Below the pieces are notes generated by a model. That model did not search any database, was not told the DNA's origin, and was given only the letters and a program-made list of their open reading frames with translations. Source: Solimonas variicoloris DSM 15731 (GTDB lineage Bacteria > Pseudomonadota > Gammaproteobacteria > Nevskiales > Nevskiaceae). From it: DNA of 64,000 nt. The translations under genes and the position numbers were made by a program. The stretch lies in contig NZ_KB907925.1 of NCBI RefSeq assembly GCF_000382285.1, forward strand, positions 124,001-188,000, read 5' to 3'. Of this stretch, positions 1 through 64,000 are shown in pieces; the first letter of the stretch is position 1, and every line of letters starts with the position of its first letter.

Positions 1-411
1 ATCCTCACGCCGGACAAGGTCTGGGAGGCGGTGCTCAAGGGCCCGCTGTCGGACCGACTGTTCGAGCTGCTGCAGCACCACGTCAAGCAGGCCGTCGACG
101 AACAGGCCGGCGCCGCGCGGCCGCTGGTGGCGATGCTGATCGGCTCACGCAAATACGCGGACATGAAAGTCGCCGTCGCCGAAAGCCTGATGCGCGAGCT
201 GCCGCACGCCCTGCAGTCCATCAACCACTACGCCGAAGACGCGATGGACATCCGCAACACCCTCATCCGCAAGATGCAGGCCCTGAGCCCCGAGCAGTTC
301 GAGGGCATGCTGCGGCCGGTGTTCAAGGAAGACGAGTGGGTCCTCATCACCGTCGGCGCCGTGCTGGGCTTCCTCGTCGGCGAGCTGCAGGTGTTCCTGA
401 TGGTGCATTAG
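1..411 (+). CDS. DUF445 family membrane protein, 3' part (5' end outside window)
   Basis: The reading frame is open from base 1, so only the last 136 residues are visible; the GTG at 31 is internal rather than a start. The visible part is a helical, charged stretch ending in one hydrophobic segment (WVLITVGAVLGFLVGELQ) at the extreme C-terminus. This arrangement matches the end of DUF445 proteins, which have membrane anchors at both ends of a long helical middle. The function of the family is poorly defined and nothing here adds to it. The accessory patch on the opposite strand begins just beyond its stop codon. Confidence 0.75.
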   Translation: MLTPDKVWEAVLKGPLSDRLFELLQHHVKQAVDEQAGAARPLVAMLIGSRKYADMKVAVAESLMRELPHALQSINHYAEDAMDIRNTLIRKMQALSPEQFEGMLRPVFKEDEWVLITVGAVLGFLVGELQVFLMVH

Positions 412-472
412 TCCCGGCGAGCTGCGTCGCAAGCCCTCGACGCCGCCGCATGCACGGCTGCAACCTGCGCTT

Positions 473-504
473 GCCGCGATCAGCGTTCCACTTCACCTAC
501 GGGC
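473..504. repeat. 32-nt direct repeat, copy A
   Basis: This 32-nt block recurs at 1427-1458 in the same orientation with only two mismatches. The shared core includes GCCGCGATCAGCGTT and CACTTCACCT. The two copies lie 954 bp apart and flank the toxin-antitoxin pair. The sequence is non-coding and lies just downstream (minus sense) of the toxin stop codon. It could be a recombination or insertion scar, a cassette-end element or a dispersed genomic repeat. Confidence 0.75.
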
Positions 505-544
505 CTGCGGAGAGTCCGTCACCGCTTTACCGGAGGCACCCCAG

Positions 545-841
545 CTACTCCAGCGCATAGCCGGATTCGCGCTGATGTCGTATCGACAAGATCAGTACGA
601 CGTCCTGCTCCTGCTCATGGCTATACAACGCGACATATCCAGACTTGCCGCGAGAAATCACAAGCTCTCTTAGCCCTTGCTCCGCGGAGCGCCCGATCAG
701 CGGATGATTCTCAAGGACCTGGACGGCTTCGGCGATGAGATCAACCGTCTCCAGCGCTACGGCCGGCTCGGCCTGCAAGAGAAAGTCGGTGAGCCGGCCG
801 AGATCGGCGAGCGCACGATCGGCATAGATTACGCGCGCCAA
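545..841 (-). CDS. ParE/RelE-family toxin of a type II toxin-antitoxin system
   Basis: A 98-residue basic protein. It starts with the pattern typical of the ParE/RelE fold (VIYADRALADLGRLTDFL: strand, then an Asp-rich helix) and continues with NHPLIGRS and RELVISRGKSGYVALY, which matches the central strands and conserved Arg/Tyr of ParE-like toxins. The C-terminus has the usual ILSIRHQRESGY ending. ParE members inhibit DNA gyrase and RelE members cleave mRNA; the sequence does not decide which applies. The gene overlaps the upstream antitoxin by 13 nt, the normal arrangement for such pairs. The 32-nt repeat lies immediately downstream. Confidence 0.85.
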   Translation of the reverse strand: MARVIYADRALADLGRLTDFLLQAEPAVALETVDLIAEAVQVLENHPLIGRSAEQGLRELVISRGKSGYVALYSHEQEQDVVLILSIRHQRESGYALE

Positions 842-1113
842 GCTTTTGCTCTGAGCTTCTTGGCGGACATGCCCTGCGCCCGAGCGCGCATGTACGCGTG
901 CACTTCGTCGGCTGCGTACCCCTTTCCGGATTCAAGGGCTTCTTTCCTCGACGCAACAGCGTCCGCCACGAATTGCGCCCGCCGCTCCGCATTCGTGGCG
1001 GCGGCACGAATGGCGTCGACCATGAATGCATGCGGGGTAACGCCTTGTTGCTTTGCCGCTGCGACCGCCAGCTGTTTTACGTCTTCGGGAAGCTTCAAAG
1101 AGGTCGTGGACAT
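829..1113 (-). CDS. Ribbon-helix-helix antitoxin (ParD/CopG-like)
   Basis: A 94-residue protein whose N-terminus (TTSLKLPEDVKQLAVAAAKQQG) has the short strand plus two-helix pattern of ribbon-helix-helix antitoxins. The C-terminal half (KGYAADEVHAYMRARAQG) is the extended tail that usually wraps the partner toxin. It is the first gene of the pair, which fits the usual antitoxin-first order with negative autoregulation. No operator was identified with confidence. A Phd-like assignment is less likely because the start lacks the Phd fold signature. Confidence 0.82.
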   Translation of the reverse strand: MSTTSLKLPEDVKQLAVAAAKQQGVTPHAFMVDAIRAAATNAERRAQFVADAVASRKEALESGKGYAADEVHAYMRARAQGMSAKKLRAKAWRA

Positions 1114-1485
1114 TGCCAGGCACTCCGCAAATCAGGTGGCACCACGGTAACACCGGCGCGGCAATCGCGGCAAGCCGGCTCCATGCATGGCCCAGACCGC
1201 ATGACATTCACCGTCATGGTACCGGCCTCGCAAAGGCCGTAACTCGGGTTAGCGAAGCGCCGGATCCGCATCGAACCGCCCGGGAAACAAAGCCGATAAC
1301 CAGCGTGAGCGCGGCAAAAAGTTCGTTGCGAACGTGTGGCTCTCCCGGCGAGGATCTCCATGAAGGCTCCGCCTGCAACGCAGGCTCTCGACGACGCCAA
1401 ACTTACGACGGCAACCACCTTCGTACGCCGCGATCAGCGTTTCACTTCACCTGCGGGCTTGCGGGAGGAGTCCATGTACGCCTCG
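1114..1485. other. Non-coding stretch between toxin-antitoxin pair and next gene
   Basis: These 372 bases hold no credible gene: open frames here are short, lack ribosome-binding sites and resemble no family I know. The stretch contains repeat copy B (1427-1458) and presumably the promoter of the minus-strand antitoxin. It may be a remnant of a lost gene, but nothing recognisable survives. Confidence 0.6.
1427..1458. repeat. 32-nt direct repeat, copy B
   Basis: This is the second copy of the element at 473-504, with two mismatches over 32 nt and the same orientation. In the minus-strand sense it begins about 27 nt after the stop codon of the next gene, just as copy A follows the toxin gene. 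Both copies therefore sit downstream of a minus-strand accessory gene. Confidence 0.75.
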
Positions 1486-1887
1486 TTAGGCCCGGGGCTT
1501 GAATAGAACGCGCTCAGCAAGCCAACCTCCCCGACCAATGCTGTACTCAGGCTTGAGAATGTACTCAGGGACACCGAATGGCCCAGGTGGAAACGGCCGC
1601 TCTGCCATGATGCGAAATGCTACAAAGTCTTCTTTTTTTATTTTCACGCTTTTCGGAACGAAAGTTTTAATCAGCGGAGGGAGTGGCGTTCCCGCAAGTT
1701 GAACTTCCGCCTCATCCATATCATCGCCACCCGATACGACGTTAATGATGAGGGCTGGAATTGCTGAGCCCATGACCGGCTTGCAGTCAAGATACTTACA
1801 TGCATATTCGAATGCGTCGCTGGGAGACTTGAACCGCAATGGCATGTCTGGTGCGATTTCAGGCTTTTGCTTTCGCCACCAACTCAT
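1486..1887 (-). CDS. Hypothetical protein, 133 aa
   Basis: I do not recognise the family. The protein is soluble, begins MSWWRKQKPEI, and has no signal peptide or membrane segment. A strong Shine-Dalgarno (AGGAGG, about 7 nt before ATG) supports the start. The base composition is visibly less GC-rich than in flanking core genes, including a run of T and A near 1630, suggesting acquisition by transfer. The stop codon lies inside a GCCTAAC heptamer, which resembles the end of integron gene cassettes; see findings. The name SitI3-like or immunity-type protein would be a guess, so none is given. Confidence 0.6.
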   Translation of the reverse strand: MSWWRKQKPEIAPDMPLRFKSPSDAFEYACKYLDCKPVMGSAIPALIINVVSGGDDMDEAEVQLAGTPLPPLIKTFVPKSVKIKKEDFVAFRIMAERPFPPGPFGVPEYILKPEYSIGRGGWLAERVLFKPRA

Positions 1888-1942
1888 ATAAAACCTCCTC
1901 TTTTCTTCGGCCTAGCGTTTGACATGAGCGGCGATGGAAGGG

Positions 1943-2350
1943 TTAGAGCGCGCCGCCGTGCACATAGCTTATGCCCAGGAACACAACGCATGCCGCACAT
2001 AGAAGGCGCAGAGCGAAGACGAGAGGGATGCCGACAGATACGAGAGAAAGCCAATGCTCCCCGCGCCGCAGCATGGCCAGGAACACACCCCAAACTAGTG
2101 AAAACCCAACGAACGCAGCGGCAACAACCCCGAGCGTGGGCAGCCAAGGCAAGACAAAGAAGGACCAGATCGTTATGGCAATAATGCCGAGGTTGCTCAG
2201 CAACGTGATTGGAAGAGATAGCATGACCAAGGCGTTTGATGCGGGAGATATTGCAGTACTCTCGACCCGACCAACACCTGCTTTGTCAAGGCTCGACTGT
2301 ACAACAGCGGTTGCGATGGCGATGAAAAGTGCAGCGTAGGTGATGTTCAT
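1943..2350 (-). CDS. Hypothetical four-helix membrane protein
   Basis: A 135-residue protein with about four hydrophobic segments: residues 4-20, 45-62, 65-88 and 105-130 approximately. No family was recognised. It starts with a helix containing a polar loop, and no conserved charged motif suggests a transporter or enzyme. Its base composition is less GC-rich than the core genes, like its neighbour. It lies in tandem on the minus strand with the 133-residue gene, 55 nt upstream of it. The stop codon lies in CTCTAAC, again cassette-like. Confidence 0.55.
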   Translation of the reverse strand: MNITYAALFIAIATAVVQSSLDKAGVGRVESTAISPASNALVMLSLPITLLSNLGIIAITIWSFFVLPWLPTLGVVAAAFVGFSLVWGVFLAMLRRGEHWLSLVSVGIPLVFALRLLCAACVVFLGISYVHGGAL

Positions 2351-2439
2351 GTGCGCTCTAGTCAGTATGATTTCCGTCGTCGCAGGCGCTGACCTCCGCG
2401 AGCGACTTCGACCTGCAGCGAATGGTTGTCTGCCAACGT

Positions 2440-2991
2440 CTAAACCCGCAACAGGCCGCGAAACCCTCTGGCCGCGTAGTACGACTGGGCGCCGTTGTGG
2501 TACACGAACACCGAGTCGTAGCGGCGATCACCGAACAGCGCGCCGCCGAGTTTCCTGATCTCCGGCGGCGTCACGATCCAGCTGGATGTCTTGGCATCGA
2601 AGCAGCCGAGTCTTTGCAGCTCGCGATACTGCGCCTCGGTCAGCAGTTCGATGCCCATGGCCGCCGCCATGTCCACGACGTTGCCGGCCGGCTTGTTCTC
2701 CTTTCTCGAGTCCAGCGCATCACGGTCGAAGCACAGGCTTCTGCGGCCGCTTGGACTTTCGGCGGAACAGTCACAGAAGATGACTTGCCCGGTGTTCTTG
2801 TCGTGGCCGATGACGTCCGGTTCACCGCCGGTCGCTTCCATCTCGTGAAGCGACTGCAGCTTCCCCGGATCTGCCGAAATCCGCGCCTGCACCCAAGACC
2901 AGTCGATGCCTTTGTGTCGGCCCACGTTCGTTTCGAAACGATCCTTGAGCGCGCAAATCAGCGCGTCACCTTGCTTCTTCGTCAGACCCAT
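2440..2991 (-). CDS. DUF4256 family protein
   Basis: A 183-residue soluble protein. Recognisable family features are the internal block MEATGGEPDVIGHD, the FCDCSAESPSGRRSLCFDRDA segment and the C-terminal GGALFGDRRYDSVFVYHNGAQ block, all typical of DUF4256. The biochemical role of this family is unknown. It reads as a full-length member, starting with MGLTKKQGDALICALKDRF. It belongs to the row of small minus-strand accessory genes between the DUF445 gene and the LysR/MFS pair. Confidence 0.8.
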   Translation of the reverse strand: MGLTKKQGDALICALKDRFETNVGRHKGIDWSWVQARISADPGKLQSLHEMEATGGEPDVIGHDKNTGQVIFCDCSAESPSGRRSLCFDRDALDSRKENKPAGNVVDMAAAMGIELLTEAQYRELQRLGCFDAKTSSWIVTPPEIRKLGGALFGDRRYDSVFVYHNGAQSYYAARGFRGLLRV

Positions 2992-3095
2992 GGCGCATCG
3001 CCTCCAACTTCACCGGATGTTTTGAAGAACGCGTACGAAGACTTCCCGGCACTCGGCGCGGGCCCGCCGGAGGGGAGGCGGTCGACCTGAGCAGC

Positions 3096-3503
3096 TTACT
3101 GGGCGTTTATGCATCCGCTCCTTCGCGAAACGAACCGCCCTTGCCTAGATGGAACACGCTCAAGGACCACCTTGCCATCGGCCATGCGCCCGAACCAGCT
3201 TTGCCAGTGGTCTACTCGCGCTGCATCTGGGTAGCTCACTTTTAACTCAGTGGCAGACTGCCACGATAAATTCATGTCGTAGCCCTGCTTGAGAGTCAGG
3301 ATCCGTGCGGGCGAGCTGACGCCGCGCTCGAATACAGCCACAGCCTCGTACTGCCAGCCCGCGGCGCCGCCGCCGAACTCCCGAAAGAACTCCGCCCTGA
3401 ACTGACCTCCCGGCGCTTCGCAGCCAAAGAAGACCTCTCTTTCAGCTGCCCCCTTTCCACAGGCTGCCAGGAGAAGTGCGGACGACAATAGGAGCACACG
3501 CAT
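3096..3503 (-). CDS. Small lipoprotein, unknown function
   Basis: A 135-residue protein beginning MRVLLLSSALLLAACGKG, a type II signal peptide with lipobox LLAAC, so the mature form should be lipidated at Cys and membrane anchored. I chose the ATG at 3503 rather than an upstream one at 3527 because AAGGA sits a few bases before it and the signal peptide then starts correctly. The rest of the protein (strands with FFGCEAPGGQF and a second Cys near the C-terminus) resembles no family I can name; a disulfide between the two Cys residues is possible. Confidence 0.7.
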   Translation of the reverse strand: MRVLLLSSALLLAACGKGAAEREVFFGCEAPGGQFRAEFFREFGGGAAGWQYEAVAVFERGVSSPARILTLKQGYDMNLSWQSATELKVSYPDAARVDHWQSWFGRMADGKVVLERVPSRQGRFVSRRSGCINAQ

Positions 3504-3705
3504 TTTTTCCTTAAACCCGACGCTCATCGACTGGCACGGTAATGTGCCGCCAGTCCGGCCGACGCGGTCGGGAAATCCGTCACACGGTCCAGGGCGTTGA
3601 ACGGCGGATATTCCGGCCGCCTGAGCGCCCGTCCGAACGCGCGTTCGAGCGGCGAAATCGAGAGCGTCCGCATCCGGCCTGGCACCGGCAAGCCGTGCTG
3701 CACCC

Positions 3706-4614
3706 TCATTCAGTCACCGTCGCGCGCTCGACCAGAAAATCGACGAACGCGCGGACGCGCGCCGCCGGCTTGTCGTGGCCGAGATAGAGCGCGTGGATCT
3801 CTTCGCGGTCGCCCGGCGCGTAGTCCTCCAGCAGCGGCACGAGACGCCCGGCGGCGAGATCGGCACCAATCAGGAAGTGCGCGAGGCGCACGATGCCGGC
3901 ACCGGCCACCGCCATCAGGCGCAGGGCTTCGCCCGAGTTGCCGTAGAAGTTGCCGTGCACCGCCTGCCGCTGCGGCGCGTGGGCGCTGCCCGGCGCCGGG
4001 CGCAGGTTCCAGCCTTCGAGCGCACGGCGGAAGTTGAAGTTGAGACAGTTGTGCCGATCCAGCTCGGCCGGCGTGCTTGGGGTGCCGTGGCGCTGCAGGT
4101 AGGCCGGCGCGGCGGCGACGATCCAGCGGCTGGCGCCGAGCGGGCGGGCACGCAGCGTCGAGTCGCGCAGCGGCCCGTGGCGCACGGCGACGTCGATGCG
4201 CTGATCGACAAGGTCGACGAGCGCGTCGGTCAGCGAAAGATCGACGCTCACCTGCGGATGGCGCTCGAGGAATTCCGGCAGCACCGGCAGCAGACAGTGC
4301 AGGCCGAACGGCACCGACGCCGTCACGCGCAGGCGGCCGCGCGCTTCGGCGCGCGCCGCCGTGAAGCTGCGCTCCAGGTCGTCGATCTCGGCGGCGATGG
4401 CCTGGGCGCGCACGCGGAAGGCCTCGCCCTCGGCCGTCAGCGTCAGCGCGCGCGTGGTCCGCTGCAGCAGGCGCACGCCGAGCCGCGCTTCGAGCCGCGC
4501 GATCGTGCGGCTGACGGCCGACGGCGTGACGCGCAGCGCCTTTGCCGCCGCGGCAAAGCTGCCGCCGTCGACGACGCGCAGAAACACTTCGATCTCGCCG
4601 CTGCGATTGTCCAC
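3706..4614 (-). CDS. LysR-family transcriptional regulator
   Basis: The N-terminal winged helix-turn-helix (EVFLRVVDGGSFAAAAKAL then TPSAVSRTIARLE, about residues 6-40) and a C-terminal effector-binding region ending near residue 295 identify a LysR regulator of normal length (302 aa from the GTG at 4614). The open frame extends to an ATG at 4692, but that start would add an unconserved leader and leave only 38 nt to the divergent MFS gene. The GTG gives the usual spacing and domain start. It presumably controls itself and the MFS exporter; the effector is unknown. Confidence 0.88.
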   Translation of the reverse strand: MDNRSGEIEVFLRVVDGGSFAAAAKALRVTPSAVSRTIARLEARLGVRLLQRTTRALTLTAEGEAFRVRAQAIAAEIDDLERSFTAARAEARGRLRVTASVPFGLHCLLPVLPEFLERHPQVSVDLSLTDALVDLVDQRIDVAVRHGPLRDSTLRARPLGASRWIVAAAPAYLQRHGTPSTPAELDRHNCLNFNFRRALEGWNLRPAPGSAHAPQRQAVHGNFYGNSGEALRLMAVAGAGIVRLAHFLIGADLAAGRLVPLLEDYAPGDREEIHALYLGHDKPAARVRAFVDFLVERATVTE

Positions 4615-4730
4615 GGGTCCGTCGATTCGTGATTCCGATGCAAGATCGTCGTGCCTGGCGACATTCTTATCATCAATCGCGAAGGCGGGCATCGTAGCGC
4701 CCCTTTTCCCGTGCCCTGTGGAGCGTCGCG

Positions 4731-5918
4731 ATGCCTCTCGCCCTCTATGCCCTCACCGCCGGCGCCTTCGGCATCGGCGTCACCGAGTTCGTCATCATGG
4801 GCCTGCTGCTGCAGGTCAGCGGCGATCTTGGCGTGTCGATTCCCGCCGCCGGCTTTCTGATCTCGGGCTACGCGCTCGGCGTCGTGGTCGGCGCGCCGCT
4901 GATGACGGTGGCGACCGGACGCTGGCCGCGCAGGACCGTGCTGCTGGCACTGATGGCGATCTTCACGCTCGGCAACCTCGCCTGCGCGCTGGCGCCGAAC
5001 TACGCGACGCTGCTCGCGGCGCGCGTGTTCACCGCCTTTGCGCACGGCACCTTCTTCGGCGTCGGCTCGGTGGTGGCGACCAGCCTGGTCGCGCCCGCGC
5101 GGCGCGCCTCGGCGATCGCCGTGATGTTCACCGGCCTGACCGTCGCCAACATTCTCGGCGTGCCGTTCGGCACCTGGCTTGGCCAGAGCTTCGGCTGGCG
5201 CGCGACCTTCTGGGCGGTGGCGGCGGTCGGCGTGGTCGCCCTGGCGGTGATCGCGCTGTGGGTGCCGCGCGACGCCGGCGCGCCGGAGACCGGCGACTGG
5301 CGCGCCGACCTGCGCGCGCTGGCCCGCGTGCCGGTGCTGCTCGGTCTGCTGACGACGGTGCTCGGCTTCGGCGGCATGTTCGCGGTGTTCACCTACATCG
5401 CGCCGATCCTCACCGAGATCAGCGGCTTCTCCGAGAAAGCGGTCTCGCCGATCCTGCTGGTGTTCGGCGGCGGCCTGATCGTCGGCAATCTGCTCGGCGG
5501 CCGGCTCGCCGACCGCCGCCTCCACGCGGCGCTGCTCGGCACGCTGCTGGCGCTGACCGCGACGCTGGTGCTGATGCGCTTCGCGATTCACGACCGCACG
5601 CTCGCGGTGCTTTTCGTCGGCCTGCTCGGCGCGACCTCGTTCGCGACCGTGCCGCCGCTGCAGATGTGGGTGCTCGACAAGGCGCAGGGCGCCGGCCAGA
5701 GCCTGGCATCGAGCTTCAACATCGGCGCGTTCAATCTCGGCAACGCCGCCGGCGCCTGGCTCGGCGGCGCAGTGATCGGCCACGGCTACGGCCTCGGCGC
5801 GGTGACCTGGGCCGGCGCGCTGCTGCCGCTGGCGGCGTTCGGCGTCGCGCTGTGGGCGCGCCAGCTCGAACGTTCGCGTGCGCTCACGACAGTCGCGGCG
5901 CCCTGCGCCGCCGACTGA
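4731..5918 (+). CDS. MFS transporter, AraJ/sugar-efflux-like
   Basis: A 395-residue integral membrane protein with about 12 hydrophobic helices. The start LALYALTAGAFGIGVTEFVIMG and the block GFLISGYALGVVVGAPL are characteristic of the AraJ/SotB/YdhP type of major facilitator exporters, and GRWPRRTVLL is the loop-2 motif A. These proteins are proton-driven effluxers of sugars, arabinose derivatives or drugs; the substrate cannot be read from the sequence. It diverges from the LysR gene, a classic regulator/exporter pair. Confidence 0.88.
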   Translation: MPLALYALTAGAFGIGVTEFVIMGLLLQVSGDLGVSIPAAGFLISGYALGVVVGAPLMTVATGRWPRRTVLLALMAIFTLGNLACALAPNYATLLAARVFTAFAHGTFFGVGSVVATSLVAPARRASAIAVMFTGLTVANILGVPFGTWLGQSFGWRATFWAVAAVGVVALAVIALWVPRDAGAPETGDWRADLRALARVPVLLGLLTTVLGFGGMFAVFTYIAPILTEISGFSEKAVSPILLVFGGGLIVGNLLGGRLADRRLHAALLGTLLALTATLVLMRFAIHDRTLAVLFVGLLGATSFATVPPLQMWVLDKAQGAGQSLASSFNIGAFNLGNAAGAWLGGAVIGHGYGLGAVTWAGALLPLAAFGVALWARQLERSRALTTVAAPCAAD

Positions 5919-5925
5919 ACCGGCG

Positions 5926-6939
5926 CTAGCGCGGCCGGTGCAGGCTCGGCGCGCGGCCGGCGGCGCGGCGGAACGCGCGCGTGAAGTTGGAGGCGTCGGT
6001 GTAGCCGAGTTCGTGCGCGATCTGCGTGACGCTGAGGCCGCGCCGCAGCAGCTCGCAGGCACGCTCGTGCCGGACCTGCAGCGCCAGGATGCGGAAGCTG
6101 GCGCCCTCGCGCTTGAGGTAGCGGTCGAGCGTACGTGGCGAGAGGTTCAGCGTCTGCGCCAGCTCGCCGAGCGTCGGCATGCCGTCGGCGCTCTCGCGCA
6201 GCATCATCGCCACCCAGTCGCGCACCTGGCCGACCGCGACCACGTTGCGCAGCAGCTCGGCGCAGCGCGCTTCCGCCATCTTCAGCGCGCCGGCGTCCGC
6301 CATCGGCAGCGAATGGCGCGTGAAGTCGGCATCGAACAGCAGGCGCACGCCGGGCGAGCCGATGCTGCCGAAGTGACATTGCGCGCCGCCCAGCTCGGCG
6401 TAGCGCGCGACGTGCAGCGGCGCCGGCACCGAGAAATGCAGCTGGCTGGCCGGCATCTCGCCGCTGCTCAGCATCTTGATCTCCCAGTACGTGGCCGCGG
6501 CGATCGCCTCCAGATGAAACGCAAGGCAGGCGTGGCTTTGCGGAAACGCCGGCGCGTAGCGGATCTCGGTGCGGCCGCCGCCGGCGCGGTAGTGCATGCG
6601 AAAGCTCGGCATCACCAGGCGGAAGTAGCGCGCCAGCACGCGCAGCGCGTAGTCGATGTCGGGGCTGCTGAGCATCGCGAAGCCGACGCTGGCATGCGAG
6701 CTCGGCTTCAGCACGCGGCCGACGTCCAACGCCAGATCGGCCAGGCCCGGCATCGCCAGCACCTGCGCGACCAGCGCCTCGACCTGGCTCCAGCGCAGCT
6801 TCGCCTCCGGCAGCGCCATCGCCTCCGGCTTCAGGCGTACCGCGCGCAGCAGCGCGAGCACGTCGACGCCGCGCGCGGCGAGCACCTCGCCCATGCGCAC
6901 GTAGTAGCGCGCCGGCACTTCGGGGTCGTTGCGCTTCAT
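5926..6939 (-). CDS. AraC-family regulator, candidate alkB activator
   Basis: A 337-residue protein with an N-terminal arabinose-binding-type domain (PF12625 type, with FAMLSSPDIDYALRVLARYF and VRLLFDADFTRHSLP) and a C-terminal AraC double helix-turn-helix (LGELAQTLNLSPRTLDRYLK, then ITQIAHELGYTDASNFTRAF-like). The chosen ATG at 6939 starts at the domain boundary; upstream codons in frame would cover the operator region. Members of this group activate catabolic genes, and the divergent neighbour is the alkane monooxygenase. Two matched palindromes lie in the shared promoter region. Confidence 0.9.
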   Translation of the reverse strand: MKRNDPEVPARYYVRMGEVLAARGVDVLALLRAVRLKPEAMALPEAKLRWSQVEALVAQVLAMPGLADLALDVGRVLKPSSHASVGFAMLSSPDIDYALRVLARYFRLVMPSFRMHYRAGGGRTEIRYAPAFPQSHACLAFHLEAIAAATYWEIKMLSSGEMPASQLHFSVPAPLHVARYAELGGAQCHFGSIGSPGVRLLFDADFTRHSLPMADAGALKMAEARCAELLRNVVAVGQVRDWVAMMLRESADGMPTLGELAQTLNLSPRTLDRYLKREGASFRILALQVRHERACELLRRGLSVTQIAHELGYTDASNFTRAFRRAAGRAPSLHRPR

Positions 6940-6976
6940 GTCGGCGGCACGGGCTCGGCTGCGGGTCGAGGCAGCA

Positions 6977-7013
6977 CTGTCTGAAAAAGACAGGGTGATG
7001 TCAATAAATGACA
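6977..7013. promoter_or_regulatory. Two tandem TGTC-N7-GACA palindromes, candidate AraC operators
   Basis: TGTCTGAAAAAGACA at 6978-6992 (the arms extend to CTGTCT/AGACAG at 6977-6993) and TGTCAATAAATGACA at 6999-7013 share the pattern TGTC-N7-GACA. Their centres are 21 bp apart, two helical turns, so both would lie on the same DNA face. They sit between the divergent AraC gene and alkB, about 105-140 bp before the alkB start codon and 38 bp before the regulator start codon. Binding by the neighbouring regulator is inferred from position. Confidence 0.7.
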
Positions 7014-7117
7014 GGATGGCGGCCGGCGCCGCCACTCACAATGCTGGCGCATTCCAACAGTGCCGCGGCATTCGCATACGCACGCGGCATCCCAGACGGA
7101 TCGAAGGAGAATCGTTC

Positions 7118-8539
7118 ATGAATACCTCGACGCTCGCGGCCCCGCCGCAGTCTTGGCGCGACGGCAAGCGCTACCTCTGGCTGCTGAGCCCGCTGGTGCC
7201 GGTGCTGTCGCTGTCGTGCCTGCTGCTCGCGTACGCGACCGGCAACAACCTGTTCCTGTGGGGCATGCCGCTCTTCATGTACGGGCTGCTGCCGCTGCTC
7301 GACACGCTGATCGGCACCGACCCGACCAACCCGCCGGAAAGCGCCGTCGCCGGCCTCGAGCAGGACCGCTACTACCGCGCGATCGTGTTCGCGTACATCC
7401 CGGCACAGTTCGCCGCGACGATCTTCGGCGCCTGGCTGTTCGCGACCGGCGACTACGCCTGGTGGAACCTCGTCGCCATCGCGCTGAGCGTCGGCATCAT
7501 CAACGGCATCGCCATCAACACCGGCCACGAGCTCGGCCACAAGACCAACGCGCTCGAACGCTGGCTGGCGCGGCTGACGCTGGCGCCGGTCGCCTACGGC
7601 CACTTCTTCATCGAGCACAACAAGGGCCACCACAAGAACGTCGCCACGCCGATCGATCCGGCCAGCTCGCGGATGGGCGAGAGCTTCTGGGCCTTCCTGC
7701 CGCGCACCATGGTCGGCAGCCTGCGCTCGGCCTGGCACATCGAGGCCGAACGCCTGAAGCGCAACGGCAAGCGCGTGTGGAGCCTGTCGAACGAGAACCT
7801 GCAGTCGTGGGCGCTGACCGTCGTGCTGTTCGGCGCGGTGTCCCTGTGGCTCGGCCCGTGGGCGCTGCTGTTCCTCGTCGCGCAGGCCTTCTTCGGCGCC
7901 TCGCTGCTCGAGGTCGTCAACTACATCGAGCACTACGGCCTGCTGCGCCAGTACGACAGCAAGGCCGGCCGCTATGAGCGCTGCGCGCCGCGCCACTCGT
8001 GGAACAGCAACCACATCGTCACCAATCTGTTCCTCTACCAGCTGCAGCGTCATTCGGACCACCACGCCAACCCGACGCGCCGCTACCAGGCCCTGCGTCA
8101 CTTCGACGACAGCCCGCAGCTGCCGTCCGGCTATTCGTCGATGATCCTCGTCGCCTACTGCCCACCGCTGTGGTTCCGCATGATGGATCATCGCGTCGCG
8201 GCCCATCACCGCGGCGACCTGAGCAAGGCCCATCTCCACGCGCCGAAGCGCGCCGCGCTGCTGGCGCGCTGGCAGCGGGCGCCGCTGCGCGCGACGCCGG
8301 CCACCACCGCCACCGCGACGCCGGCCGCCGCACCGGCAGCGAGCGTCGCGGCCGACGCCGACCGCTACCTCTGCCCGAACTGCTCGTACGTCTACGATGC
8401 CGCCGCCGGTTGCCCGCACGAAGGCATCGCCCCGGGCACGCCGTGGGCGCGTCTGCCGGCGGACTGGCCGTGCCCGGCCTGCGCGGTGCGCGAGAAAGTC
8501 GACTTCCAGCCGCTGCCGGCGGTGGCCCGCGCCGCCTGA
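7118..8539 (+). CDS. alkB: Alkane 1-monooxygenase fused to rubredoxin
   Basis: A 473-residue fusion. Residues 1 to about 385 are a membrane di-iron alkane hydroxylase. After several membrane helices come HELGHK (137-142), EHNKGHH (166-172), NYIEHYG (His 272) and HSDHH (312-316), the full set of AlkB histidine boxes. After an Ala/Thr/Pro linker (about 385-412), a rubredoxin domain carries CPNC (419-422) and CPAC (452-455), the one-iron ligands. It should hydroxylate medium or long n-alkanes at the terminal carbon, with its own electron carrier; a rubredoxin reductase is still needed and is not in this window. AAGGAGA before the ATG supports the start. A strong terminator follows. Confidence 0.95.
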   Translation: MNTSTLAAPPQSWRDGKRYLWLLSPLVPVLSLSCLLLAYATGNNLFLWGMPLFMYGLLPLLDTLIGTDPTNPPESAVAGLEQDRYYRAIVFAYIPAQFAATIFGAWLFATGDYAWWNLVAIALSVGIINGIAINTGHELGHKTNALERWLARLTLAPVAYGHFFIEHNKGHHKNVATPIDPASSRMGESFWAFLPRTMVGSLRSAWHIEAERLKRNGKRVWSLSNENLQSWALTVVLFGAVSLWLGPWALLFLVAQAFFGASLLEVVNYIEHYGLLRQYDSKAGRYERCAPRHSWNSNHIVTNLFLYQLQRHSDHHANPTRRYQALRHFDDSPQLPSGYSSMILVAYCPPLWFRMMDHRVAAHHRGDLSKAHLHAPKRAALLARWQRAPLRATPATTATATPAAAPAASVAADADRYLCPNCSYVYDAAAGCPHEGIAPGTPWARLPADWPCPACAVREKVDFQPLPAVARAA

Positions 8540-8565
8540 GGGCCTTACGGCATCCGCGTTCCGAC

Positions 8566-8596
8566 GCGCCCGGTCGCAAGGCCGGGCGCTTTTTTT
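8566..8596 (+). terminator. Rho-independent terminator after alkB
   Basis: The arms GCGCCCGG (8566-8573) and CCGGGCGC (8582-8589) enclose a short loop and are followed by seven T residues. The structure stands 27 nt after the alkB stop codon. Confidence 0.9.
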
Positions 8597-8663
8597 CATG
8601 CGCCGCGCGCGCCGGCGGAGCTCCCGGGTCCGGTGCTTCGCCGAAGCCTTCGACGCGCAGCGC

Positions 8664-9044
8664 TCAGCGCCGCGGCGTCTCGCAGGTGACGAGGGAAGCG
8701 CTCGCGCAGACCGGCTCGATCGGGCGGATCTCGAACGCCAGCCCGACCGCGAGGCAGGGATTCTGCGCGGCGATCGCCGCCGCCGCGTCGAGATCGGCGG
8801 CGAGGATGTGCCAGTAGCCGCCGATCACCTCTTTGGCTTCCGCATACGGCCCGTCGACCACGCCCTGCCGCGTCACCAGACGCCGTTCGGGCGCCAGACG
8901 CTGGCCGGGACGCAGGTGGCCTTCGGCGGCGAGGCGGTCGTGCCAGGCATAGAAGCGATCGATCGCTTCCTGGATCACCTCGGTCGGCGCGTCGGCATCC
9001 CACTGGCCACGCGAGAGAACGAGAAATTCGGCGTGTTCTTTCAT
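8664..9044 (-). CDS. YciI/DGPF-family protein
   Basis: A 126-residue protein with the signature VDGPYAEAKEVIGGYWHI near residue 63-80, the DGPF motif block of YCII-related proteins, and the usual C-terminal strand carrying EIRPIEPV. It is a small ferredoxin-like-fold protein without assigned substrate; relatives often sit beside ECF sigma factors, but none is present here. The last 15 residues are unconserved. It lies 12 nt after the GFA gene and is probably co-transcribed with it. Confidence 0.85.
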   Translation of the reverse strand: MKEHAEFLVLSRGQWDADAPTEVIQEAIDRFYAWHDRLAAEGHLRPGQRLAPERRLVTRQGVVDGPYAEAKEVIGGYWHILAADLDAAAAIAAQNPCLAVGLAFEIRPIEPVCASASLVTCETPRR

Positions 9045-9056
9045 CGCATTCCTTCC

Positions 9057-9455
9057 TCAGGGCGCCGAAGCGTCGTGGCGCGGCAGCGCGTCGGCGATCG
9101 TCCACCAGCCGGCCTGCGAGGCGACGTGGATGTGCAGGCCCGGCCGCGTCGCCAGCGGCTCGTCGAGCAGGCCGGCGCGCACGCGCAGGACGTCCGGGTG
9201 CGCGTCGCGGCGGCTGTAGACCGGCGAGCCGCAGCGCGAGCAGAACACGCGCTGCTTGCCGGGCGAGGAGGCGTAGGCCGTCAGCAGTTCCTCGCCGGCG
9301 AGCAGGTGGAACGCCGCCGCCGGCACCGGGATGTTGGCGGCGAACGCACTGCCCTGCGCGCGCCGGCACTGCGCGCAGTGGCAGAGCTGGATCGGCGCCA
9401 GCTCGGCGTCGATGCGGAAGCGCACGCCGCCGCACAGGCAATGTCCGTTCGTCAT
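9057..9455 (-). CDS. GFA/CENP-V family zinc protein
   Basis: A 132-residue protein with the complete cysteine pattern of the GFA family: HCLCGGVRF at the start, CHCAQCRRAQGSAFA in the middle and FCSRCGSPVY near residue 75. The family is named after glutathione-dependent formaldehyde-activating enzyme, but most members have no proven activity; binding of zinc by the Cys residues is the safe prediction. GAAGGAG ahead of the ATG supports the start. It is the first gene of a pair with the YciI-like gene. Confidence 0.88.
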   Translation of the reverse strand: MTNGHCLCGGVRFRIDAELAPIQLCHCAQCRRAQGSAFAANIPVPAAAFHLLAGEELLTAYASSPGKQRVFCSRCGSPVYSRRDAHPDVLRVRAGLLDEPLATRPGLHIHVASQAGWWTIADALPRHDASAP

Positions 9456-9912
9456 CGCAGCGCTCCTTCGTCCGCACCGGGTTGTGCACGGCCGCCCGCG
9501 CGAGCGGGCGACGACGGCGGCACGCCGGGGCAGAACGGCATCAGCAGCGCCGGCCTCCGATGGCGCGGATCGATCGCGGCAGGCGCGGGCCGGCCGTGCT
9601 CGCCGCGCGTCAGTGGCACCGGTTCGACGCGCAGCGCCATGCCGGCGTCGAGACTGAACCCGCGCCCCGCGCGCGACGGCCCGGAGGTCGGATCATGATG
9701 CAGCGTCGGCAGATCGGCAGGCATGACGGCGCGCCCTTCATCGGATGCGCGCACCTTAGCGTCTTCGCGGCGCAGACGACAGCTGATGCGGCCGGCCTTC
9801 GCCATTGCCATCGGCGCCTGTCGCCAGCCTCCCGCGGCGCGGACCGGCCGTTGTGGTCCGCGCCCGGAGCGACGCGAAAAGCAGACCGCGGGCGTTGCGC
9901 CCGCGGCGCACC
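9456..9912. other. Intergenic stretch with no firm gene
   Basis: These 457 bases separate GFA from the phosphoethanolamine transferase. A minus-strand open frame of 90 codons (9725-9452) contains GRGFSLDAGMALRVEPVPL and later AIDPRH. This faintly recalls the end of class-C beta-lactamase-like hydrolases, but it lacks their catalytic part. I regard it as a possible remnant only. The terminator of the upstream gene (9886-9906) lies at the right end. Nothing else was seen. Confidence 0.4.
9874..9906 (-). terminator. Hairpin terminator after eptA-like gene
   Basis: On the minus strand the arms CCGCGGGCG and CGCCCGCGG (9886-9906) close a three-base loop and are followed by CTTTTC (A-run at 9877-9880 on the plus strand). 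It stands six bases beyond the stop codon. Confidence 0.65.
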
Positions 9913-11736
9913 TCAACCCTGCCGGGCCTTGCCGGCCGGGGCCGGGGCGGCGTCGCCGGCGAGCGACGGGGCCGCCTTGCGGCAGGACGCGAACAGGTCC
10001 TCGTCCTTCTCGTAGGCCGAGGTCTGCACCGAGAACAGGCCGAGCACGGTGTGGAACAGGTTGTCCTGCGACACCGGCGCTTCGGCGCCGCGCTGCACGC
10101 AGGCCAGGTCCACGCCGAGCGAGCGGCGCGCACCGTCCGAGAACCAGGCCATCAGCGGCACGTGCGTCTGCTGCGACGGCGCGATCGAGTACGGCAGGCC
10201 GTGCAGGTAGACGCCGTTCTCGCCGAGACTCTCGCCGTGGTCGGAGACGTAGATGACGACGGAATCGACGTCCTGCCGCTGGCGCAGGCGCGCGATCAGC
10301 TCGGCGAGCACGCTGTCCGAATAAGCCAGCGTGTTGTCGTAGGCGTTGACCACTTCCTCGCGCGAGCAGCGCTGCACGTTCTCGTCGCGGCAATCCGGCG
10401 TGAACACGCGCGCCGATTCCGGGTAGCGCTTGAAGTAGGCCGGGCCGTGGCTGCCCTGCATGTGCAGCACCAGCAGCTTGGCCGCGCCGGCCGCGGGCAT
10501 CGCGTCATCCAGGCCCTTGAGCAGGATGCCGTCCTTGCAGCCATTGGCGTCGCAGTAGGCTGGATCATTGGCGTTGTCGAGGCGCACGGATTCGATGCGC
10601 TTGCAGACGCCCTGGCAGCCGGAGTTGTTGTCCCACCACTGCACGCCGAGATGCAGGCGCGCGAACACGTCGAGCAGGTTCTCCTGGCGCTCGGCGCGGC
10701 TCTCCTTGTACTGCGCGCGCTTCATGCCGGAGAACATGCACGGCACCGACACGGCCGTGGCCGTGCCGCAGGAGCTGGCGTTCTCGTAATTGACGAGATC
10801 CGGCACCTTGGACAGCGCCGCATTGGTTGGCCGGTGATAGCCGTTCAGCTCGAAGTTCTCGGCGCGCGCGGTCTCGCCGACCGCCCAGACGACCAGCAGC
10901 GGCCGCTCGCGGGCCGGCGCCGCGAGCACGGCGTCGGCGGCGATCAGCTGCAACGGCTTCTGCCGGCCCTTCGGCAGCTGACTGCCGACGTAGCGGATCG
11001 CCGCGTTGACCGGCGCGAACGGGTTGATCAGCAGGCGGATCTCGCGATGGTTGCGGCCCCAGAACGACAGCGCGTTGTACTGCAGGCCGAGCACGGCGAG
11101 CTGCAGCACGAGGATGCCGAGCACCAGACCGGCACGGCGCGCCAGCGCCGGCCAGGCGTTCTCGCGGCGCACGCGCAGGCGCTGCACGATCGCCGCCGGC
11201 AGCAGGCCGAACACGGCCATGTGCAGCCAGAACCAGCCGCGCAGCAGGTCGCCGGCCTCGTGCGCGTCGGTGCGCGCCACGTTCTGGATCATCGACTTGT
11301 CGATGACCGCGCCGAAAGTGTCCATGAAGTAGCTGCAGCCCGCGGCGGTCAGCAGCATCGCGATCGCCAGCGGCTTGACCACGCGCGGCGCGCTGAACGG
11401 CACCAGCATCAGGAACAGCAGGTTGACGAGCGTGATCGCCACCGAGCCGACGATGCGCCATTCCTGCGCCGTGAACGGCGACGGCAGCGAATTGACGACG
11501 GCGTGGGCGAGGGCGAAGTTCTGGGTCGTGGCGAGGTAGAAGACCACCAGCACGACGAGCGACAGCGCCGAGATCTCGATGCGTCCGGCCAGCAGCTCCA
11601 GCGCCGAACGCTGCAGCCAGGCCAACAGCCCCGCGCCGGGCAGCGAACGCGGCATGCCAGCGGCGGCTGGCGTCTTCGAGATGGTTGATTCCGTGGACAC
11701 GTAGCGCTCGACTCTTCCGAAAAAAACACCGCGCAT
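9913..11736 (-). CDS. eptA: Phosphoethanolamine transferase, EptA-like
   Basis: A 607-residue inner-membrane enzyme: about five N-terminal helices (to residue ~230) and a periplasmic alkaline-phosphatase-fold domain. WAVGETARAENF carries the first metal-ligand Glu; SSCGTATAVSVPC (about residue 320-332) holds the nucleophilic Thr; SDHGESLGENG (about 500) holds the Asp-His metal ligands. Members transfer phosphoethanolamine from phosphatidylethanolamine to lipid A phosphates and weaken polymyxin binding. Several Cys residues in the catalytic domain would form the disulfides usual for the family. The exact start is uncertain: an ATG at codon 28 (MPRSLPGAG) is an alternative. Confidence 0.9.
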   Translation of the reverse strand: MRGVFFGRVERYVSTESTISKTPAAAGMPRSLPGAGLLAWLQRSALELLAGRIEISALSLVVLVVFYLATTQNFALAHAVVNSLPSPFTAQEWRIVGSVAITLVNLLFLMLVPFSAPRVVKPLAIAMLLTAAGCSYFMDTFGAVIDKSMIQNVARTDAHEAGDLLRGWFWLHMAVFGLLPAAIVQRLRVRRENAWPALARRAGLVLGILVLQLAVLGLQYNALSFWGRNHREIRLLINPFAPVNAAIRYVGSQLPKGRQKPLQLIAADAVLAAPARERPLLVVWAVGETARAENFELNGYHRPTNAALSKVPDLVNYENASSCGTATAVSVPCMFSGMKRAQYKESRAERQENLLDVFARLHLGVQWWDNNSGCQGVCKRIESVRLDNANDPAYCDANGCKDGILLKGLDDAMPAAGAAKLLVLHMQGSHGPAYFKRYPESARVFTPDCRDENVQRCSREEVVNAYDNTLAYSDSVLAELIARLRQRQDVDSVVIYVSDHGESLGENGVYLHGLPYSIAPSQQTHVPLMAWFSDGARRSLGVDLACVQRGAEAPVSQDNLFHTVLGLFSVQTSAYEKDEDLFASCRKAAPSLAGDAAPAPAGKARQG

Positions 11737-11995
11737 TCTCGGAAGTACCGCGTCAACGCTTTGTTAGTGCGCCGCCATCAGCCGCCTCCGCGGGCCCGAA
11801 GTCGAGCCCGCACGAAGTCTCGCCGGGCGGCGCGCGACGCCGCTTGATGCGCATCAATGCCCCCGCTGCGCCGAAGCCCGATGCTGGTCCGCACGTCGAG
11901 GCCAGGATGCCGGATCGCGATCCGCGTACCGCCCGCAGGACCCGCCGGCGCACCGCGGCCCGGTGCCGGCGGCCAACCAACCGGAGCGAGAAACC

Positions 11996-13000
11996 GTGGG
12001 ATTGCTGGAATGGCTCAACGACCAGCTGCTGCGCATGCAGTGGCTGAGCGATCTGGTCCGCGTGCTCGTCGAACGGGTCTTCGGCCTGGACGTGGCGACG
12101 CGCGTCGGCGCCAGCCTGCATTTCTTCATCTACGACGTCATCAAGATCTTCATCCTGCTGTCGGTGCTGATCTTCGCCATCTCCTGGGTGCAGAGCTACT
12201 TTCCGCCGGAGCGCACGCGGCGCCTGCTCGGCGGCATGCGCGGCTTCAAGGCCAATCTGAGCGGGGCCCTGCTGGGCACGCTCACGCCGTTCTGCTCGTG
12301 CTCGTCGATTCCGCTGTTCATCGGTTTCACCAGCTCCGGCCTGCCGCTGTCGGTGACCTTCTCGTTCCTGATTTCGTCGCCGCTGGTCGACATGGCCTCG
12401 CTGATCCTGCTCGCCAGCGTGTTCAACTGGACGATCGCGATCGCCTACGTGCTGGTCGGCATCGTGCTCGCGGTGATCGGCGGCACGCTGATCGGGCAGG
12501 CGCGCATGGAGCGCTACATCGAGCCGTTCGTGCTGCACAGTCCGGTGCTCGACCTGCCGCAGGAACAGCTGCACCCTGCGGACCGCATGAAGTACGCGGC
12601 CGCACAGGTCGCCGAGATCTTCGGCCGGGTCTGGATTTACGTACTGGTCGGCGTCGGCATCGGCGCCGCGATCCACAACTGGATTCCGGCCAGCCTCATC
12701 GGCGCCCTGCTCGGCGAGGAGCACTGGTGGTCGGTGCCGCTGGCGGCGCTGATCGCGGTGCCGATCTACGCCGACATCTTCGGCACCTTGCCGATCGCCG
12801 AGGCGCTGGTCGCCAAGGGTGTCGGCCTCGGCACCGCGCTGGCGTTCATGATGTCGGTGACGGCGCTGTCGCTGCCGTCGCTGATCATGCTGAAGAAAGT
12901 GGTACGGACGCCGCTGCTGAGCCTGTTCGTCGGCATCGTGCTGCTCGGCATCATCGTCATCGGCTATCTGTTCAACAGCTTCGCGCCGCTGCTCACCTGA
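11996..13000 (+). CDS. DUF318 (UPF0718/ArsP-like) permease
   Basis: A 334-residue membrane protein with roughly eight helices. The motif TPFCSCSSIPLFIGF (Cys 100 and Cys 102) is the hallmark of DUF318 permeases, and a second similar half (IAVPIYADIFGTLPIAEALV) follows. Characterised relatives (ArsP) export trivalent organoarsenicals; others are linked to metal efflux. The start is the GTG at 11996, preceded by GGAG at good spacing; an upstream GTG at 11963 would add 11 unconserved residues. The thioredoxin-like gene follows 29 nt later and probably forms one operon with it. No ArsR-type repressor is adjacent. Confidence 0.87.
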   Translation: MGLLEWLNDQLLRMQWLSDLVRVLVERVFGLDVATRVGASLHFFIYDVIKIFILLSVLIFAISWVQSYFPPERTRRLLGGMRGFKANLSGALLGTLTPFCSCSSIPLFIGFTSSGLPLSVTFSFLISSPLVDMASLILLASVFNWTIAIAYVLVGIVLAVIGGTLIGQARMERYIEPFVLHSPVLDLPQEQLHPADRMKYAAAQVAEIFGRVWIYVLVGVGIGAAIHNWIPASLIGALLGEEHWWSVPLAALIAVPIYADIFGTLPIAEALVAKGVGLGTALAFMMSVTALSLPSLIMLKKVVRTPLLSLFVGIVLLGIIVIGYLFNSFAPLLT

Positions 13001-13029
13001 GCGCGCAGCGCTCGATCCAGGAGACTCCC

Positions 13030-13263
13030 ATGCAGGTCAAGATTCTCGGTTCCGGCTGCCGCAAGTGCGTCGCCCTCGCCGACAACACGCGCGCGGCGCT
13101 CGATCATCTCGGCCAGGACGCCGAGATCGTCAAGGTCACCGACGTGGCGCAGATCGCCGCGCACGGCGTGATGTCGACGCCGGCGCTGGTGGTCGACGGC
13201 AAGGTGGTGTCGACCGGCAAGGTGCTGGCCGCGAGCGAGATCGAGGCGCTGCTGCGCCATTAG
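13030..13263 (+). CDS. Small thioredoxin/glutaredoxin-like protein (TM0996 type)
   Basis: A 77-residue single-domain protein, MQVKILGSGCRKC, with redox pair Cys 10 and Cys 13 in the CxxC position and the cis-Pro strand VMSTPALVVDGKVV. It matches the MTH895/TM0996-type mini-thioredoxins that are regularly encoded next to DUF318 permeases. It may reduce or deliver the permease substrate, or relay electrons to its Cys pair; this is inferred from the gene pairing. Preceded by AGGAGA before the ATG. Confidence 0.9.
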   Translation: MQVKILGSGCRKCVALADNTRAALDHLGQDAEIVKVTDVAQIAAHGVMSTPALVVDGKVVSTGKVLAASEIEALLRH

Positions 13264-13299
13264 GACCCGGCCACACCGATGGCGCCGCGGCGCCGGCGC

Positions 13300-13767
13300 T
13301 CAGTCGCCGACCGGCTCGCAGCGCACCTCGGTCTTCACCGAGTTGGCGATGAAGCAGGCCTCGTGCGCCTCGTGGTGCATCGCCAGCAGTTCGTCGCGCG
13401 TCGGCCGGCGCTCGTCGCTGAACGTCACCGCCGGCCGCAGCGTGACCACGGTCATCGCGAGGCGCTGGCTGCCGTCGCGCGCCATCACGCCGCTGGCGGC
13501 ATCGGCATAGCGCTCGACGCGAAAGCCGCGCCTGGCGGCGATCGACAGGAACCACAGCATGTGGCAGCTCGCCAGCGCGGCGACGAACAGCTCCTCCGGA
13601 TCGACCGCGGTGGCGTCCGACCACGGCAGCGGCACGACCAGCGGCGACGACGAGCCCGCCAGCTCGACGCCGCCGTCGAAGCGCAACAGGTGGCGACGGC
13701 TGTAACGGTTGTCGAGGAAGTCCTGCCCGTCGCGCGTCCACAACACTTCGGCGCGGTAAAGCCCCAT
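13300..13767 (-). CDS. OsmC/Ohr-family peroxidase-like protein
   Basis: A 155-residue protein with the OsmC fold signatures: the N-terminal VLWTRDGQDFLDNRYSRRH, ALASCHMLWFLSIAA with the peroxidatic Cys about residue 69, and EACFIANSVKTEV near 143 with the second Cys. The family reduces organic hydroperoxides using a Cys pair. It lies 22 nt downstream of the DUF748 gene on the same strand and may be read from it. Confidence 0.9.
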   Translation of the reverse strand: MGLYRAEVLWTRDGQDFLDNRYSRRHLLRFDGGVELAGSSSPLVVPLPWSDATAVDPEELFVAALASCHMLWFLSIAARRGFRVERYADAASGVMARDGSQRLAMTVVTLRPAVTFSDERRPTRDELLAMHHEAHEACFIANSVKTEVRCEPVGD

Positions 13768-13789
13768 CGCTTTTCTCCCGATCGTGCGG

Positions 13790-16693
13790 CTACTGCAGCT
13801 TCAGCTCCATGCGCACCATGCCCTCGTCGCCCGGCTTCGCCGCGGCGCCGTTGGTGATGAAAATGCGTTCGGCGCTGAGATCGGGCTTGGCCAGCAGCGC
13901 CCCCTGCACGGCCTGCGCGCGCGCGTGGCCAAGCTGCTGCAGCGCTTCGTCGGACGGCGCCAGTCTGGCGAGCAGCAGCGGTTCGACGTAGGCAATGCGC
14001 GCCGCCGTCTCGTCGCTGCCGTCCGGATATTTCACCGGCTGCTTCAGCAGCTCCCGGTGCAGCTTCTCGAAGGCCCGCAGGCGCGCCTTGTCGTCGGCGA
14101 GATCGGCCGGCAGCCGCGCGGCGAGCGCGCTGCGCGCCAGGGCGTCGCGGTCGGCATCGGCGACGATGACCGGCACTTCGAGCTTGAGCTGCGGCCGCTC
14201 GACGAGGGCCTTGCCGAGGGTATCGAGCTTGCCGGCAGCGCGCGCCGTCAGCGTCGCGGCACCGGCCGGGAAGTCGACGTACGACAGCTCGTCGCCGCCG
14301 CCGAACAGCGAGCCGAGCGCGGCGAACGGCGCGGTGACGATCTTCGTCACGATGTTGCCGAGCACCTTCCAGACGATCTTGCCGTACTTGAAGTCCGGAT
14401 CGTCGAGGCTGCCGCGCACCGGCAGTTCGAGATCGATGACACCGCGGCGGTCCTTGAGCAAGGCGACGGCGAGCTTGATCGGCAGCGGCGCCGCATCCTT
14501 CGAGTTGGTCGCTTCGCCGAATTCGAGCTGGTCGACGATGACGTGGTGCTCGGCTTCGAGCTCGCGGGCGCTGATCTTGTACGACAGCTCCGTGGTCAGC
14601 TTGCCCTTGGCGATGTTGTAGCCGGCGAACTTGCCGGAATACGGATTGAACGTGGTCAGTTCCATGTTGCGGAAGGCGAGCGTCACGTCCGTGTATTCGG
14701 TCGCCGCGAGCAGGCTCGAAGTGCCGCGGATCTCGACCGGTGAATAGCGGTCGACCTGGCCGTCGAGCCGGATCGTCGCCCGCGATTTCGGATCGCTGGA
14801 AAGATTGCTCACGCCGCCGCGCAGCTTGACGATGCCGGCCGCGAACGAGGGCTCGATCGAGCGATCGGCGAAGAAGGCCGAGCCGTCGTTGATGCGGATT
14901 TCCTTGACGCGGATCGGCATCGCCGCGCCGGCGGCGCCGCTCTTCGCCGTCTTCGGCGGCGGCGCGGCGCTCGCCGCGGCCGGTGCCGCCGGCTTGAGGA
15001 TCTGCGCGACGTTGAGCGTCTGGTCGGGATTGATCACGACGCGGCCGTAGGGCTGCGTCAGCGTGATGCGCTCGATGCCGAGCCGGTCGGGCGCCAGCGA
15101 GAAATCGATGCCGGCGATCGCCAGCTGCTTCCAGCGCGCGAAATCGTCGTGCGGCCCCTGGCCCTCGCCGCTGCCACTGGCGCGAAAGCCGTCGACCTTC
15201 ACGCCGCCGCGAAAGCGCAGCGGCATCGTGCCATCCGCCGCCTGCGCGAGGTCGAGATCGCCTTTGACGGCCAGCGTGCCGCTGTGCACGGTCGCTTCGG
15301 CCGCCTGCGCCACGTAAGGCTGCACGGACGCGAGCGGGAAGCCGTCGAGCTGCAGCGCGAGCTGCGCGCTCAGCGGCTGCAGGCGCGTCGTGCCGCGCGC
15401 CGACAGCTGGGCGCGGCCGTCGATGCCGAGCTGCGCGTCGATATCGAGTGTGGCGTCCGCATCGTTGCGGTAGCCGCCGACGCTCGCCGCGATCGGTGCC
15501 AGCATGAAGCGCGCCGCCGGTTGCGTGGTGCGGTCCTCGAAGGCGACGGCGGCATCGCTGAGCTGCACGCGCGCGACGGCGATGCGCATCGGCGGCGCCG
15601 TCGCGTCGGCCGGCGCGGCCGGCGCTTCCTTGGCAGGCGCGGCGGCGGCCTTTGCCGGCTCGCCGCCGGCGAGCTTCATCAGATTGAGGCTGCCATCACG
15701 CTCGCGGCGCACGTCGAGCTTCGCGCCGTCGATGGTCACGGCCTTGATCGTCAGCTCGCGGCGCGCGAGCGAGAAAGCCAGCGTGTCGACGCCGAGCTGC
15801 CGCACGGCGACCGGCGGTGCGCCGTCGCCGCCATCGCGCGCAGCGACGGCGACGTCGCGCAGGGTGATCGCCGGCAGCGTCACGCCGACATCGAGCGCCG
15901 GTTGCAGTGCGAACGTGTAGTGCCCGTTCAGATCGATGCTGCCGGAGCGCAGCTGCACCGGCAGCTGGTCCTGCAGATAGTCGGCGATGGTCGTGGCGAG
16001 CAGACCATGCACGCCAAAATCGCCCTGCGAGCCGAGCGGCTGCACGGTGAATTTTCCGGACCAGTCGAAGCGCTCGCCGGCGGCGCTCGCCGCGTCGAAG
16101 CGGTAGACGTTCTGGTAGTCCGCGGTCGTGCGGAAATCGGTGAGCGCGAAGCGGATCGGCTTGAGTTCAGTGCGGAACGGCTGCGGCCGGCTGCGGTCCT
16201 CGAAGGCGACACGGCCGTCGCTGACCGTCAGCGCGCCGACCCGGATGCGCGGGATCGTCGCCGCTTCGCTTGCGGCCGGCTTGGGTTCTTCCGCGGGCGG
16301 GGCGAGCCTGGCGAGATTGAGCGTGCCGTCGGCGGCGATGACGACGTTGACGTCCGGTCCGGCCAGCGTCAGTTCCTTGAAGGCGATCGAGCGCGTGAAC
16401 AGCGAGGTCCACGGCTCGAAATTGACGACCAGCGAGGAGAAGCCGAGCAGCGGCGCGCCGGCCGCCTCGGTCAGCTTGAGGTCGTCGACGCGGACCACGA
16501 AGGTGTAGGGATTGAAGCGCAGCGCGCCGATCGCGAGGTGGCGGCCGAGCTGCTGCTCGACGTAGTCGCCGAGCGCCGAGCGCGCGACGTGCGGCACCAG
16601 CAGGAAGCCGAGCAGCGTGTACAGCAGCAGCATGCCGGCCGTCACGCTCAAGGCCACCCACCGACGGCGCAGCAGGGTCAGGAAGGCGTGCAT
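13790..16693 (-). CDS. DUF748/AsmA-like large envelope protein
   Basis: A 967-residue protein with one N-terminal membrane anchor (residues 13-35), then long repetitive beta-rich segments (for example LTLAGPDVNVVIAADGTLNL, VTIDGAKLDVRRERDGSLNL and LTQPYGRVVINPDQTLNVAQ) that are typical of DUF748/AsmA-family proteins. Such proteins are anchored in the inner membrane with a periplasmic beta-groove body and are implicated in lipid transport to the outer membrane. Ala/Pro-rich linkers occur near residues 340-365 and 600-620. The C-terminal region (VIVADADRDALARSALAAR onward) resembles the end seen in DUF748 members. The length is within the family range. Confidence 0.85.
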   Translation of the reverse strand: MHAFLTLLRRRWVALSVTAGMLLLYTLLGFLLVPHVARSALGDYVEQQLGRHLAIGALRFNPYTFVVRVDDLKLTEAAGAPLLGFSSLVVNFEPWTSLFTRSIAFKELTLAGPDVNVVIAADGTLNLARLAPPAEEPKPAASEAATIPRIRVGALTVSDGRVAFEDRSRPQPFRTELKPIRFALTDFRTTADYQNVYRFDAASAAGERFDWSGKFTVQPLGSQGDFGVHGLLATTIADYLQDQLPVQLRSGSIDLNGHYTFALQPALDVGVTLPAITLRDVAVAARDGGDGAPPVAVRQLGVDTLAFSLARRELTIKAVTIDGAKLDVRRERDGSLNLMKLAGGEPAKAAAAPAKEAPAAPADATAPPMRIAVARVQLSDAAVAFEDRTTQPAARFMLAPIAASVGGYRNDADATLDIDAQLGIDGRAQLSARGTTRLQPLSAQLALQLDGFPLASVQPYVAQAAEATVHSGTLAVKGDLDLAQAADGTMPLRFRGGVKVDGFRASGSGEGQGPHDDFARWKQLAIAGIDFSLAPDRLGIERITLTQPYGRVVINPDQTLNVAQILKPAAPAAASAAPPPKTAKSGAAGAAMPIRVKEIRINDGSAFFADRSIEPSFAAGIVKLRGGVSNLSSDPKSRATIRLDGQVDRYSPVEIRGTSSLLAATEYTDVTLAFRNMELTTFNPYSGKFAGYNIAKGKLTTELSYKISARELEAEHHVIVDQLEFGEATNSKDAAPLPIKLAVALLKDRRGVIDLELPVRGSLDDPDFKYGKIVWKVLGNIVTKIVTAPFAALGSLFGGGDELSYVDFPAGAATLTARAAGKLDTLGKALVERPQLKLEVPVIVADADRDALARSALAARLPADLADDKARLRAFEKLHRELLKQPVKYPDGSDETAARIAYVEPLLLARLAPSDEALQQLGHARAQAVQGALLAKPDLSAERIFITNGAAAKPGDEGMVRMELKLQ

Positions 16694-16974
16694 GGCCTGA
16701 AGGCTCCGGAATCATCGCCGCGACTCGGCGGCGCGGATTCTGGCATGCGCACGCGGGCGCGCCCAAGGGCTGCGGCCGGAATGACGATCGCGGCCGTGCG
16801 GCGCGCCTGCGGATGGCGAGGGCGAAGCGGCGAAGGAAACGCCGGCGCGGCGCATGGCGCGAACCGATTCCTTCTTCCCGACGCTCGTCGGGACAGGGCG
16901 TTCATCGAAGCGGTCCGGCCACGCAGCAGGATCGGCCGGTTCCGGAGCGTTCGCCGGCGATGCGAAGCGCTGGC

Positions 16975-18015
16975 CTACAGCGGTGCGTCCTGCCGGCGGC
17001 GCGCCTGCGTCGGCGCCACGCCGAACCAGCGCAGGAAAGCGCGCGTGAAGGCGCTGAGTTCGGAATAGCCGAGCAGGCCGGCGATGTCGCCGACCGGCAG
17101 ATGGCGTTCGGCGAGATAGCGCGTCGCCAGCTCGCGGCGCACGTCCTCGACCAGCCCGGCGTAGCTGCAGCCGTGCGCGGCGAGGCGGCGCTGCAGGGTC
17201 CAGCGCGCGAGGCCAAGGGCCGCGGCGATCTGGTCGACATGCGGATAGCCGCTCGACAGCCGCGAGCGCAGCTCGCCGCGCACGCGGTCGATGAAGCCCA
17301 GCGCGCCGGTGCTGCCGGCGACGCGGCGCAGTTCCTCGCGCAGCGCGACGAAGGCGGCCGGATCGCGGCCCGGCATCGGCCGCTCGAGATCGCGGCAGCG
17401 GAACAGCAGCGCGTTGCTGCGCTGGCCGAAGCGCGCCGGCGCCGCGAAAGCCTGACGGTGCTCGCGGGCGTCGCCCGGCTGCGGATGCTCGAACTGCACC
17501 TCGTCCGGCGCCCAGTCGCGGCCCAGACAGCGGCGCAGCACGTTGGCGAACATGCCCATCGTCAGCTCGGCATCCTGGCGGCGCTCGACGATGCGGCCGT
17601 CGAGGATGCGGTATTCGAGGCGCAGCGTGTCGCCGCTGCGCGCGAAGCGCGTTTCGGTGACCTGCTGGTGGAACGGGAACAGCCCGGCGAAGGCTTCGAG
17701 GGCGGCGCCGAGCGTCGGCGCGGCGAGCGCGATATGGCCGATCAGGCCAAGCTGCTCGGGCTCGAACTGCTGGCCGAAGCGCAGGCCGAAGTTGGCATCG
17801 CCGGTGTCGGCGGCGGCCAGTTCCATCATCGCGCAGTAGGCGCCGAGATCGAGCGGCAGCAGCGGCTCGGCGATGCGCTCGGCCGGCACGCCAGCGCGTT
17901 CGAGCACGCGCGCGGCGTCGCCGCCCTCGGCGGCGATGAAGCGCGTCACGCCGCTCGCGGCGGCAGCCAGTACGTGCCGCGGCGGCGCGGCGTCCACAGT
18001 CCGGGCGATCGGCAT
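16975..18015 (-). CDS. AraC-family regulator, possibly of ethanolamine use
   Basis: A 346-residue protein with an arabinose-binding-type N-terminal domain (FGLRFGQQFEPEQLGLIGHI, LGAALEAFAGLFPFHQQ) and a C-terminal AraC helix-turn-helix (LARWTLQRRLAAHG, LPVGDIAGLLGYSELSAFTRAF). The ATG at 18015 has GAGGTGGG just upstream. It lies directly downstream of the eutB-eutC-permease operon but is separated from it by a strong terminator, so it has its own promoter or reads through. Control of the operon is a proximity-based inference; it is not the same subgroup as enteric EutR by any feature I can see. Confidence 0.88.
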   Translation of the reverse strand: MPIARTVDAAPPRHVLAAAASGVTRFIAAEGGDAARVLERAGVPAERIAEPLLPLDLGAYCAMMELAAADTGDANFGLRFGQQFEPEQLGLIGHIALAAPTLGAALEAFAGLFPFHQQVTETRFARSGDTLRLEYRILDGRIVERRQDAELTMGMFANVLRRCLGRDWAPDEVQFEHPQPGDAREHRQAFAAPARFGQRSNALLFRCRDLERPMPGRDPAAFVALREELRRVAGSTGALGFIDRVRGELRSRLSSGYPHVDQIAAALGLARWTLQRRLAAHGCSYAGLVEDVRRELATRYLAERHLPVGDIAGLLGYSELSAFTRAFLRWFGVAPTQARRRQDAPL

Positions 18016-18028
18016 CGGCCCACCTCGC

Positions 18029-18060
18029 AAAAATGGGGCCGCGACCCCCGTCGCGGCCCC
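18029..18060 (-). terminator. Rho-independent terminator after ethanolamine permease gene
   Basis: An eleven-base perfect stem, GGGGCCGCGAC (18035-18045) and GTCGCGGCCCC (18050-18060), has a four-base loop and, on the minus strand, a following run of five T. It lies between the permease stop codon and the AraC gene. Confidence 0.85.
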
Positions 18061-18168
18061 GCTACCGCTACCGCGCTCCCCGAGCCACCGTCTTGCACTC
18101 AGCAAGAAGCGTGCAAGCCGGCAGGCCGGCGCCGGGGAATTCCGCCCGGCGGCCGGGGAGCGGCCGAT

Positions 18169-19569
18169 TCAGCCCGGCGTCGCGCCGGGCGCGGCGCTGA
18201 GCATGGCGTCGGCTTGCAGCGCCTCGGCACGCGCGTTCTTGCTGAGGAAATAGAACACGAGGCTGATCGCGAACAGGCCGAGGAACAGCAGGAAGACGAT
18301 CTGGTTGAAGTAGATCATCGTCGCCAGGAACACGACGGCGAGGACCAGCGCGATCGCCGGGAAGAGCGGATAGAACGGCGCCCTGAACGGCCGCTCCAGC
18401 GTCGCCTCGGAGCGGCGCAGCTTGAACAGGCTCAGCATCGAGACGATGTAGAGCAGGATCGCGCCGAACACCGACATGGTGACGATGTTCGCGGTCAGCG
18501 GCTGGCCGCCGATCTGGACGAACGTATCCGAGAAGATCGCCAGGATGCCGATCGCACCGCCGGCGAGGATCGCCCAGTGCGGCGTCTTGCGCTTCGGGTG
18601 CACGGTGGCGAAGAAGCCCGGCAGGTAGCCGGCGCGCGCCATCGCGAAGATCTGCCGCGAGTAGCCCATGATGATGCCGTGGAACGAGGCGATCAGGCCG
18701 AACAGACCGATCCACACCAGCATGTGCAGCCAGCCGCTCGATTCGCCGACGACGATCTTCATCGCCTGCGGCAGCGGGTCGTTGATGTTCGACAGCTTCG
18801 ACCAGTCGCCGACGCCGCCGGCGAAGAACATCACGCCGAACGCCAGCACCACCAGCGTCAGGATGCCGCCGACGTAGGCTTTCGGAATGACCTTCTTCGG
18901 CTCCCGGGTTTCCTCGGCGGCCATCGCCGCGCCCTCGATGGCGAGGAAGAACCAGATCGCGAACGGAATCGCCGCGAAGATGCCGCCGATCGCCGCGCCC
19001 GAGAACGTCGACGCGCCGGCCCAGCCGTTGGCGGCGAAGTGGCTCCACGAGAAGCCGGGCGAGACCACGCCCATGAACACCAGCAGCTCGAAGATCGCCA
19101 GCAGCGTCACGCACAGCTCGAAGGTCGCGGCGATGGTGACGCCGGCGATGTTGAGCGTCATGAAGATCAGATACGCGCCGACCGCGGCCAGCTTCGGATC
19201 GAGTGCCGGAAACTGGACGTTGAGATAGGCGCCGATCGACAGCGCGATCGCCGGCGGCGCGAACACGAACTCGATCAGCGTCGCGAAGCCGGCGATGAAG
19301 CCGCCGAATGGCCCGAACGCGCGGTAGCTGTACGCGAACGGTCCGCCGGCGTGCGGAATCGCCGTGGTCAGCTCGGTGAAGCTGAAGATGAAGGTCGCGT
19401 ACATCACGGCGACCAGCGCCGTCGTGACCAGGAAGCCGAGCGTGCCGGCCGAGGCCCAGCCGTAGCTCCAGCCGAAGTATTCGCCGGAAATGACGAGGCC
19501 GACGGCGATGCCCCACAGATGCCAGCCACTCAGGCTCTTCTTGAGCACCGGCTTGGTTTCTTCACTCAT
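18169..19569 (-). CDS. eat: Ethanolamine permease (APC superfamily)
   Basis: A 466-residue amino acid-polyamine-organocation carrier with about 12 helices. The N-terminal block WGIAVGLVISGEYFGWSYGW and the segment TAIPHAGGPFAYSYRAFGPFGG are characteristic of the proton-coupled ethanolamine permease family, as is FFLAIEGAAMAAEETREPKK. It overlaps the eutC end in ATGAGTGA, so translational coupling is likely; GGGAGC stands before the ATG at 19569. It is the third gene of eutB-eutC-eat and imports the substrate of the two upstream gene products. Confidence 0.92.
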   Translation of the reverse strand: MSEETKPVLKKSLSGWHLWGIAVGLVISGEYFGWSYGWASAGTLGFLVTTALVAVMYATFIFSFTELTTAIPHAGGPFAYSYRAFGPFGGFIAGFATLIEFVFAPPAIALSIGAYLNVQFPALDPKLAAVGAYLIFMTLNIAGVTIAATFELCVTLLAIFELLVFMGVVSPGFSWSHFAANGWAGASTFSGAAIGGIFAAIPFAIWFFLAIEGAAMAAEETREPKKVIPKAYVGGILTLVVLAFGVMFFAGGVGDWSKLSNINDPLPQAMKIVVGESSGWLHMLVWIGLFGLIASFHGIIMGYSRQIFAMARAGYLPGFFATVHPKRKTPHWAILAGGAIGILAIFSDTFVQIGGQPLTANIVTMSVFGAILLYIVSMLSLFKLRRSEATLERPFRAPFYPLFPAIALVLAVVFLATMIYFNQIVFLLFLGLFAISLVFYFLSKNARAEALQADAMLSAAPGATPG

Positions 19570-20407
19570 GACTGCTGCTCCCAATGTCCCCAGAGGTGAT
19601 GGAGGTACCGCTGTTGCCCAGTGCCGCCGCCGGCGCGTCGAGCTTGAGCGCGACGCCGGTCAGGCGCAGGCGCCGCGCCTCGGCGAGCAGCCAGCACAGC
19701 GTGTCGGCGGCGCGCGCGTAGCCGAGCCCGTCGGCATGGATGTTCGAGATGCAGTTGCGCGCGGCGTCGCGGCAGCCGACGCGCGGCGCGTAGGTCAGGT
19801 AGATGCCGAGGCTGTCGGCGACCGACAGGCCTGGACGCTCGCCGATCAGCACCGCGACCAGGCGCGCGCCGAGCGCCTCGGCGACCTCGTCGCCGAGCGC
19901 GACGCGCGCCTGGCTGGCGAGCACCACCGGCGCCAGCCGCCAGCCGGCGAGCCGCGGCGCAAGCTGTGCGAGCAGCGGCGCGGCGTGCGCGTTGACGGCG
20001 GCCGCCGACAGGCCGTCGGCGACCACGAACGCCAGCTCGAAACCCGCGTCGCCGCCGGCCGCAGCCTGCAGCTGCGGCAGATCGTCGGCGTGCACGCGGC
20101 GGCCGAGGTCGGGACGGCGCAGGTAGACGGAACGGTCGGCGGCGCGCGAGCGCACGCGCAGCGGCGGCGCCGCGAAGGTGCCGGCCAGCTGCGCGGCGAT
20201 GGCGTCGAAATCGACGCGGCCGTGCACGGCGTCGCGGGCGCGGCTATGCGCCGCCTGGAAATCGAGCAGCGCCGCGGTCGGCAAGGCGTCGCCGGCGCGG
20301 CCGAGGCCGATGCGCGCGCGCGTCGCCGTTCGCCAGCGCGCGAACGGGTCCTGGCGCGGATCGTCGGACGGCGTGTCGGGCGGCAGTTCGTTCATCGTGC
20401 CCGTCAA
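19562..20407 (-). CDS. eutC: Ethanolamine ammonia-lyase small subunit
   Basis: A 281-residue EutC. The core blocks RARIGLGRAGDALPTAALLDFQ and FVVADGLSAAAVNAHAAPLL and LIGERPGLSVADSLGIYLT, plus the Cys-containing RDAARNCISNIHADGLGY near the C-terminus, are all conserved in the family. With EutB it forms the adenosylcobalamin-dependent enzyme that converts ethanolamine to acetaldehyde and ammonia. Its start overlaps the eutB stop by 4 nt and its end overlaps the permease start. Confidence 0.95.
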   Translation of the reverse strand: MTGTMNELPPDTPSDDPRQDPFARWRTATRARIGLGRAGDALPTAALLDFQAAHSRARDAVHGRVDFDAIAAQLAGTFAAPPLRVRSRAADRSVYLRRPDLGRRVHADDLPQLQAAAGGDAGFELAFVVADGLSAAAVNAHAAPLLAQLAPRLAGWRLAPVVLASQARVALGDEVAEALGARLVAVLIGERPGLSVADSLGIYLTYAPRVGCRDAARNCISNIHADGLGYARAADTLCWLLAEARRLRLTGVALKLDAPAAALGNSGTSITSGDIGSSSHE

Positions 20408-21795
20408 CCGTTCAGTGCCAGCAGCTGGCGCAGTGCGCGCGCATCGCGCGCCGGCGGCGGCAGCGCGCCGTTCGCGTCGAGCAGGCCGATGCGGGCGAGC
20501 CAGGCTTCGAACTCCGGCGCCGGCCGGCGCTCGGTGAGATGCCGCAGGCCCAGGACGTCGTGATACGACAGGCTCTGGTAGCTGAGCATCACGTCGTCGG
20601 CGCCCGGCACCGCGATCACGAAGTTGACGCCGGCCGTCGCCAGCAGCGTCATCAGCGTGTCCATGTCGTCCTGATCGGCTTCGGCGTGGTTGGTGTAGCA
20701 GACGTCGACGCCCATCGGCAGGCCGAGCAGCTTGCCGCAGCAGTGGTCCTCGAGGCCGGCGCGGATGATCTGCTTGGCGTCGTACAGATATTCCGGACCG
20801 ATGAAGCCGACCACCGTATTGACCAGCAGCGGCTCGAACGCGCGCGCCACCGCGTAGGCGCGCACCTCCATGGTCTGCTGGTCGACACCGTGGTGCGCGT
20901 CGGCCGACAGCGCCGAACCCTGGCCGGTCTCGAAGTACATGACGTTGTCGCCGACCGTGCCGCGCTTCAGCGAGCGCGCCGCGTCCAGGCCTTCGCGCAG
21001 CACGGCGAGATCGATGCCGAAACCGCGGTTGGCCGCTTCGCTGCCGGCGATCGACTGGAACACGAGATCAAGCGGCGCGCCGCGCTCGATCGCGCGCAGG
21101 CTGGTGGTGATGTGCGCGAGCACGCAGGACTGCGTCGGGATCTCGAAGCGCTGGCGCAGCTCGTCGAGCATGTCGAGCAGGCGAATGGTGTCCGGCACCG
21201 AATCGCTCGCCGGGTTGATGCCGATCACCGCGTCGCCGATGCCGAACAGCAGGCCGTCGAGCGTCGAGGCGGCGATGCCCATCGGATCGTCGGTCGGATG
21301 GTTCGGCTGCAGGCGCGAGCCGAGCCGGCCGGGCAGGCCGAGCGTGGTGCGAAACGCGGTGACGACGCGGCACTTGGCGGCCACCGCGATCAGATCCTGG
21401 TTGCGCATCAGCTTGCTGACCGCGGCGACCATTTCCGGCGTCAGGCCCGGCGCCAGCGCGCCCAGCGCCGCGCCGGTCGCGTCGTACGAGAGCAGCCAGT
21501 CGCGAAACTCGCCGACCGTCAGATGAGCGACCGGCGCGAAGGCCGCGGCGTCGTGCGTGTCGACGATCAGGCGCGTGACTTCGTCGTCCTCGTATGGCAC
21601 CAGCGCTTCGTCGAGGAAGTGGCGCAGCGGCAGCCCGGCGAGCACACGGCGCGCGGCGACGCGCTGCTCGTCGTTCTCAGCGGCCAGACCCGCCAGCTCG
21701 TCGCCCGAGCGCCGCGGCGACGCACAGGCCAGCACCGCCTTCAGATCGTCGAAGCGGTAGCCACGGGTGCCGATGCGGGTCTGGTACAGCGCCAT
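20404..21795 (-). CDS. eutB: Ethanolamine ammonia-lyase large subunit
   Basis: A 463-residue EutB of standard length. Conserved blocks include LMRNQDLIAVAAKC, LGLPGRLGSRLQPNHPTDD, GDAVIGINPASDS, FETGQGSALSADAHHGVDQ and the C-terminal DDVMLSYQSLSYHD. This TIM-barrel subunit holds the active site and B12 contact. It is first in the operon. No carboxysome-like shell proteins, EutA reactivase or acetaldehyde dehydrogenase are in the window, so this is the simple cytosolic type of ethanolamine pathway feeding nitrogen and possibly carbon metabolism. Confidence 0.96.
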   Translation of the reverse strand: MALYQTRIGTRGYRFDDLKAVLACASPRRSGDELAGLAAENDEQRVAARRVLAGLPLRHFLDEALVPYEDDEVTRLIVDTHDAAAFAPVAHLTVGEFRDWLLSYDATGAALGALAPGLTPEMVAAVSKLMRNQDLIAVAAKCRVVTAFRTTLGLPGRLGSRLQPNHPTDDPMGIAASTLDGLLFGIGDAVIGINPASDSVPDTIRLLDMLDELRQRFEIPTQSCVLAHITTSLRAIERGAPLDLVFQSIAGSEAANRGFGIDLAVLREGLDAARSLKRGTVGDNVMYFETGQGSALSADAHHGVDQQTMEVRAYAVARAFEPLLVNTVVGFIGPEYLYDAKQIIRAGLEDHCCGKLLGLPMGVDVCYTNHAEADQDDMDTLMTLLATAGVNFVIAVPGADDVMLSYQSLSYHDVLGLRHLTERRPAPEFEAWLARIGLLDANGALPPPARDARALRQLLALNG

Positions 21796-21905
21796 GAACG
21801 GATCGCAAAGCGAGTCCCGCGCGGGGACGACAGCCGTTCATACGCACGCGCTCTGCCAGCGCGTTTGACATCTGGACACAGGCCGCCGGGCGGCGGCCGC
21901 GGTCT

Positions 21906-22565
21906 TCAGTCGGCACTGCCCGCGGTCGGCGGGCTGACGCCAAGCTGTTGTTCAAGCTCGGCAATCCGCGCTTCGAGTGCCTCGATGCGGGCTTCCAGCG
22001 CGGCCATCCGGCCCGGCTCGGCGCGCCGTTCGGGCGCCGCCGCGCCCGCTTCCGGTGCCGGCACCGCATCGGCGCCGCACAGAAGATGCGCATAGCGCAC
22101 CGCCGACTGGCCCGGCGCGCGCGGCAGCTGCACGACCAGCGGCTGGGCGCGGTCGGCGAGGTCGTCGAGCGCGGCGCGCACGCCGTCGTCGTCGCCCGGG
22201 CCGTTGAGGCCGGACGCGTTGGCGCGCAGCTCGGCGATGGTCTGCGGGCCGCGCAACATCAGCGTCACCAGCACCGCCTGGGTCTGCGGCTTGAGCAGCA
22301 TCTGATGCAGAAACTGGTGCCGCCATTTCTGCGCCCGGCCGCTGAAGCTGTCGCGGCCGACCAGCTTGAGCTCCTCGAGCTGGTTCAGCGCGTTGCCGAC
22401 CTCGCCCTCGCCGAGCTGCATCACCGGACTGCGCGAGCTCTTCTGGTTGGCGGCCAGCATGATGGCGTTGACCGTCATCGGGTAGTACTGCGGCGTCGTC
22501 AGCGACTTCTCGACGAGCGAGGCGACGACGCGCGCCTCGTTCGGATTCAGCAGGATTTCGGACAT
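21906..22565 (-). CDS. YceH family protein (DUF480)
   Basis: A 219-residue protein with two winged-helix domains: LNPNEARVVASLVEKSLTTP, then YYPMTVNAIMLAANQKSSR, and RGPQTIAELRANASGL in the second. These are the signature segments of DUF480/YceH. The C-terminus is a short coiled coil (MAALEARIEALEARIAELEQQL). The ATG at 22565 fits the family start; longer upstream codons are unconserved. Function is unknown; DNA binding is suggested by the fold. Confidence 0.92.
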   Translation of the reverse strand: MSEILLNPNEARVVASLVEKSLTTPQYYPMTVNAIMLAANQKSSRSPVMQLGEGEVGNALNQLEELKLVGRDSFSGRAQKWRHQFLHQMLLKPQTQAVLVTLMLRGPQTIAELRANASGLNGPGDDDGVRAALDDLADRAQPLVVQLPRAPGQSAVRYAHLLCGADAVPAPEAGAAAPERRAEPGRMAALEARIEALEARIAELEQQLGVSPPTAGSAD

Positions 22566-22661
22566 GGATGCGCACGGGCAGGGCGTCGGGGGCCGCATCG
22601 TAGCCCAGCGCGGCAACGCGCGGGGCAGGGCCCGTCCGCCGGCGGGCCCCGTGCGCACCGG

Positions 22662-23198
22662 TCAGGCCGGCGTCGGGAAATCGAGCGTGGTGTCGTTGAT
22701 GCGGTTGACCATGTTCGTGAACAGGATCGCGGCGACGGCCTGCGGAATCTCGACCAGCTGGCGATCGGTGTAGCCGGCGGCGCGCAGCGCCTCGACGTGC
22801 TCGGCGGCCAGCGTGCCGCGCTCGCGCAGCAGGCGCAGCGCGAAACGGATCAGCGCGTCGATGCGGGCGTCCTCGGCGTAGGCGCCGCTGCGCAGCGCGC
22901 GCGCCTGCGCGTCGCTGTAGCCGGCGCGCTTGGCGGCGAGCGTGTGCGCGGCGATGCAGTAGTCGCAGCCGGTCGCCTCGCTGATCGCCAGATTGATCGC
23001 TTCCTGCTCGCGCGGCGCCAGCGATGCGCGCTTCAGCGCGGCGCCGTTCTGCAGGACCTGCGCGAGCACCAGCGGCGCGTGCGTGCCGATCGTCGCGTAC
23101 AGGTTCGGCACCTTGCCGATCGCGCGCTGCAGGCCGGCGTACAGCTCGGCGGTGTCGCCGGCGGCCCGGGCGATGGGGCTGATGGTGAGACGGCTCAT
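22662..23198 (-). CDS. Carboxymuconolactone decarboxylase/AhpD-like peroxidase-related protein
   Basis: A 178-residue all-helical protein with the AhpD core EQEAINLAISEATGCDYCIAAH: the CxxC redox pair at about residues 84-87 and the following His. The N-terminus (AELYAGLQRAIGKVPNLYATIGTHAPLV) matches the uncharacterised peroxidase-related subgroup. The likely role is thiol-dependent peroxide or alkyl-peroxide handling. It lies 47 nt downstream of the alpha/beta hydrolase and is probably in one transcript with it. Confidence 0.9.
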   Translation of the reverse strand: MSRLTISPIARAAGDTAELYAGLQRAIGKVPNLYATIGTHAPLVLAQVLQNGAALKRASLAPREQEAINLAISEATGCDYCIAAHTLAAKRAGYSDAQARALRSGAYAEDARIDALIRFALRLLRERGTLAAEHVEALRAAGYTDRQLVEIPQAVAAILFTNMVNRINDTTLDFPTPA

Positions 23199-23245
23199 GG
23201 CAATGCTCCTTTTGCTTCGGGGGGGGGAGGAACGGCAATCGGGAT

Positions 23246-24142
23246 TCAGACGATCGCCGCGCCGAGCACGGCGCGGATGCGCGCGGCGATCTGCGCGGCG
23301 TGCGTTTCGAGCGCGAAGTGGCCGGTGTCGAGCAGCTCGACCACGGCGTTGCGGTTGTCGCGGCGATAGGCCTCGGCGCCGGCCGGGACGAAGAACGGGT
23401 CGTAACGACCCCAGATCGCCAGCAGCGGCACCTGCGTGGTGCGGAAGTACTGCTGGAACGCCGGATACAGCGCCAGATTGCTGGCGTAGTCGAGGAACAG
23501 ATCGAGCTGGATCTCGGCATTGCCCGGCCGCTGCATCAACAGCGTGTCGAGCACGTAGGCCTCCGGCGCGATCAGGCTCGCGTCCGGCGCGCCGTGTTCG
23601 TACTGCCAGCGCGTGCCGGCCAGCGACAGGATCTCGCGCAGGCCCTCGCGATGCGCCGCACTCGGCTCGGCCCAGTAGCGCCGGATCGGCTCCCAGGCAT
23701 CGCCGAGACCGTCGAGGTAGGCGTTGCCGTTCTGCGACACGATCGCGCTGACGCGCTCGGGATGGGCGAGCGCGAGGCGGTAGCCGGTCGGCGCGCCGTA
23801 GTCGAAGACATAGAGCGCATAGCGGTGCAGCCCGAGCGCCGCGGTGAAGGCGTCGACGGTCCGCGCCAGCGCCTCGAACGTATAGACGTAGCCGCGCGCC
23901 GCCGGCACTTCCGTGAAACCGAAGCCCGGCAGGTCCGGCGCGATCACGCGGTAGTGCTGCGCCAGAAGCGGGATCAGCCCGCGGAACATGTGCGAGGAGC
24001 TCGGGAAACCGTGCAGCAGCAGCACGAGCGGCGCGTCGGCCGGGCCGGCCTCGCGGTAGAAGACGCGCACGCCGTCGGCTTCGACATGGCGATGGTGGAC
24101 GGATGCTGCGGCGAACTCGGCGGCGACGCGGTCGGCTGGCAT
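23246..24142 (-). CDS. Alpha/beta hydrolase with Asp nucleophile (epoxide hydrolase/dehalogenase type)
   Basis: A 298-residue enzyme: HGFPSSSHMFRGLIPLLAQ is the oxyanion-hole loop, YVFDYGAPTGYRLA carries Asp 114 at the nucleophile elbow instead of Ser, and DTGHFALETH near the C-terminus supplies the catalytic His. An Asp nucleophile in the FDYGA context is characteristic of epoxide hydrolases and haloalkane or fluoroacetate dehalogenases rather than esterases. The substrate is not evident. It is divergent from the CGNR regulator across a repeat-bearing promoter region. Confidence 0.9.
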   Translation of the reverse strand: MPADRVAAEFAAASVHHRHVEADGVRVFYREAGPADAPLVLLLHGFPSSSHMFRGLIPLLAQHYRVIAPDLPGFGFTEVPAARGYVYTFEALARTVDAFTAALGLHRYALYVFDYGAPTGYRLALAHPERVSAIVSQNGNAYLDGLGDAWEPIRRYWAEPSAAHREGLREILSLAGTRWQYEHGAPDASLIAPEAYVLDTLLMQRPGNAEIQLDLFLDYASNLALYPAFQQYFRTTQVPLLAIWGRYDPFFVPAGAEAYRRDNRNAVVELLDTGHFALETHAAQIAARIRAVLGAAIV

Positions 24143-24156
24143 GAATGGGCCTCTAT

Positions 24157-24243
24157 GTAACTTTTTAAATGTGTTTTAACGGTTACTGCGGCGCCCAGAG
24201 TAGCTAGATTTTGTAACTTGTCAATAGGCAAGTTAGAGGTTAC
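24157..24243. promoter_or_regulatory. Repeated GTAAC/GTTAC operator between hydrolase and CGNR genes
   Basis: An AT-rich divergent promoter region has GTAAC at 24157-24161 facing GTTAC at 24182-24186, and again GTAAC at 24213-24217 facing GTTAC at 24239-24243. The second unit contains the perfect inverted repeat TAACTTG (24214-24220) and CAAGTTA (24229-24235), and TAAC-G-GTTA occurs at 24177-24185. Several matching half sites in both units are best explained as a binding array for a dimeric regulator, most simply the adjacent CGNR protein. Confidence 0.65.
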
Positions 24244-24265
24244 AGTGCGCCATCGGAGAAACGTC

Positions 24266-24865
24266 ATGCCGGCCCCGCAGTCCCTGCCTCCCCCGCCCAG
24301 CGGCCATCAGCCCTATTTCGTCGGCGATCACCCGGCGCTCGATCTGCTGAACACGGTCGCGCGGCCCGAAGGCGCGACCGTCGATTTCTGGCAGAGCGAC
24401 GCCGACGTCGAGCGCTGGCTGGAGAAGGCCGGCTACGGCGCCGGCGGCGGCGAAGCGCGCGATGCGCACGGCGAACTGCTCGCCGAGGCGCGCCGGCTGC
24501 GCGAGGCGGTGCGCGCGCTGGTCGAGCAGCGCAAGGCCGGCCGCCGCGGCGATCCAGCGGTGCTCAACGAATTCCTGCGCGAGGCGAGCAGCTACGCCCA
24601 GCTGGCCTGGGCCCGCGGCGAGGCGCCGCATCTGCTCTGGACCTATGTCAGCACGGCGCCGCGCGCACGGCTCGCGCCGCTCGCCGAGCAGGCCGCCGAG
24701 CTGCTGGTCGAAGGCGACTTCACGCTCGTGCGCCGCTGCGAGCACCCCGACTGCATCCTCTGGTTCTACGACCGCACCAAGTCGCACAAGCGGCGCTGGT
24801 GCAGCATGGCGGTCTGCGGCAACCGCCATAAGGTCGCCGAGTTCCGCCGCCGCCAGCAGGCCTGA
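24266..24865 (+). CDS. CGNR zinc-finger regulator (ABATE domain)
   Basis: A 199-residue protein. The N-terminal part (PYFVGDHPALDLLNTVARPEGATVDFW) is the ABATE domain, a putative stress- or ligand-sensing region. The C-terminus is the CGNR zinc finger: CEHPDCILWFYDRTKSHKRRWC, followed by MAVCGNRHKVAEFRRR. This is a DNA-binding regulator architecture. The ATG at 24266 starts at the family boundary. It faces the hydrolase/AhpD genes across the GTAAC array and precedes the nitronate monooxygenase by 15 nt, so it probably controls both directions. Confidence 0.92.
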   Translation: MPAPQSLPPPPSGHQPYFVGDHPALDLLNTVARPEGATVDFWQSDADVERWLEKAGYGAGGGEARDAHGELLAEARRLREAVRALVEQRKAGRRGDPAVLNEFLREASSYAQLAWARGEAPHLLWTYVSTAPRARLAPLAEQAAELLVEGDFTLVRRCEHPDCILWFYDRTKSHKRRWCSMAVCGNRHKVAEFRRRQQA

Positions 24866-24880
24866 GCCGGGAGCCCGCGC

Positions 24881-25969
24881 ATGCACCGACACTGGCCCGA
24901 GCGTCGCGCCGCGACGCTGCTGCGCATCGAGCATCCGCTGATCCAGGCGCCGATGGCCGGCGCGCAGGGCGCGGCGCTGGCGCTCGCCGTCGCACGCGCC
25001 GGCGCGCTCGGCTCGATCCCCTGCGCGATGCTGTCGACCGCGCAGATCGGCGACGAAGTCGCGCGCTTTCGCGCGGCGCTGCCGGACGCGCCGCTGAATC
25101 TCAACTTCTTCTGCCACACGCCGCCGCCGGACGACACTGCGGCGCTCGCGCGCTGGCGAGCGCGGCTGCAGCCGTATTACGCCGAGCTCGGCGCCGAGCC
25201 GACGGCGGCGGCCGGCGCCAGCCGCCGGCCGTTCGATGCCGAGACCTGCGCGCTGGTCGAGGCGCTGCGGCCGTCCACGGTCAGCTTCCACTTCGGCCTG
25301 CCGGAGACGGCGCTGCTGGCGCGCGTGCGCGCCACCGGCGCGACGGTGCTGGCTTCGGCGACCACCGTCGCCGAGGCGCGCTGGCTGGCGGCGCGCGGTG
25401 TCGACGCGGTGATCGCGCAGGGCGCCGAGGCCGGCGGCCATCGCGGCCTGTTCCTGTGCGACGACGTCGCCACGCAGCCGGGCCTGTTCGCGCTGCTGCC
25501 GCAAGTCGTCGATGCGGTCGCGGTGCCGGTGATCGCCGCCGGCGGTATCGGCGACGCGCGCGGCATCGCCGCCGCGTTCGCGCTCGGCGCAGCGGCCGTG
25601 CAGATCGGCACCGCGTATCTCTACACGCCGCAGGCCCATGTCGCCGCCGTGCACCGCGCCGCGCTGGCCGGCGCGCGCGACGACGGCACGGCGCTGACCA
25701 ATGTCTTCAGCGGCCGGCCGGCGCGCAGCCTGATGAACCGCCTGATGCGCGAGCTCGGCCCGCTCAGCGCCGATGCCCCGGCCTTCCCGCTCGCCGGCAC
25801 CGCGCTGGCGCCGCTGCGCGCCAAAGCCGAAGCCGCCGGCAGCGGCGACTTCCAGTCGCTGTGGTCCGGGCAGGCGGCGGCACTGAGCCGCGCGCTCGCG
25901 ACCGGCGTCGACGCCGAGGCGCTGACCCGGCGCCTGATCGCCGAGGCCCTGGCGCGCATCGGCGTCTGA
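24881..25969 (+). CDS. Nitronate monooxygenase (2-nitropropane dioxygenase family)
   Basis: A 362-residue FMN-dependent TIM-barrel enzyme. Diagnostic blocks are HPLIQAPMAGAQGAALA (substrate side and start of FMN site), IAQGAEAGGHRG containing the catalytic-region His, and PVIAAGGIGDARG plus GAAAVQIGTAYL binding the FMN phosphate. The family oxidises alkyl nitronates such as propionate-3-nitronate, protecting against these toxins. It follows the CGNR gene closely and probably belongs to its operon. Confidence 0.92.
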   Translation: MHRHWPERRAATLLRIEHPLIQAPMAGAQGAALALAVARAGALGSIPCAMLSTAQIGDEVARFRAALPDAPLNLNFFCHTPPPDDTAALARWRARLQPYYAELGAEPTAAAGASRRPFDAETCALVEALRPSTVSFHFGLPETALLARVRATGATVLASATTVAEARWLAARGVDAVIAQGAEAGGHRGLFLCDDVATQPGLFALLPQVVDAVAVPVIAAGGIGDARGIAAAFALGAAAVQIGTAYLYTPQAHVAAVHRAALAGARDDGTALTNVFSGRPARSLMNRLMRELGPLSADAPAFPLAGTALAPLRAKAEAAGSGDFQSLWSGQAAALSRALATGVDAEALTRRLIAEALARIGV

Positions 25970-25990
25970 GCGCCGCCGCGCCGGCGCGGC

Positions 25991-26629
25991 TCAGATCAGC
26001 CGCGCCGCCAGCGCCTTCATCACCGCGTGCGTGCGATCGCGCGCGTCGAGGCGCGCGAGGATCTCGCTCAGGTGATTGCGTACGGTGCCGTCGGAAATGC
26101 CGAGCGCGCGGCCGATTTCCTTGTTCGAGTAGCCGCCGGCGACCAGCCGCAGCACGTCGATCTCGCGCTCGGTGAGACGCGCCGGCGCCGCGTCGCTGGC
26201 GGCCAGCGGCAGGCCGGCGGTGCTGACCGGCGCGAGCAGCGTTTCGCCGGCGGCGAGGCGTTCGATCGCCCGCTTCAGCTCCTCGGGTGCGGCATCCTTG
26301 AGCATGAAGCCCTGCGCGCCGGCGGCGCGCGCGCCCTGCAGCAGCGCCGGCTCGTCGAAGGTCGTCAGCAGCAGCACCGGCGTGTAGTCGCCGCGCGCGC
26401 GCAAGGCGCGCACGACCTCGATGCCGGAGTGGCGCGGCATGCGCACGTCGGTGACGACGACATCGACGCCACCGTGCCCGGCCGCTGCGCGCTGCAAGGC
26501 CTGCAGCAGCTCGGCGCCGTCGCGCGCCTGCACGACGATGTCGATGCCGCCGAGTTCCTGCAGCAGCGCCGCCAGGCCGCTCAGCACCAGGGCCTGATCG
26601 TCGCCGAGCGCGACGCGCAGGCGCCTCAT
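25991..26629 (-). CDS. NarL/LuxR-type response regulator
   Basis: A 212-residue regulator: an N-terminal receiver domain (RVALGDDQALVLSG, phospho-acceptor Asp in VVTDVRMPRHSGIEV, and Lys in GFMLKDAAPEE) and a C-terminal LuxR helix-turn-helix (LTEREIDVLRLVAGGYSNKE). It overlaps the histidine kinase gene by 4 nt (ATGA), so the pair is translationally coupled and most likely cognate. The signal is unknown. Confidence 0.95.
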   Translation of the reverse strand: MRRLRVALGDDQALVLSGLAALLQELGGIDIVVQARDGAELLQALQRAAAGHGGVDVVVTDVRMPRHSGIEVVRALRARGDYTPVLLLTTFDEPALLQGARAAGAQGFMLKDAAPEELKRAIERLAAGETLLAPVSTAGLPLAASDAAPARLTEREIDVLRLVAGGYSNKEIGRALGISDGTVRNHLSEILARLDARDRTHAVMKALAARLI

Positions 26630-27789
26630 GGCGGCGGTACCTGCACGCGCAGCAGCGTGCCGCCGGACACGGCGGGGCCGAAGTCGAGCCGGCCGCCGAG
26701 CGCCGCGAGCCGTTCGCGCATGCCGGTCAGCCCGTGGCCCGGCGCGGCGTCACCGGGGCCACGGCCGTCGTCCTCGACGCACAATTCGAGCCCGCCGGCG
26801 GCAGCGCGCAGACTTATGCGCACGCGCCGCGCGCCGCTGTGGCGCAGCGCGTTGGTCAGGCCTTCCTGGGCGCAGCGCAGCAGCGTCTGCGCGCGTTGCA
26901 GGTCGGCGACGTGAACCTGTTCGTCGAGGCGCAGCTCGATGCGCGGCCCGGCGCCGGCCAGCGGCAGCGCCAGCGCGGCGATCGCACTGCGCAGATCGAT
27001 GCCCTCGTCGCGGCGCAGCGTGCCGACCACCGCGCGCACTTCCTGCAGCAGCTCGTCGGCGAGCTGGCGGCAGAGACGCAGCGTTGCGTCGTCGGCGTGA
27101 TGGCGCACTGCCAGCGCCAGATGCAGCTTCAGCGCCGTCAGCTTGTGGCCGGCGACGTCGTGCAGCTCGCGCGACAGTCGCAGCCGCTCGTCGCCGCGGG
27201 CGCCCTCGGCGAGCAGGACCTGCGCCGCCTGCAGCTGCGCCTGTGCCTGCAGCGCGGCGTCGCGCGCGCGCTCGGCGGCGGCGGCATAGCCGGCGCAGAG
27301 CGCGGCGAAGGCCTGGAAACCGGCCATCGACGCCATCGAGATCGCCACGTCGGCGCGCCAGCCGTAGCGCGTCGCCAGGATCACGGCGAGCACGAGATTG
27401 GCGGGCAGCAGCCAGGCGACGATGGCGCGCGGGCCCTGCACGGCGGCGAGCTGCGCGGCGACCAGCACCAGCAGGATCGGCTGCAGGCCATCGCGCAAGC
27501 CCCAGCAGGCGAGCAGCGCGCAGGGAATCTGCGCGACGATCAGGCGCTGCTGGCGCACGCCGCGAGCGGCGCCGGTGGCGCTGCAGCGATCGCGCCAGAC
27601 GAACAGCGCCAGCACCGCCAGCGAGCCGGCGGCGCCAAGCAGAACCTGTGCGTCGAACGCGCGGCCGTCGCGCACGAAGGCGTGCACCGCGCTCCACGCG
27701 AGCACGCTCCAGGTCAGGTAGGCGGCGACGTTGAGCGGCGACAGCGCGCCGCGGAACGCGGTCGGGTGGATCGGCAAGCGCTCGCGCAT
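26626..27789 (-). CDS. Membrane histidine kinase (HisKA_3 type)
   Basis: A 387-residue kinase with about five or six hydrophobic N-terminal segments (to about residue 150), a coiled linker, the dimerisation/phosphoacceptor segment LRLSRELHDVAGHKLTALKL with the conserved His, and a C-terminal ATPase domain (ITNALRHSGARRVRI-like N box; CVEDDGRGPG and GHGLTGMRERLAALGG G boxes). This matches the NarX/DesK-type kinases paired with NarL-type regulators. The ATG at 27789 fits the first membrane helix. The divergent membrane protein gene at 27920 is a candidate target. Confidence 0.9.
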   Translation of the reverse strand: MRERLPIHPTAFRGALSPLNVAAYLTWSVLAWSAVHAFVRDGRAFDAQVLLGAAGSLAVLALFVWRDRCSATGAARGVRQQRLIVAQIPCALLACWGLRDGLQPILLVLVAAQLAAVQGPRAIVAWLLPANLVLAVILATRYGWRADVAISMASMAGFQAFAALCAGYAAAAERARDAALQAQAQLQAAQVLLAEGARGDERLRLSRELHDVAGHKLTALKLHLALAVRHHADDATLRLCRQLADELLQEVRAVVGTLRRDEGIDLRSAIAALALPLAGAGPRIELRLDEQVHVADLQRAQTLLRCAQEGLTNALRHSGARRVRISLRAAAGGLELCVEDDGRGPGDAAPGHGLTGMRERLAALGGRLDFGPAVSGGTLLRVQVPPP

Positions 27790-27919
27790 GGCCGCAGTGT
27801 CGCATCGCCGCGCGGCGCGGCGGAAGGTGAGTTTTGTCACCCCCGCCGCCTGACATTCGTCATCTGCCGCGCGCGCCGCGACATCGCGACACTGGCCTCG
27901 TCCTCAGCCGGAGTTCCCC

Positions 27920-28585
27920 ATGTACGCGGTCCTGCTCGCCGTCCACGCCGCGATCGGCGGCCTCGCCCTGCTCTCGTTCTGGAGCGCCGGCCTCGCCCGC
28001 AAGGGCAGCACGACGCACCGCCTCGCCGGCCGCACCTTCCTGCTGGCGATGATCGGCATCGGCGCCACGGCGCTGCCGATGGCACTGCTGCGCCTCGCCG
28101 CCGGCGACGTCGTGTTCGCCGTTTTCATGCTGTACCTGTGCCTGATCACCGCGACCGCCTGCCTGAACGCCTGGCTGGCGATCCGCTGGCGCGGCGACTG
28201 GCGCCGCTACCACGGCCCTTGGCATCGCGCGCTCGCCTGGCTCAACTTCGCCGCCGCCGTGGCGCTGCTCGCGTACGGCCTGCAGCGCGGTGCCGTGCTG
28301 CTGGCCGGCTTTTCCACCGTCGGTCTCTACGCCGGCGTGCAGATGCTGCGCGCGGTGGCGCGCGGCGCGCAGCCACGCTGGTGGCTGCATGCGCATTACG
28401 GCGGCATGCTCGGCGCCGGCGTGGCGACGCATGTCGCCTTTCTTGGCATCGGTCTCGGGCGCCTGCTGCCCGCCTACGCTGGACCGGTGCAGATGCTGGC
28501 CTGGTTCGGCCCGCTGGCGGCGGCGCTGGTAGTCGGCTGGCGTCTGCGCCGCCGCCATGGCGCGCCAGCGCGGCCGCTTGCGTGA
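27920..28585 (+). CDS. Integral membrane protein, DUF2306-like
   Basis: A 221-residue protein with about seven hydrophobic helices, starting with MYAVLLAVHAAIGGLALLSF. The conserved features THRLAGRTFLLAM, RYHGPWHRALAW and WLHAHYGGMLGAG (several His in loops or helix ends) resemble DUF2306-like small membrane proteins; the assignment is by pattern only. It diverges from the two-component system, which may regulate it. Function unknown. Confidence 0.65.
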   Translation: MYAVLLAVHAAIGGLALLSFWSAGLARKGSTTHRLAGRTFLLAMIGIGATALPMALLRLAAGDVVFAVFMLYLCLITATACLNAWLAIRWRGDWRRYHGPWHRALAWLNFAAAVALLAYGLQRGAVLLAGFSTVGLYAGVQMLRAVARGAQPRWWLHAHYGGMLGAGVATHVAFLGIGLGRLLPAYAGPVQMLAWFGPLAAALVVGWRLRRRHGAPARPLA

Positions 28586-28615
28586 GGCAGCGCATGGTGG
28601 AAGCTGGCGCGCATC

Positions 28616-29248
28616 GTGCACACTGCCAAGCCTTTCCTGCCAAACGCTGCGCGCATGCTCGAGCGTCTCACCGAATTCGGCAATGCCGCCGTCCTGTCGC
28701 TGCTCGCACTGTTCGTCGCACTCTGGCTCGCACATGCCGGCAGCCGCCGCGCGGCGCTGGCCTGGCTCGTCGGCCTGCTGGCCTGCGTCGGCACGATTGC
28801 GCTGCTCAAGGGTTATTTCCTCGCCTGCCCGCTGCCGGGCTGGGCCCTGCGCAGCCCGAGCGGACACGCCGGCTTCAGCCTGTTCGTGTACGGCGGCATC
28901 ACCTTGTGCGCGGCGCGCGACGGCGCGGCGTGGCGGCGCGGGCTGCTGACGCTGCTCGGCAGCGCGGCGGTCGCGGCGATCGCCTGGTCGCGCTACGCGC
29001 TCGGCGCGCATACGCCGATCGAGATCGTGTTCGGTCTGCTGATCGGCGGCGCCGCACTGGCCACGTTCGCCGCGCTGCGCGGAGCGGCCGGCGCGCGTCG
29101 CTTCCCGTATCTGGCGGCGGCGCTGCTGGCTCTGGCGATCGCGGCGACGCTGCATCTGCTCGACTGGCATCCCAGCTTCGAAGGCTGGCTGCGCGAATTC
29201 GGCCGCCGCTTCGCGACCGGCCTGCCGTTCTGCACGCGCGCGAGCTGA
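28616..29248 (+). CDS. PAP2-family membrane phosphatase
   Basis: A 210-residue membrane protein with about five helices. The type 2 phosphatidic acid phosphatase signatures are present: RSPSGHAGFS (motif 2) and SRYALGAHTPIEI (motif 3, with catalytic His). KGYFLACPLPGW lies at the first motif position. Substrates may be phosphatidate, phosphatidylglycerophosphate or undecaprenyl pyrophosphate. The start is uncertain: GTG at 28616 is used, with the ATG at 28655 an alternative. It probably shares a transcript with the gene just upstream. Confidence 0.85.
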   Translation: MHTAKPFLPNAARMLERLTEFGNAAVLSLLALFVALWLAHAGSRRAALAWLVGLLACVGTIALLKGYFLACPLPGWALRSPSGHAGFSLFVYGGITLCAARDGAAWRRGLLTLLGSAAVAAIAWSRYALGAHTPIEIVFGLLIGGAALATFAALRGAAGARRFPYLAAALLALAIAATLHLLDWHPSFEGWLREFGRRFATGLPFCTRAS

Positions 29249-29269
29249 GCGCTGAACGGCGTCCAACGA

Positions 29270-29296
29270 AAAACGCCGCGCACTGCGCGGCGTTTT
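29270..29296. terminator. Bidirectional terminator between PAP2 gene and gltD
   Basis: The twelve-base arms AAAACGCCGCGC (29270-29281) and GCGCGGCGTTTT (29285-29296) enclose a three-base loop. With A and T runs at both ends it can stop transcription of the PAP2 gene on the plus strand and of gltBD on the minus strand. Confidence 0.9.
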
Positions 29297-29324
29297 CTGC
29301 CGACGGCCCCCAGCCCCTCGAACC

Positions 29325-29394
29325 GTCGAGGCTGCCTCGGCGGCTTCGCGGCCTTGCATGACGACCGTGATGACGAGGTCCGAGCCGCGGACCC
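29325..29394 (-). pseudogene. Decayed tandem copy of the gltD 3' end
   Basis: These 70 bases match 29477-29547, inside the 3' end of gltD, at about nine of ten positions with one single-base gap. Read on the minus strand the copy gives VRGSDLVITVVMQGREAAEA, against [20 protein letters not shown] in gltD. Weaker similarity extends a little further toward the gltD stop. It has no start codon or upstream enzyme domain, so it is not a gene. A partial tandem duplication, or replacement of the gene end by recombination with a relative, would explain it. Confidence 0.8.
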
Positions 29395-29461
29395 CGTCAT
29401 CGATGCCCGCCGCCATCGGCGGCGACAGGGGCCGCGGCACGCTTTTCGGACCTCGGCGTCC

Positions 29462-35411
<5,950 letters not shown>

Positions 35412-35550
35412 AAGGCTTGCTCCTGGATGAAATCCGGCGCGCACGCACGCCGGCGGCCCGCAAACGGTTGCGGGGAGCGGACCATAAGGAGCGCCGGCCC
35501 GCGCCGCAAGCGAAGCCGGGGGAAAAACCGACAGGGAGAATTGCGCCCAT

Positions 35551-35600
35551 TTGAATCAATTACTTGGCGCGCTATAAAATGGCCATCTAAATAGCCATCT
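35551..35600 (+). promoter_or_regulatory. Promoter and operator of Phd/PIN toxin-antitoxin pair
   Basis: TTGAAT (35551-35556) and TATAAA (35573-35578) are 16 bp apart, a credible sigma-70 promoter. An inverted repeat ATGGC (35579-35583) and GCCAT (35594-35598) overlaps the expected start of transcription, and GCCATCT occurs twice (35582-35588 and 35594-35600). This is the normal placement for autorepression by the antitoxin or the complex. Confidence 0.7.
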
Positions 35601-35625
35601 GCGGAGTGCACGCGCAGGGCCGCCC

Positions 35626-35886
35626 ATGAAAGCCGTCTCCATCGCCGACGCCAAGAACCGCCTGACCGAGCTGCTGTACGAGGCCGAGGAAGGCCAGCCG
35701 GTGCAGGTCACGCGGCGCGGCCAGCCGGTCGCGGTCCTGCTCTCGGAAGCCGAGTACGCACGCCTGCGTGCGGCCGCCGCCGCGGCCGTCGACTTCGCCG
35801 CCTGGGCGCGCAACTGGCGCGAGCAGCTGCCGGCCGGCATCGAGGGCATCAGCGCCGCCGAGCTCGAGCGCTGGCGCGACATCTGA
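35626..35886 (+). CDS. Phd/YefM-family antitoxin
   Basis: An 86-residue protein with the Phd fold signature: VSIADAKNRLTELLYEAEEGQPVQVTRRGQPVAVLLS. The C-terminus (ELERWRDI) is the tail that contacts the partner toxin. It is first of a two-gene operon with the PIN toxin 10 nt downstream, behind an operator-bearing promoter. In this family the antitoxin binds DNA via its N-terminal domain and blocks the PIN nuclease by its tail. Confidence 0.93.
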   Translation: MKAVSIADAKNRLTELLYEAEEGQPVQVTRRGQPVAVLLSEAEYARLRAAAAAAVDFAAWARNWREQLPAGIEGISAAELERWRDI

Positions 35887-35896
35887 GCCCCCGCGC

Positions 35897-36316
35897 ATGG
35901 CCAAGCTCGCCTATCTGCTCGACCTGCCGGTGCTGGCCGAACTGACGCGGCCCAACGGCAACCGCCGCGTCTTCACGCTGTTCGAACAGCGTCAGGCGCT
36001 GTGCGCGATCGCCGCGCCGGCCAGCTACGCCCTGCTGCGCGGCCTGGAGCTGATGCATGAAGGCGAACGGCGCCAGCAGCTGCAGGCCTTCGCGACCGAG
36101 TTGCTGGCCTCCGGACCGGCGACCCTGCCGTTCGACGGCGATTCGGCGCTGTGGCTGGCGCGCAACGAGCGCGAACGCGCGCGCCGCGGCTGGTCCTCGC
36201 TCGACGGCCAGCTGGCGGCGATCGCCGCGACCCATGAGCTGGCGTTGGTGACACGCAGCGCCAGCGCCTTCGCCGGCCTCGCCGGCCTGCGCGTCGAGGA
36301 CTGGTTCCGGCCCTGA
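35897..36316 (+). CDS. PIN-domain toxin, VapC-like, with unusual motifs
   Basis: A 139-residue PIN-like protein. The N-terminus YLLDLPVLAEL corresponds to the YLLDTNVLSEL metal-site motif: the acidic Asp 9 is present but Thr-Asn is replaced by Leu-Pro. An acidic Glu in LLRGLELMHEG and an Asp in GWSSLDGQLAAIA occupy the second and third positions. The terminal TRN..DF block is altered to LVTRSASAFAGL. Tail residues GLRVEDW match PIN toxins. The pair looks complete, but the substitutions make nuclease activity uncertain. Confidence 0.82.
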   Translation: MAKLAYLLDLPVLAELTRPNGNRRVFTLFEQRQALCAIAAPASYALLRGLELMHEGERRQQLQAFATELLASGPATLPFDGDSALWLARNERERARRGWSSLDGQLAAIAATHELALVTRSASAFAGLAGLRVEDWFRP

Positions 36317-36437
36317 GCCGGGCCTTGAGCGGCGTCAGTGCGGCGGCACGGCGGCGCTTGTAAAGAAATGTCCGTCTTCATTTGCCATTCAGTGCACTGC
36401 CGTAGCGTGCCGACAGCTGCCCAGAGGGCCCCGCACC

Positions 36438-37433
36438 ATGTCCGCTTCACGTCGCATCCTTTCTTTCCTGGCCTTGCTGCTCGCGGCCGCGCTGTTCGCG
36501 CCGCGCGCCGCCACCGCCGGGACCTCCGTCTTCATTTCGGTCGACGTCGGCCCGCCGCCGCTACCGGTCTACGAGCAGCCGTGGTGCCCGGGCCCCGGCT
36601 ACGTGTGGACGCCCGGCTACTGGGCCTGGAACGGCGACGCCTATTACTGGGTGCCCGGCGCCTGGGTGCTGGCGCCGGTCGGCATGCTGTGGACGCCGGG
36701 CTACTGGGTCTGGCGTGGCGGCTACTACACCTGGGAGCCCGGCTACTGGGGCCCGCGCGTCGGCTACTACGGCGGCATCAACTACGGCTACGGCTACCCG
36801 GGCAGCGGTTATTACGGCGGTTACTGGCGCGGCGACGTCTTCTACTACAACCAGATCGTCAATCGCGTCGACGTGACCCGCGTGCGCAACGTCTATCGCG
36901 ACGGCGAGCTCGACCGCGTCACGACTGGCCGCGTCAGCTTCAACGGCGGCGACGGCGGCACGCGCGCCCGCCCGAGCCGCGACGACGAGGCCTACGCCCG
37001 CCAGGCCCATGTCGAAGCCACCGCCGAACAGCGCCGCCGTGAAAGCGAAGCGCGCCGCGATCCCCGCCTGGTCGTGCCGGCCGAACGCGGCCCGCGGACG
37101 GCGCCGGATCGGGAACGCCCGCAGCCGGAGAGCCCGTGGCAGCAACGGCCGCGCCCGACACCGGGCGACGACGGCAGCGGCCGGCCGGCGCCGGCACCGC
37201 GCGAGGCGCCCGGCAATGGGCCGCCGCCGCGCGACCGCGAGCCGCAAACCCATCGCCCGACGAGCATGCCGACGCGTCCGTTCCCGGCGCCGGTCCCGCC
37301 GCGCGAGCCAGGCCGCGACACGCGGCCGCCGGCCAGCGCGCCGCAGCCGCAGATGCCGCGCGGCGAGCCGCAGCGGCCGCACGGCAATCCGATGCAGCCG
37401 CGCGAGTCGAACCGCCGCCAGGACGGGCACTGA
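36438..37433 (+). CDS. YXWGXW-repeat exported protein
   Basis: A 331-residue protein. An N-terminal signal peptide (FLALLLAAALFAPRAATA, cleaved about residue 27) precedes tandem Trp-rich repeats such as WTPGYWAWNGDAYYWVPGAW and WTPGYWVWRGGYYTWEPGYW: the YXWGXW repeat. The following Gly/Tyr-rich segment and the long, disordered Pro/Arg-rich tail (from about residue 180) are of low complexity. The family is exported and of unknown role. It is not clearly linked to the subtilase that follows. Confidence 0.85.
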   Translation: MSASRRILSFLALLLAAALFAPRAATAGTSVFISVDVGPPPLPVYEQPWCPGPGYVWTPGYWAWNGDAYYWVPGAWVLAPVGMLWTPGYWVWRGGYYTWEPGYWGPRVGYYGGINYGYGYPGSGYYGGYWRGDVFYYNQIVNRVDVTRVRNVYRDGELDRVTTGRVSFNGGDGGTRARPSRDDEAYARQAHVEATAEQRRRESEARRDPRLVVPAERGPRTAPDRERPQPESPWQQRPRPTPGDDGSGRPAPAPREAPGNGPPPRDREPQTHRPTSMPTRPFPAPVPPREPGRDTRPPASAPQPQMPRGEPQRPHGNPMQPRESNRRQDGH

Positions 37434-37545
37434 CGGCGGCGCCGGCGGCCGGCGTCACGCGGCGATACACGGCGCAACATGCGAACCGCCGCCGGCGCCG
37501 TAAGCTGGGCACCTCGCGAACCGCGAACGACCAGGGAGCCTTTCG

Positions 37546-39648
37546 ATGAACCGATACCTGATCACGGCCCTGCTGCTGGCCGCCGGCAGCACCTCGGCCC
37601 ACGCCGCGCGCCTGCCGTCCACGCTCGCGCCGGACTATCGCGGCGACGAAGTCATCGTCGGATGGAAGCCCGGCGCGACGGCTGGCGCCGCGCACCTGCA
37701 GCGCCTCGGCCTGCAGACCAAGCGCAGCCTGCGCGGCGGTCGCGCCGAGAGCCTGCGGCTGCCGTCGATGCTGCGCGTCGAGGACGCGCTGGCGCTGCTG
37801 CGCGCCGACCCGGCGGTCGCCTATGCCGAGCCGAACTATCTCAAGCAGCGCAAGGCGGTGCAGCCTTCGGACCCGTACTTCGCCGAGCAGTGGGCGCTGC
37901 TCAACAGCGGCCAGCCGAACCAGGTCGACGGCGGTGCGCCCGGCGTGCCGGGCGCCGATCTCGGCCTGAGCACGGCCTGGGATCACGACGGCGACGGCAG
38001 CGCCGACCGCAGCGGCGACGGCTCGGTGATCGTCGCGATCGTCGATGACGGCGTCGATACCCGCCATCCGGATCTGGTCGCCAATCTGGTGCCGGGCTAC
38101 GACTTCGACAACAACGACAGCGACCCGAATCCGGATGCGTCCTGGCAGGTCCACGGCACGCTCAGCGCCGGCATCATCGGCGCGGTCGGCGACAACGGCA
38201 TCGGCGTCGCCGGCGTCGCCTGGCATGTCGGCCTGATGCCACTGCAGTTCGACTTCGACACCGCCAGCGAGATCGCCGCGTTCGATTACGCGCGCACGCA
38301 CGGCGCGCGCATCATCAACGCCGGCTTCGCCTCGCCGTTCTACTCGCAGGCCGAACACGACGCGATCGCCGAGCTCGGCGACGCCGGCATCCTGGTGGTC
38401 ACGGCCGCCGGCAACGAGGACGCCGACATCGACCAGTCGCGGCTCTCATACCCGGCGAACTACGATCTGCCGAACGTGCTGGCGGTGGCCGCGACCAACC
38501 GCCAGGACCAGATCGCCAGCTTCAGCAGCTACGGCGCAACCCGCGTCCCGGTCGCCGCCCCCGGCCTGCAGATCGCCAGCACCACCATCGGCGGCTACCA
38601 GATCGATCCCGGCGTCAGCGGCAGCTCGTTCGCCGCCGCGCACGCCGCCGGTCTCGCCGCACTGACCTGGATGGTCCATCCGGACGCCGATTACCGCGAG
38701 ATCGTCGGCCGCCTCGTCGAGGGCGCCGATGCCGGCGACGGCGTCGCCGCGCGCACCGCCGCGGGCCGCCTCGACGCTCCGCAGGCGCTCGATCTCGCGC
38801 CGCGCCCGGCGCTGCTGCTGCGCGCGTTGCGGGTCGACCCGGACGGCAACGGCGCGCTCGATCCCGGCGAGACGACGGTCGTGCGCGTGACGATCGAGAA
38901 CCTGTGGCAAGCGGCGCACAACGTGCGCGGAGTGCTGTCGAGCGACAGCGGGCTCGTCGTCGCCGACACGCCGCTCGCCTTCGGCGACCTCGCCGCCGGC
39001 GAACGGCGCAGCGCCGATTTCACGGTGACGGTGCCGGCCGATCTCGACGGCTACCGGCGCCTCGACTTCGAGCTGGCGCTGAGCGACGCCGGCGGTTACG
39101 CCGCGACGCGCCACGCCTCGGTGCCATTCGGTCCACTCGCCAACGGCGTGCCGGTGCAGGCGACGATCGGCCGCGACGCCTACGACGAATTCCACACCTA
39201 CGCGTTCACGCTGGACGCACTGCCACAGGGCCAGGACACGCTGACGCTGCGCGTGCAGGGCAGCAACGATCTCGACCTGCTGGTCGGCTACGGCCAGCCG
39301 GCCGGCTACAGCATCGGTCTGGCGGATTCCGGCCCGTACGTCTACGACGTGCCGGACGCCCAGGTCGGCGCCGCGCCCGGCGGCGACGAGTTCGTCAACA
39401 TTCGCGATCCACGGCCGGGCACTTACTTTCTGACCGTCGTCGATTACGACCAGGCCAGTGCGCGCGGCTACACGGTGCAGGCCTACACCAGCGCCGGCGG
39501 CTATACCGGCTACCGCAACTCGACCGACGCGTACTGGGATGCGTGGCACGACGATGGCGGCGGCGCGTGGACGCTCGGCTCGCTGTTCGTGCTGCTCGGC
39601 GGCGGCCTCTGGCGCGTGCTGCTCGTGCGCCGCCGTCGGGCGCGTTGA
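37546..39648 (+). CDS. Secreted subtilisin-like protease with GlyGly-CTERM-type tail
   Basis: A 700-residue S8 family peptidase. It has a signal peptide (ITALLLAAGSTSAHA), an I9-like pro-region (to about 120) and a catalytic domain with Asp 167 (VAIVDDGVD), His 203 (VHGTLSAG), Asn 290 (AAGNED) and Ser 361 (SGSSFAAAHAAG). Two acidic loops, WDHDGDGSADRSGDG near 145 and DPDGNGALDPGE near 430, look like calcium sites; the latter fits an EF-hand loop. A PPC-like beta domain (about 540-660) follows. The C-terminus DDGGGAWTLGSLFVLL...RRRRAR has Gly-Gly, one hydrophobic helix and Arg cluster, the GlyGly-CTERM sorting plan, so processing by a rhombosortase and export are inferred. Confidence 0.88.
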   Translation: MNRYLITALLLAAGSTSAHAARLPSTLAPDYRGDEVIVGWKPGATAGAAHLQRLGLQTKRSLRGGRAESLRLPSMLRVEDALALLRADPAVAYAEPNYLKQRKAVQPSDPYFAEQWALLNSGQPNQVDGGAPGVPGADLGLSTAWDHDGDGSADRSGDGSVIVAIVDDGVDTRHPDLVANLVPGYDFDNNDSDPNPDASWQVHGTLSAGIIGAVGDNGIGVAGVAWHVGLMPLQFDFDTASEIAAFDYARTHGARIINAGFASPFYSQAEHDAIAELGDAGILVVTAAGNEDADIDQSRLSYPANYDLPNVLAVAATNRQDQIASFSSYGATRVPVAAPGLQIASTTIGGYQIDPGVSGSSFAAAHAAGLAALTWMVHPDADYREIVGRLVEGADAGDGVAARTAAGRLDAPQALDLAPRPALLLRALRVDPDGNGALDPGETTVVRVTIENLWQAAHNVRGVLSSDSGLVVADTPLAFGDLAAGERRSADFTVTVPADLDGYRRLDFELALSDAGGYAATRHASVPFGPLANGVPVQATIGRDAYDEFHTYAFTLDALPQGQDTLTLRVQGSNDLDLLVGYGQPAGYSIGLADSGPYVYDVPDAQVGAAPGGDEFVNIRDPRPGTYFLTVVDYDQASARGYTVQAYTSAGGYTGYRNSTDAYWDAWHDDGGGAWTLGSLFVLLGGGLWRVLLVRRRRAR

Positions 39649-39653
39649 GAAAC

Positions 39654-39690
39654 GCGCAGCGCGCCGGCGCAATGCGGCGGCGCGCTGCGC
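39654..39690. terminator. Hairpin between convergent subtilase and dgt genes
   Basis: The arms GCGCAGCGCGCCG (39654-39666) and CGGCGCGCTGCGC (39678-39690) enclose an 11-base loop: a 13-base perfect stem, but without a T tract. It sits between two convergent genes and so may stop both. Confidence 0.6.
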
Positions 39691-39697
39691 GACGCCT

Positions 39698-40852
39698 TCA
39701 GCGCAGACGTCGCGGATCGAACAGGCGCTCGTGTTCGTCGAGCGCGTAGCGGTCGGTCATGCCGGCGATGTAGTCGGCGACCACGCGGGCGCGGCCATGC
39801 TCGCCTTCATCGGCTTCGAGGCGGATCGCCTCGGCATGAAAGTCCGGCGGCAGCAGCTTGGGGTCGCCGATGAAGGCTTCGAACAGCGCGTGAATGACGC
39901 GCTTGGCCTTCACCATCATGCGGTAGACCTGATGGTGACGGTACAGCTGTTCGTAGAGAAAGCGCTTGAGCTCGTCGTTCTCGGCGCGAATCGCCGGCGA
40001 GAAGCTGATCAAGGGCAGCGGCTGCGCGCGCACGTCGTCGAGCGTTTCGATGCGCGCTTCGGCGAGCGTGCGCTGCGTATGCGTGATCAGATCGACGACC
40101 AGGGTGTTGATGATGCGTCGCGTCGTCTCGTGCCGCTGCTGCTTCGGCGTGATCGCGCCGTAGCGCGCCAGCACCTCGTCGTGGTGGCGGCGGAACAGCG
40201 AGACGCTGCGCAGCTGCTCGATCGTCAACAGGCGCGCGCGCAGGCCGTCGTCGATGTCGTGGTTGTTGTAGGCGATCTCGTCGGCGCGGTTGGCGAGCTG
40301 CGCTTCGAGCGTGGTCTGGCGCTTGGTCAGGAAGCGCTCGGCGACCTCGCCGAGCTGCGCGGCGCGCGCCTTCGAGCAGTGCTTGAGGATGCCCTCGCGC
40401 GTCTCGAACATCAGGTTCAGGCCGCGGAACTCGGCGTACTTGTCCTCGAGCTCGTCGACCACACGCAGGGACTGCGCGTTGTGCTCGAACCCGCCATAGG
40501 GCTTCATGCAGGCGTCGAGCGCGTCCTGGCCGGCGTGGCCGAACGGCGTGTGGCCGAGATCATGCGCGAGCGACACCGCCTCGCACAGATCTTCGTGCAG
40601 GCGCAGGCTGCGCGCGATCGTGCGCGCGATCTGCGCGACCTCGACCGAGTGCGTCAGCCGCGTGCGGAACAGATCGCCCTCGTGATTGACGAAGACCTGC
40701 GTCTTGTATTCGAGACGGCGGAACGCGGCCGAATGGATGATGCGGTCGCGGTCGCGCTGGTACTGGCTGCGATGGCCAGAACCGCCTTCGTCGTGCCGGC
40801 GGCCGCGCGAACGCGTCTCGTCGGCGGCGTAGGGCGCGAGCTCGGTCGGCAT
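39698..40852 (-). CDS. dgt: dGTPase-like HD-domain triphosphohydrolase
   Basis: A 384-residue protein of the short dGTPase type. The HD motif lies in [19 protein letters not shown] (about 115-133), with earlier His in [12 protein letters not shown] and later Asp in [18 protein letters not shown]. These are metal-binding residues of HD phosphohydrolases that cleave dNTPs to nucleoside plus triphosphate. It is the last gene in the minus-strand run pilMNOPQ-aroK-aroB-dgt and starts 4 nt after aroB ends. Confidence 0.93.
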
Positions 40853-40856
40853 GCGC

Positions 40857-41948
40857 TCAGGCGCTGTAGTGCGCCAGCGTCGCGTCGAGCGCGGCCGCGT
40901 CGAAGTCGGCGCTGACCACCGCCTCGCCGAGCCGCCGCAACAGGATCAGACGCAGCTTGCCGCTCGCGACCTTCTTGTCGAGGCTCATCAGCGCGCGGAA
41001 ATCGTCGGCGCGCATGCCGGCCGGTGGCCGCACCGGCAGACCGGCGCGCGCGATCAGCTGTTCGCAGCGCCGCGCTTCGTCGGTACTGATCCAGCCGAGG
41101 CGCGCCGACAGGTCGGCCGCCATGCACAGGCCGGTGGCAACCGCCTCGCCGTGCAGCCACGCGGTGTAGTGCGTGTAGGTCTCGATCGCGTGCGCGAAGG
41201 TGTGGCCGAGATTGAGCAGCGCGCGCGGCCCGGCGCCGCCGGCCAGCGATTCGCGCTCGTCCTGCGCGACGATCGCCGCCTTCATTTCGCAGCTGCGGCG
41301 GATCGCGTAGCGCAGCGCCGCCTCGTCGAGACGGCGCAGTGCATCGAGATTTTCCTCGAGCCAGCCGAGGAACGCGGCGTCACCGAGCATGCCGTACTTG
41401 ATGACTTCGGCGAGGCCGGCGCCAAGCTCGCGCGGCGGCAGCGTCTTCAGCGTGTCGGTATCGGCGAGCACCAGCCGCGGCTGGTGGAAAGCGCCGATCA
41501 TGTTCTTGCCGCGCGGGTGATTGACGCCGGTCTTGCCGCCGACCGAGGAGTCGACCTGCGCGAGCAGCGTGGTCGGGATCTGGATGAAGTCGACGCCGCG
41601 CTGGTAGATCGACGCGCAGAAGCCGGCGAGGTCGCCGACCACGCCGCCGCCGAGCGCGACCAGCCAGCCGTCGCGCGGCAGCCGCGTCGCCAGCAGCCAG
41701 TCCATGACGCGTTCGACGCTCGCCAGCGTCTTGGTCGCTTCGCCGGCCGGCAGCACGAGCACCTGCGTGTCGCCGAGCCGCAGCGTCTCGCGCACGACCG
41801 GCAGGTAGTGTGCGGCGACGTGTTCGTCGGTGATCAGACGCAGCGGCCGCTGCGTGGCCTCGCCGTACAGCGCGGCCTGGCGCAGCAGGCCGGCGCCGAT
41901 GTGGATGGGATAGCGGCGCGGGCCGAGTTCGACGTCGAGAGTGTCCAT
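40857..41948 (-). CDS. aroB: 3-dehydroquinate synthase
   Basis: A 363-residue AroB. The NAD site is in [20 protein letters not shown] and [21 protein letters not shown]; zinc and catalytic residues are in [19 protein letters not shown] and [16 protein letters not shown]. It makes 3-dehydroquinate in the shikimate pathway. The ATG at 41948 was chosen because the frame runs on upstream as overlap with aroK; the protein domain starts at [14 protein letters not shown]. aroK lies 32 nt upstream, the usual pair. Confidence 0.97.
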
Positions 41949-41980
41949 GTTCGCGGGGGCTGGCGGCGGCGCGCATCGTA

Positions 41981-42520
41981 TCAAATGGGCGTTGGCATCC
42001 GATCGAGCTGCTGCACGATCTCGTGCACGAGGCCCTTGGCGCTGCGTCCATCGGTCGGCAGCACCAGATCGGCGATCTCGCGGTACAGGGGATCGCGAAC
42101 GGCGAGCAGCTGGCTGAGCACGGCGCGGCGATCGGCGGCGTTCTGCAGCAGCGGGCGATTGTCGGCCCGCGCAGTACGCACCAGCTGCTGCTCGACGCTG
42201 GCGTGCAGGTAGACGACGAAACCGTGCGCGGCGAGCGCGCGCCGATTGTCGGCATCGAGCACCGCGCCGCCACCGGTCGACAGGACGATGTCCTGCTGCA
42301 GCACGAGATCGGCGATCACCTGCTTCTCGCGGCGGCGAAAGCCGGCCTCGCCTTCCTTCTCGAAGATGTACGGGATGTCGACGCCGGTGCGCGACTCGAT
42401 CTCGTGATCGCTGTCGACGAAATGCAGCAGGCGCAGCTCGGCGAGACGCCGACCGATCGTGGTCTTGCCGGCCCCCATCGGGCCGACCAGGAAGATGTTG
42501 CGGCAGCTGGCAATGCGCAT
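41981..42520 (-). CDS. aroK: Shikimate kinase
   Basis: A 179-residue kinase. Walker A is [17 protein letters not shown] (about 12-28); the shikimate-binding segment is [23 protein letters not shown]; the lid includes [11 protein letters not shown]. It phosphorylates shikimate to shikimate-3-phosphate. It lies between pilQ and aroB, the gene order typical of many gammaproteobacteria. A terminator separates it from pilQ, so it may have its own promoter. Confidence 0.97.
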
Positions 42521-42606
42521 GCGGGGTGAGCGTCGGACGGAACCGGGCGGCGCCGGGCGCCGGTTCGTGATTATCCGGCAAATCGGCGCACCGGTGCGCC
42601 GAATGC

Positions 42607-42634
42607 GAAACGGGGGCCTTGCGGCCCCCGTTTC
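42607..42634 (-). terminator. Hairpin terminator after pilQ
   Basis: The arms GAAACGGGGGCC (42607-42618) and GGCCCCCGTTTC (42623-42634) close a four-base loop: a 12-base perfect stem 11 nt after the pilQ stop codon, with only a short T run on the minus strand. Partial read-through into aroK is possible. Confidence 0.75.
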
Positions 42635-42644
42635 GCGACGTCGC

Positions 42645-44726
42645 TCATTCGACCTTCAAGCCTTCCTGCAGAACCTTCGGCGTCACGAAGATCAGCAGCT
42701 CGCGCTTGGTGTCTTCCTTGCTGCTTTTGCGGAACAGGAAGCCGAGCAGCGGCATGTCGCCGAGCAGCGGCACTTTCGAGGCGCTGCTGTTCGTCTCGCG
42801 CTGGAACACGCCGCCGAGCACCACCGTGTCGCCGCTGCGGATCAGCACCTGCGTGTCGAGCCGCCGCGTGTCGATCGCCGGCGCGGTGCCGCCGGTGCCG
42901 GTGCTGACGTTCTCGCCCTGACTGTCGTTGGTGACGTTGAGATCCATGATCACGCGATTGTCCGGCGTGATCTGCGGCGCCACCGTCAGCGACAGCACGG
43001 CCTTCTTGAACTGCGTGTTGGTGCCGGCATTGCCGCTCGAGGTCTGGTACGGGATTTCGCGGCCCTGCTCGATCGTCGCCTGCTTGCCGTTGGCGGTGAC
43101 GACGCGCGGCGAAGAAATGACCTCGCCGCGACCTTCGGTCTGCAGCGCCTGCAGCTCGAGATCGACCTGGAAATCGGTGCCGAGGATCGACCAGCCGATC
43201 GACGGTGCACCCCTCGTCCCGGACGGCAGATTGACGATGTATGAATCGTTAAGTGCCGGCGTGCTGCCGTTGGCGGCGTCGCGCGAGCCGGTGTTGTTGC
43301 CGCTCTGGCCGACACGCGTGTTGCCGATCGTGCCGGTCGAGCTGACACCGAACTTGGTCCCGATCTCGCGCGCGAAGTCCTCGTTGGCGATGACGATGCG
43401 CGACTCGATCAGCACCTGACGCACCGGAATGTCGAGCTTGGCGACCAGCGCGCGGATCTCGTCGATCTTGTCGCGCGTCTCCAGCACCAGCAGCGTGTTG
43501 GTGCGCTCGTCGACCGTGACGCGGCCGCGATCGGTCAGCAGCGAGGTCTTGTCGGAGCCGAGCAGCGCCTTCATGTCCGAGGCCTTGGCGTAATTGACCT
43601 GGATGATCTCCGAGCGCAGCGGCGCCAGATCGGTCTTCTGCCGCTGCGCCTCCAGCTCCGCCTTCTCGCGCTGCGCGATCTCGTCGATCGGCGCCACCAT
43701 CATCACGTTGCCCTGCTGGCGCATGCCAAGACCCTTGCTGCGCAGGATGATGTCGAGCGCCTGATCCCAGGGCACGTTCTGCAGGCGCATCGCGATGTCG
43801 CCCTTGACCGCGTCGCTGATCACCATGTTGGTACCGGCGACGTCGGCAATGATCTGCAGCAGCGCGCGCACGTCGATGCTCTGGAACGACAGCGAGATGC
43901 GTTCGCCCTTGTACTGCGGCTCGTCGCGCTTGCGGGCCTCGATCTTCTCCGGGGTCAGCGGCTGCAGCTCGACGGTGAACTGACCGGCCGACTGGTAGGC
44001 GGCCTGATCGAAGCTGGCGCCGGCGACCGGCGTGATCGCGACGATCGTGCTGCTGCCCTCACGGCGGATGTCGATGTACTTCACCGGCGTGGCGAAATCG
44101 AGCACGTCGAGCCGGCGCATCAGCTTGTCGGGCACGCTGGTGTTCTTGAACACGGCGACGATCTTGCCGGCGTCGTCACGCACGTCGACGACGGCGCGCG
44201 GATTGCTCAGGCTGACGACGACGCGTCCCTCGCCTTGTTCGCCGCGGCGAAAGTCGATGTTGCCGATGCTGCTGGCGCCGGCGGGTTCGGCGCGCGTGGC
44301 CGCCGCCGCAGTGCCGGACGCCGGCTGCGCGTTGTCGATCGTGACGTAGAGCTTGTTGCCGTCGGCACGCAGCGTGTACGGCGCGCTTTGCGCGAGCTCG
44401 ACGACGATGCGGGTGCGGCCGCCGGCCTCGACCGCGGCCACAGCCGAAACGCTGCCAATGCCGACCTTGCGATAGTGATCGGCGAGCGCGAGCCCGGTGT
44501 CGGGCAGATCGATCGAAATGCGCGCCGGCTGATCGACCGTGAACACCGCCGGCTGCGGCGCGACGTCGGACAAGGTCAGCGTCAGCAGCACGCGATCGCC
44601 CTGCTGGGCGGCGTAGTCGAGACCTTGCAGCAGGCGGGCGGGGCCCTGTGCCGGCGCCGTGCCGGCGACGCACAGCAACAGCAGGCCGACGAGTTGTTTG
44701 AACCACCGGGCGGTGAGCTTCAGCAT
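42645..44726 (-). CDS. pilQ: Type IV pilus secretin PilQ
   Basis: A 693-residue outer-membrane secretin. After a signal peptide ([14 protein letters not shown]) come two AMIN domains (about 35-260), secretin N0/N1 domains ([23 protein letters not shown]) and the beta-barrel secretin domain ([19 protein letters not shown], to [12 protein letters not shown] and [14 protein letters not shown]). It forms the pore through which the pilus crosses the outer membrane. It is the last gene of pilMNOPQ. Confidence 0.96.
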
Positions 44727-44745
44727 GACGACTCCCTGGATTTCC

Positions 44746-45258
44746 TTACTGGCTCAGCGCGAGGCTGGCCGGGCGCTGCGTCCAACCGCCGAAACCATCC
44801 GGCACGAGTTCGAGCAGGCTCACTTCTGATTCGCTGATACGGACGATCTCGCCGTAGTTCTGGCCCATGTGGTTATGGACCGCCACGCGGTGCACGACGC
44901 CGTCCGGCGCCTTGACGAGCGCGTAGGTTCCGGCCGGCGTCGCGATGATGCCGACCATGCGCAGCGCGTCGAGCGGAAACTCCTCGAGCGGCTCCTTGTT
45001 GCGCCGCAGATCAGGGCGCGGGCCCGTCGGGTTGGCGTTCTCGGCAGCGCGTTCCACGAACACGAACGGATCGCGCCGCTCGTCGGCGACGTACTCGAAC
45101 GGCTGATACGGCTTGATCTGCGGAATCGGCTCGATGTCCTTGGTCTTGCGCGCCTTGACCTCGGCGATGTAACGGTCGAGATCCGAGGCGCCGCCGCCAC
45201 AGCCAGCCAGCGCCAGCAGGCCGCCCAGAAGCAGACATGACGCAAGTGCGCGGCTCAT
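44746..45258 (-). CDS. pilP: Type IV pilus pilotin-like lipoprotein PilP
   Basis: A 170-residue lipoprotein: signal peptide with lipobox LALAGCG, then a disordered linker with KTKDIEPIPQIKPYQPFEY, and a C-terminal beta domain including LRMVGIIATPAGTYALVKAPDG and VRISESEVSLLELVPDG. PilP links the inner-membrane PilNO complex to the secretin. Its start overlaps the pilO stop by 4 nt. Confidence 0.96.
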   Translation of the reverse strand: MSRALASCLLLGGLLALAGCGGGASDLDRYIAEVKARKTKDIEPIPQIKPYQPFEYVADERRDPFVFVERAAENANPTGPRPDLRRNKEPLEEFPLDALRMVGIIATPAGTYALVKAPDGVVHRVAVHNHMGQNYGEIVRISESEVSLLELVPDGFGGWTQRPASLALSQ

Positions 45259-45911
45259 TTCTTCTTCCCTTTCGCCGGCTTCTTCTGGACGGCGATTTCC
45301 TCGTCGTCGAGATAGCGGTAGGTCTTGGCCGTCGCCGTCATGCGCAGCTGCGTCGAGGCGTTGGCGGCCGCCGCCTTGGTATTGATCGGCCGGATCTCGA
45401 CGTCCTCGATGGTCACGATGCGCGGCAGCGCAGCGACGCCGCTGACGAAATTGCCCATCTCGTGATAGTCGCCGACGACGACGATCTTGTTCGGGATCTC
45501 GGCGTAGAACTCCTTCGGGATCTCGCTCTCGGGCTGGAACAGCTCTTCCTCGAGGCTGCTGGCGATGCGCGTCTGCGAGATGTCGTTGAGCAGGTTGGCC
45601 ACTTCGGCCTTGCTCGGCAGCTGCTTGAGCATCGCGCCGAAGGACTTTTCCATCTCGGCCAGCTGCTCGCGGTAAGCATCGAGACCGGCGACCTTCTTCT
45701 GCTTGGCTTCGAAGTCGCTGCGCAGCGACTGCTCCTGCTGGCGCGCGGCGTCCAGCTCCTCGCTGACCGGCCGTACCAGAAACCAGATGCCGGCGCCGCT
45801 GAGCACGACCGCGAGCAGCACGGCGGCACCGATGCGCGCCCAGATCGGCCACGCGCCCGGATTGTTGACGTCGAGCGTCTGCAGCTGCCGCAAAACGTCC
45901 TGCGCCTTCAT
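45255..45911 (-). CDS. pilO: Type IV pilus alignment protein PilO
   Basis: A 218-residue inner-membrane protein: one N-terminal helix (about 24-46), a coiled coil (SEELDAARQQEQSLRSDF and following) and a C-terminal ferredoxin-like periplasmic domain (YAEIPNKIVVVGDYHEMGNFVSG-like). It pairs with PilN. The end has a short Lys-rich tail (KPAKGKKK). Four-base overlaps at both ends bind the operon together. Confidence 0.96.
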   Translation of the reverse strand: MKAQDVLRQLQTLDVNNPGAWPIWARIGAAVLLAVVLSGAGIWFLVRPVSEELDAARQQEQSLRSDFEAKQKKVAGLDAYREQLAEMEKSFGAMLKQLPSKAEVANLLNDISQTRIASSLEEELFQPESEIPKEFYAEIPNKIVVVGDYHEMGNFVSGVAALPRIVTIEDVEIRPINTKAAAANASTQLRMTATAKTYRYLDDEEIAVQKKPAKGKKK

Positions 45912-46495
45912 TCGCTCACCTCCGCATCGGCGGCTTTGGTCTTATCGGCAGGGCGATTGAGAGCTTTGACTTCCAGCGTGAATTCGGACTTGCGCTGGCG
46001 GTTCTTGTCGCTGCTCTTGATGATGACCAGACGCGGGTCGGCAAACCACGGCGAGGCATCGAGATTCTTCATGTAGGTCGAGATGCGGCCGTTCGAGTCG
46101 GCGACGCCCTCGATCTTGACCAGGTCGCCCTGCTCCTTGAGCGAGGTCAGGCTGACGCCTTCCGGCAGCGTGTTGACGATCTCGTCGAAGAAATGCACGG
46201 TCGCGGCGCGATTGGCCTGCAGCTCCTCGATGACGCGCATGCGCGCCAGCAGGTTGTTGCGGACTTTCTCGAGCTCCTGGATCTCCGTGATCTTCTGGTC
46301 CATCTCGCGGATCTCGGCCCGCAAGCGGTCGTTGCGCTGATTCTGGTTGTCGACGGCGCTGGTCATCGCCGCGTAGGCGGCGCCGACGACGGCGACGGCG
46401 GCGATCAGGCCGAGGCCCATCATCGAAGCGAACTCGCGCTTGCGGCGTTCGCGGCGTTCCCTGCGCCAGTCGAGCAGATTGATGCGGGTCGTCAT
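45908..46495 (-). CDS. pilN: Type IV pilus alignment protein PilN
   Basis: A 195-residue bitopic protein. The N-terminal cytoplasmic motif INLLDWRRERRERRKREF is the PilM-binding peptide (canonical INLLPWR); one helix (about 26-45) and a coiled coil follow, then a periplasmic domain. It couples the cytoplasmic actin-like PilM to the PilO-PilP part of the complex. Confidence 0.97.
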   Translation of the reverse strand: MTTRINLLDWRRERRERRKREFASMMGLGLIAAVAVVGAAYAAMTSAVDNQNQRNDRLRAEIREMDQKITEIQELEKVRNNLLARMRVIEELQANRAATVHFFDEIVNTLPEGVSLTSLKEQGDLVKIEGVADSNGRISTYMKNLDASPWFADPRLVIIKSSDKNRQRKSEFTLEVKALNRPADKTKAADAEVSE

Positions 46496-47580
46496 TTCTT
46501 CGGCTCGTCGAACGCACGGAAGGCCAGGCCGCAGGCGATCAGCAGCGCCGCTTCGTCGCGCGCCAGATTGGCCGGCTTGGCGCGCGCACCGACGCTCATC
46601 TGCGCGAACGGGCGGGCGATCACCGTCGGGATCTGCAGCCGCTCCTGGATCTGCGCGTCGATGCCTTCGATCTGCGCACAGCCGCCGGCCAGGATGATCT
46701 GGTCGATCTGCGTGTACTGGGTAACGGCCGAGAAGAAGAACTGCAGCGAGCGGTCGATCTGCATCGCCATGTCGACGATGAAGTTCGGCAGGATCTCGGC
46801 GGCGTAGTCCTCCGGCAGGCTGCCGGCGCGCTTGGCCTTGGTCGCTTCCTCGAAGGACATGCCGTAATGGCGCATGATCTCTTCAGTGAGCTGGCGGCCG
46901 CCGAACGCCTGATCGCGGGTGTAGATCGTGTGGCGATCGTGCAGGATCAGCACCGACATGGTGTTGGCGCCGATGTCGACGAGCGCGATCGTGCGACCCT
47001 TGCCGCCGTCGGGCATCTGGTGCTCGAGGAATTGCGCGGCGTTTTCGAGCGCGTAGGTCTCGATGTCGACGACCTTGGGCTTGAGGCCCGCGAGCTCGAT
47101 GGCGGCGCAGCGCTGATCGACCTGTTCCTTGCGGCAGGCGGCGAGCAGGACGTCGACCATCTCGCTGTTCTTGGCGTTCTTGCCGACGAGCTCGAAATCG
47201 ACATTGACCTCGTCGATCGGGTACGGGATGTACTGATCCGCTTCGGCGCGGATCTGCTCTTCCATCTCGTCGTCGGAGAGCGCCGCCGGCATTTCGATGA
47301 TCTTGGAGATCACCGCGGCGCCGGAGACGGCGACGGCCGCCTGGCGCGTGCGCGTGCCGGCGCGATTGACGGCTCTGCCGATGGCTTCCGCCACCAGCTT
47401 GGGTTCCGTGATCTGCTTGTCGGAGACGGCATTCGGCGGCAGTGGCTCCACGGCGTACGTCTCGACGTGGAACCGCTCTCCCTTACGCGCCAGTTCCAGC
47501 AACTTCACCGAGCTGGAACTGATATCCAGGCCGATCAGATGCTGATCCCCCCCGCCAAACAGCGATTGTCTGATCGCCAT
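46492..47580 (-). CDS. pilM: Type IV pilus actin-like protein PilM
   Basis: A 362-residue actin-fold ATP-binding protein. Blocks include LIGLDISSSSVKLLEL (phosphate 1), TIALVDIGANTMSVLIL (phosphate 2), YTRDQAFGGRQLTEEIMRHYG and IILAGGCAQIEGID (adenosine). It recruits PilN at the cytoplasmic face. First gene of pilMNOPQ; the start at 47580 is the ATG before AIRQSLFGGG, because upstream frame extension runs through the promoter region. PBP1a diverges 187 nt upstream. Confidence 0.97.
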   Translation of the reverse strand: MAIRQSLFGGGDQHLIGLDISSSSVKLLELARKGERFHVETYAVEPLPPNAVSDKQITEPKLVAEAIGRAVNRAGTRTRQAAVAVSGAAVISKIIEMPAALSDDEMEEQIRAEADQYIPYPIDEVNVDFELVGKNAKNSEMVDVLLAACRKEQVDQRCAAIELAGLKPKVVDIETYALENAAQFLEHQMPDGGKGRTIALVDIGANTMSVLILHDRHTIYTRDQAFGGRQLTEEIMRHYGMSFEEATKAKRAGSLPEDYAAEILPNFIVDMAMQIDRSLQFFFSAVTQYTQIDQIILAGGCAQIEGIDAQIQERLQIPTVIARPFAQMSVGARAKPANLARDEAALLIACGLAFRAFDEPKK

Positions 47581-47767
47581 AAAGCCTCGTACCACCCGCG
47601 TTGACTTTCCCCCGCGAGCCCGAAACACTTTTCCGGCCCGGCGCCGTACTATAGCCGAAAGCTCTTCCGGTGCAACGCAAGCTTCTGCGGGCAACTCTAT
47701 GAAGCTTAAGTAAACATTGCCGCGCTCTGCGCGGGCGTTCCGGCCCGTTGGCGGCCCTAGGTGAAGC

Positions 47768-50143
47768 ATGAAACGGTGGATACTCGCGACGACGCTGGCC
47801 CTCGCGGCGCTGGTGCTCGGTGGTGCCGTCGCGGCCTGGGGCGCCGCCCAGTATTTCGGTCGCGACCTGCCTTCGGTCGACAGCCTGCGCCAGCTGCAGC
47901 TGGCCGTTCCGCTGCGCGTCGTCAGCCGCGACGGCAAGCTGATCGGCGAGTTCGGCGCCGAACGGCGGGCGTTGCTCAAGTACCAGGACATTCCGCAGAA
48001 CGTCATCCACGCCTTCCTCGCCGCCGAGGATGACCGCTTCTTCGAGCATCCGGGCTTCGACTGGCAAGGGCTGACGCGCGCGGCGTTCAAGCTCGCCAGT
48101 TCCGGCGAGAAGGCGCAAGGCGGCAGCACGATCACGATGCAGCTGGCCCGCAACGTGTTCCTGTCGAACGAGCGCACCTTCACGCGCAAGTTCAAGGAGA
48201 TCGTGCTGGCGACGCGCATCGAGCATGAGCTGTCGAAGCAGGAGATCCTCGAGCTCTACCTCAACAAGATCTTCCTCGGCGAGCGCGCCTACGGCGTCGG
48301 CGCCGCCGCGCTGGTCTATTTCGGCAAGGACATCCGCGCGCTGTCGCTGTCGGAGATCGCCGTCATCGCCGGCCTGCCGAAGGCACCGTCGCGCGACAAC
48401 CCGGTCGCCAATCCACAGCGTGCCCACGAACGTCGCGACTACGTGCTGCACCGCATGCGCGATCTCGGCTACATCTCGGCGCTCGATTACGAGGCGGCGC
48501 TCGCCGAGCCGGTGACCGTGCACCCGTATCAGGCCAAGGTCGAACTCGACGCCGCCTACGTCGCCGAAATGGCGCGCGCGCAGCTCGTCGAGCAGTACGG
48601 CGAGGACGCTTATACGAAGGGCTACACCGTCGTCACGACGATCGATTCGAACAAGCAGCTCGCCGCCAACGCGGCGTTGCGCAAAGCCCTGCTCGACTAC
48701 GACGAACGGCACGGCTGGCGCGGCCCCGAAGCGCGCCTGCCGGCCGATGTGCTGAGCGAGAGCGGTCACGGCGAACTCGGTCGTGCGCTCGATGCGCGGC
48801 CGCCGGTCGCGGGCCTGATCGCCGCCGCCGTCGTGTCGTACGCGCCGGAGGAGATCAAGCTGCTGACCCGCGACGGCCTCGTCACCCTGGAGAAGGCCGA
48901 TTTCGCCTGGGCCAACGCCAACCTGGCCAGGAAGCCGCTCGAGCCGGGCGACGTCGTGCGCGTGCGCCGTGTCGGCGAGCGCTGGCGGCTCGCCGAAGTG
49001 CCGTCCGTGCAGGCCGCATTCGTCGGTCTCGACCCGATGGACGGCGCCATCGAGGCGCTGATTGGCGGCTTCGATTTCTACGCCAACAAGTTCAACCGCG
49101 CGATCCAGGCCCGCCGTCAGGCCGGCTCGGGCTTCAAGCCGTTCCTCTACTCGGCGGGTCTCGCCTACGGTTTCACGCCCGCTTCGATCTTTCTCGATGC
49201 GCCGGTGGTGTTCGACGGCGCCACCGAAGGCGCCGGCTGGCGCCCGGAGAACTTCGAGGGCGATCTGCAGGGCCCGATGCGTCTGCGCGAAGCGCTGGTG
49301 CAATCGCGCAACCTGGTCTCGATCCGCCTGTTGCAGGCGATCGGCATCGACTACGCCCGGCAGTACGTGCCGCGCTTCGGCATTCCTGCCGATCGCCTGC
49401 CGAACGATCTGACGATGGCACTCGGCAGCGCCGTGTTTACGCCGCTGGAGATGGCGCGCGGTTACGCGACGATCGCCAACGGCGGCTTCGTCGTCGATCC
49501 TTATTTCGTCGCCGAGATTCGTGACGCCCGCGGTCAGGTGCTGTACGCGGCCCATCCGAAGCGCGCCTGTCCGGCCTGCATCGACCAGCGCCTCGCCGAG
49601 GCGGCCGACGCCGATCGCGCCGCGCAGGCGGCCGTCGCGCCGCCACCACCGGCAGACGATCTGGCGCCGCGCGCGATCGAGCCGCAGATCGTCTGGCTGA
49701 TCGCGGACATGATGCACGACGTCGCCGTGCGCGGCACTGCGGCCAAGACGCGCGAGCTCGGTCGCAACGATCTGGCCGGCAAGACTGGCACGACCAACGA
49801 CGAGACCGACGCTTGGTTCAACGGTTTTCAGAAGACGCAGGTCGGTATCGCCTGGGTCGGTTTCGATCAGCCGACGCCGCTCGGTCGTGGCGAAGTCGGC
49901 GCCCGCGCCGCGCTGCCGATCTGGATCGACTACATGCGCATCGCGCTCAAGGGCGTGCCCGAGGAGCGCATGCCGCGGCCGGCCGGACTGGTCGAGGTGC
50001 GCATCGACCCGCGTAGCGGCAAGCTCGCCCGGGCCGGCGCCGGCGATGCGATCTTCGAGACCGTGCAGCAGGATCACATCCCGGAAGCCGAGAGCGGCGA
50101 CGAGCGCGATCCGAACAAGGCCGGGCTCGAGGACCTCTACTGA
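47768..50143 (+). CDS. mrcA: Penicillin-binding protein 1A (bifunctional)
   Basis: A 791-residue class A PBP. An N-terminal membrane helix (about 5-27) is followed by a GT51 transglycosylase domain (catalytic Glu 87 in AAEDDRFFEHPGFD; GGSTITMQLARNVFL), an OB-like insert, and a transpeptidase domain with Ser 454 in AGSGFKPF, SRN-like QSRNLVS and Lys 672 in GKTGTTNDETDAWF. It builds peptidoglycan in the periplasm. Divergence from pilM is the standard order for gammaproteobacteria. The RQAGS variant replaces the common RQPGS. Confidence 0.96.
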   Translation: MKRWILATTLALAALVLGGAVAAWGAAQYFGRDLPSVDSLRQLQLAVPLRVVSRDGKLIGEFGAERRALLKYQDIPQNVIHAFLAAEDDRFFEHPGFDWQGLTRAAFKLASSGEKAQGGSTITMQLARNVFLSNERTFTRKFKEIVLATRIEHELSKQEILELYLNKIFLGERAYGVGAAALVYFGKDIRALSLSEIAVIAGLPKAPSRDNPVANPQRAHERRDYVLHRMRDLGYISALDYEAALAEPVTVHPYQAKVELDAAYVAEMARAQLVEQYGEDAYTKGYTVVTTIDSNKQLAANAALRKALLDYDERHGWRGPEARLPADVLSESGHGELGRALDARPPVAGLIAAAVVSYAPEEIKLLTRDGLVTLEKADFAWANANLARKPLEPGDVVRVRRVGERWRLAEVPSVQAAFVGLDPMDGAIEALIGGFDFYANKFNRAIQARRQAGSGFKPFLYSAGLAYGFTPASIFLDAPVVFDGATEGAGWRPENFEGDLQGPMRLREALVQSRNLVSIRLLQAIGIDYARQYVPRFGIPADRLPNDLTMALGSAVFTPLEMARGYATIANGGFVVDPYFVAEIRDARGQVLYAAHPKRACPACIDQRLAEAADADRAAQAAVAPPPPADDLAPRAIEPQIVWLIADMMHDVAVRGTAAKTRELGRNDLAGKTGTTNDETDAWFNGFQKTQVGIAWVGFDQPTPLGRGEVGARAALPIWIDYMRIALKGVPEERMPRPAGLVEVRIDPRSGKLARAGAGDAIFETVQQDHIPEAESGDERDPNKAGLEDLY

Positions 50144-50153
50144 GCGCATCGCC

Positions 50154-50750
50154 ATGAACGGGCCCGATCGCCGCGGAATTGCCGAGGAGGCGGCGCGCAT
50201 CGTCTGCGAAGAAGCGCTGACCGACTACCACGGCGCCAAGCTGAAGGCGCTGCAGCGGCTCGGCCTGCCGCCGCGCACGCCCTTGCCGGACAACGCCCGC
50301 GTCGAGGCGGCGGTCATCGATTATTTGCGATTGTTCGGCGGCGAACCGTATCGCCAGCACCTGCGGCGCATGCGCCGGCTCGCGCCGCGCCTGATGCGGC
50401 GGCTGGCGTACTTCGAACCGCGCTTGACGGGTGGTGCAGTCAGCGGCGCCGTGACGGCGGCGCATCGCCTGCAACTGCATGCATTCGCCGAGCAGCCCGA
50501 GATGCTCGACGTGTTCCTGATGGAAGCCGGAATCGCTTTCGAGGATGGCGAGCGGCGCTACCGCTATGCTGGCGGTCGTGAAGTGGCGATACCGTTATCG
50601 CGTCTCGAACTTGACGGCATCGGCGTCGATATTGCCGTCTTCTCGCTCGATGACCGCAATCGGCCGCCGCTCTCGCCGAACGATGGCCGTCCTTATCGCC
50701 GGCTCGATCTGGCCGAAGCCGAACGCCTCGCCGAAGCCGGCGACGACTGA
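50154..50750 (+). CDS. Conserved hypothetical protein downstream of PBP1a
   Basis: A 198-residue soluble protein starting 10 nt after mrcA and probably co-transcribed. The N-terminal half is helical (EEAARIVCEEALTDYHGAKLKALQRLG, AVIDYLRLFGG) and the C-terminal half is a beta-rich segment (GIDIAVF-like, GVDIAVFSLDDRNRPPL). The overall look is that of small nucleotidyltransferase-adjacent conserved proteins of gammaproteobacteria, but I cannot name a family. No signal peptide or helix in the membrane. Confidence 0.7.
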   Translation: MNGPDRRGIAEEAARIVCEEALTDYHGAKLKALQRLGLPPRTPLPDNARVEAAVIDYLRLFGGEPYRQHLRRMRRLAPRLMRRLAYFEPRLTGGAVSGAVTAAHRLQLHAFAEQPEMLDVFLMEAGIAFEDGERRYRYAGGREVAIPLSRLELDGIGVDIAVFSLDDRNRPPLSPNDGRPYRRLDLAEAERLAEAGDD

Positions 50751-50772
50751 AGAAGCCGCCGCCGCACTCCGC

Positions 50773-53289
<2,517 letters not shown>

Positions 53290-53351
53290 TTACCACCCCG
53301 GCACTCATCGCCTGTGTGCATAAGCTTGGGGATAGGCTCTGTAATATGGGG

Positions 53352-54416
53352 TCAGGCGCGCACGGTTCCATGTTCCACGTGGAACACGGCGGGATCGAGG
53401 CGCTTCAGCGCTGCATTCAGCTCGAACGCCGTCATGAAGACCTGTCCCGCATAGCTCGCCAGCGCGCCCAGCAGATTGTCCTGGTACGGCTCCGCGAGCT
53501 CGGCGGCGACATCGTCGACCAACAGGATGGGCGCAAAGCCGGTCTGGCGGTGAACTTCCTCGCATTGCGCCAGCAGCAGGGCCGCCAGCAGCAACTTCTG
53601 CTGTCCGCGGCTGATGCGATGCCGGATCCCGCGATCGCCGGCCCGGATGCGAAGCTCGGCGCGATGCGGACCGTTCAGGGTCGTACCGAACTGCAGATCG
53701 CGTTTGCGCTGCTGCGCCAGCGCGTCCCGCAGGTTCGTGCCAGCCGGCCAGCCGCGCTGCAGCTCGAAGTGCCACTCTCCCTCACGCAGCAGGGCATCGA
53801 CCCGCTCGGAGGCACGCGGCGCAATCTGTTCCAGATGGCGACGACGCAGGGCGTCGAGCTGCTCGCCGGCCTCGGCCAGCTCCGGTTCCCAGGCCGCGAT
53901 CTCGCGCTCTCCGCGCTGCTGCCGCAGCAGCAGGTTCCGCTGCCGCAGCGCTCGGCGGTAGCGACGCCAGACGTCCAGAAACGAGTGTTCCACGTGGAAC
54001 ACCCCCCAATCGATGAAGCTGCGCCGATACGTCGGACCATCCTGAACGATGCGATGCATGCCCGGTTCGAGGATCTGTGTCGGACATAGACGCAGCAACT
54101 CCAGCGTCGTCGTCGCCGCGCCGTCGAGCCGTGTCTCGAGACCCTGGCCGTCCCAGCGCATACCGAGCGTGTGCCCGAGCGAAGACGCGGAGGCATAGCG
54201 CCCGAACACGGTCCACTGCCGGCTCTCCCGCCCGGCCAGTTCCTGTGCGCTGCTGCCGCGAAACGAACGTCCACGATTGAGGACGTAGATCGCCTCCAGC
54301 AACGTTGTCTTGCCAGCGGCATTTTCGCCCACAAACAAATTGAGCCTGCCGGGAATCAGCAGGCTCAAGCCTTGCAGCGAACGGAAATTGTCAGCCTTGA
54401 GCTGTGCGAGCCGCAT
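53352..54416 (-). CDS. recF: Recombination/repair protein RecF
   Basis: A 354-residue SMC-like ATPase. Walker A is FVGENAAGKTTLLEAIYVL (about 29-47), and the signature and Walker B parts are SRGQQKLLLAALLLAQ and APILLVDDVAAELAEPYQ. It loads RecA at gapped DNA via RecOR. Located in the dnaA-dnaN-recF-gyrB set, 30 nt after dnaN. Confidence 0.97.
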   Translation of the reverse strand: MRLAQLKADNFRSLQGLSLLIPGRLNLFVGENAAGKTTLLEAIYVLNRGRSFRGSSAQELAGRESRQWTVFGRYASASSLGHTLGMRWDGQGLETRLDGAATTTLELLRLCPTQILEPGMHRIVQDGPTYRRSFIDWGVFHVEHSFLDVWRRYRRALRQRNLLLRQQRGEREIAAWEPELAEAGEQLDALRRRHLEQIAPRASERVDALLREGEWHFELQRGWPAGTNLRDALAQQRKRDLQFGTTLNGPHRAELRIRAGDRGIRHRISRGQQKLLLAALLLAQCEEVHRQTGFAPILLVDDVAAELAEPYQDNLLGALASYAGQVFMTAFELNAALKRLDPAVFHVEHGTVRA

Positions 54417-54446
54417 GGGCCTCCACGTCGATCGCAGTGCCGCGGC

Positions 54447-55547
54447 TCAAAGCCGCATCGGCATCACGACGTACTTGCTCGCCAGACTGTCGGCGGCGTG
54501 GATCAATCCGCTCGAATCCGCGTTCTTCAGCTCCATCACGAACTGCTCGCTGTTCAACGCGCCGAGCGCATCGAGCAGATAGTTGACGTTGAAGCCGATC
54601 TCAATCGGTCCGCCTTCATAGCTGACTTCGAGATCCTCTTCCGCCTCCTCGTGTTCCGGATTGTGCGTCTGCAGGCTTAGCTTGCTGCCGTCGATCGTCA
54701 GGCGCACGCCGCGGAATTTCTCGTTCGACAGGATCGCCGTGCGGGCCAGCGCCCGCTTCACGGTCTCGCGATCGGCCTGCAGCTTCTTGTCGCCCGATTC
54801 CGGCACCACGCGCTCGTAGTCCGGGAAACGGCCATCGATCAGTTTCGTCGTCAGACGCACGACATCCAGATCGACTTCGATCTGTGACGCGCCGATCTTC
54901 ACCGTCGCCGGCTCCTCGGTGGCATCGAGCAGACGCTGCAGCTCCAGCACCGCCTTGCGCGGCACGATCACTTGCAGCTTCTCGCCCACGCCAGTGTCGG
55001 CTTCGATCTCGCTCAGCGCCAGACGATGGCCGTCAGTGGCGACGGCGCGGACGCGCTTGGCGTCGACTTCGAGCAAAGTGCCGTTGAGGTAATAACGAAC
55101 GTCCTGCTGCGCCATCGCGAACTGCGTGCGCTCGATCAGACCGCGCAGTTGCTGGCGCGGCAGGCTCAGCGTCTTGCCTTCGCCGACGCGACCGAGCGCA
55201 GGAAATTCCTCGGCCTTCAGACAAGAGAGCGAATAGCGGCTGCGTCCGGACTTGAGCAAAGCCTTGTCGCTGCCGACTTCCAGGCTGATCTCGGCGCCTT
55301 CGGGCAGGCCGCGGCAGATATCGAAGAGCTTGCGGGCCGGAACCGTTGCCCGACCGGGAGCGAGATTCTGTACCCGAGCACGCGCTTCGAGCTCGATCTC
55401 CAGATCGGTGCCGGTCACGACCAGTTCGTCGTCCTTCAGCTCCAGCAGGAAATTCGACAGGACCGGCAAGGTCTGCCTGCGCTCGACGACGCCAATGACC
55501 GCCGACAGCGCCGACAGCAATTCATTTCGCCCCACTTGCAGTTTCAT
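54447..55547 (-). CDS. dnaN: DNA polymerase III beta sliding clamp
   Basis: A 366-residue clamp, full length, starting MKLQVGRNELLSALSAVIGV and ending SLASKYVVMPMRL, the conserved C-terminus. The three repeated clamp folds are evident (for example KALLKSGRSRYSLSCLKAEEFP and IDGRFPDYERVVPE). It holds the polymerase on DNA. The 240-nt gap before it from dnaA is unusually AT-rich and holds DnaA boxes. Confidence 0.98.
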   Translation of the reverse strand: MKLQVGRNELLSALSAVIGVVERRQTLPVLSNFLLELKDDELVVTGTDLEIELEARARVQNLAPGRATVPARKLFDICRGLPEGAEISLEVGSDKALLKSGRSRYSLSCLKAEEFPALGRVGEGKTLSLPRQQLRGLIERTQFAMAQQDVRYYLNGTLLEVDAKRVRAVATDGHRLALSEIEADTGVGEKLQVIVPRKAVLELQRLLDATEEPATVKIGASQIEVDLDVVRLTTKLIDGRFPDYERVVPESGDKKLQADRETVKRALARTAILSNEKFRGVRLTIDGSKLSLQTHNPEHEEAEEDLEVSYEGGPIEIGFNVNYLLDALGALNSEQFVMELKNADSSGLIHAADSLASKYVVMPMRL

Positions 55548-55787
55548 AGCCTTATCCCATCACTCTTGTCTTCAAACCAATTCAGATCTAACAGCAATAG
55601 TTCCGCGTCGGCGCTGTGGATATTTATTTTATTTACAATTAAATCATTAACTTAAACGAAAATATCAGGCCCGACTGAAGCACCAAGAAGCCCCGTCGAT
55701 TCCTGTGCATAAAATCTGGACTGATTTTATCCACAGCTTGTACCGAGACGCGCCCCCAAGCTCATCCCTGCCCCGGTCCACAGCTTG
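55548..55787. other. Candidate replication origin (oriC) between dnaN and dnaA
   Basis: In this 240-nt gap a consensus DnaA box TTATCCACA lies at 55727-55735, with near-consensus boxes TGTGCATAA (55704-55712) and TGTGGATAT (55615-55623). About 40 bases of AT-rich DNA (55621-55660) form a plausible unwinding element. CCACAGCTTGT occurs twice (55731 and 55778 regions). The gene neighbourhood is that of many gammaproteobacterial origins. Function is inferred; a strand-skew test would be needed. Confidence 0.6.
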
Positions 55788-57128
55788 TCAAAAACCGAGC
55801 TGCCGTTGCAGGTTTTCGTAATCTTCCCGGTACTTCACATCTTCTTCGCGCAGCTCGGCGATCTTGCGGCAGGCATGCAGCACGGTCGTGTGATCCTTGC
55901 CGAAGGCTTCGCCGATCTCGGGCAGCGAGTGCTGCGTCAGTTCCTTGGCGAGCGCCATCGCGACCTGACGCGGCCGCGCCAGCGAGCGCGTGCGGCGCGG
56001 CGAGTTCAGATCGGCGACGCGGATGTTGTAGTACGCCGCCACGGTGCGCTTGATGTTGTCGATCGTCACCATGCGCTCATAGGCCGCCAGCATGTCCTTG
56101 AGCGTGGCGCGCGCGAATTCGACCGTCAGCGGTTCGCCGCGCAGGCGCGAGCTCGCCGACAGGCGCAGCAGCGCGCCTTCCAGCTCGCGCACGTTGGAGC
56201 GCACGCGCTGGGCGACGAACAGCGCCACTTCCTTGGGCAGCGCGACTTTGTTCTGGTCGGCCTTGGCCAGCAGGATCGCGACGCGGGTCTCCAGATCCGG
56301 CGGCTCGACGGCGACCGAAAGTCCCCAGGTGAAGCGCGACTTCAGGCGATCGTCGATGCCGTCGACGTCCTTCGGATAGCGGTCCGAGGTCAGCACGATC
56401 TGCTTGCGGCCGTCGATCAGCGCGTTGAAGGTGTGAAAGAACTCCTCCTGCGTACGCTCCTTGTGCGCGAAGAAGTGAATGTCGTCGATCAGCAGGGCGT
56501 CGACCGAGCGATACAGGTTCTTGAACTCGTCCATCCGCCCGTGGCGGATCGCGGCGGTGAACTGGTTCATCCACTGTTCGGCGCCGACATAGACGACGCG
56601 CGCGCGGCGATCGGCCTGCAGCGCATTGCCGACCGCATGCATCAAGTGCGTCTTGCCGAGGCCGGAGCTGCCGTAGATCAGCAGCGGGTTGTAGGTGCCG
56701 CCGGGCTCCTCGACGACGTGCTGTGCCGCCGCTCGCGCATGCGAGTTCGACTTGCCTTCGATGAAGTTCTTGAACGTGTAGTCCGGGTTCAGCTTGCCGG
56801 ACGGCAGCGGCGCCGGTTCTTCGACGGCCGCCACCGGCTCTGCGCCGGCAATGACGCTCGCAGCGGCAGGGCTGCGGCCGTCGACCGTGCCGACGGCGAT
56901 CTCGACTTCGCTGAGGTCGCGGCCGCCGCTGACCTTGATGCCGCGACGGATCAGCTCGAGAAAGTCCTGGCGGACGCGTTCGAGCACCATGCGGTTCGGC
57001 GCCAGCAACGTGAGGCGATCGCGTACGAAAACCGGCTGCAGCGGGCGAATCCAGGTGTGGATGTCGCGGTCCGGCAACTCACCTTCCAGCCAGCGCACGC
57101 ACTGCGCCCAGAGATCCTCTTCTTGCAT
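55788..57128 (-). CDS. dnaA: Chromosomal replication initiator DnaA
   Basis: A 446-residue DnaA. Domain I starts MQEEDLWAQCVRWLEGELP; domain III has Walker A GSSGLGKTHLMHAV and Walker B ALLIDDIHFFAHKE; domain IV has the DNA-binding signature FGKDHTTVLHACRKI. The chosen ATG at 57128 is the family start; an upstream ATG at 57221 would prepend 31 unconserved residues. A DnaA box 97 bp upstream (57225-57233) suggests autoregulation. Confidence 0.98.
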   Translation of the reverse strand: MQEEDLWAQCVRWLEGELPDRDIHTWIRPLQPVFVRDRLTLLAPNRMVLERVRQDFLELIRRGIKVSGGRDLSEVEIAVGTVDGRSPAAASVIAGAEPVAAVEEPAPLPSGKLNPDYTFKNFIEGKSNSHARAAAQHVVEEPGGTYNPLLIYGSSGLGKTHLMHAVGNALQADRRARVVYVGAEQWMNQFTAAIRHGRMDEFKNLYRSVDALLIDDIHFFAHKERTQEEFFHTFNALIDGRKQIVLTSDRYPKDVDGIDDRLKSRFTWGLSVAVEPPDLETRVAILLAKADQNKVALPKEVALFVAQRVRSNVRELEGALLRLSASSRLRGEPLTVEFARATLKDMLAAYERMVTIDNIKRTVAAYYNIRVADLNSPRRTRSLARPRQVAMALAKELTQHSLPEIGEAFGKDHTTVLHACRKIAELREEDVKYREDYENLQRQLGF

Positions 57129-57224
57129 TGATTTTTGGGTGTGAGACGCGGTCGTGGGCACGACCGTGCAACGGTGGGAGCGCGCGCGGGCGCCGGACCG
57201 GAAGTTTATAGTTTCGGTCACAAC

Positions 57225-57233
57225 TTATCCACA
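57225..57233 (+). promoter_or_regulatory. Consensus DnaA box upstream of dnaA
   Basis: TTATCCACA is a perfect DnaA box in the divergent dnaA-rpmH intergenic region. Such boxes mediate DnaA autorepression and may also belong to the origin. Confidence 0.75.
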
Positions 57234-57322
57234 GCTTTGCGCAGGCGGCGGTCTTGAACACATTTCCGCCAGCCGGTACACTCCGCGCCCTTTTTGTGTT
57301 TGCCAACCGTATTAGGTGATTC

Positions 57323-57460
57323 ATGTCGAAGCGCACTTATCAGCCGAAGAAGCTGCGTCGCAAGCGCACGCACGGGTTCCGTGCCCGCATGGCGACCAAG
57401 GGCGGTCGTCTGGTGCTGTCGCGCCGCCGCGCCAAGGGCCGCAAGCGTCTCGTTCCGTAA
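57323..57460 (+). CDS. rpmH: Ribosomal protein bL34
   Basis: A 45-residue highly basic protein, [20 protein letters not shown] onward, ending GRKRLVP. It is the conserved bL34 sequence of the large ribosomal subunit. It is divergent to dnaA and is followed 17 nt later by rnpA, the universal order. Confidence 0.98.
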
Positions 57461-57477
57461 GGCTCGGAGTTTCGCGA

Positions 57478-57852
57478 ATGAAGGCGCGCTTTCCGCGGCG
57501 CGCCCGCTTGCTGAAACCCGCCGAATTCAAGGCTGTCTTCGAACGCGGGTTCCGAGTACACGAACGGGGTTTGACGGCGGTGGTCGCCGTCAATAAGGTC
57601 GGCCACGCCCGACTCGGTCTGGCGGTCTCGAAGAAAGCGCTTGCGCTGGCGACCGATCGCAACCGGGTCAAGCGTCAGATCCGCGAGAGCTTCCGCCTCC
57701 ATCAGGCGCGACTGCCGAGCGTCGATCTGGTCATTCTCGTCAAGCCCGGCAGCCGGATACTCCAGTCTCCGCTGCGCCAGAGCCTGGAGCGATTGTGGAC
57801 CCGTATCTCAGCTTCATCGGTCGTTTCATCGGCCGCTGCGCCATCGTCCTGA
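57478..57852 (+). CDS. rnpA: Ribonuclease P protein component
   Basis: A 124-residue basic protein with the signature [19 protein letters not shown] and the strand LAVSKKAL. It binds the RNase P RNA and helps it to recognise pre-tRNA. It overlaps yidD by 58 nt in another frame. Confidence 0.96.
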
Positions 57853-58091
57853 TCCGCGGCTACCAGCTGCTGCTGAGCCCGTTGCTGGGCCCCCGCTGCC
57901 GTTTCTATCCGAGCTGCTCGCACTACGCGGTCGACGCGATCGGCCTGCACGGTCCGGTGCGCGGCGGCTGGCTCGCCCTGCGCCGCATCGGCCGCTGTCA
58001 TCCTCTCAACGCCGGCGGATACGATCCTGTCCCGCCCCCACCGCCGGGGCGCCGTGCCTGCGCCTGCGGTTCTGCTCACCACGAAGCCTGA
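57795..58091 (+). CDS. yidD: Membrane protein insertion efficiency factor YidD
   Basis: A 98-residue protein with the YidD signature [31 protein letters not shown] and [22 protein letters not shown]. It starts with GTG inside rnpA. The last part is Pro/Ala/Cys-rich and unconserved. It assists YidC-dependent insertion at the inner membrane; yidC begins 5 nt after it ends. Confidence 0.95.
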
Positions 58092-58095
58092 AACG

Positions 58096-59751
58096 ATGGA
58101 AAACCGTCGCTTTATCCTGATCGCGCTGCTCGGCGTCGTCCTCTTCTTCCTCTACCAGGCCTGGCAGAAGGACTACGGCAACCACCAGCCGTCGCCGGTC
58201 GCGGACCAGTCCGCGCCGACGACGCCCGACGCCGTGGAAGCGCCCAGCGCCGCGACGGCGGCCGCGACCGAAGCCGGCGATGAGCCGGCGCCGGCGGCGC
58301 CCGCGCAGCGCATCCGCGTCGAGACCGACGTCTACATCGCCGAGATTTCCACGCTCGGCGGCGAGCTGCGCCGCCTGGAGCTGCGCCAGTATCCGGCGGA
58401 CAAGAACAAGCCCGAACCGATGTCGCTGCTCGACGATCGCAACGGCCGCCTGTTCGTGCTGCAAAGCGGCCTCGCCGGCTCCGAAAAGGCGCTGGTCACC
58501 GACAAGACGCCGTTCAGCAGCGCGCAGGCCGCGTACCAGCTTGCCGAAGGCCAGGACACGCTCGAGGTGACGCTGAGCTATCAGGGCGCCGATGGTCTGC
58601 AGGCGGAAAAGATCTACCGCTTCCATCGCGACAGCTACCAGATCGAGCTGAGCCAGACGATCCGCAACGGCAGCGGCGCCGAGCTCACGGTCAGCCCGTA
58701 TGCGCGGCTGGTGCGCAACGAGTTCAAGCCGGACGGCGAGCCCAAGTTCGCCCACACCTTCACCGGCGTCGGCTTCTATCAGCAGTCGGAGCCGGGCAGC
58801 GACAGCTACAAGTTCAAGAAGACCGCGCTCGACAAGCTGGCGTCCGATGGCTTCGACACGCAGCAGACCGGCGGCTGGATCACCATGCTGCAGCACTACT
58901 TCGTCGCCGCGATCGTGCCGCCGGCGGACGAGACGCTGCGCTACAGCGCGCGTCCGCGCGAGGCCGGCGGCTACCGCGCACAGGTGGTCGGCGCCAGCGT
59001 CGCCGTGCCGGCCGGTGCCGAGCATCGTTTCGACACCAAGCTCTATGTTGGCCCGAAGCTGCAGGACCGCGTCGACGACGTCGCCCCGGGCTTCGAGCTG
59101 ACGCTGGACTACGGCATCCTCAAGGCGATCGCCCGGCCGATGTTCTGGGTGCTCAAGCTGTTCCACACCTGGACCGGCAACTGGGGCGTCGCGATCATCC
59201 TGCTGACGATCGTCGTCAAGCTCGCGCTGTACAAGCTGTCCGAGGCGCAGTACCGCTCGATGGCGAAGATGAAGGTCTTCGGCCCGAAGATCCAGGACAT
59301 CCGCGAGCGTTACGCCGACGACCGCGAACGCCTGCAGAAGGCGATGATGGATCTGTACAAGAAGGAGGGCTTCAACCCGCTCGCGGGCTGCTGGCCGATC
59401 CTCGTGCAGTTCCCGATCTTCATCGCCCTGTACTGGGTGCTGCTCGAATCGGTCGAGCTGCGCCAGGCGCCGTTCATGCTGTGGCTGCAGGATCTGTCCG
59501 CGCCCGATCCGTTCTACGTGCTGCCGGTGCTCTACGGCATCACGATGTTCATCCAGCAGAAGATGTCCGGCAACACGGCGATGGACCCGACGCAGCAGCG
59601 CGTCATGCAGATCATGCCGATCGGCCTGACCGCCTTCTTCGCCTTCTTCCAGTCGGGCCTCGTGCTGTACTGGGTCGTCAACGGCCTGATCAGCATCGCC
59701 CAACAGTGGGTCATCACCCGGCGCCTCGCCGGCGAAGGCCTCAAGCGCTAG
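58096..59751 (+). CDS. yidC: Membrane protein insertase YidC
   Basis: A 551-residue insertase of the gram-negative type: an N-terminal helix ([21 protein letters not shown] region, here starting at 58096), a large periplasmic domain after an Ala/Thr/Pro linker (about 30-70), and five C-terminal helices. The core blocks NWGVAIILLTIVVKLALYKL, GCWPILVQFPIFIALYWVLLES and the ending QQWVITRRLAGEGLKR are conserved. The conserved Arg is in the LYKLSEAQYRSMAKMK loop context. It inserts membrane proteins with or without SecYEG. Confidence 0.97.
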   Translation: MENRRFILIALLGVVLFFLYQAWQKDYGNHQPSPVADQSAPTTPDAVEAPSAATAAATEAGDEPAPAAPAQRIRVETDVYIAEISTLGGELRRLELRQYPADKNKPEPMSLLDDRNGRLFVLQSGLAGSEKALVTDKTPFSSAQAAYQLAEGQDTLEVTLSYQGADGLQAEKIYRFHRDSYQIELSQTIRNGSGAELTVSPYARLVRNEFKPDGEPKFAHTFTGVGFYQQSEPGSDSYKFKKTALDKLASDGFDTQQTGGWITMLQHYFVAAIVPPADETLRYSARPREAGGYRAQVVGASVAVPAGAEHRFDTKLYVGPKLQDRVDDVAPGFELTLDYGILKAIARPMFWVLKLFHTWTGNWGVAIILLTIVVKLALYKLSEAQYRSMAKMKVFGPKIQDIRERYADDRERLQKAMMDLYKKEGFNPLAGCWPILVQFPIFIALYWVLLESVELRQAPFMLWLQDLSAPDPFYVLPVLYGITMFIQQKMSGNTAMDPTQQRVMQIMPIGLTAFFAFFQSGLVLYWVVNGLISIAQQWVITRRLAGEGLKR

Positions 59752-59758
59752 CCCGCCC

Positions 59759-59790
59759 GAGCGCACGCCGGTATCTGCCGGCGTGCGCTC
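59759..59790 (+). terminator. Hairpin between yidC and mnmE
   Basis: The arms GAGCGCACGCCGG (59759-59771) and CCGGCGTGCGCTC (59778-59790) close a six-base loop: a 13-base perfect stem, but without a T tract. It may attenuate or process the transcript rather than stop it completely. Confidence 0.55.
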
Positions 59791-59826
59791 GACGCTGTCG
59801 CGCTCCGGCTCGCTAGACTCGCCGGT

Positions 59827-61173
59827 ATGCCGATTCCGACCGATACCATCGTTGCCATCGCGACCGCCTCCGGTCGTGGCGGCGTCGGCATCGTGCGCCT
59901 GTCCGGTCCGCAGGCCAGCGCGATCGCCGCACAGCTCGCCGCGCCACTGCCGCCACCGCGCACGGCGGCCTTGCGCCACATCCGCGCCGCCGACGGCAGC
60001 GTGCTCGACAGCGGCCTGCTGCTGCATTTCCCCGCGCCGCACTCGTTCACCGGCGAGGACGTCGTCGAACTGCAGGCGCACGGCAGTCCGGTCGCGCTGC
60101 AGCTGATCGTGCAGGCCGCCTGCGCGGCCGGTGCGCGCCTGGCGCGGCCGGGCGAATTCTCCGAGCGCGCCTTCCTGAATCAGCGCATCGACCTTGCCCA
60201 GGCGGAAGCGATCGCCGATCTGATCGACGCCGCGACCACCGAGGCGGCGCGCGCCGCGCAGCGCTCGCTCGAAGGCGAGTTCTCGCGTCGCGTCGAGGCG
60301 ATCGCCGCGCAGCTCGTCGAGATCCGCATGTACGTCGAAGGCGCGCTCGACTTCTCCGACGAGGATGTCGACTGGCTGGCCGACGGTGCGCTCGGCACCA
60401 GGCTCGAAGCCGCGCGGGCCGCGCTCGACGAGCTGCTGGCGCGGGCCGCGCAGGGCCGGCGCCTGCGCGACGGCTACACCGTGGCGCTGACCGGCCGGCC
60501 GAACGTCGGCAAGTCGACGCTGCTCAATCGTCTGGCTGGCGCCGACGTCGCGATCGTCACCGAGATCGCCGGCACCACGCGCGACGTGCTGCGCGAGAAC
60601 CTCGACCTGCGCGGTCTGCCGGTGACGCTGGTCGACACCGCCGGCCTGCGCGAGTCCGACGATCCGGTCGAACGCGAAGGCATCCGCCGTGCGCGTCGCG
60701 CGCTGGAGCAGGCCGAGCTGGCACTGTTCATCGTCGATGCGCGCAGTGGCCTCGGTGCCGAGGACCGGCGCCTGCTCGAAGCGCTGCCGCCGTCGCTGCC
60801 GCGGCTGATCGTGCACAACAAGTGCGATCTGGTCCCGACGCTGGGTACGCGTGCGGAGAGCGCGGACGAACTGCATCTGTCGGCGGCGACCGGTGAAGGC
60901 ATCGAAAGCCTCATCGACGCGATCCACCGCCACGCCGGCCTGCACGCCGGCGGTGAGGGCGCGTTCTCGGCGCGCACGCGCCACGTCGAGGCGCTGCGCC
61001 GCGCCGCCGCGCATCTGCGGCAGGCCGCGCAGCGCCTGTCCGAGCGCTCGATGCCCGAACTCGCCGCCGAGGACCTGCGCCTGGCGCACGAAGCGCTCGG
61101 CGAGATCACCGGGCGCTTCACGAGCGAGGATCTGCTCGGGCGCATCTTCGCGAGCTTCTGCATCGGCAAGTGA
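59827..61173 (+). CDS. mnmE: tRNA uridine-5-carboxymethylaminomethyl GTPase MnmE
   Basis: A 448-residue protein: N-terminal THF-binding domain (TIVAIATASGRGGVGIVRLSG), helical domain, and a G domain with G1 GRPNVGKSTLLN, G3 DTAGLRES, G4 NKCD. It ends CIGK, the conserved catalytic Cys motif. It modifies wobble uridine in tRNA together with MnmG. Last gene of the yidD-yidC-mnmE run. Confidence 0.98.
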   Translation: MPIPTDTIVAIATASGRGGVGIVRLSGPQASAIAAQLAAPLPPPRTAALRHIRAADGSVLDSGLLLHFPAPHSFTGEDVVELQAHGSPVALQLIVQAACAAGARLARPGEFSERAFLNQRIDLAQAEAIADLIDAATTEAARAAQRSLEGEFSRRVEAIAAQLVEIRMYVEGALDFSDEDVDWLADGALGTRLEAARAALDELLARAAQGRRLRDGYTVALTGRPNVGKSTLLNRLAGADVAIVTEIAGTTRDVLRENLDLRGLPVTLVDTAGLRESDDPVEREGIRRARRALEQAELALFIVDARSGLGAEDRRLLEALPPSLPRLIVHNKCDLVPTLGTRAESADELHLSAATGEGIESLIDAIHRHAGLHAGGEGAFSARTRHVEALRRAAAHLRQAAQRLSERSMPELAAEDLRLAHEALGEITGRFTSEDLLGRIFASFCIGK

Positions 61174-61250
61174 GGCGCTCCGTGTCGCGCTGCGCCTGCG
61201 GCGCGCGCCGACTGATCTTCGCCAGCTCTGCCTGAACGCCAGACAAGCAA

Positions 61251-61282
61251 CGGCGGCCGCTTCGTTGCCGGAGCGGCCGCCG
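61251..61282. terminator. Hairpin between convergent mnmE and MFS genes
   Basis: The arms CGGCGGCCGCT (61251-61261) and AGCGGCCGCCG (61272-61282) form a perfect 11-base stem with a 10-base loop. It lies between the convergent genes and could end both transcripts, though no T run follows. Confidence 0.55.
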
Positions 61283-61301
61283 TGCACCTGCGTGATGCGG
61301 C

Positions 61302-62519
61302 TCAGTCGCCTTCGCGACGGCCGATCGAACGTGCCGCGAGCGCTGCCAGCGCCCCGCTCGTGGCGACCGCGACGACGCCCGGCCAGCCCCATTGCGCGAG
61401 CGCCAGACTGCCGAGCGCGGCGCCGCTGGCCATGCCGACGAACATGCCGGTGAACAGCAGCGCGTTGAGGCGGCTGCGGGCGCCGGCGTCGAGGCCGTAG
61501 ACGATGGTCTGATGCGCGACCAGCGCGGCCTGGATGCCGAAGTCGAAACCGATCGCGCTCGTCGCGATCAGGCCGATCTGGGCCTGCATCGACAGCAGCG
61601 GGCCGACCGCCATCGCCGCGAATGACAGCGCCGCGAGTCCGGCGCCGAGCCGTGCGACGCGATCGGGACCGTAACGGTCGGCGAGGCGGCCGGCGAGCGG
61701 CGCCGCCAGCGCGCCGGCGGCACCGGCCAGGCCGAAGGCGCCGGCCGCCGCGCTGCCGAGCTGGAAGCGGGCGTGCAGCATGATCGCGAGCGTCGACCAG
61801 AAGGCGCTGAAACCGAGCGACAGCAGGCCCTGCGACCAGGCCGCGCGGCGCAGCGCCGGATGCTGCCGCCACAGCCGCAGCAGCGAATGCAGCAGCGCGC
61901 CGTAGTGCAGCTGTGTGGTCGGCCGGAAGTGCGGCAGGCCGCGCCAGGCGGCGACGCCGATCGCCGCGATGCTGAACGCGGCGAGCACATAGACCGCGCG
62001 CCAGCCGAGATGCTCGGCGAGCAGGCCGCTGATCACGCGCGACAGCAGGATGCCGAGCAGCAGGCCGGTCATCACCGTGCCGACGATCTTGCCGCGATGG
62101 GCGTCGGGCGCCAGCGTCGCGGCGGCCGGCACGATGTCCTGCGCGAGCGTCGCCGTCAGGCCGACCGCGAGGCTCGCCGGCAGCAGCCAGCCGATGCCCG
62201 GCGCCGCCGCGCTGAGCAGCAGTGCGAAGCTCAGCAGCACGGCCTTGGCGACGATGATGCGGCGCCGGTCGTAGCGGTCGCCGAGCGGTGCGAGCAGCAG
62301 GATGCCGAGCGCGTAGCCGAGTTGCGTCAGGGTCGGCACCAGGCCGACGAGCCGGCTGTCGCTGTGCAGATCGGCGCCGAGCACGCCGAGCATCGGCTGG
62401 CTGTAGTACAGCGAAGCGACGCTGAGGCCGGCCGCGGTGGCCAGCAGCAGGATCAGCGAAGGCGCAAGGTTCGCGGTCGGTGCAGAAAGGTTTGCATGCA
62501 TGGGTTGAATGGTAGACAT
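61302..62519 (-). CDS. MFS transporter
   Basis: A 405-residue protein with about 12 hydrophobic helices. The loop-2 motif LLAPLGDRYDRRRII and the start AAGLSVASLYYSQPMLGVL are typical of major facilitator exporters of the EmrD/NepI-like sort. The start at 62519 is chosen because GGAG lies 7 nt before MSTIQP; an ATG at 62501 is a possible alternative. It diverges from the LysR regulator, 96 nt apart, a regulator/exporter pair like the one at 3.7-5.9 kb. Substrate unknown. Confidence 0.88.
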   Translation of the reverse strand: MSTIQPMHANLSAPTANLAPSLILLLATAAGLSVASLYYSQPMLGVLGADLHSDSRLVGLVPTLTQLGYALGILLLAPLGDRYDRRRIIVAKAVLLSFALLLSAAAPGIGWLLPASLAVGLTATLAQDIVPAAATLAPDAHRGKIVGTVMTGLLLGILLSRVISGLLAEHLGWRAVYVLAAFSIAAIGVAAWRGLPHFRPTTQLHYGALLHSLLRLWRQHPALRRAAWSQGLLSLGFSAFWSTLAIMLHARFQLGSAAAGAFGLAGAAGALAAPLAGRLADRYGPDRVARLGAGLAALSFAAMAVGPLLSMQAQIGLIATSAIGFDFGIQAALVAHQTIVYGLDAGARSRLNALLFTGMFVGMASGAALGSLALAQWGWPGVVAVATSGALAALAARSIGRREGD

Positions 62520-62615
62520 CGAGCGGCTCCAGTCTGGAAGCGACGTGCGCATTGTCCTTAGGCGGCTGGCGGCCTGGTAGGCGCGTCCTCTGCAGATCTG
62601 CTATACGCTCCGCGC

Positions 62616-63548
62616 ATGGCCGTTGCTTCGTACACGCCGGGAACCGACCGCCTCGAACTGATGCAGACCTTCGTGCGCATCGTCGAGGCCGGCAGTCTGT
62701 CGGCGGCCGCCGAGCAGCTCGGCACCACGCAGCCGACGGTTAGCCGTCGCCTGCAGACGCTGGAGCGCGCGCTCGGCCTGCGTCTGCTGCAGCGTTCGAC
62801 GCACGGCCTGCGCATGACGCCCGACGGCGAGCGCTGCTACGCCGGCGCCAAGGCCCTGCTCGACGACTGGGAGGCGCTCGAAACCGAGCTGCGCGGCGCG
62901 CAGGACGAGCCGGGCGGGCGGCTGCGCGTGGTCGTGCCGCACGCGTTCGGTCAGGGCCAGCTGATCGAGCCGCTGACCGACTACCTGCGCCGCTATCCGC
63001 GCGTCTCGGTCGAGTGGCTGCTGCATGACCGCCAGCCGGATTTCATCGCCGATGGCGTCGACTGTGCGATTCACGTCGGCGCCGTCGACGATCCGGCGGT
63101 CGTCGCGCAGCGGCTCGCCGAAGTGCCGCGCATCGTCGTCGCAGCGCCGTCGCTGCTCGGCGAAAACCCGCTGCCCGAGGCGCCACAAGCGCTCGCCGCA
63201 CTGCCCTGGCTCGCGCTGCGCACCTTCTATCGCGACGAGGTATCGCTGATCCGTCCGCAGGACGGCGCCCGCGAGCGCTTCGCAATCTGCCCGCGCCTGG
63301 CCACCGACAGCCTGTACGCGCTGCGCACTGCGGCGCTCGCCGGCCTCGGCGCGGCGATCGTCTCGGCCTGGCTGGTCGCCGACGACCTCGCGCGCGGCGA
63401 GTTGCGCCGCCTCGCGCCGCAGTGGGAGGCGCAGCCGCTGCCGGTCTACCTCGTCTATCCGCAGGCCCGCTTCTACCCGGCGCGCCTGCGCCGCTTCCTC
63501 GCGCTGATGCGCGAGCGCATGCCGATGATCGACGGCATGCGGCCCTGA
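62616..63548 (+). CDS. LysR-family transcriptional regulator
   Basis: A 310-residue regulator: helix-turn-helix in TFVRIVEAGSLSAAAEQLG and TTQPTVSRRLQTLERALG (about 15-50), then a LysR substrate domain (RLRVVVPHAFGQGQLIEPL). It diverges from the MFS gene, which it probably controls. The effector is unknown. Confidence 0.92.
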   Translation: MAVASYTPGTDRLELMQTFVRIVEAGSLSAAAEQLGTTQPTVSRRLQTLERALGLRLLQRSTHGLRMTPDGERCYAGAKALLDDWEALETELRGAQDEPGGRLRVVVPHAFGQGQLIEPLTDYLRRYPRVSVEWLLHDRQPDFIADGVDCAIHVGAVDDPAVVAQRLAEVPRIVVAAPSLLGENPLPEAPQALAALPWLALRTFYRDEVSLIRPQDGARERFAICPRLATDSLYALRTAALAGLGAAIVSAWLVADDLARGELRRLAPQWEAQPLPVYLVYPQARFYPARLRRFLALMRERMPMIDGMRP

Positions 63549-63760
63549 CCCGCACGAACCGACGCGGTTCGGAGCGGCACCGGCGTTCCATTTCGCGGAG
63601 CGGACAACGCTCCCGGTGCTGCGCGACTTCCGCCGTCTTTGGGCCGGTCGGCGCCGTATACGGGTTTCCTATGCGCCGTCGTGCCGTCCAGCCTCGAATT
63701 CCTACGGGCGTCCCGATTCCAATACCGACGCCGCATCCGCGGCCGCGTATCGGATTCGCC

Positions 63761-63874
63761 ATGAGCAGCTTGTTCTTTCTCGGCCTGGGTGTGAGCGGTG
63801 TGGTGCTGCTGTTGCTCTATGCCCGCAGCAAAAGCCGCCGCCAGCGTCAGTTGTACCGGCGCTCCCGCTCCTGA
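63761..63874 (+). CDS. Small single-helix membrane peptide, 37 aa
   Basis: A 37-residue peptide: MSSLFFLGLGVSGVVLLLLY is one hydrophobic helix, followed by a basic tail (ARSKSRRQRQLYRRSRS). The composition, helix then Arg/Lys end, is typical of tail-in membrane micropeptides. No clear ribosome-binding site precedes the ATG, and no family was recognised, so it may be a chance frame. Confidence 0.4.
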   Translation: MSSLFFLGLGVSGVVLLLLYARSKSRRQRQLYRRSRS

Positions 63875-63929
63875 AGGCGGGCCAGACCGCCGTCTCCGAT
63901 CGCGCCATCCATCCGCGCGAGGTTTTTCC

Positions 63930-64000
63930 ATGCATCTACTTACCAGCTTCCCGGCAGCGGCGTTCATCGCGGCTGCCTCGCTGGCGGCGCCGGCCGCCGC
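63930..64000 (+). CDS. 5' end of an exported protein (cut by window edge)
   Basis: The first 23 codons give MHLLTSFPAAAFIAAASLAA and continue with Pro-Ala-Ala: a signal peptide with Ala-rich core. CGAGG precedes the ATG at about eight bases. Only the leader is visible, so the function is unknown. Confidence 0.6.
   Translation, partial: MHLLTSFPAAAFIAAASLAAPAA

Follow-up and report, generated by a model that had tools for sequence, protein, structure and literature searches.

A 36-bp element at positions 6978 to 7013 of a 64,000-nucleotide stretch of the Solimonas variicoloris genome (this stretch, in its entirety, is referred to here as the window) is probably a single AraC/XylS-type operator, from which a dimer of the adjacent regulator would activate alkB, possibly on an alkane, and may repress its own gene. 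We put the probability of this reading at about 0.8. The element is a tandem direct repeat that is conserved together with one clade of regulators, lies at a fixed distance from a −10-like block, and covaries at one base with one regulator residue. Binding, dimer formation, activation, the inducer, and autoregulation are what we infer from these observations.

RESULTS

Two tandem sites between a regulator gene and alkB

A pattern search of the window found two exact TGTC-N7-GACA matches on the plus strand (i.e., TGTCTGAAAAAGACA at 6978 to 6992, centered on 6985, and TGTCAATAAATGACA at 6999 to 7013, centered on 7006), which confirms a sequence-only reading of this DNA that had placed two such sites 21 bp apart from center to center. 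The distal site, with an A-box (TGTC) and a B-box (GACA), is separated from the proximal site by a 6-bp gap (GGGTGA, 6993 to 6998). The length of this gap is invariant among relatives and its sequence is variable, with low information at positions 17 to 21. The minus strand of the proximal site includes the hexamer TTGACA. The window contains three matches to the single-site pattern (0.67 expected from shuffles), and the 4.12-Mb Solimonas genome contains 62, compared with 35 for a reversed control pattern; lone sites therefore mean little. The pair at 6978 to 7013 is the sole exact 21-bp pair in that genome.

On one side of the pair, an AraC-family regulator of 337 amino acids is encoded on the minus strand (5926 to 6939; ATG at 6939). 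Its N-terminal domain is PF12625 (Pfam; E value, 1e-24), and its C-terminal domain carries the two helix-turn-helix motifs of the AraC/XylS family (PF12833 [HTH_18] and PF00165). The Solimonas flava counterpart is 97% identical. Against NCBIfam profiles, the regulator scored 107 bits with CypR (NF053784; residues 3 to 335; cutoff, 500) and 124.5 bits with QhpR (NF049968; cutoff, 250), and it is thus an equivalog of neither. On the other side, the presumed target is encoded on the plus strand (7118 to 8539; ATG at 7118), an alkB-type monooxygenase of 473 amino acids with a fused C-terminal rubredoxin (PF00487 and PF00301) and the AlkB motifs HELGHK, HNKGHH, and NYIEHYG. The Pfam assignments uphold both gene identities that had been proposed for the flanks of the pair.

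Conservation of the pair with a regulator clade

S. flava, S. marina, S. fluminis, and two more Solimonas loci, all with the same divergent gene pair, retain the two sites at the 21-bp spacing. Across 85 genomes of the order, 19 exact pairs had the 21-bp spacing, compared with 4 across 30 other spacings, and the reversed control pattern gave no pairs in the same genomes. Among 369 genomes of the class, the 11 exact pairs in total (21 bp twice) were near background (7 control hits), the 21-bp spacing excepted. The regulator clade itself is rare outside the order; it was detected in 3 of the 369 class genomes at an E value of 1e-40, and two of these belong to the order.

We then took every relative of the regulator that was found in the order (70 in 50 genomes; E values up to 1e-40), together with its upstream DNA, and scored mismatches to the pair out of 16 positions. 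With a 6-bp gap, a perfect pair was present upstream of 16 relatives, a pair with up to two mismatches upstream of 38, with up to three upstream of 50, and with up to four upstream of 63; dinucleotide shuffles predicted 0.0 at three mismatches and 0.85 at four. When gaps of 0 to 19 bp were scanned in this set, no gap except 6 bp yielded more than three cases at two mismatches. Most of the pairs lie no more than 60 bp from the regulator start. Orthologs and paralogs of the regulator retain the pair upstream, always at 21 bp. An origin by chance, as repeats within an AT-rich part of GC-rich intergenic DNA, draws on the abundance of single sites (62 in the genome), but the exactly spaced pair is conserved across many genera, and neither shuffles nor reversed-pattern controls show its equal. 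Conservation refutes this explanation, to which we give practically no weight.

The first divergent gene encodes AlkB in 51 of the 70 relatives (all three tested motifs in 49). The other facing genes, which were named by reading of their sequences, encode CYP153 with ferredoxin, RND-type transporters, and alcohol-dehydrogenase-like, desaturase, and DUF1329-like proteins. Because the pair follows the regulator clade when it faces such varied genes, the element belongs to the regulator and not to alkB as such.

Several pairs occur in other settings. A perfect pair at G026:C215:35267-35302 (L099) lies directly before a gene that resembles, by eye, a haloalkane dehalogenase gene, without a clade regulator alongside, and is possibly a site acting in trans. 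Another perfect pair (L109; G068:C3:12016-12051) has a distant AraC gene (25% identity) on one side and a flavin-monooxygenase-like gene on the other, and the layout therefore reaches beyond the close clade. Four Solimonas genomes contain couples of 21-bp-spaced pairs of the TGTCTTCAAATGACC type on opposite strands, approximately 1.1 to 1.3 kb apart (G041:C1:801247/802416, G042:C5:26065/27227, G045:C1:1585160/1586430, and G046:C5:3717/4843).

Direct repeats rather than palindromes

The consensus of 68 sites is TG(T/G)C-N3-(A/T)(A/T)ATGAC(A/C), present twice in one orientation (i.e., TGKC-N3-WWATGACM). Half-site positions 10 and 11 are A in 64 and T in 62 of the 68 sites, respectively. A palindrome would need A and T at the mirror positions 5 and 6, where they were found in only 8 and 6 sites, respectively; the half-site is therefore asymmetric. 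The B-arm runs on to ATGAC, the mirror positions of the A-arm are not AT, and the TGKC and ATGACM arms are 11 bp, or roughly one turn of the helix, apart, as in an asymmetric A-box/B-box half-site. Arms that are palindromic in both halves were present in only 16 of the 68 sites. We rejected the palindrome reading on these asymmetry data; only one subclass of sites looks palindromic. The gap scan and the profile together describe two direct-repeat half-sites of approximately 15 bp placed approximately 21 bp apart, which is the arrangement of an AraC/XylS tandem operator. Given that the repeats are asymmetric and direct, each most likely represents the half-site of one monomer within a single AraC/XylS dimer site.

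The sequence-only reading had described paired palindromes forming a cooperative double-site operator. The arms are indeed inverted here, but the asymmetry among relatives makes direct repeats the better description. The operator remains tied to the adjacent AraC-type regulator by the conserved 21-bp spacing and by the 51 relatives that face alkB, and what does not stand is the notion of two cooperating palindromes.

Covariation between a regulator residue and the site

In an alignment of 64 regulators, column 317, which lies in the second helix-turn-helix motif, topped all columns for association with the last repeat base in both repeats. Alanine at this position goes with a final A, and serine goes mostly with C. 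Of 12 changes at residue 317, 4 share branches with a change of the base (P values of about 0.003 and 0.0002), as determined by simple branch counts on a tree for which only the N-terminal part of the regulators was used. Residue 272 (D or N) in the first helix-turn-helix motif pairs weakly with TGTC or TGGC (P values of 0.02 and 0.28), and relatedness explains much of this pairing. Under the usual MarA alignment, positions 317 and 272 would coincide with base-contacting positions. The regulator in the window breaks the rule for residue 317, with S317 and an A-type site. The clade association and the residue-base covariation point indirectly to the pair as a candidate binding site of the cognate AraC-family protein.

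These data also bear on whether the sites are two true palindromic operators that lie between the two genes by coincidence and serve a dimeric repressor of another family (TetR, GntR, or LysR type). Such families regulate alkB genes elsewhere (PMC8784404), and the arms are perfectly inverted here and in 16 of the 68 relatives. Nevertheless, the arms of most relatives are nonpalindromic at the same positions (e.g., TGGC..GACC), the site tracks the AraC clade even where the target is not alkB, it is absent at C1:265-268 kb, where the alkB pair lies, and its sequence covaries with a helix-turn-helix residue of the AraC protein. We consider an unrelated repressor very improbable.

Promoter geometry

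In an alignment of 48 distinct alkB promoters, a CAnnAT block was found at a fixed offset, approximately 22 to 23 bp past the proximal half-site (A2 and T6 together in 38 of 48; next best offset, 10). Outside the operator, strong blocks were limited to CAnnAT and a GG just behind the operator, and a C at offset 34 was frequent. The corresponding block in the window, CACAAT (7036 to 7041, plus strand), is the predicted −10 element of alkB, and the −10 spacing and the conserved C at offset 34 point to a transcription start at about 7048 (7047 to 7048, plus strand). With a 17-bp spacer, the −35 element would start with the final base of the proximal half-site; its match to the consensus is poor. 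The proximal half-site would thus adjoin the −35 region of alkB. The fixed distance to the −10-like CAnnAT in 38 of the 48 promoters puts the proximal repeat at about −35, at or overlapping the predicted −35 element, as in AraC/XylS tandem operators and at class II activator sites. This geometry favors activation of alkB.

The same regulator could act on the same repeat mainly as a repressor that is released by its ligand, as reported for VirS. On binding of a ligand, the related AraC-type protein VirS reportedly dissociates from its operator, and its target operon is induced (PMC13234193); moreover, the operator here overlaps the leader of the regulator's own gene. On the other hand, the repeat ends at −35 before a conserved −10 element and without a good −35 hexamer, which is activator geometry, and the AraC-type alkane regulators that have been characterized (AlkR, CypR, and APR1) activate their targets (PMC8784404 and PMC11784139). 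Repression as the main mode is therefore unlikely, although it is the alternative to which we assign the most weight.

The embedded minus-strand TTGACA is present in 21 of 51 alkB-facing sites. That it serves as the −35 element of the regulator's own promoter remains a guess because no good −10 element follows it in the window.

The pair in the rest of the genome

A relaxed search of the genome for the pair (up to three mismatches) returned the alkB site, two near-identical copies on C5 before a paralogous regulator and a transporter, and a weak match on C10 by a distant AraC gene; the control pattern gave no hits in this search. The tandem operator was absent at the other two alkB genes (C1:265716-268516). 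The latter locus (L094) is a tandem alkB pair with separate rubredoxins. At G000:C5:99423-114000 (L095), the two copies, each comprising a promoter of a paralogous AraC gene and the start of an RND/MMPL-type transporter gene, are approximately 9.7 kb apart, and the second regulator copy there appears truncated (132 amino acids).

A search for pairs before alkane-oxidation genes, which the sequence-only reading had proposed, thus recovered one exact pair, before alkB, and none at the other two alkB genes. An alkane regulon of several genes is not supported in this genome: the alkB-type pair occurs at this promoter only, and the next-best matches lie by the paralogous regulator and the RND-type transporter. 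The predicted regulon would be local, with one regulator for one promoter. Given that the other two alkB genes are without the operator, the regulator at 5926 to 6939 would control alkane oxidation at most partially.

DISCUSSION

We propose that a dimer of the PF12625/HTH_18 regulator occupies positions 6978 to 7013 with each monomer on one half-site. Within a monomer, the TGTC arm would be read by the first helix-turn-helix motif and the GACA arm by the second. The proximal half-site would end at about −35 of an alkB promoter that has a poor −35 element and a weak −10 element (CACAAT), from which we suggest that the bound, activated regulator recruits RNA polymerase in a class II fashion and turns on alkB-rubredoxin. 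The trigger is probably an n-alkane or a derivative. The 51 of 70 relatives that face AlkB, and some others that face CYP153, suggest a response to n-alkanes, and an alkane inducer is plausible by analogy with the family. The regulator's own transcription is probably under the same binding, because the operator begins 38 bp from its start codon.

The layout has precedents. The operators of XylS and MekR have a 15+6+15 arrangement (PMC4514859 and PMC5481539). The XylS/Pm operator of the TOL plasmid (TGCA-N6-GGNTA-N6-TGCA-N6-GGNTA) likewise consists of two direct repeats of 15 bp, 6 bp apart, each with an A-box and a B-box, and XylS acts there as a dimeric activator at a site overlapping that of RNA polymerase (PMC5481539 and PMC4514859). 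The box sequences, sensor domain, and inducers differ, and Pm uses RNA polymerase with sigma-32 or sigma-38. CypR, an AraC-type protein that activates CYP153 in Alcanivorax and Dietzia, is similar over the full length of its profile and regulates an alkane hydroxylase, and CYP153 is also the facing gene for some regulators of the present clade. In contrast, the main target here is alkB, and the score of 107 bits is far under the cutoff of 500; no site comparable to the tandem repeat was found described for CypR in the literature examined. The score with the QhpR profile (124 bits) is likewise below its 250-bit cutoff.

AlkR of Acinetobacter ADP1, an AraC/XylS protein, also activates an AlkB-type hydroxylase, and a repeat separates the two genes (PMC8784404). 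The alkR-alkM repeat of ADP1, likened here by description only, is described as inverted, unlike the tandem repeat. VirS of Mycobacterium tuberculosis is an AraC-type regulator of a monooxygenase operon, with a sequence match (8rcx) confined to the helix-turn-helix region. It differs in its target, a Baeyer-Villiger operon, and in a ligand that lowers operator binding; a search of PMC13234193 for the operator sequence of VirS found none. Literature searches for the exact motif with AraC, and for AraC and alkanes or alkB in Solimonas or Hydrocarboniphaga, found nothing. The layout is already known as the AraC/XylS tandem operator, and its use as an order-wide landing pad appears not to have been described before.

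A broader proposal is that the clade comprises order-wide activators of alkane hydroxylases (alkB and CYP153) that share one operator layout and a simple code, in which residue 317 sets the last base as A or C and residue 272 sets TGTC or TGGC. We advance it tentatively, as somewhat short of an even chance. If it is true, operator specificity would be predictable from protein sequence, and the clade would offer partly orthogonal alkane sensors as a ready-made set. A 2022 review noted how little is known about the regulation of alkane monooxygenases, a gap that hampers alkane biosensors (PMC8784404). The present analysis predicts the operator, promoter geometry, and regulator for approximately fifty alkB promoters in one order, and the candidate residue-to-base rule would turn the guess of an AraC gene next to alkB into single-base predictions.
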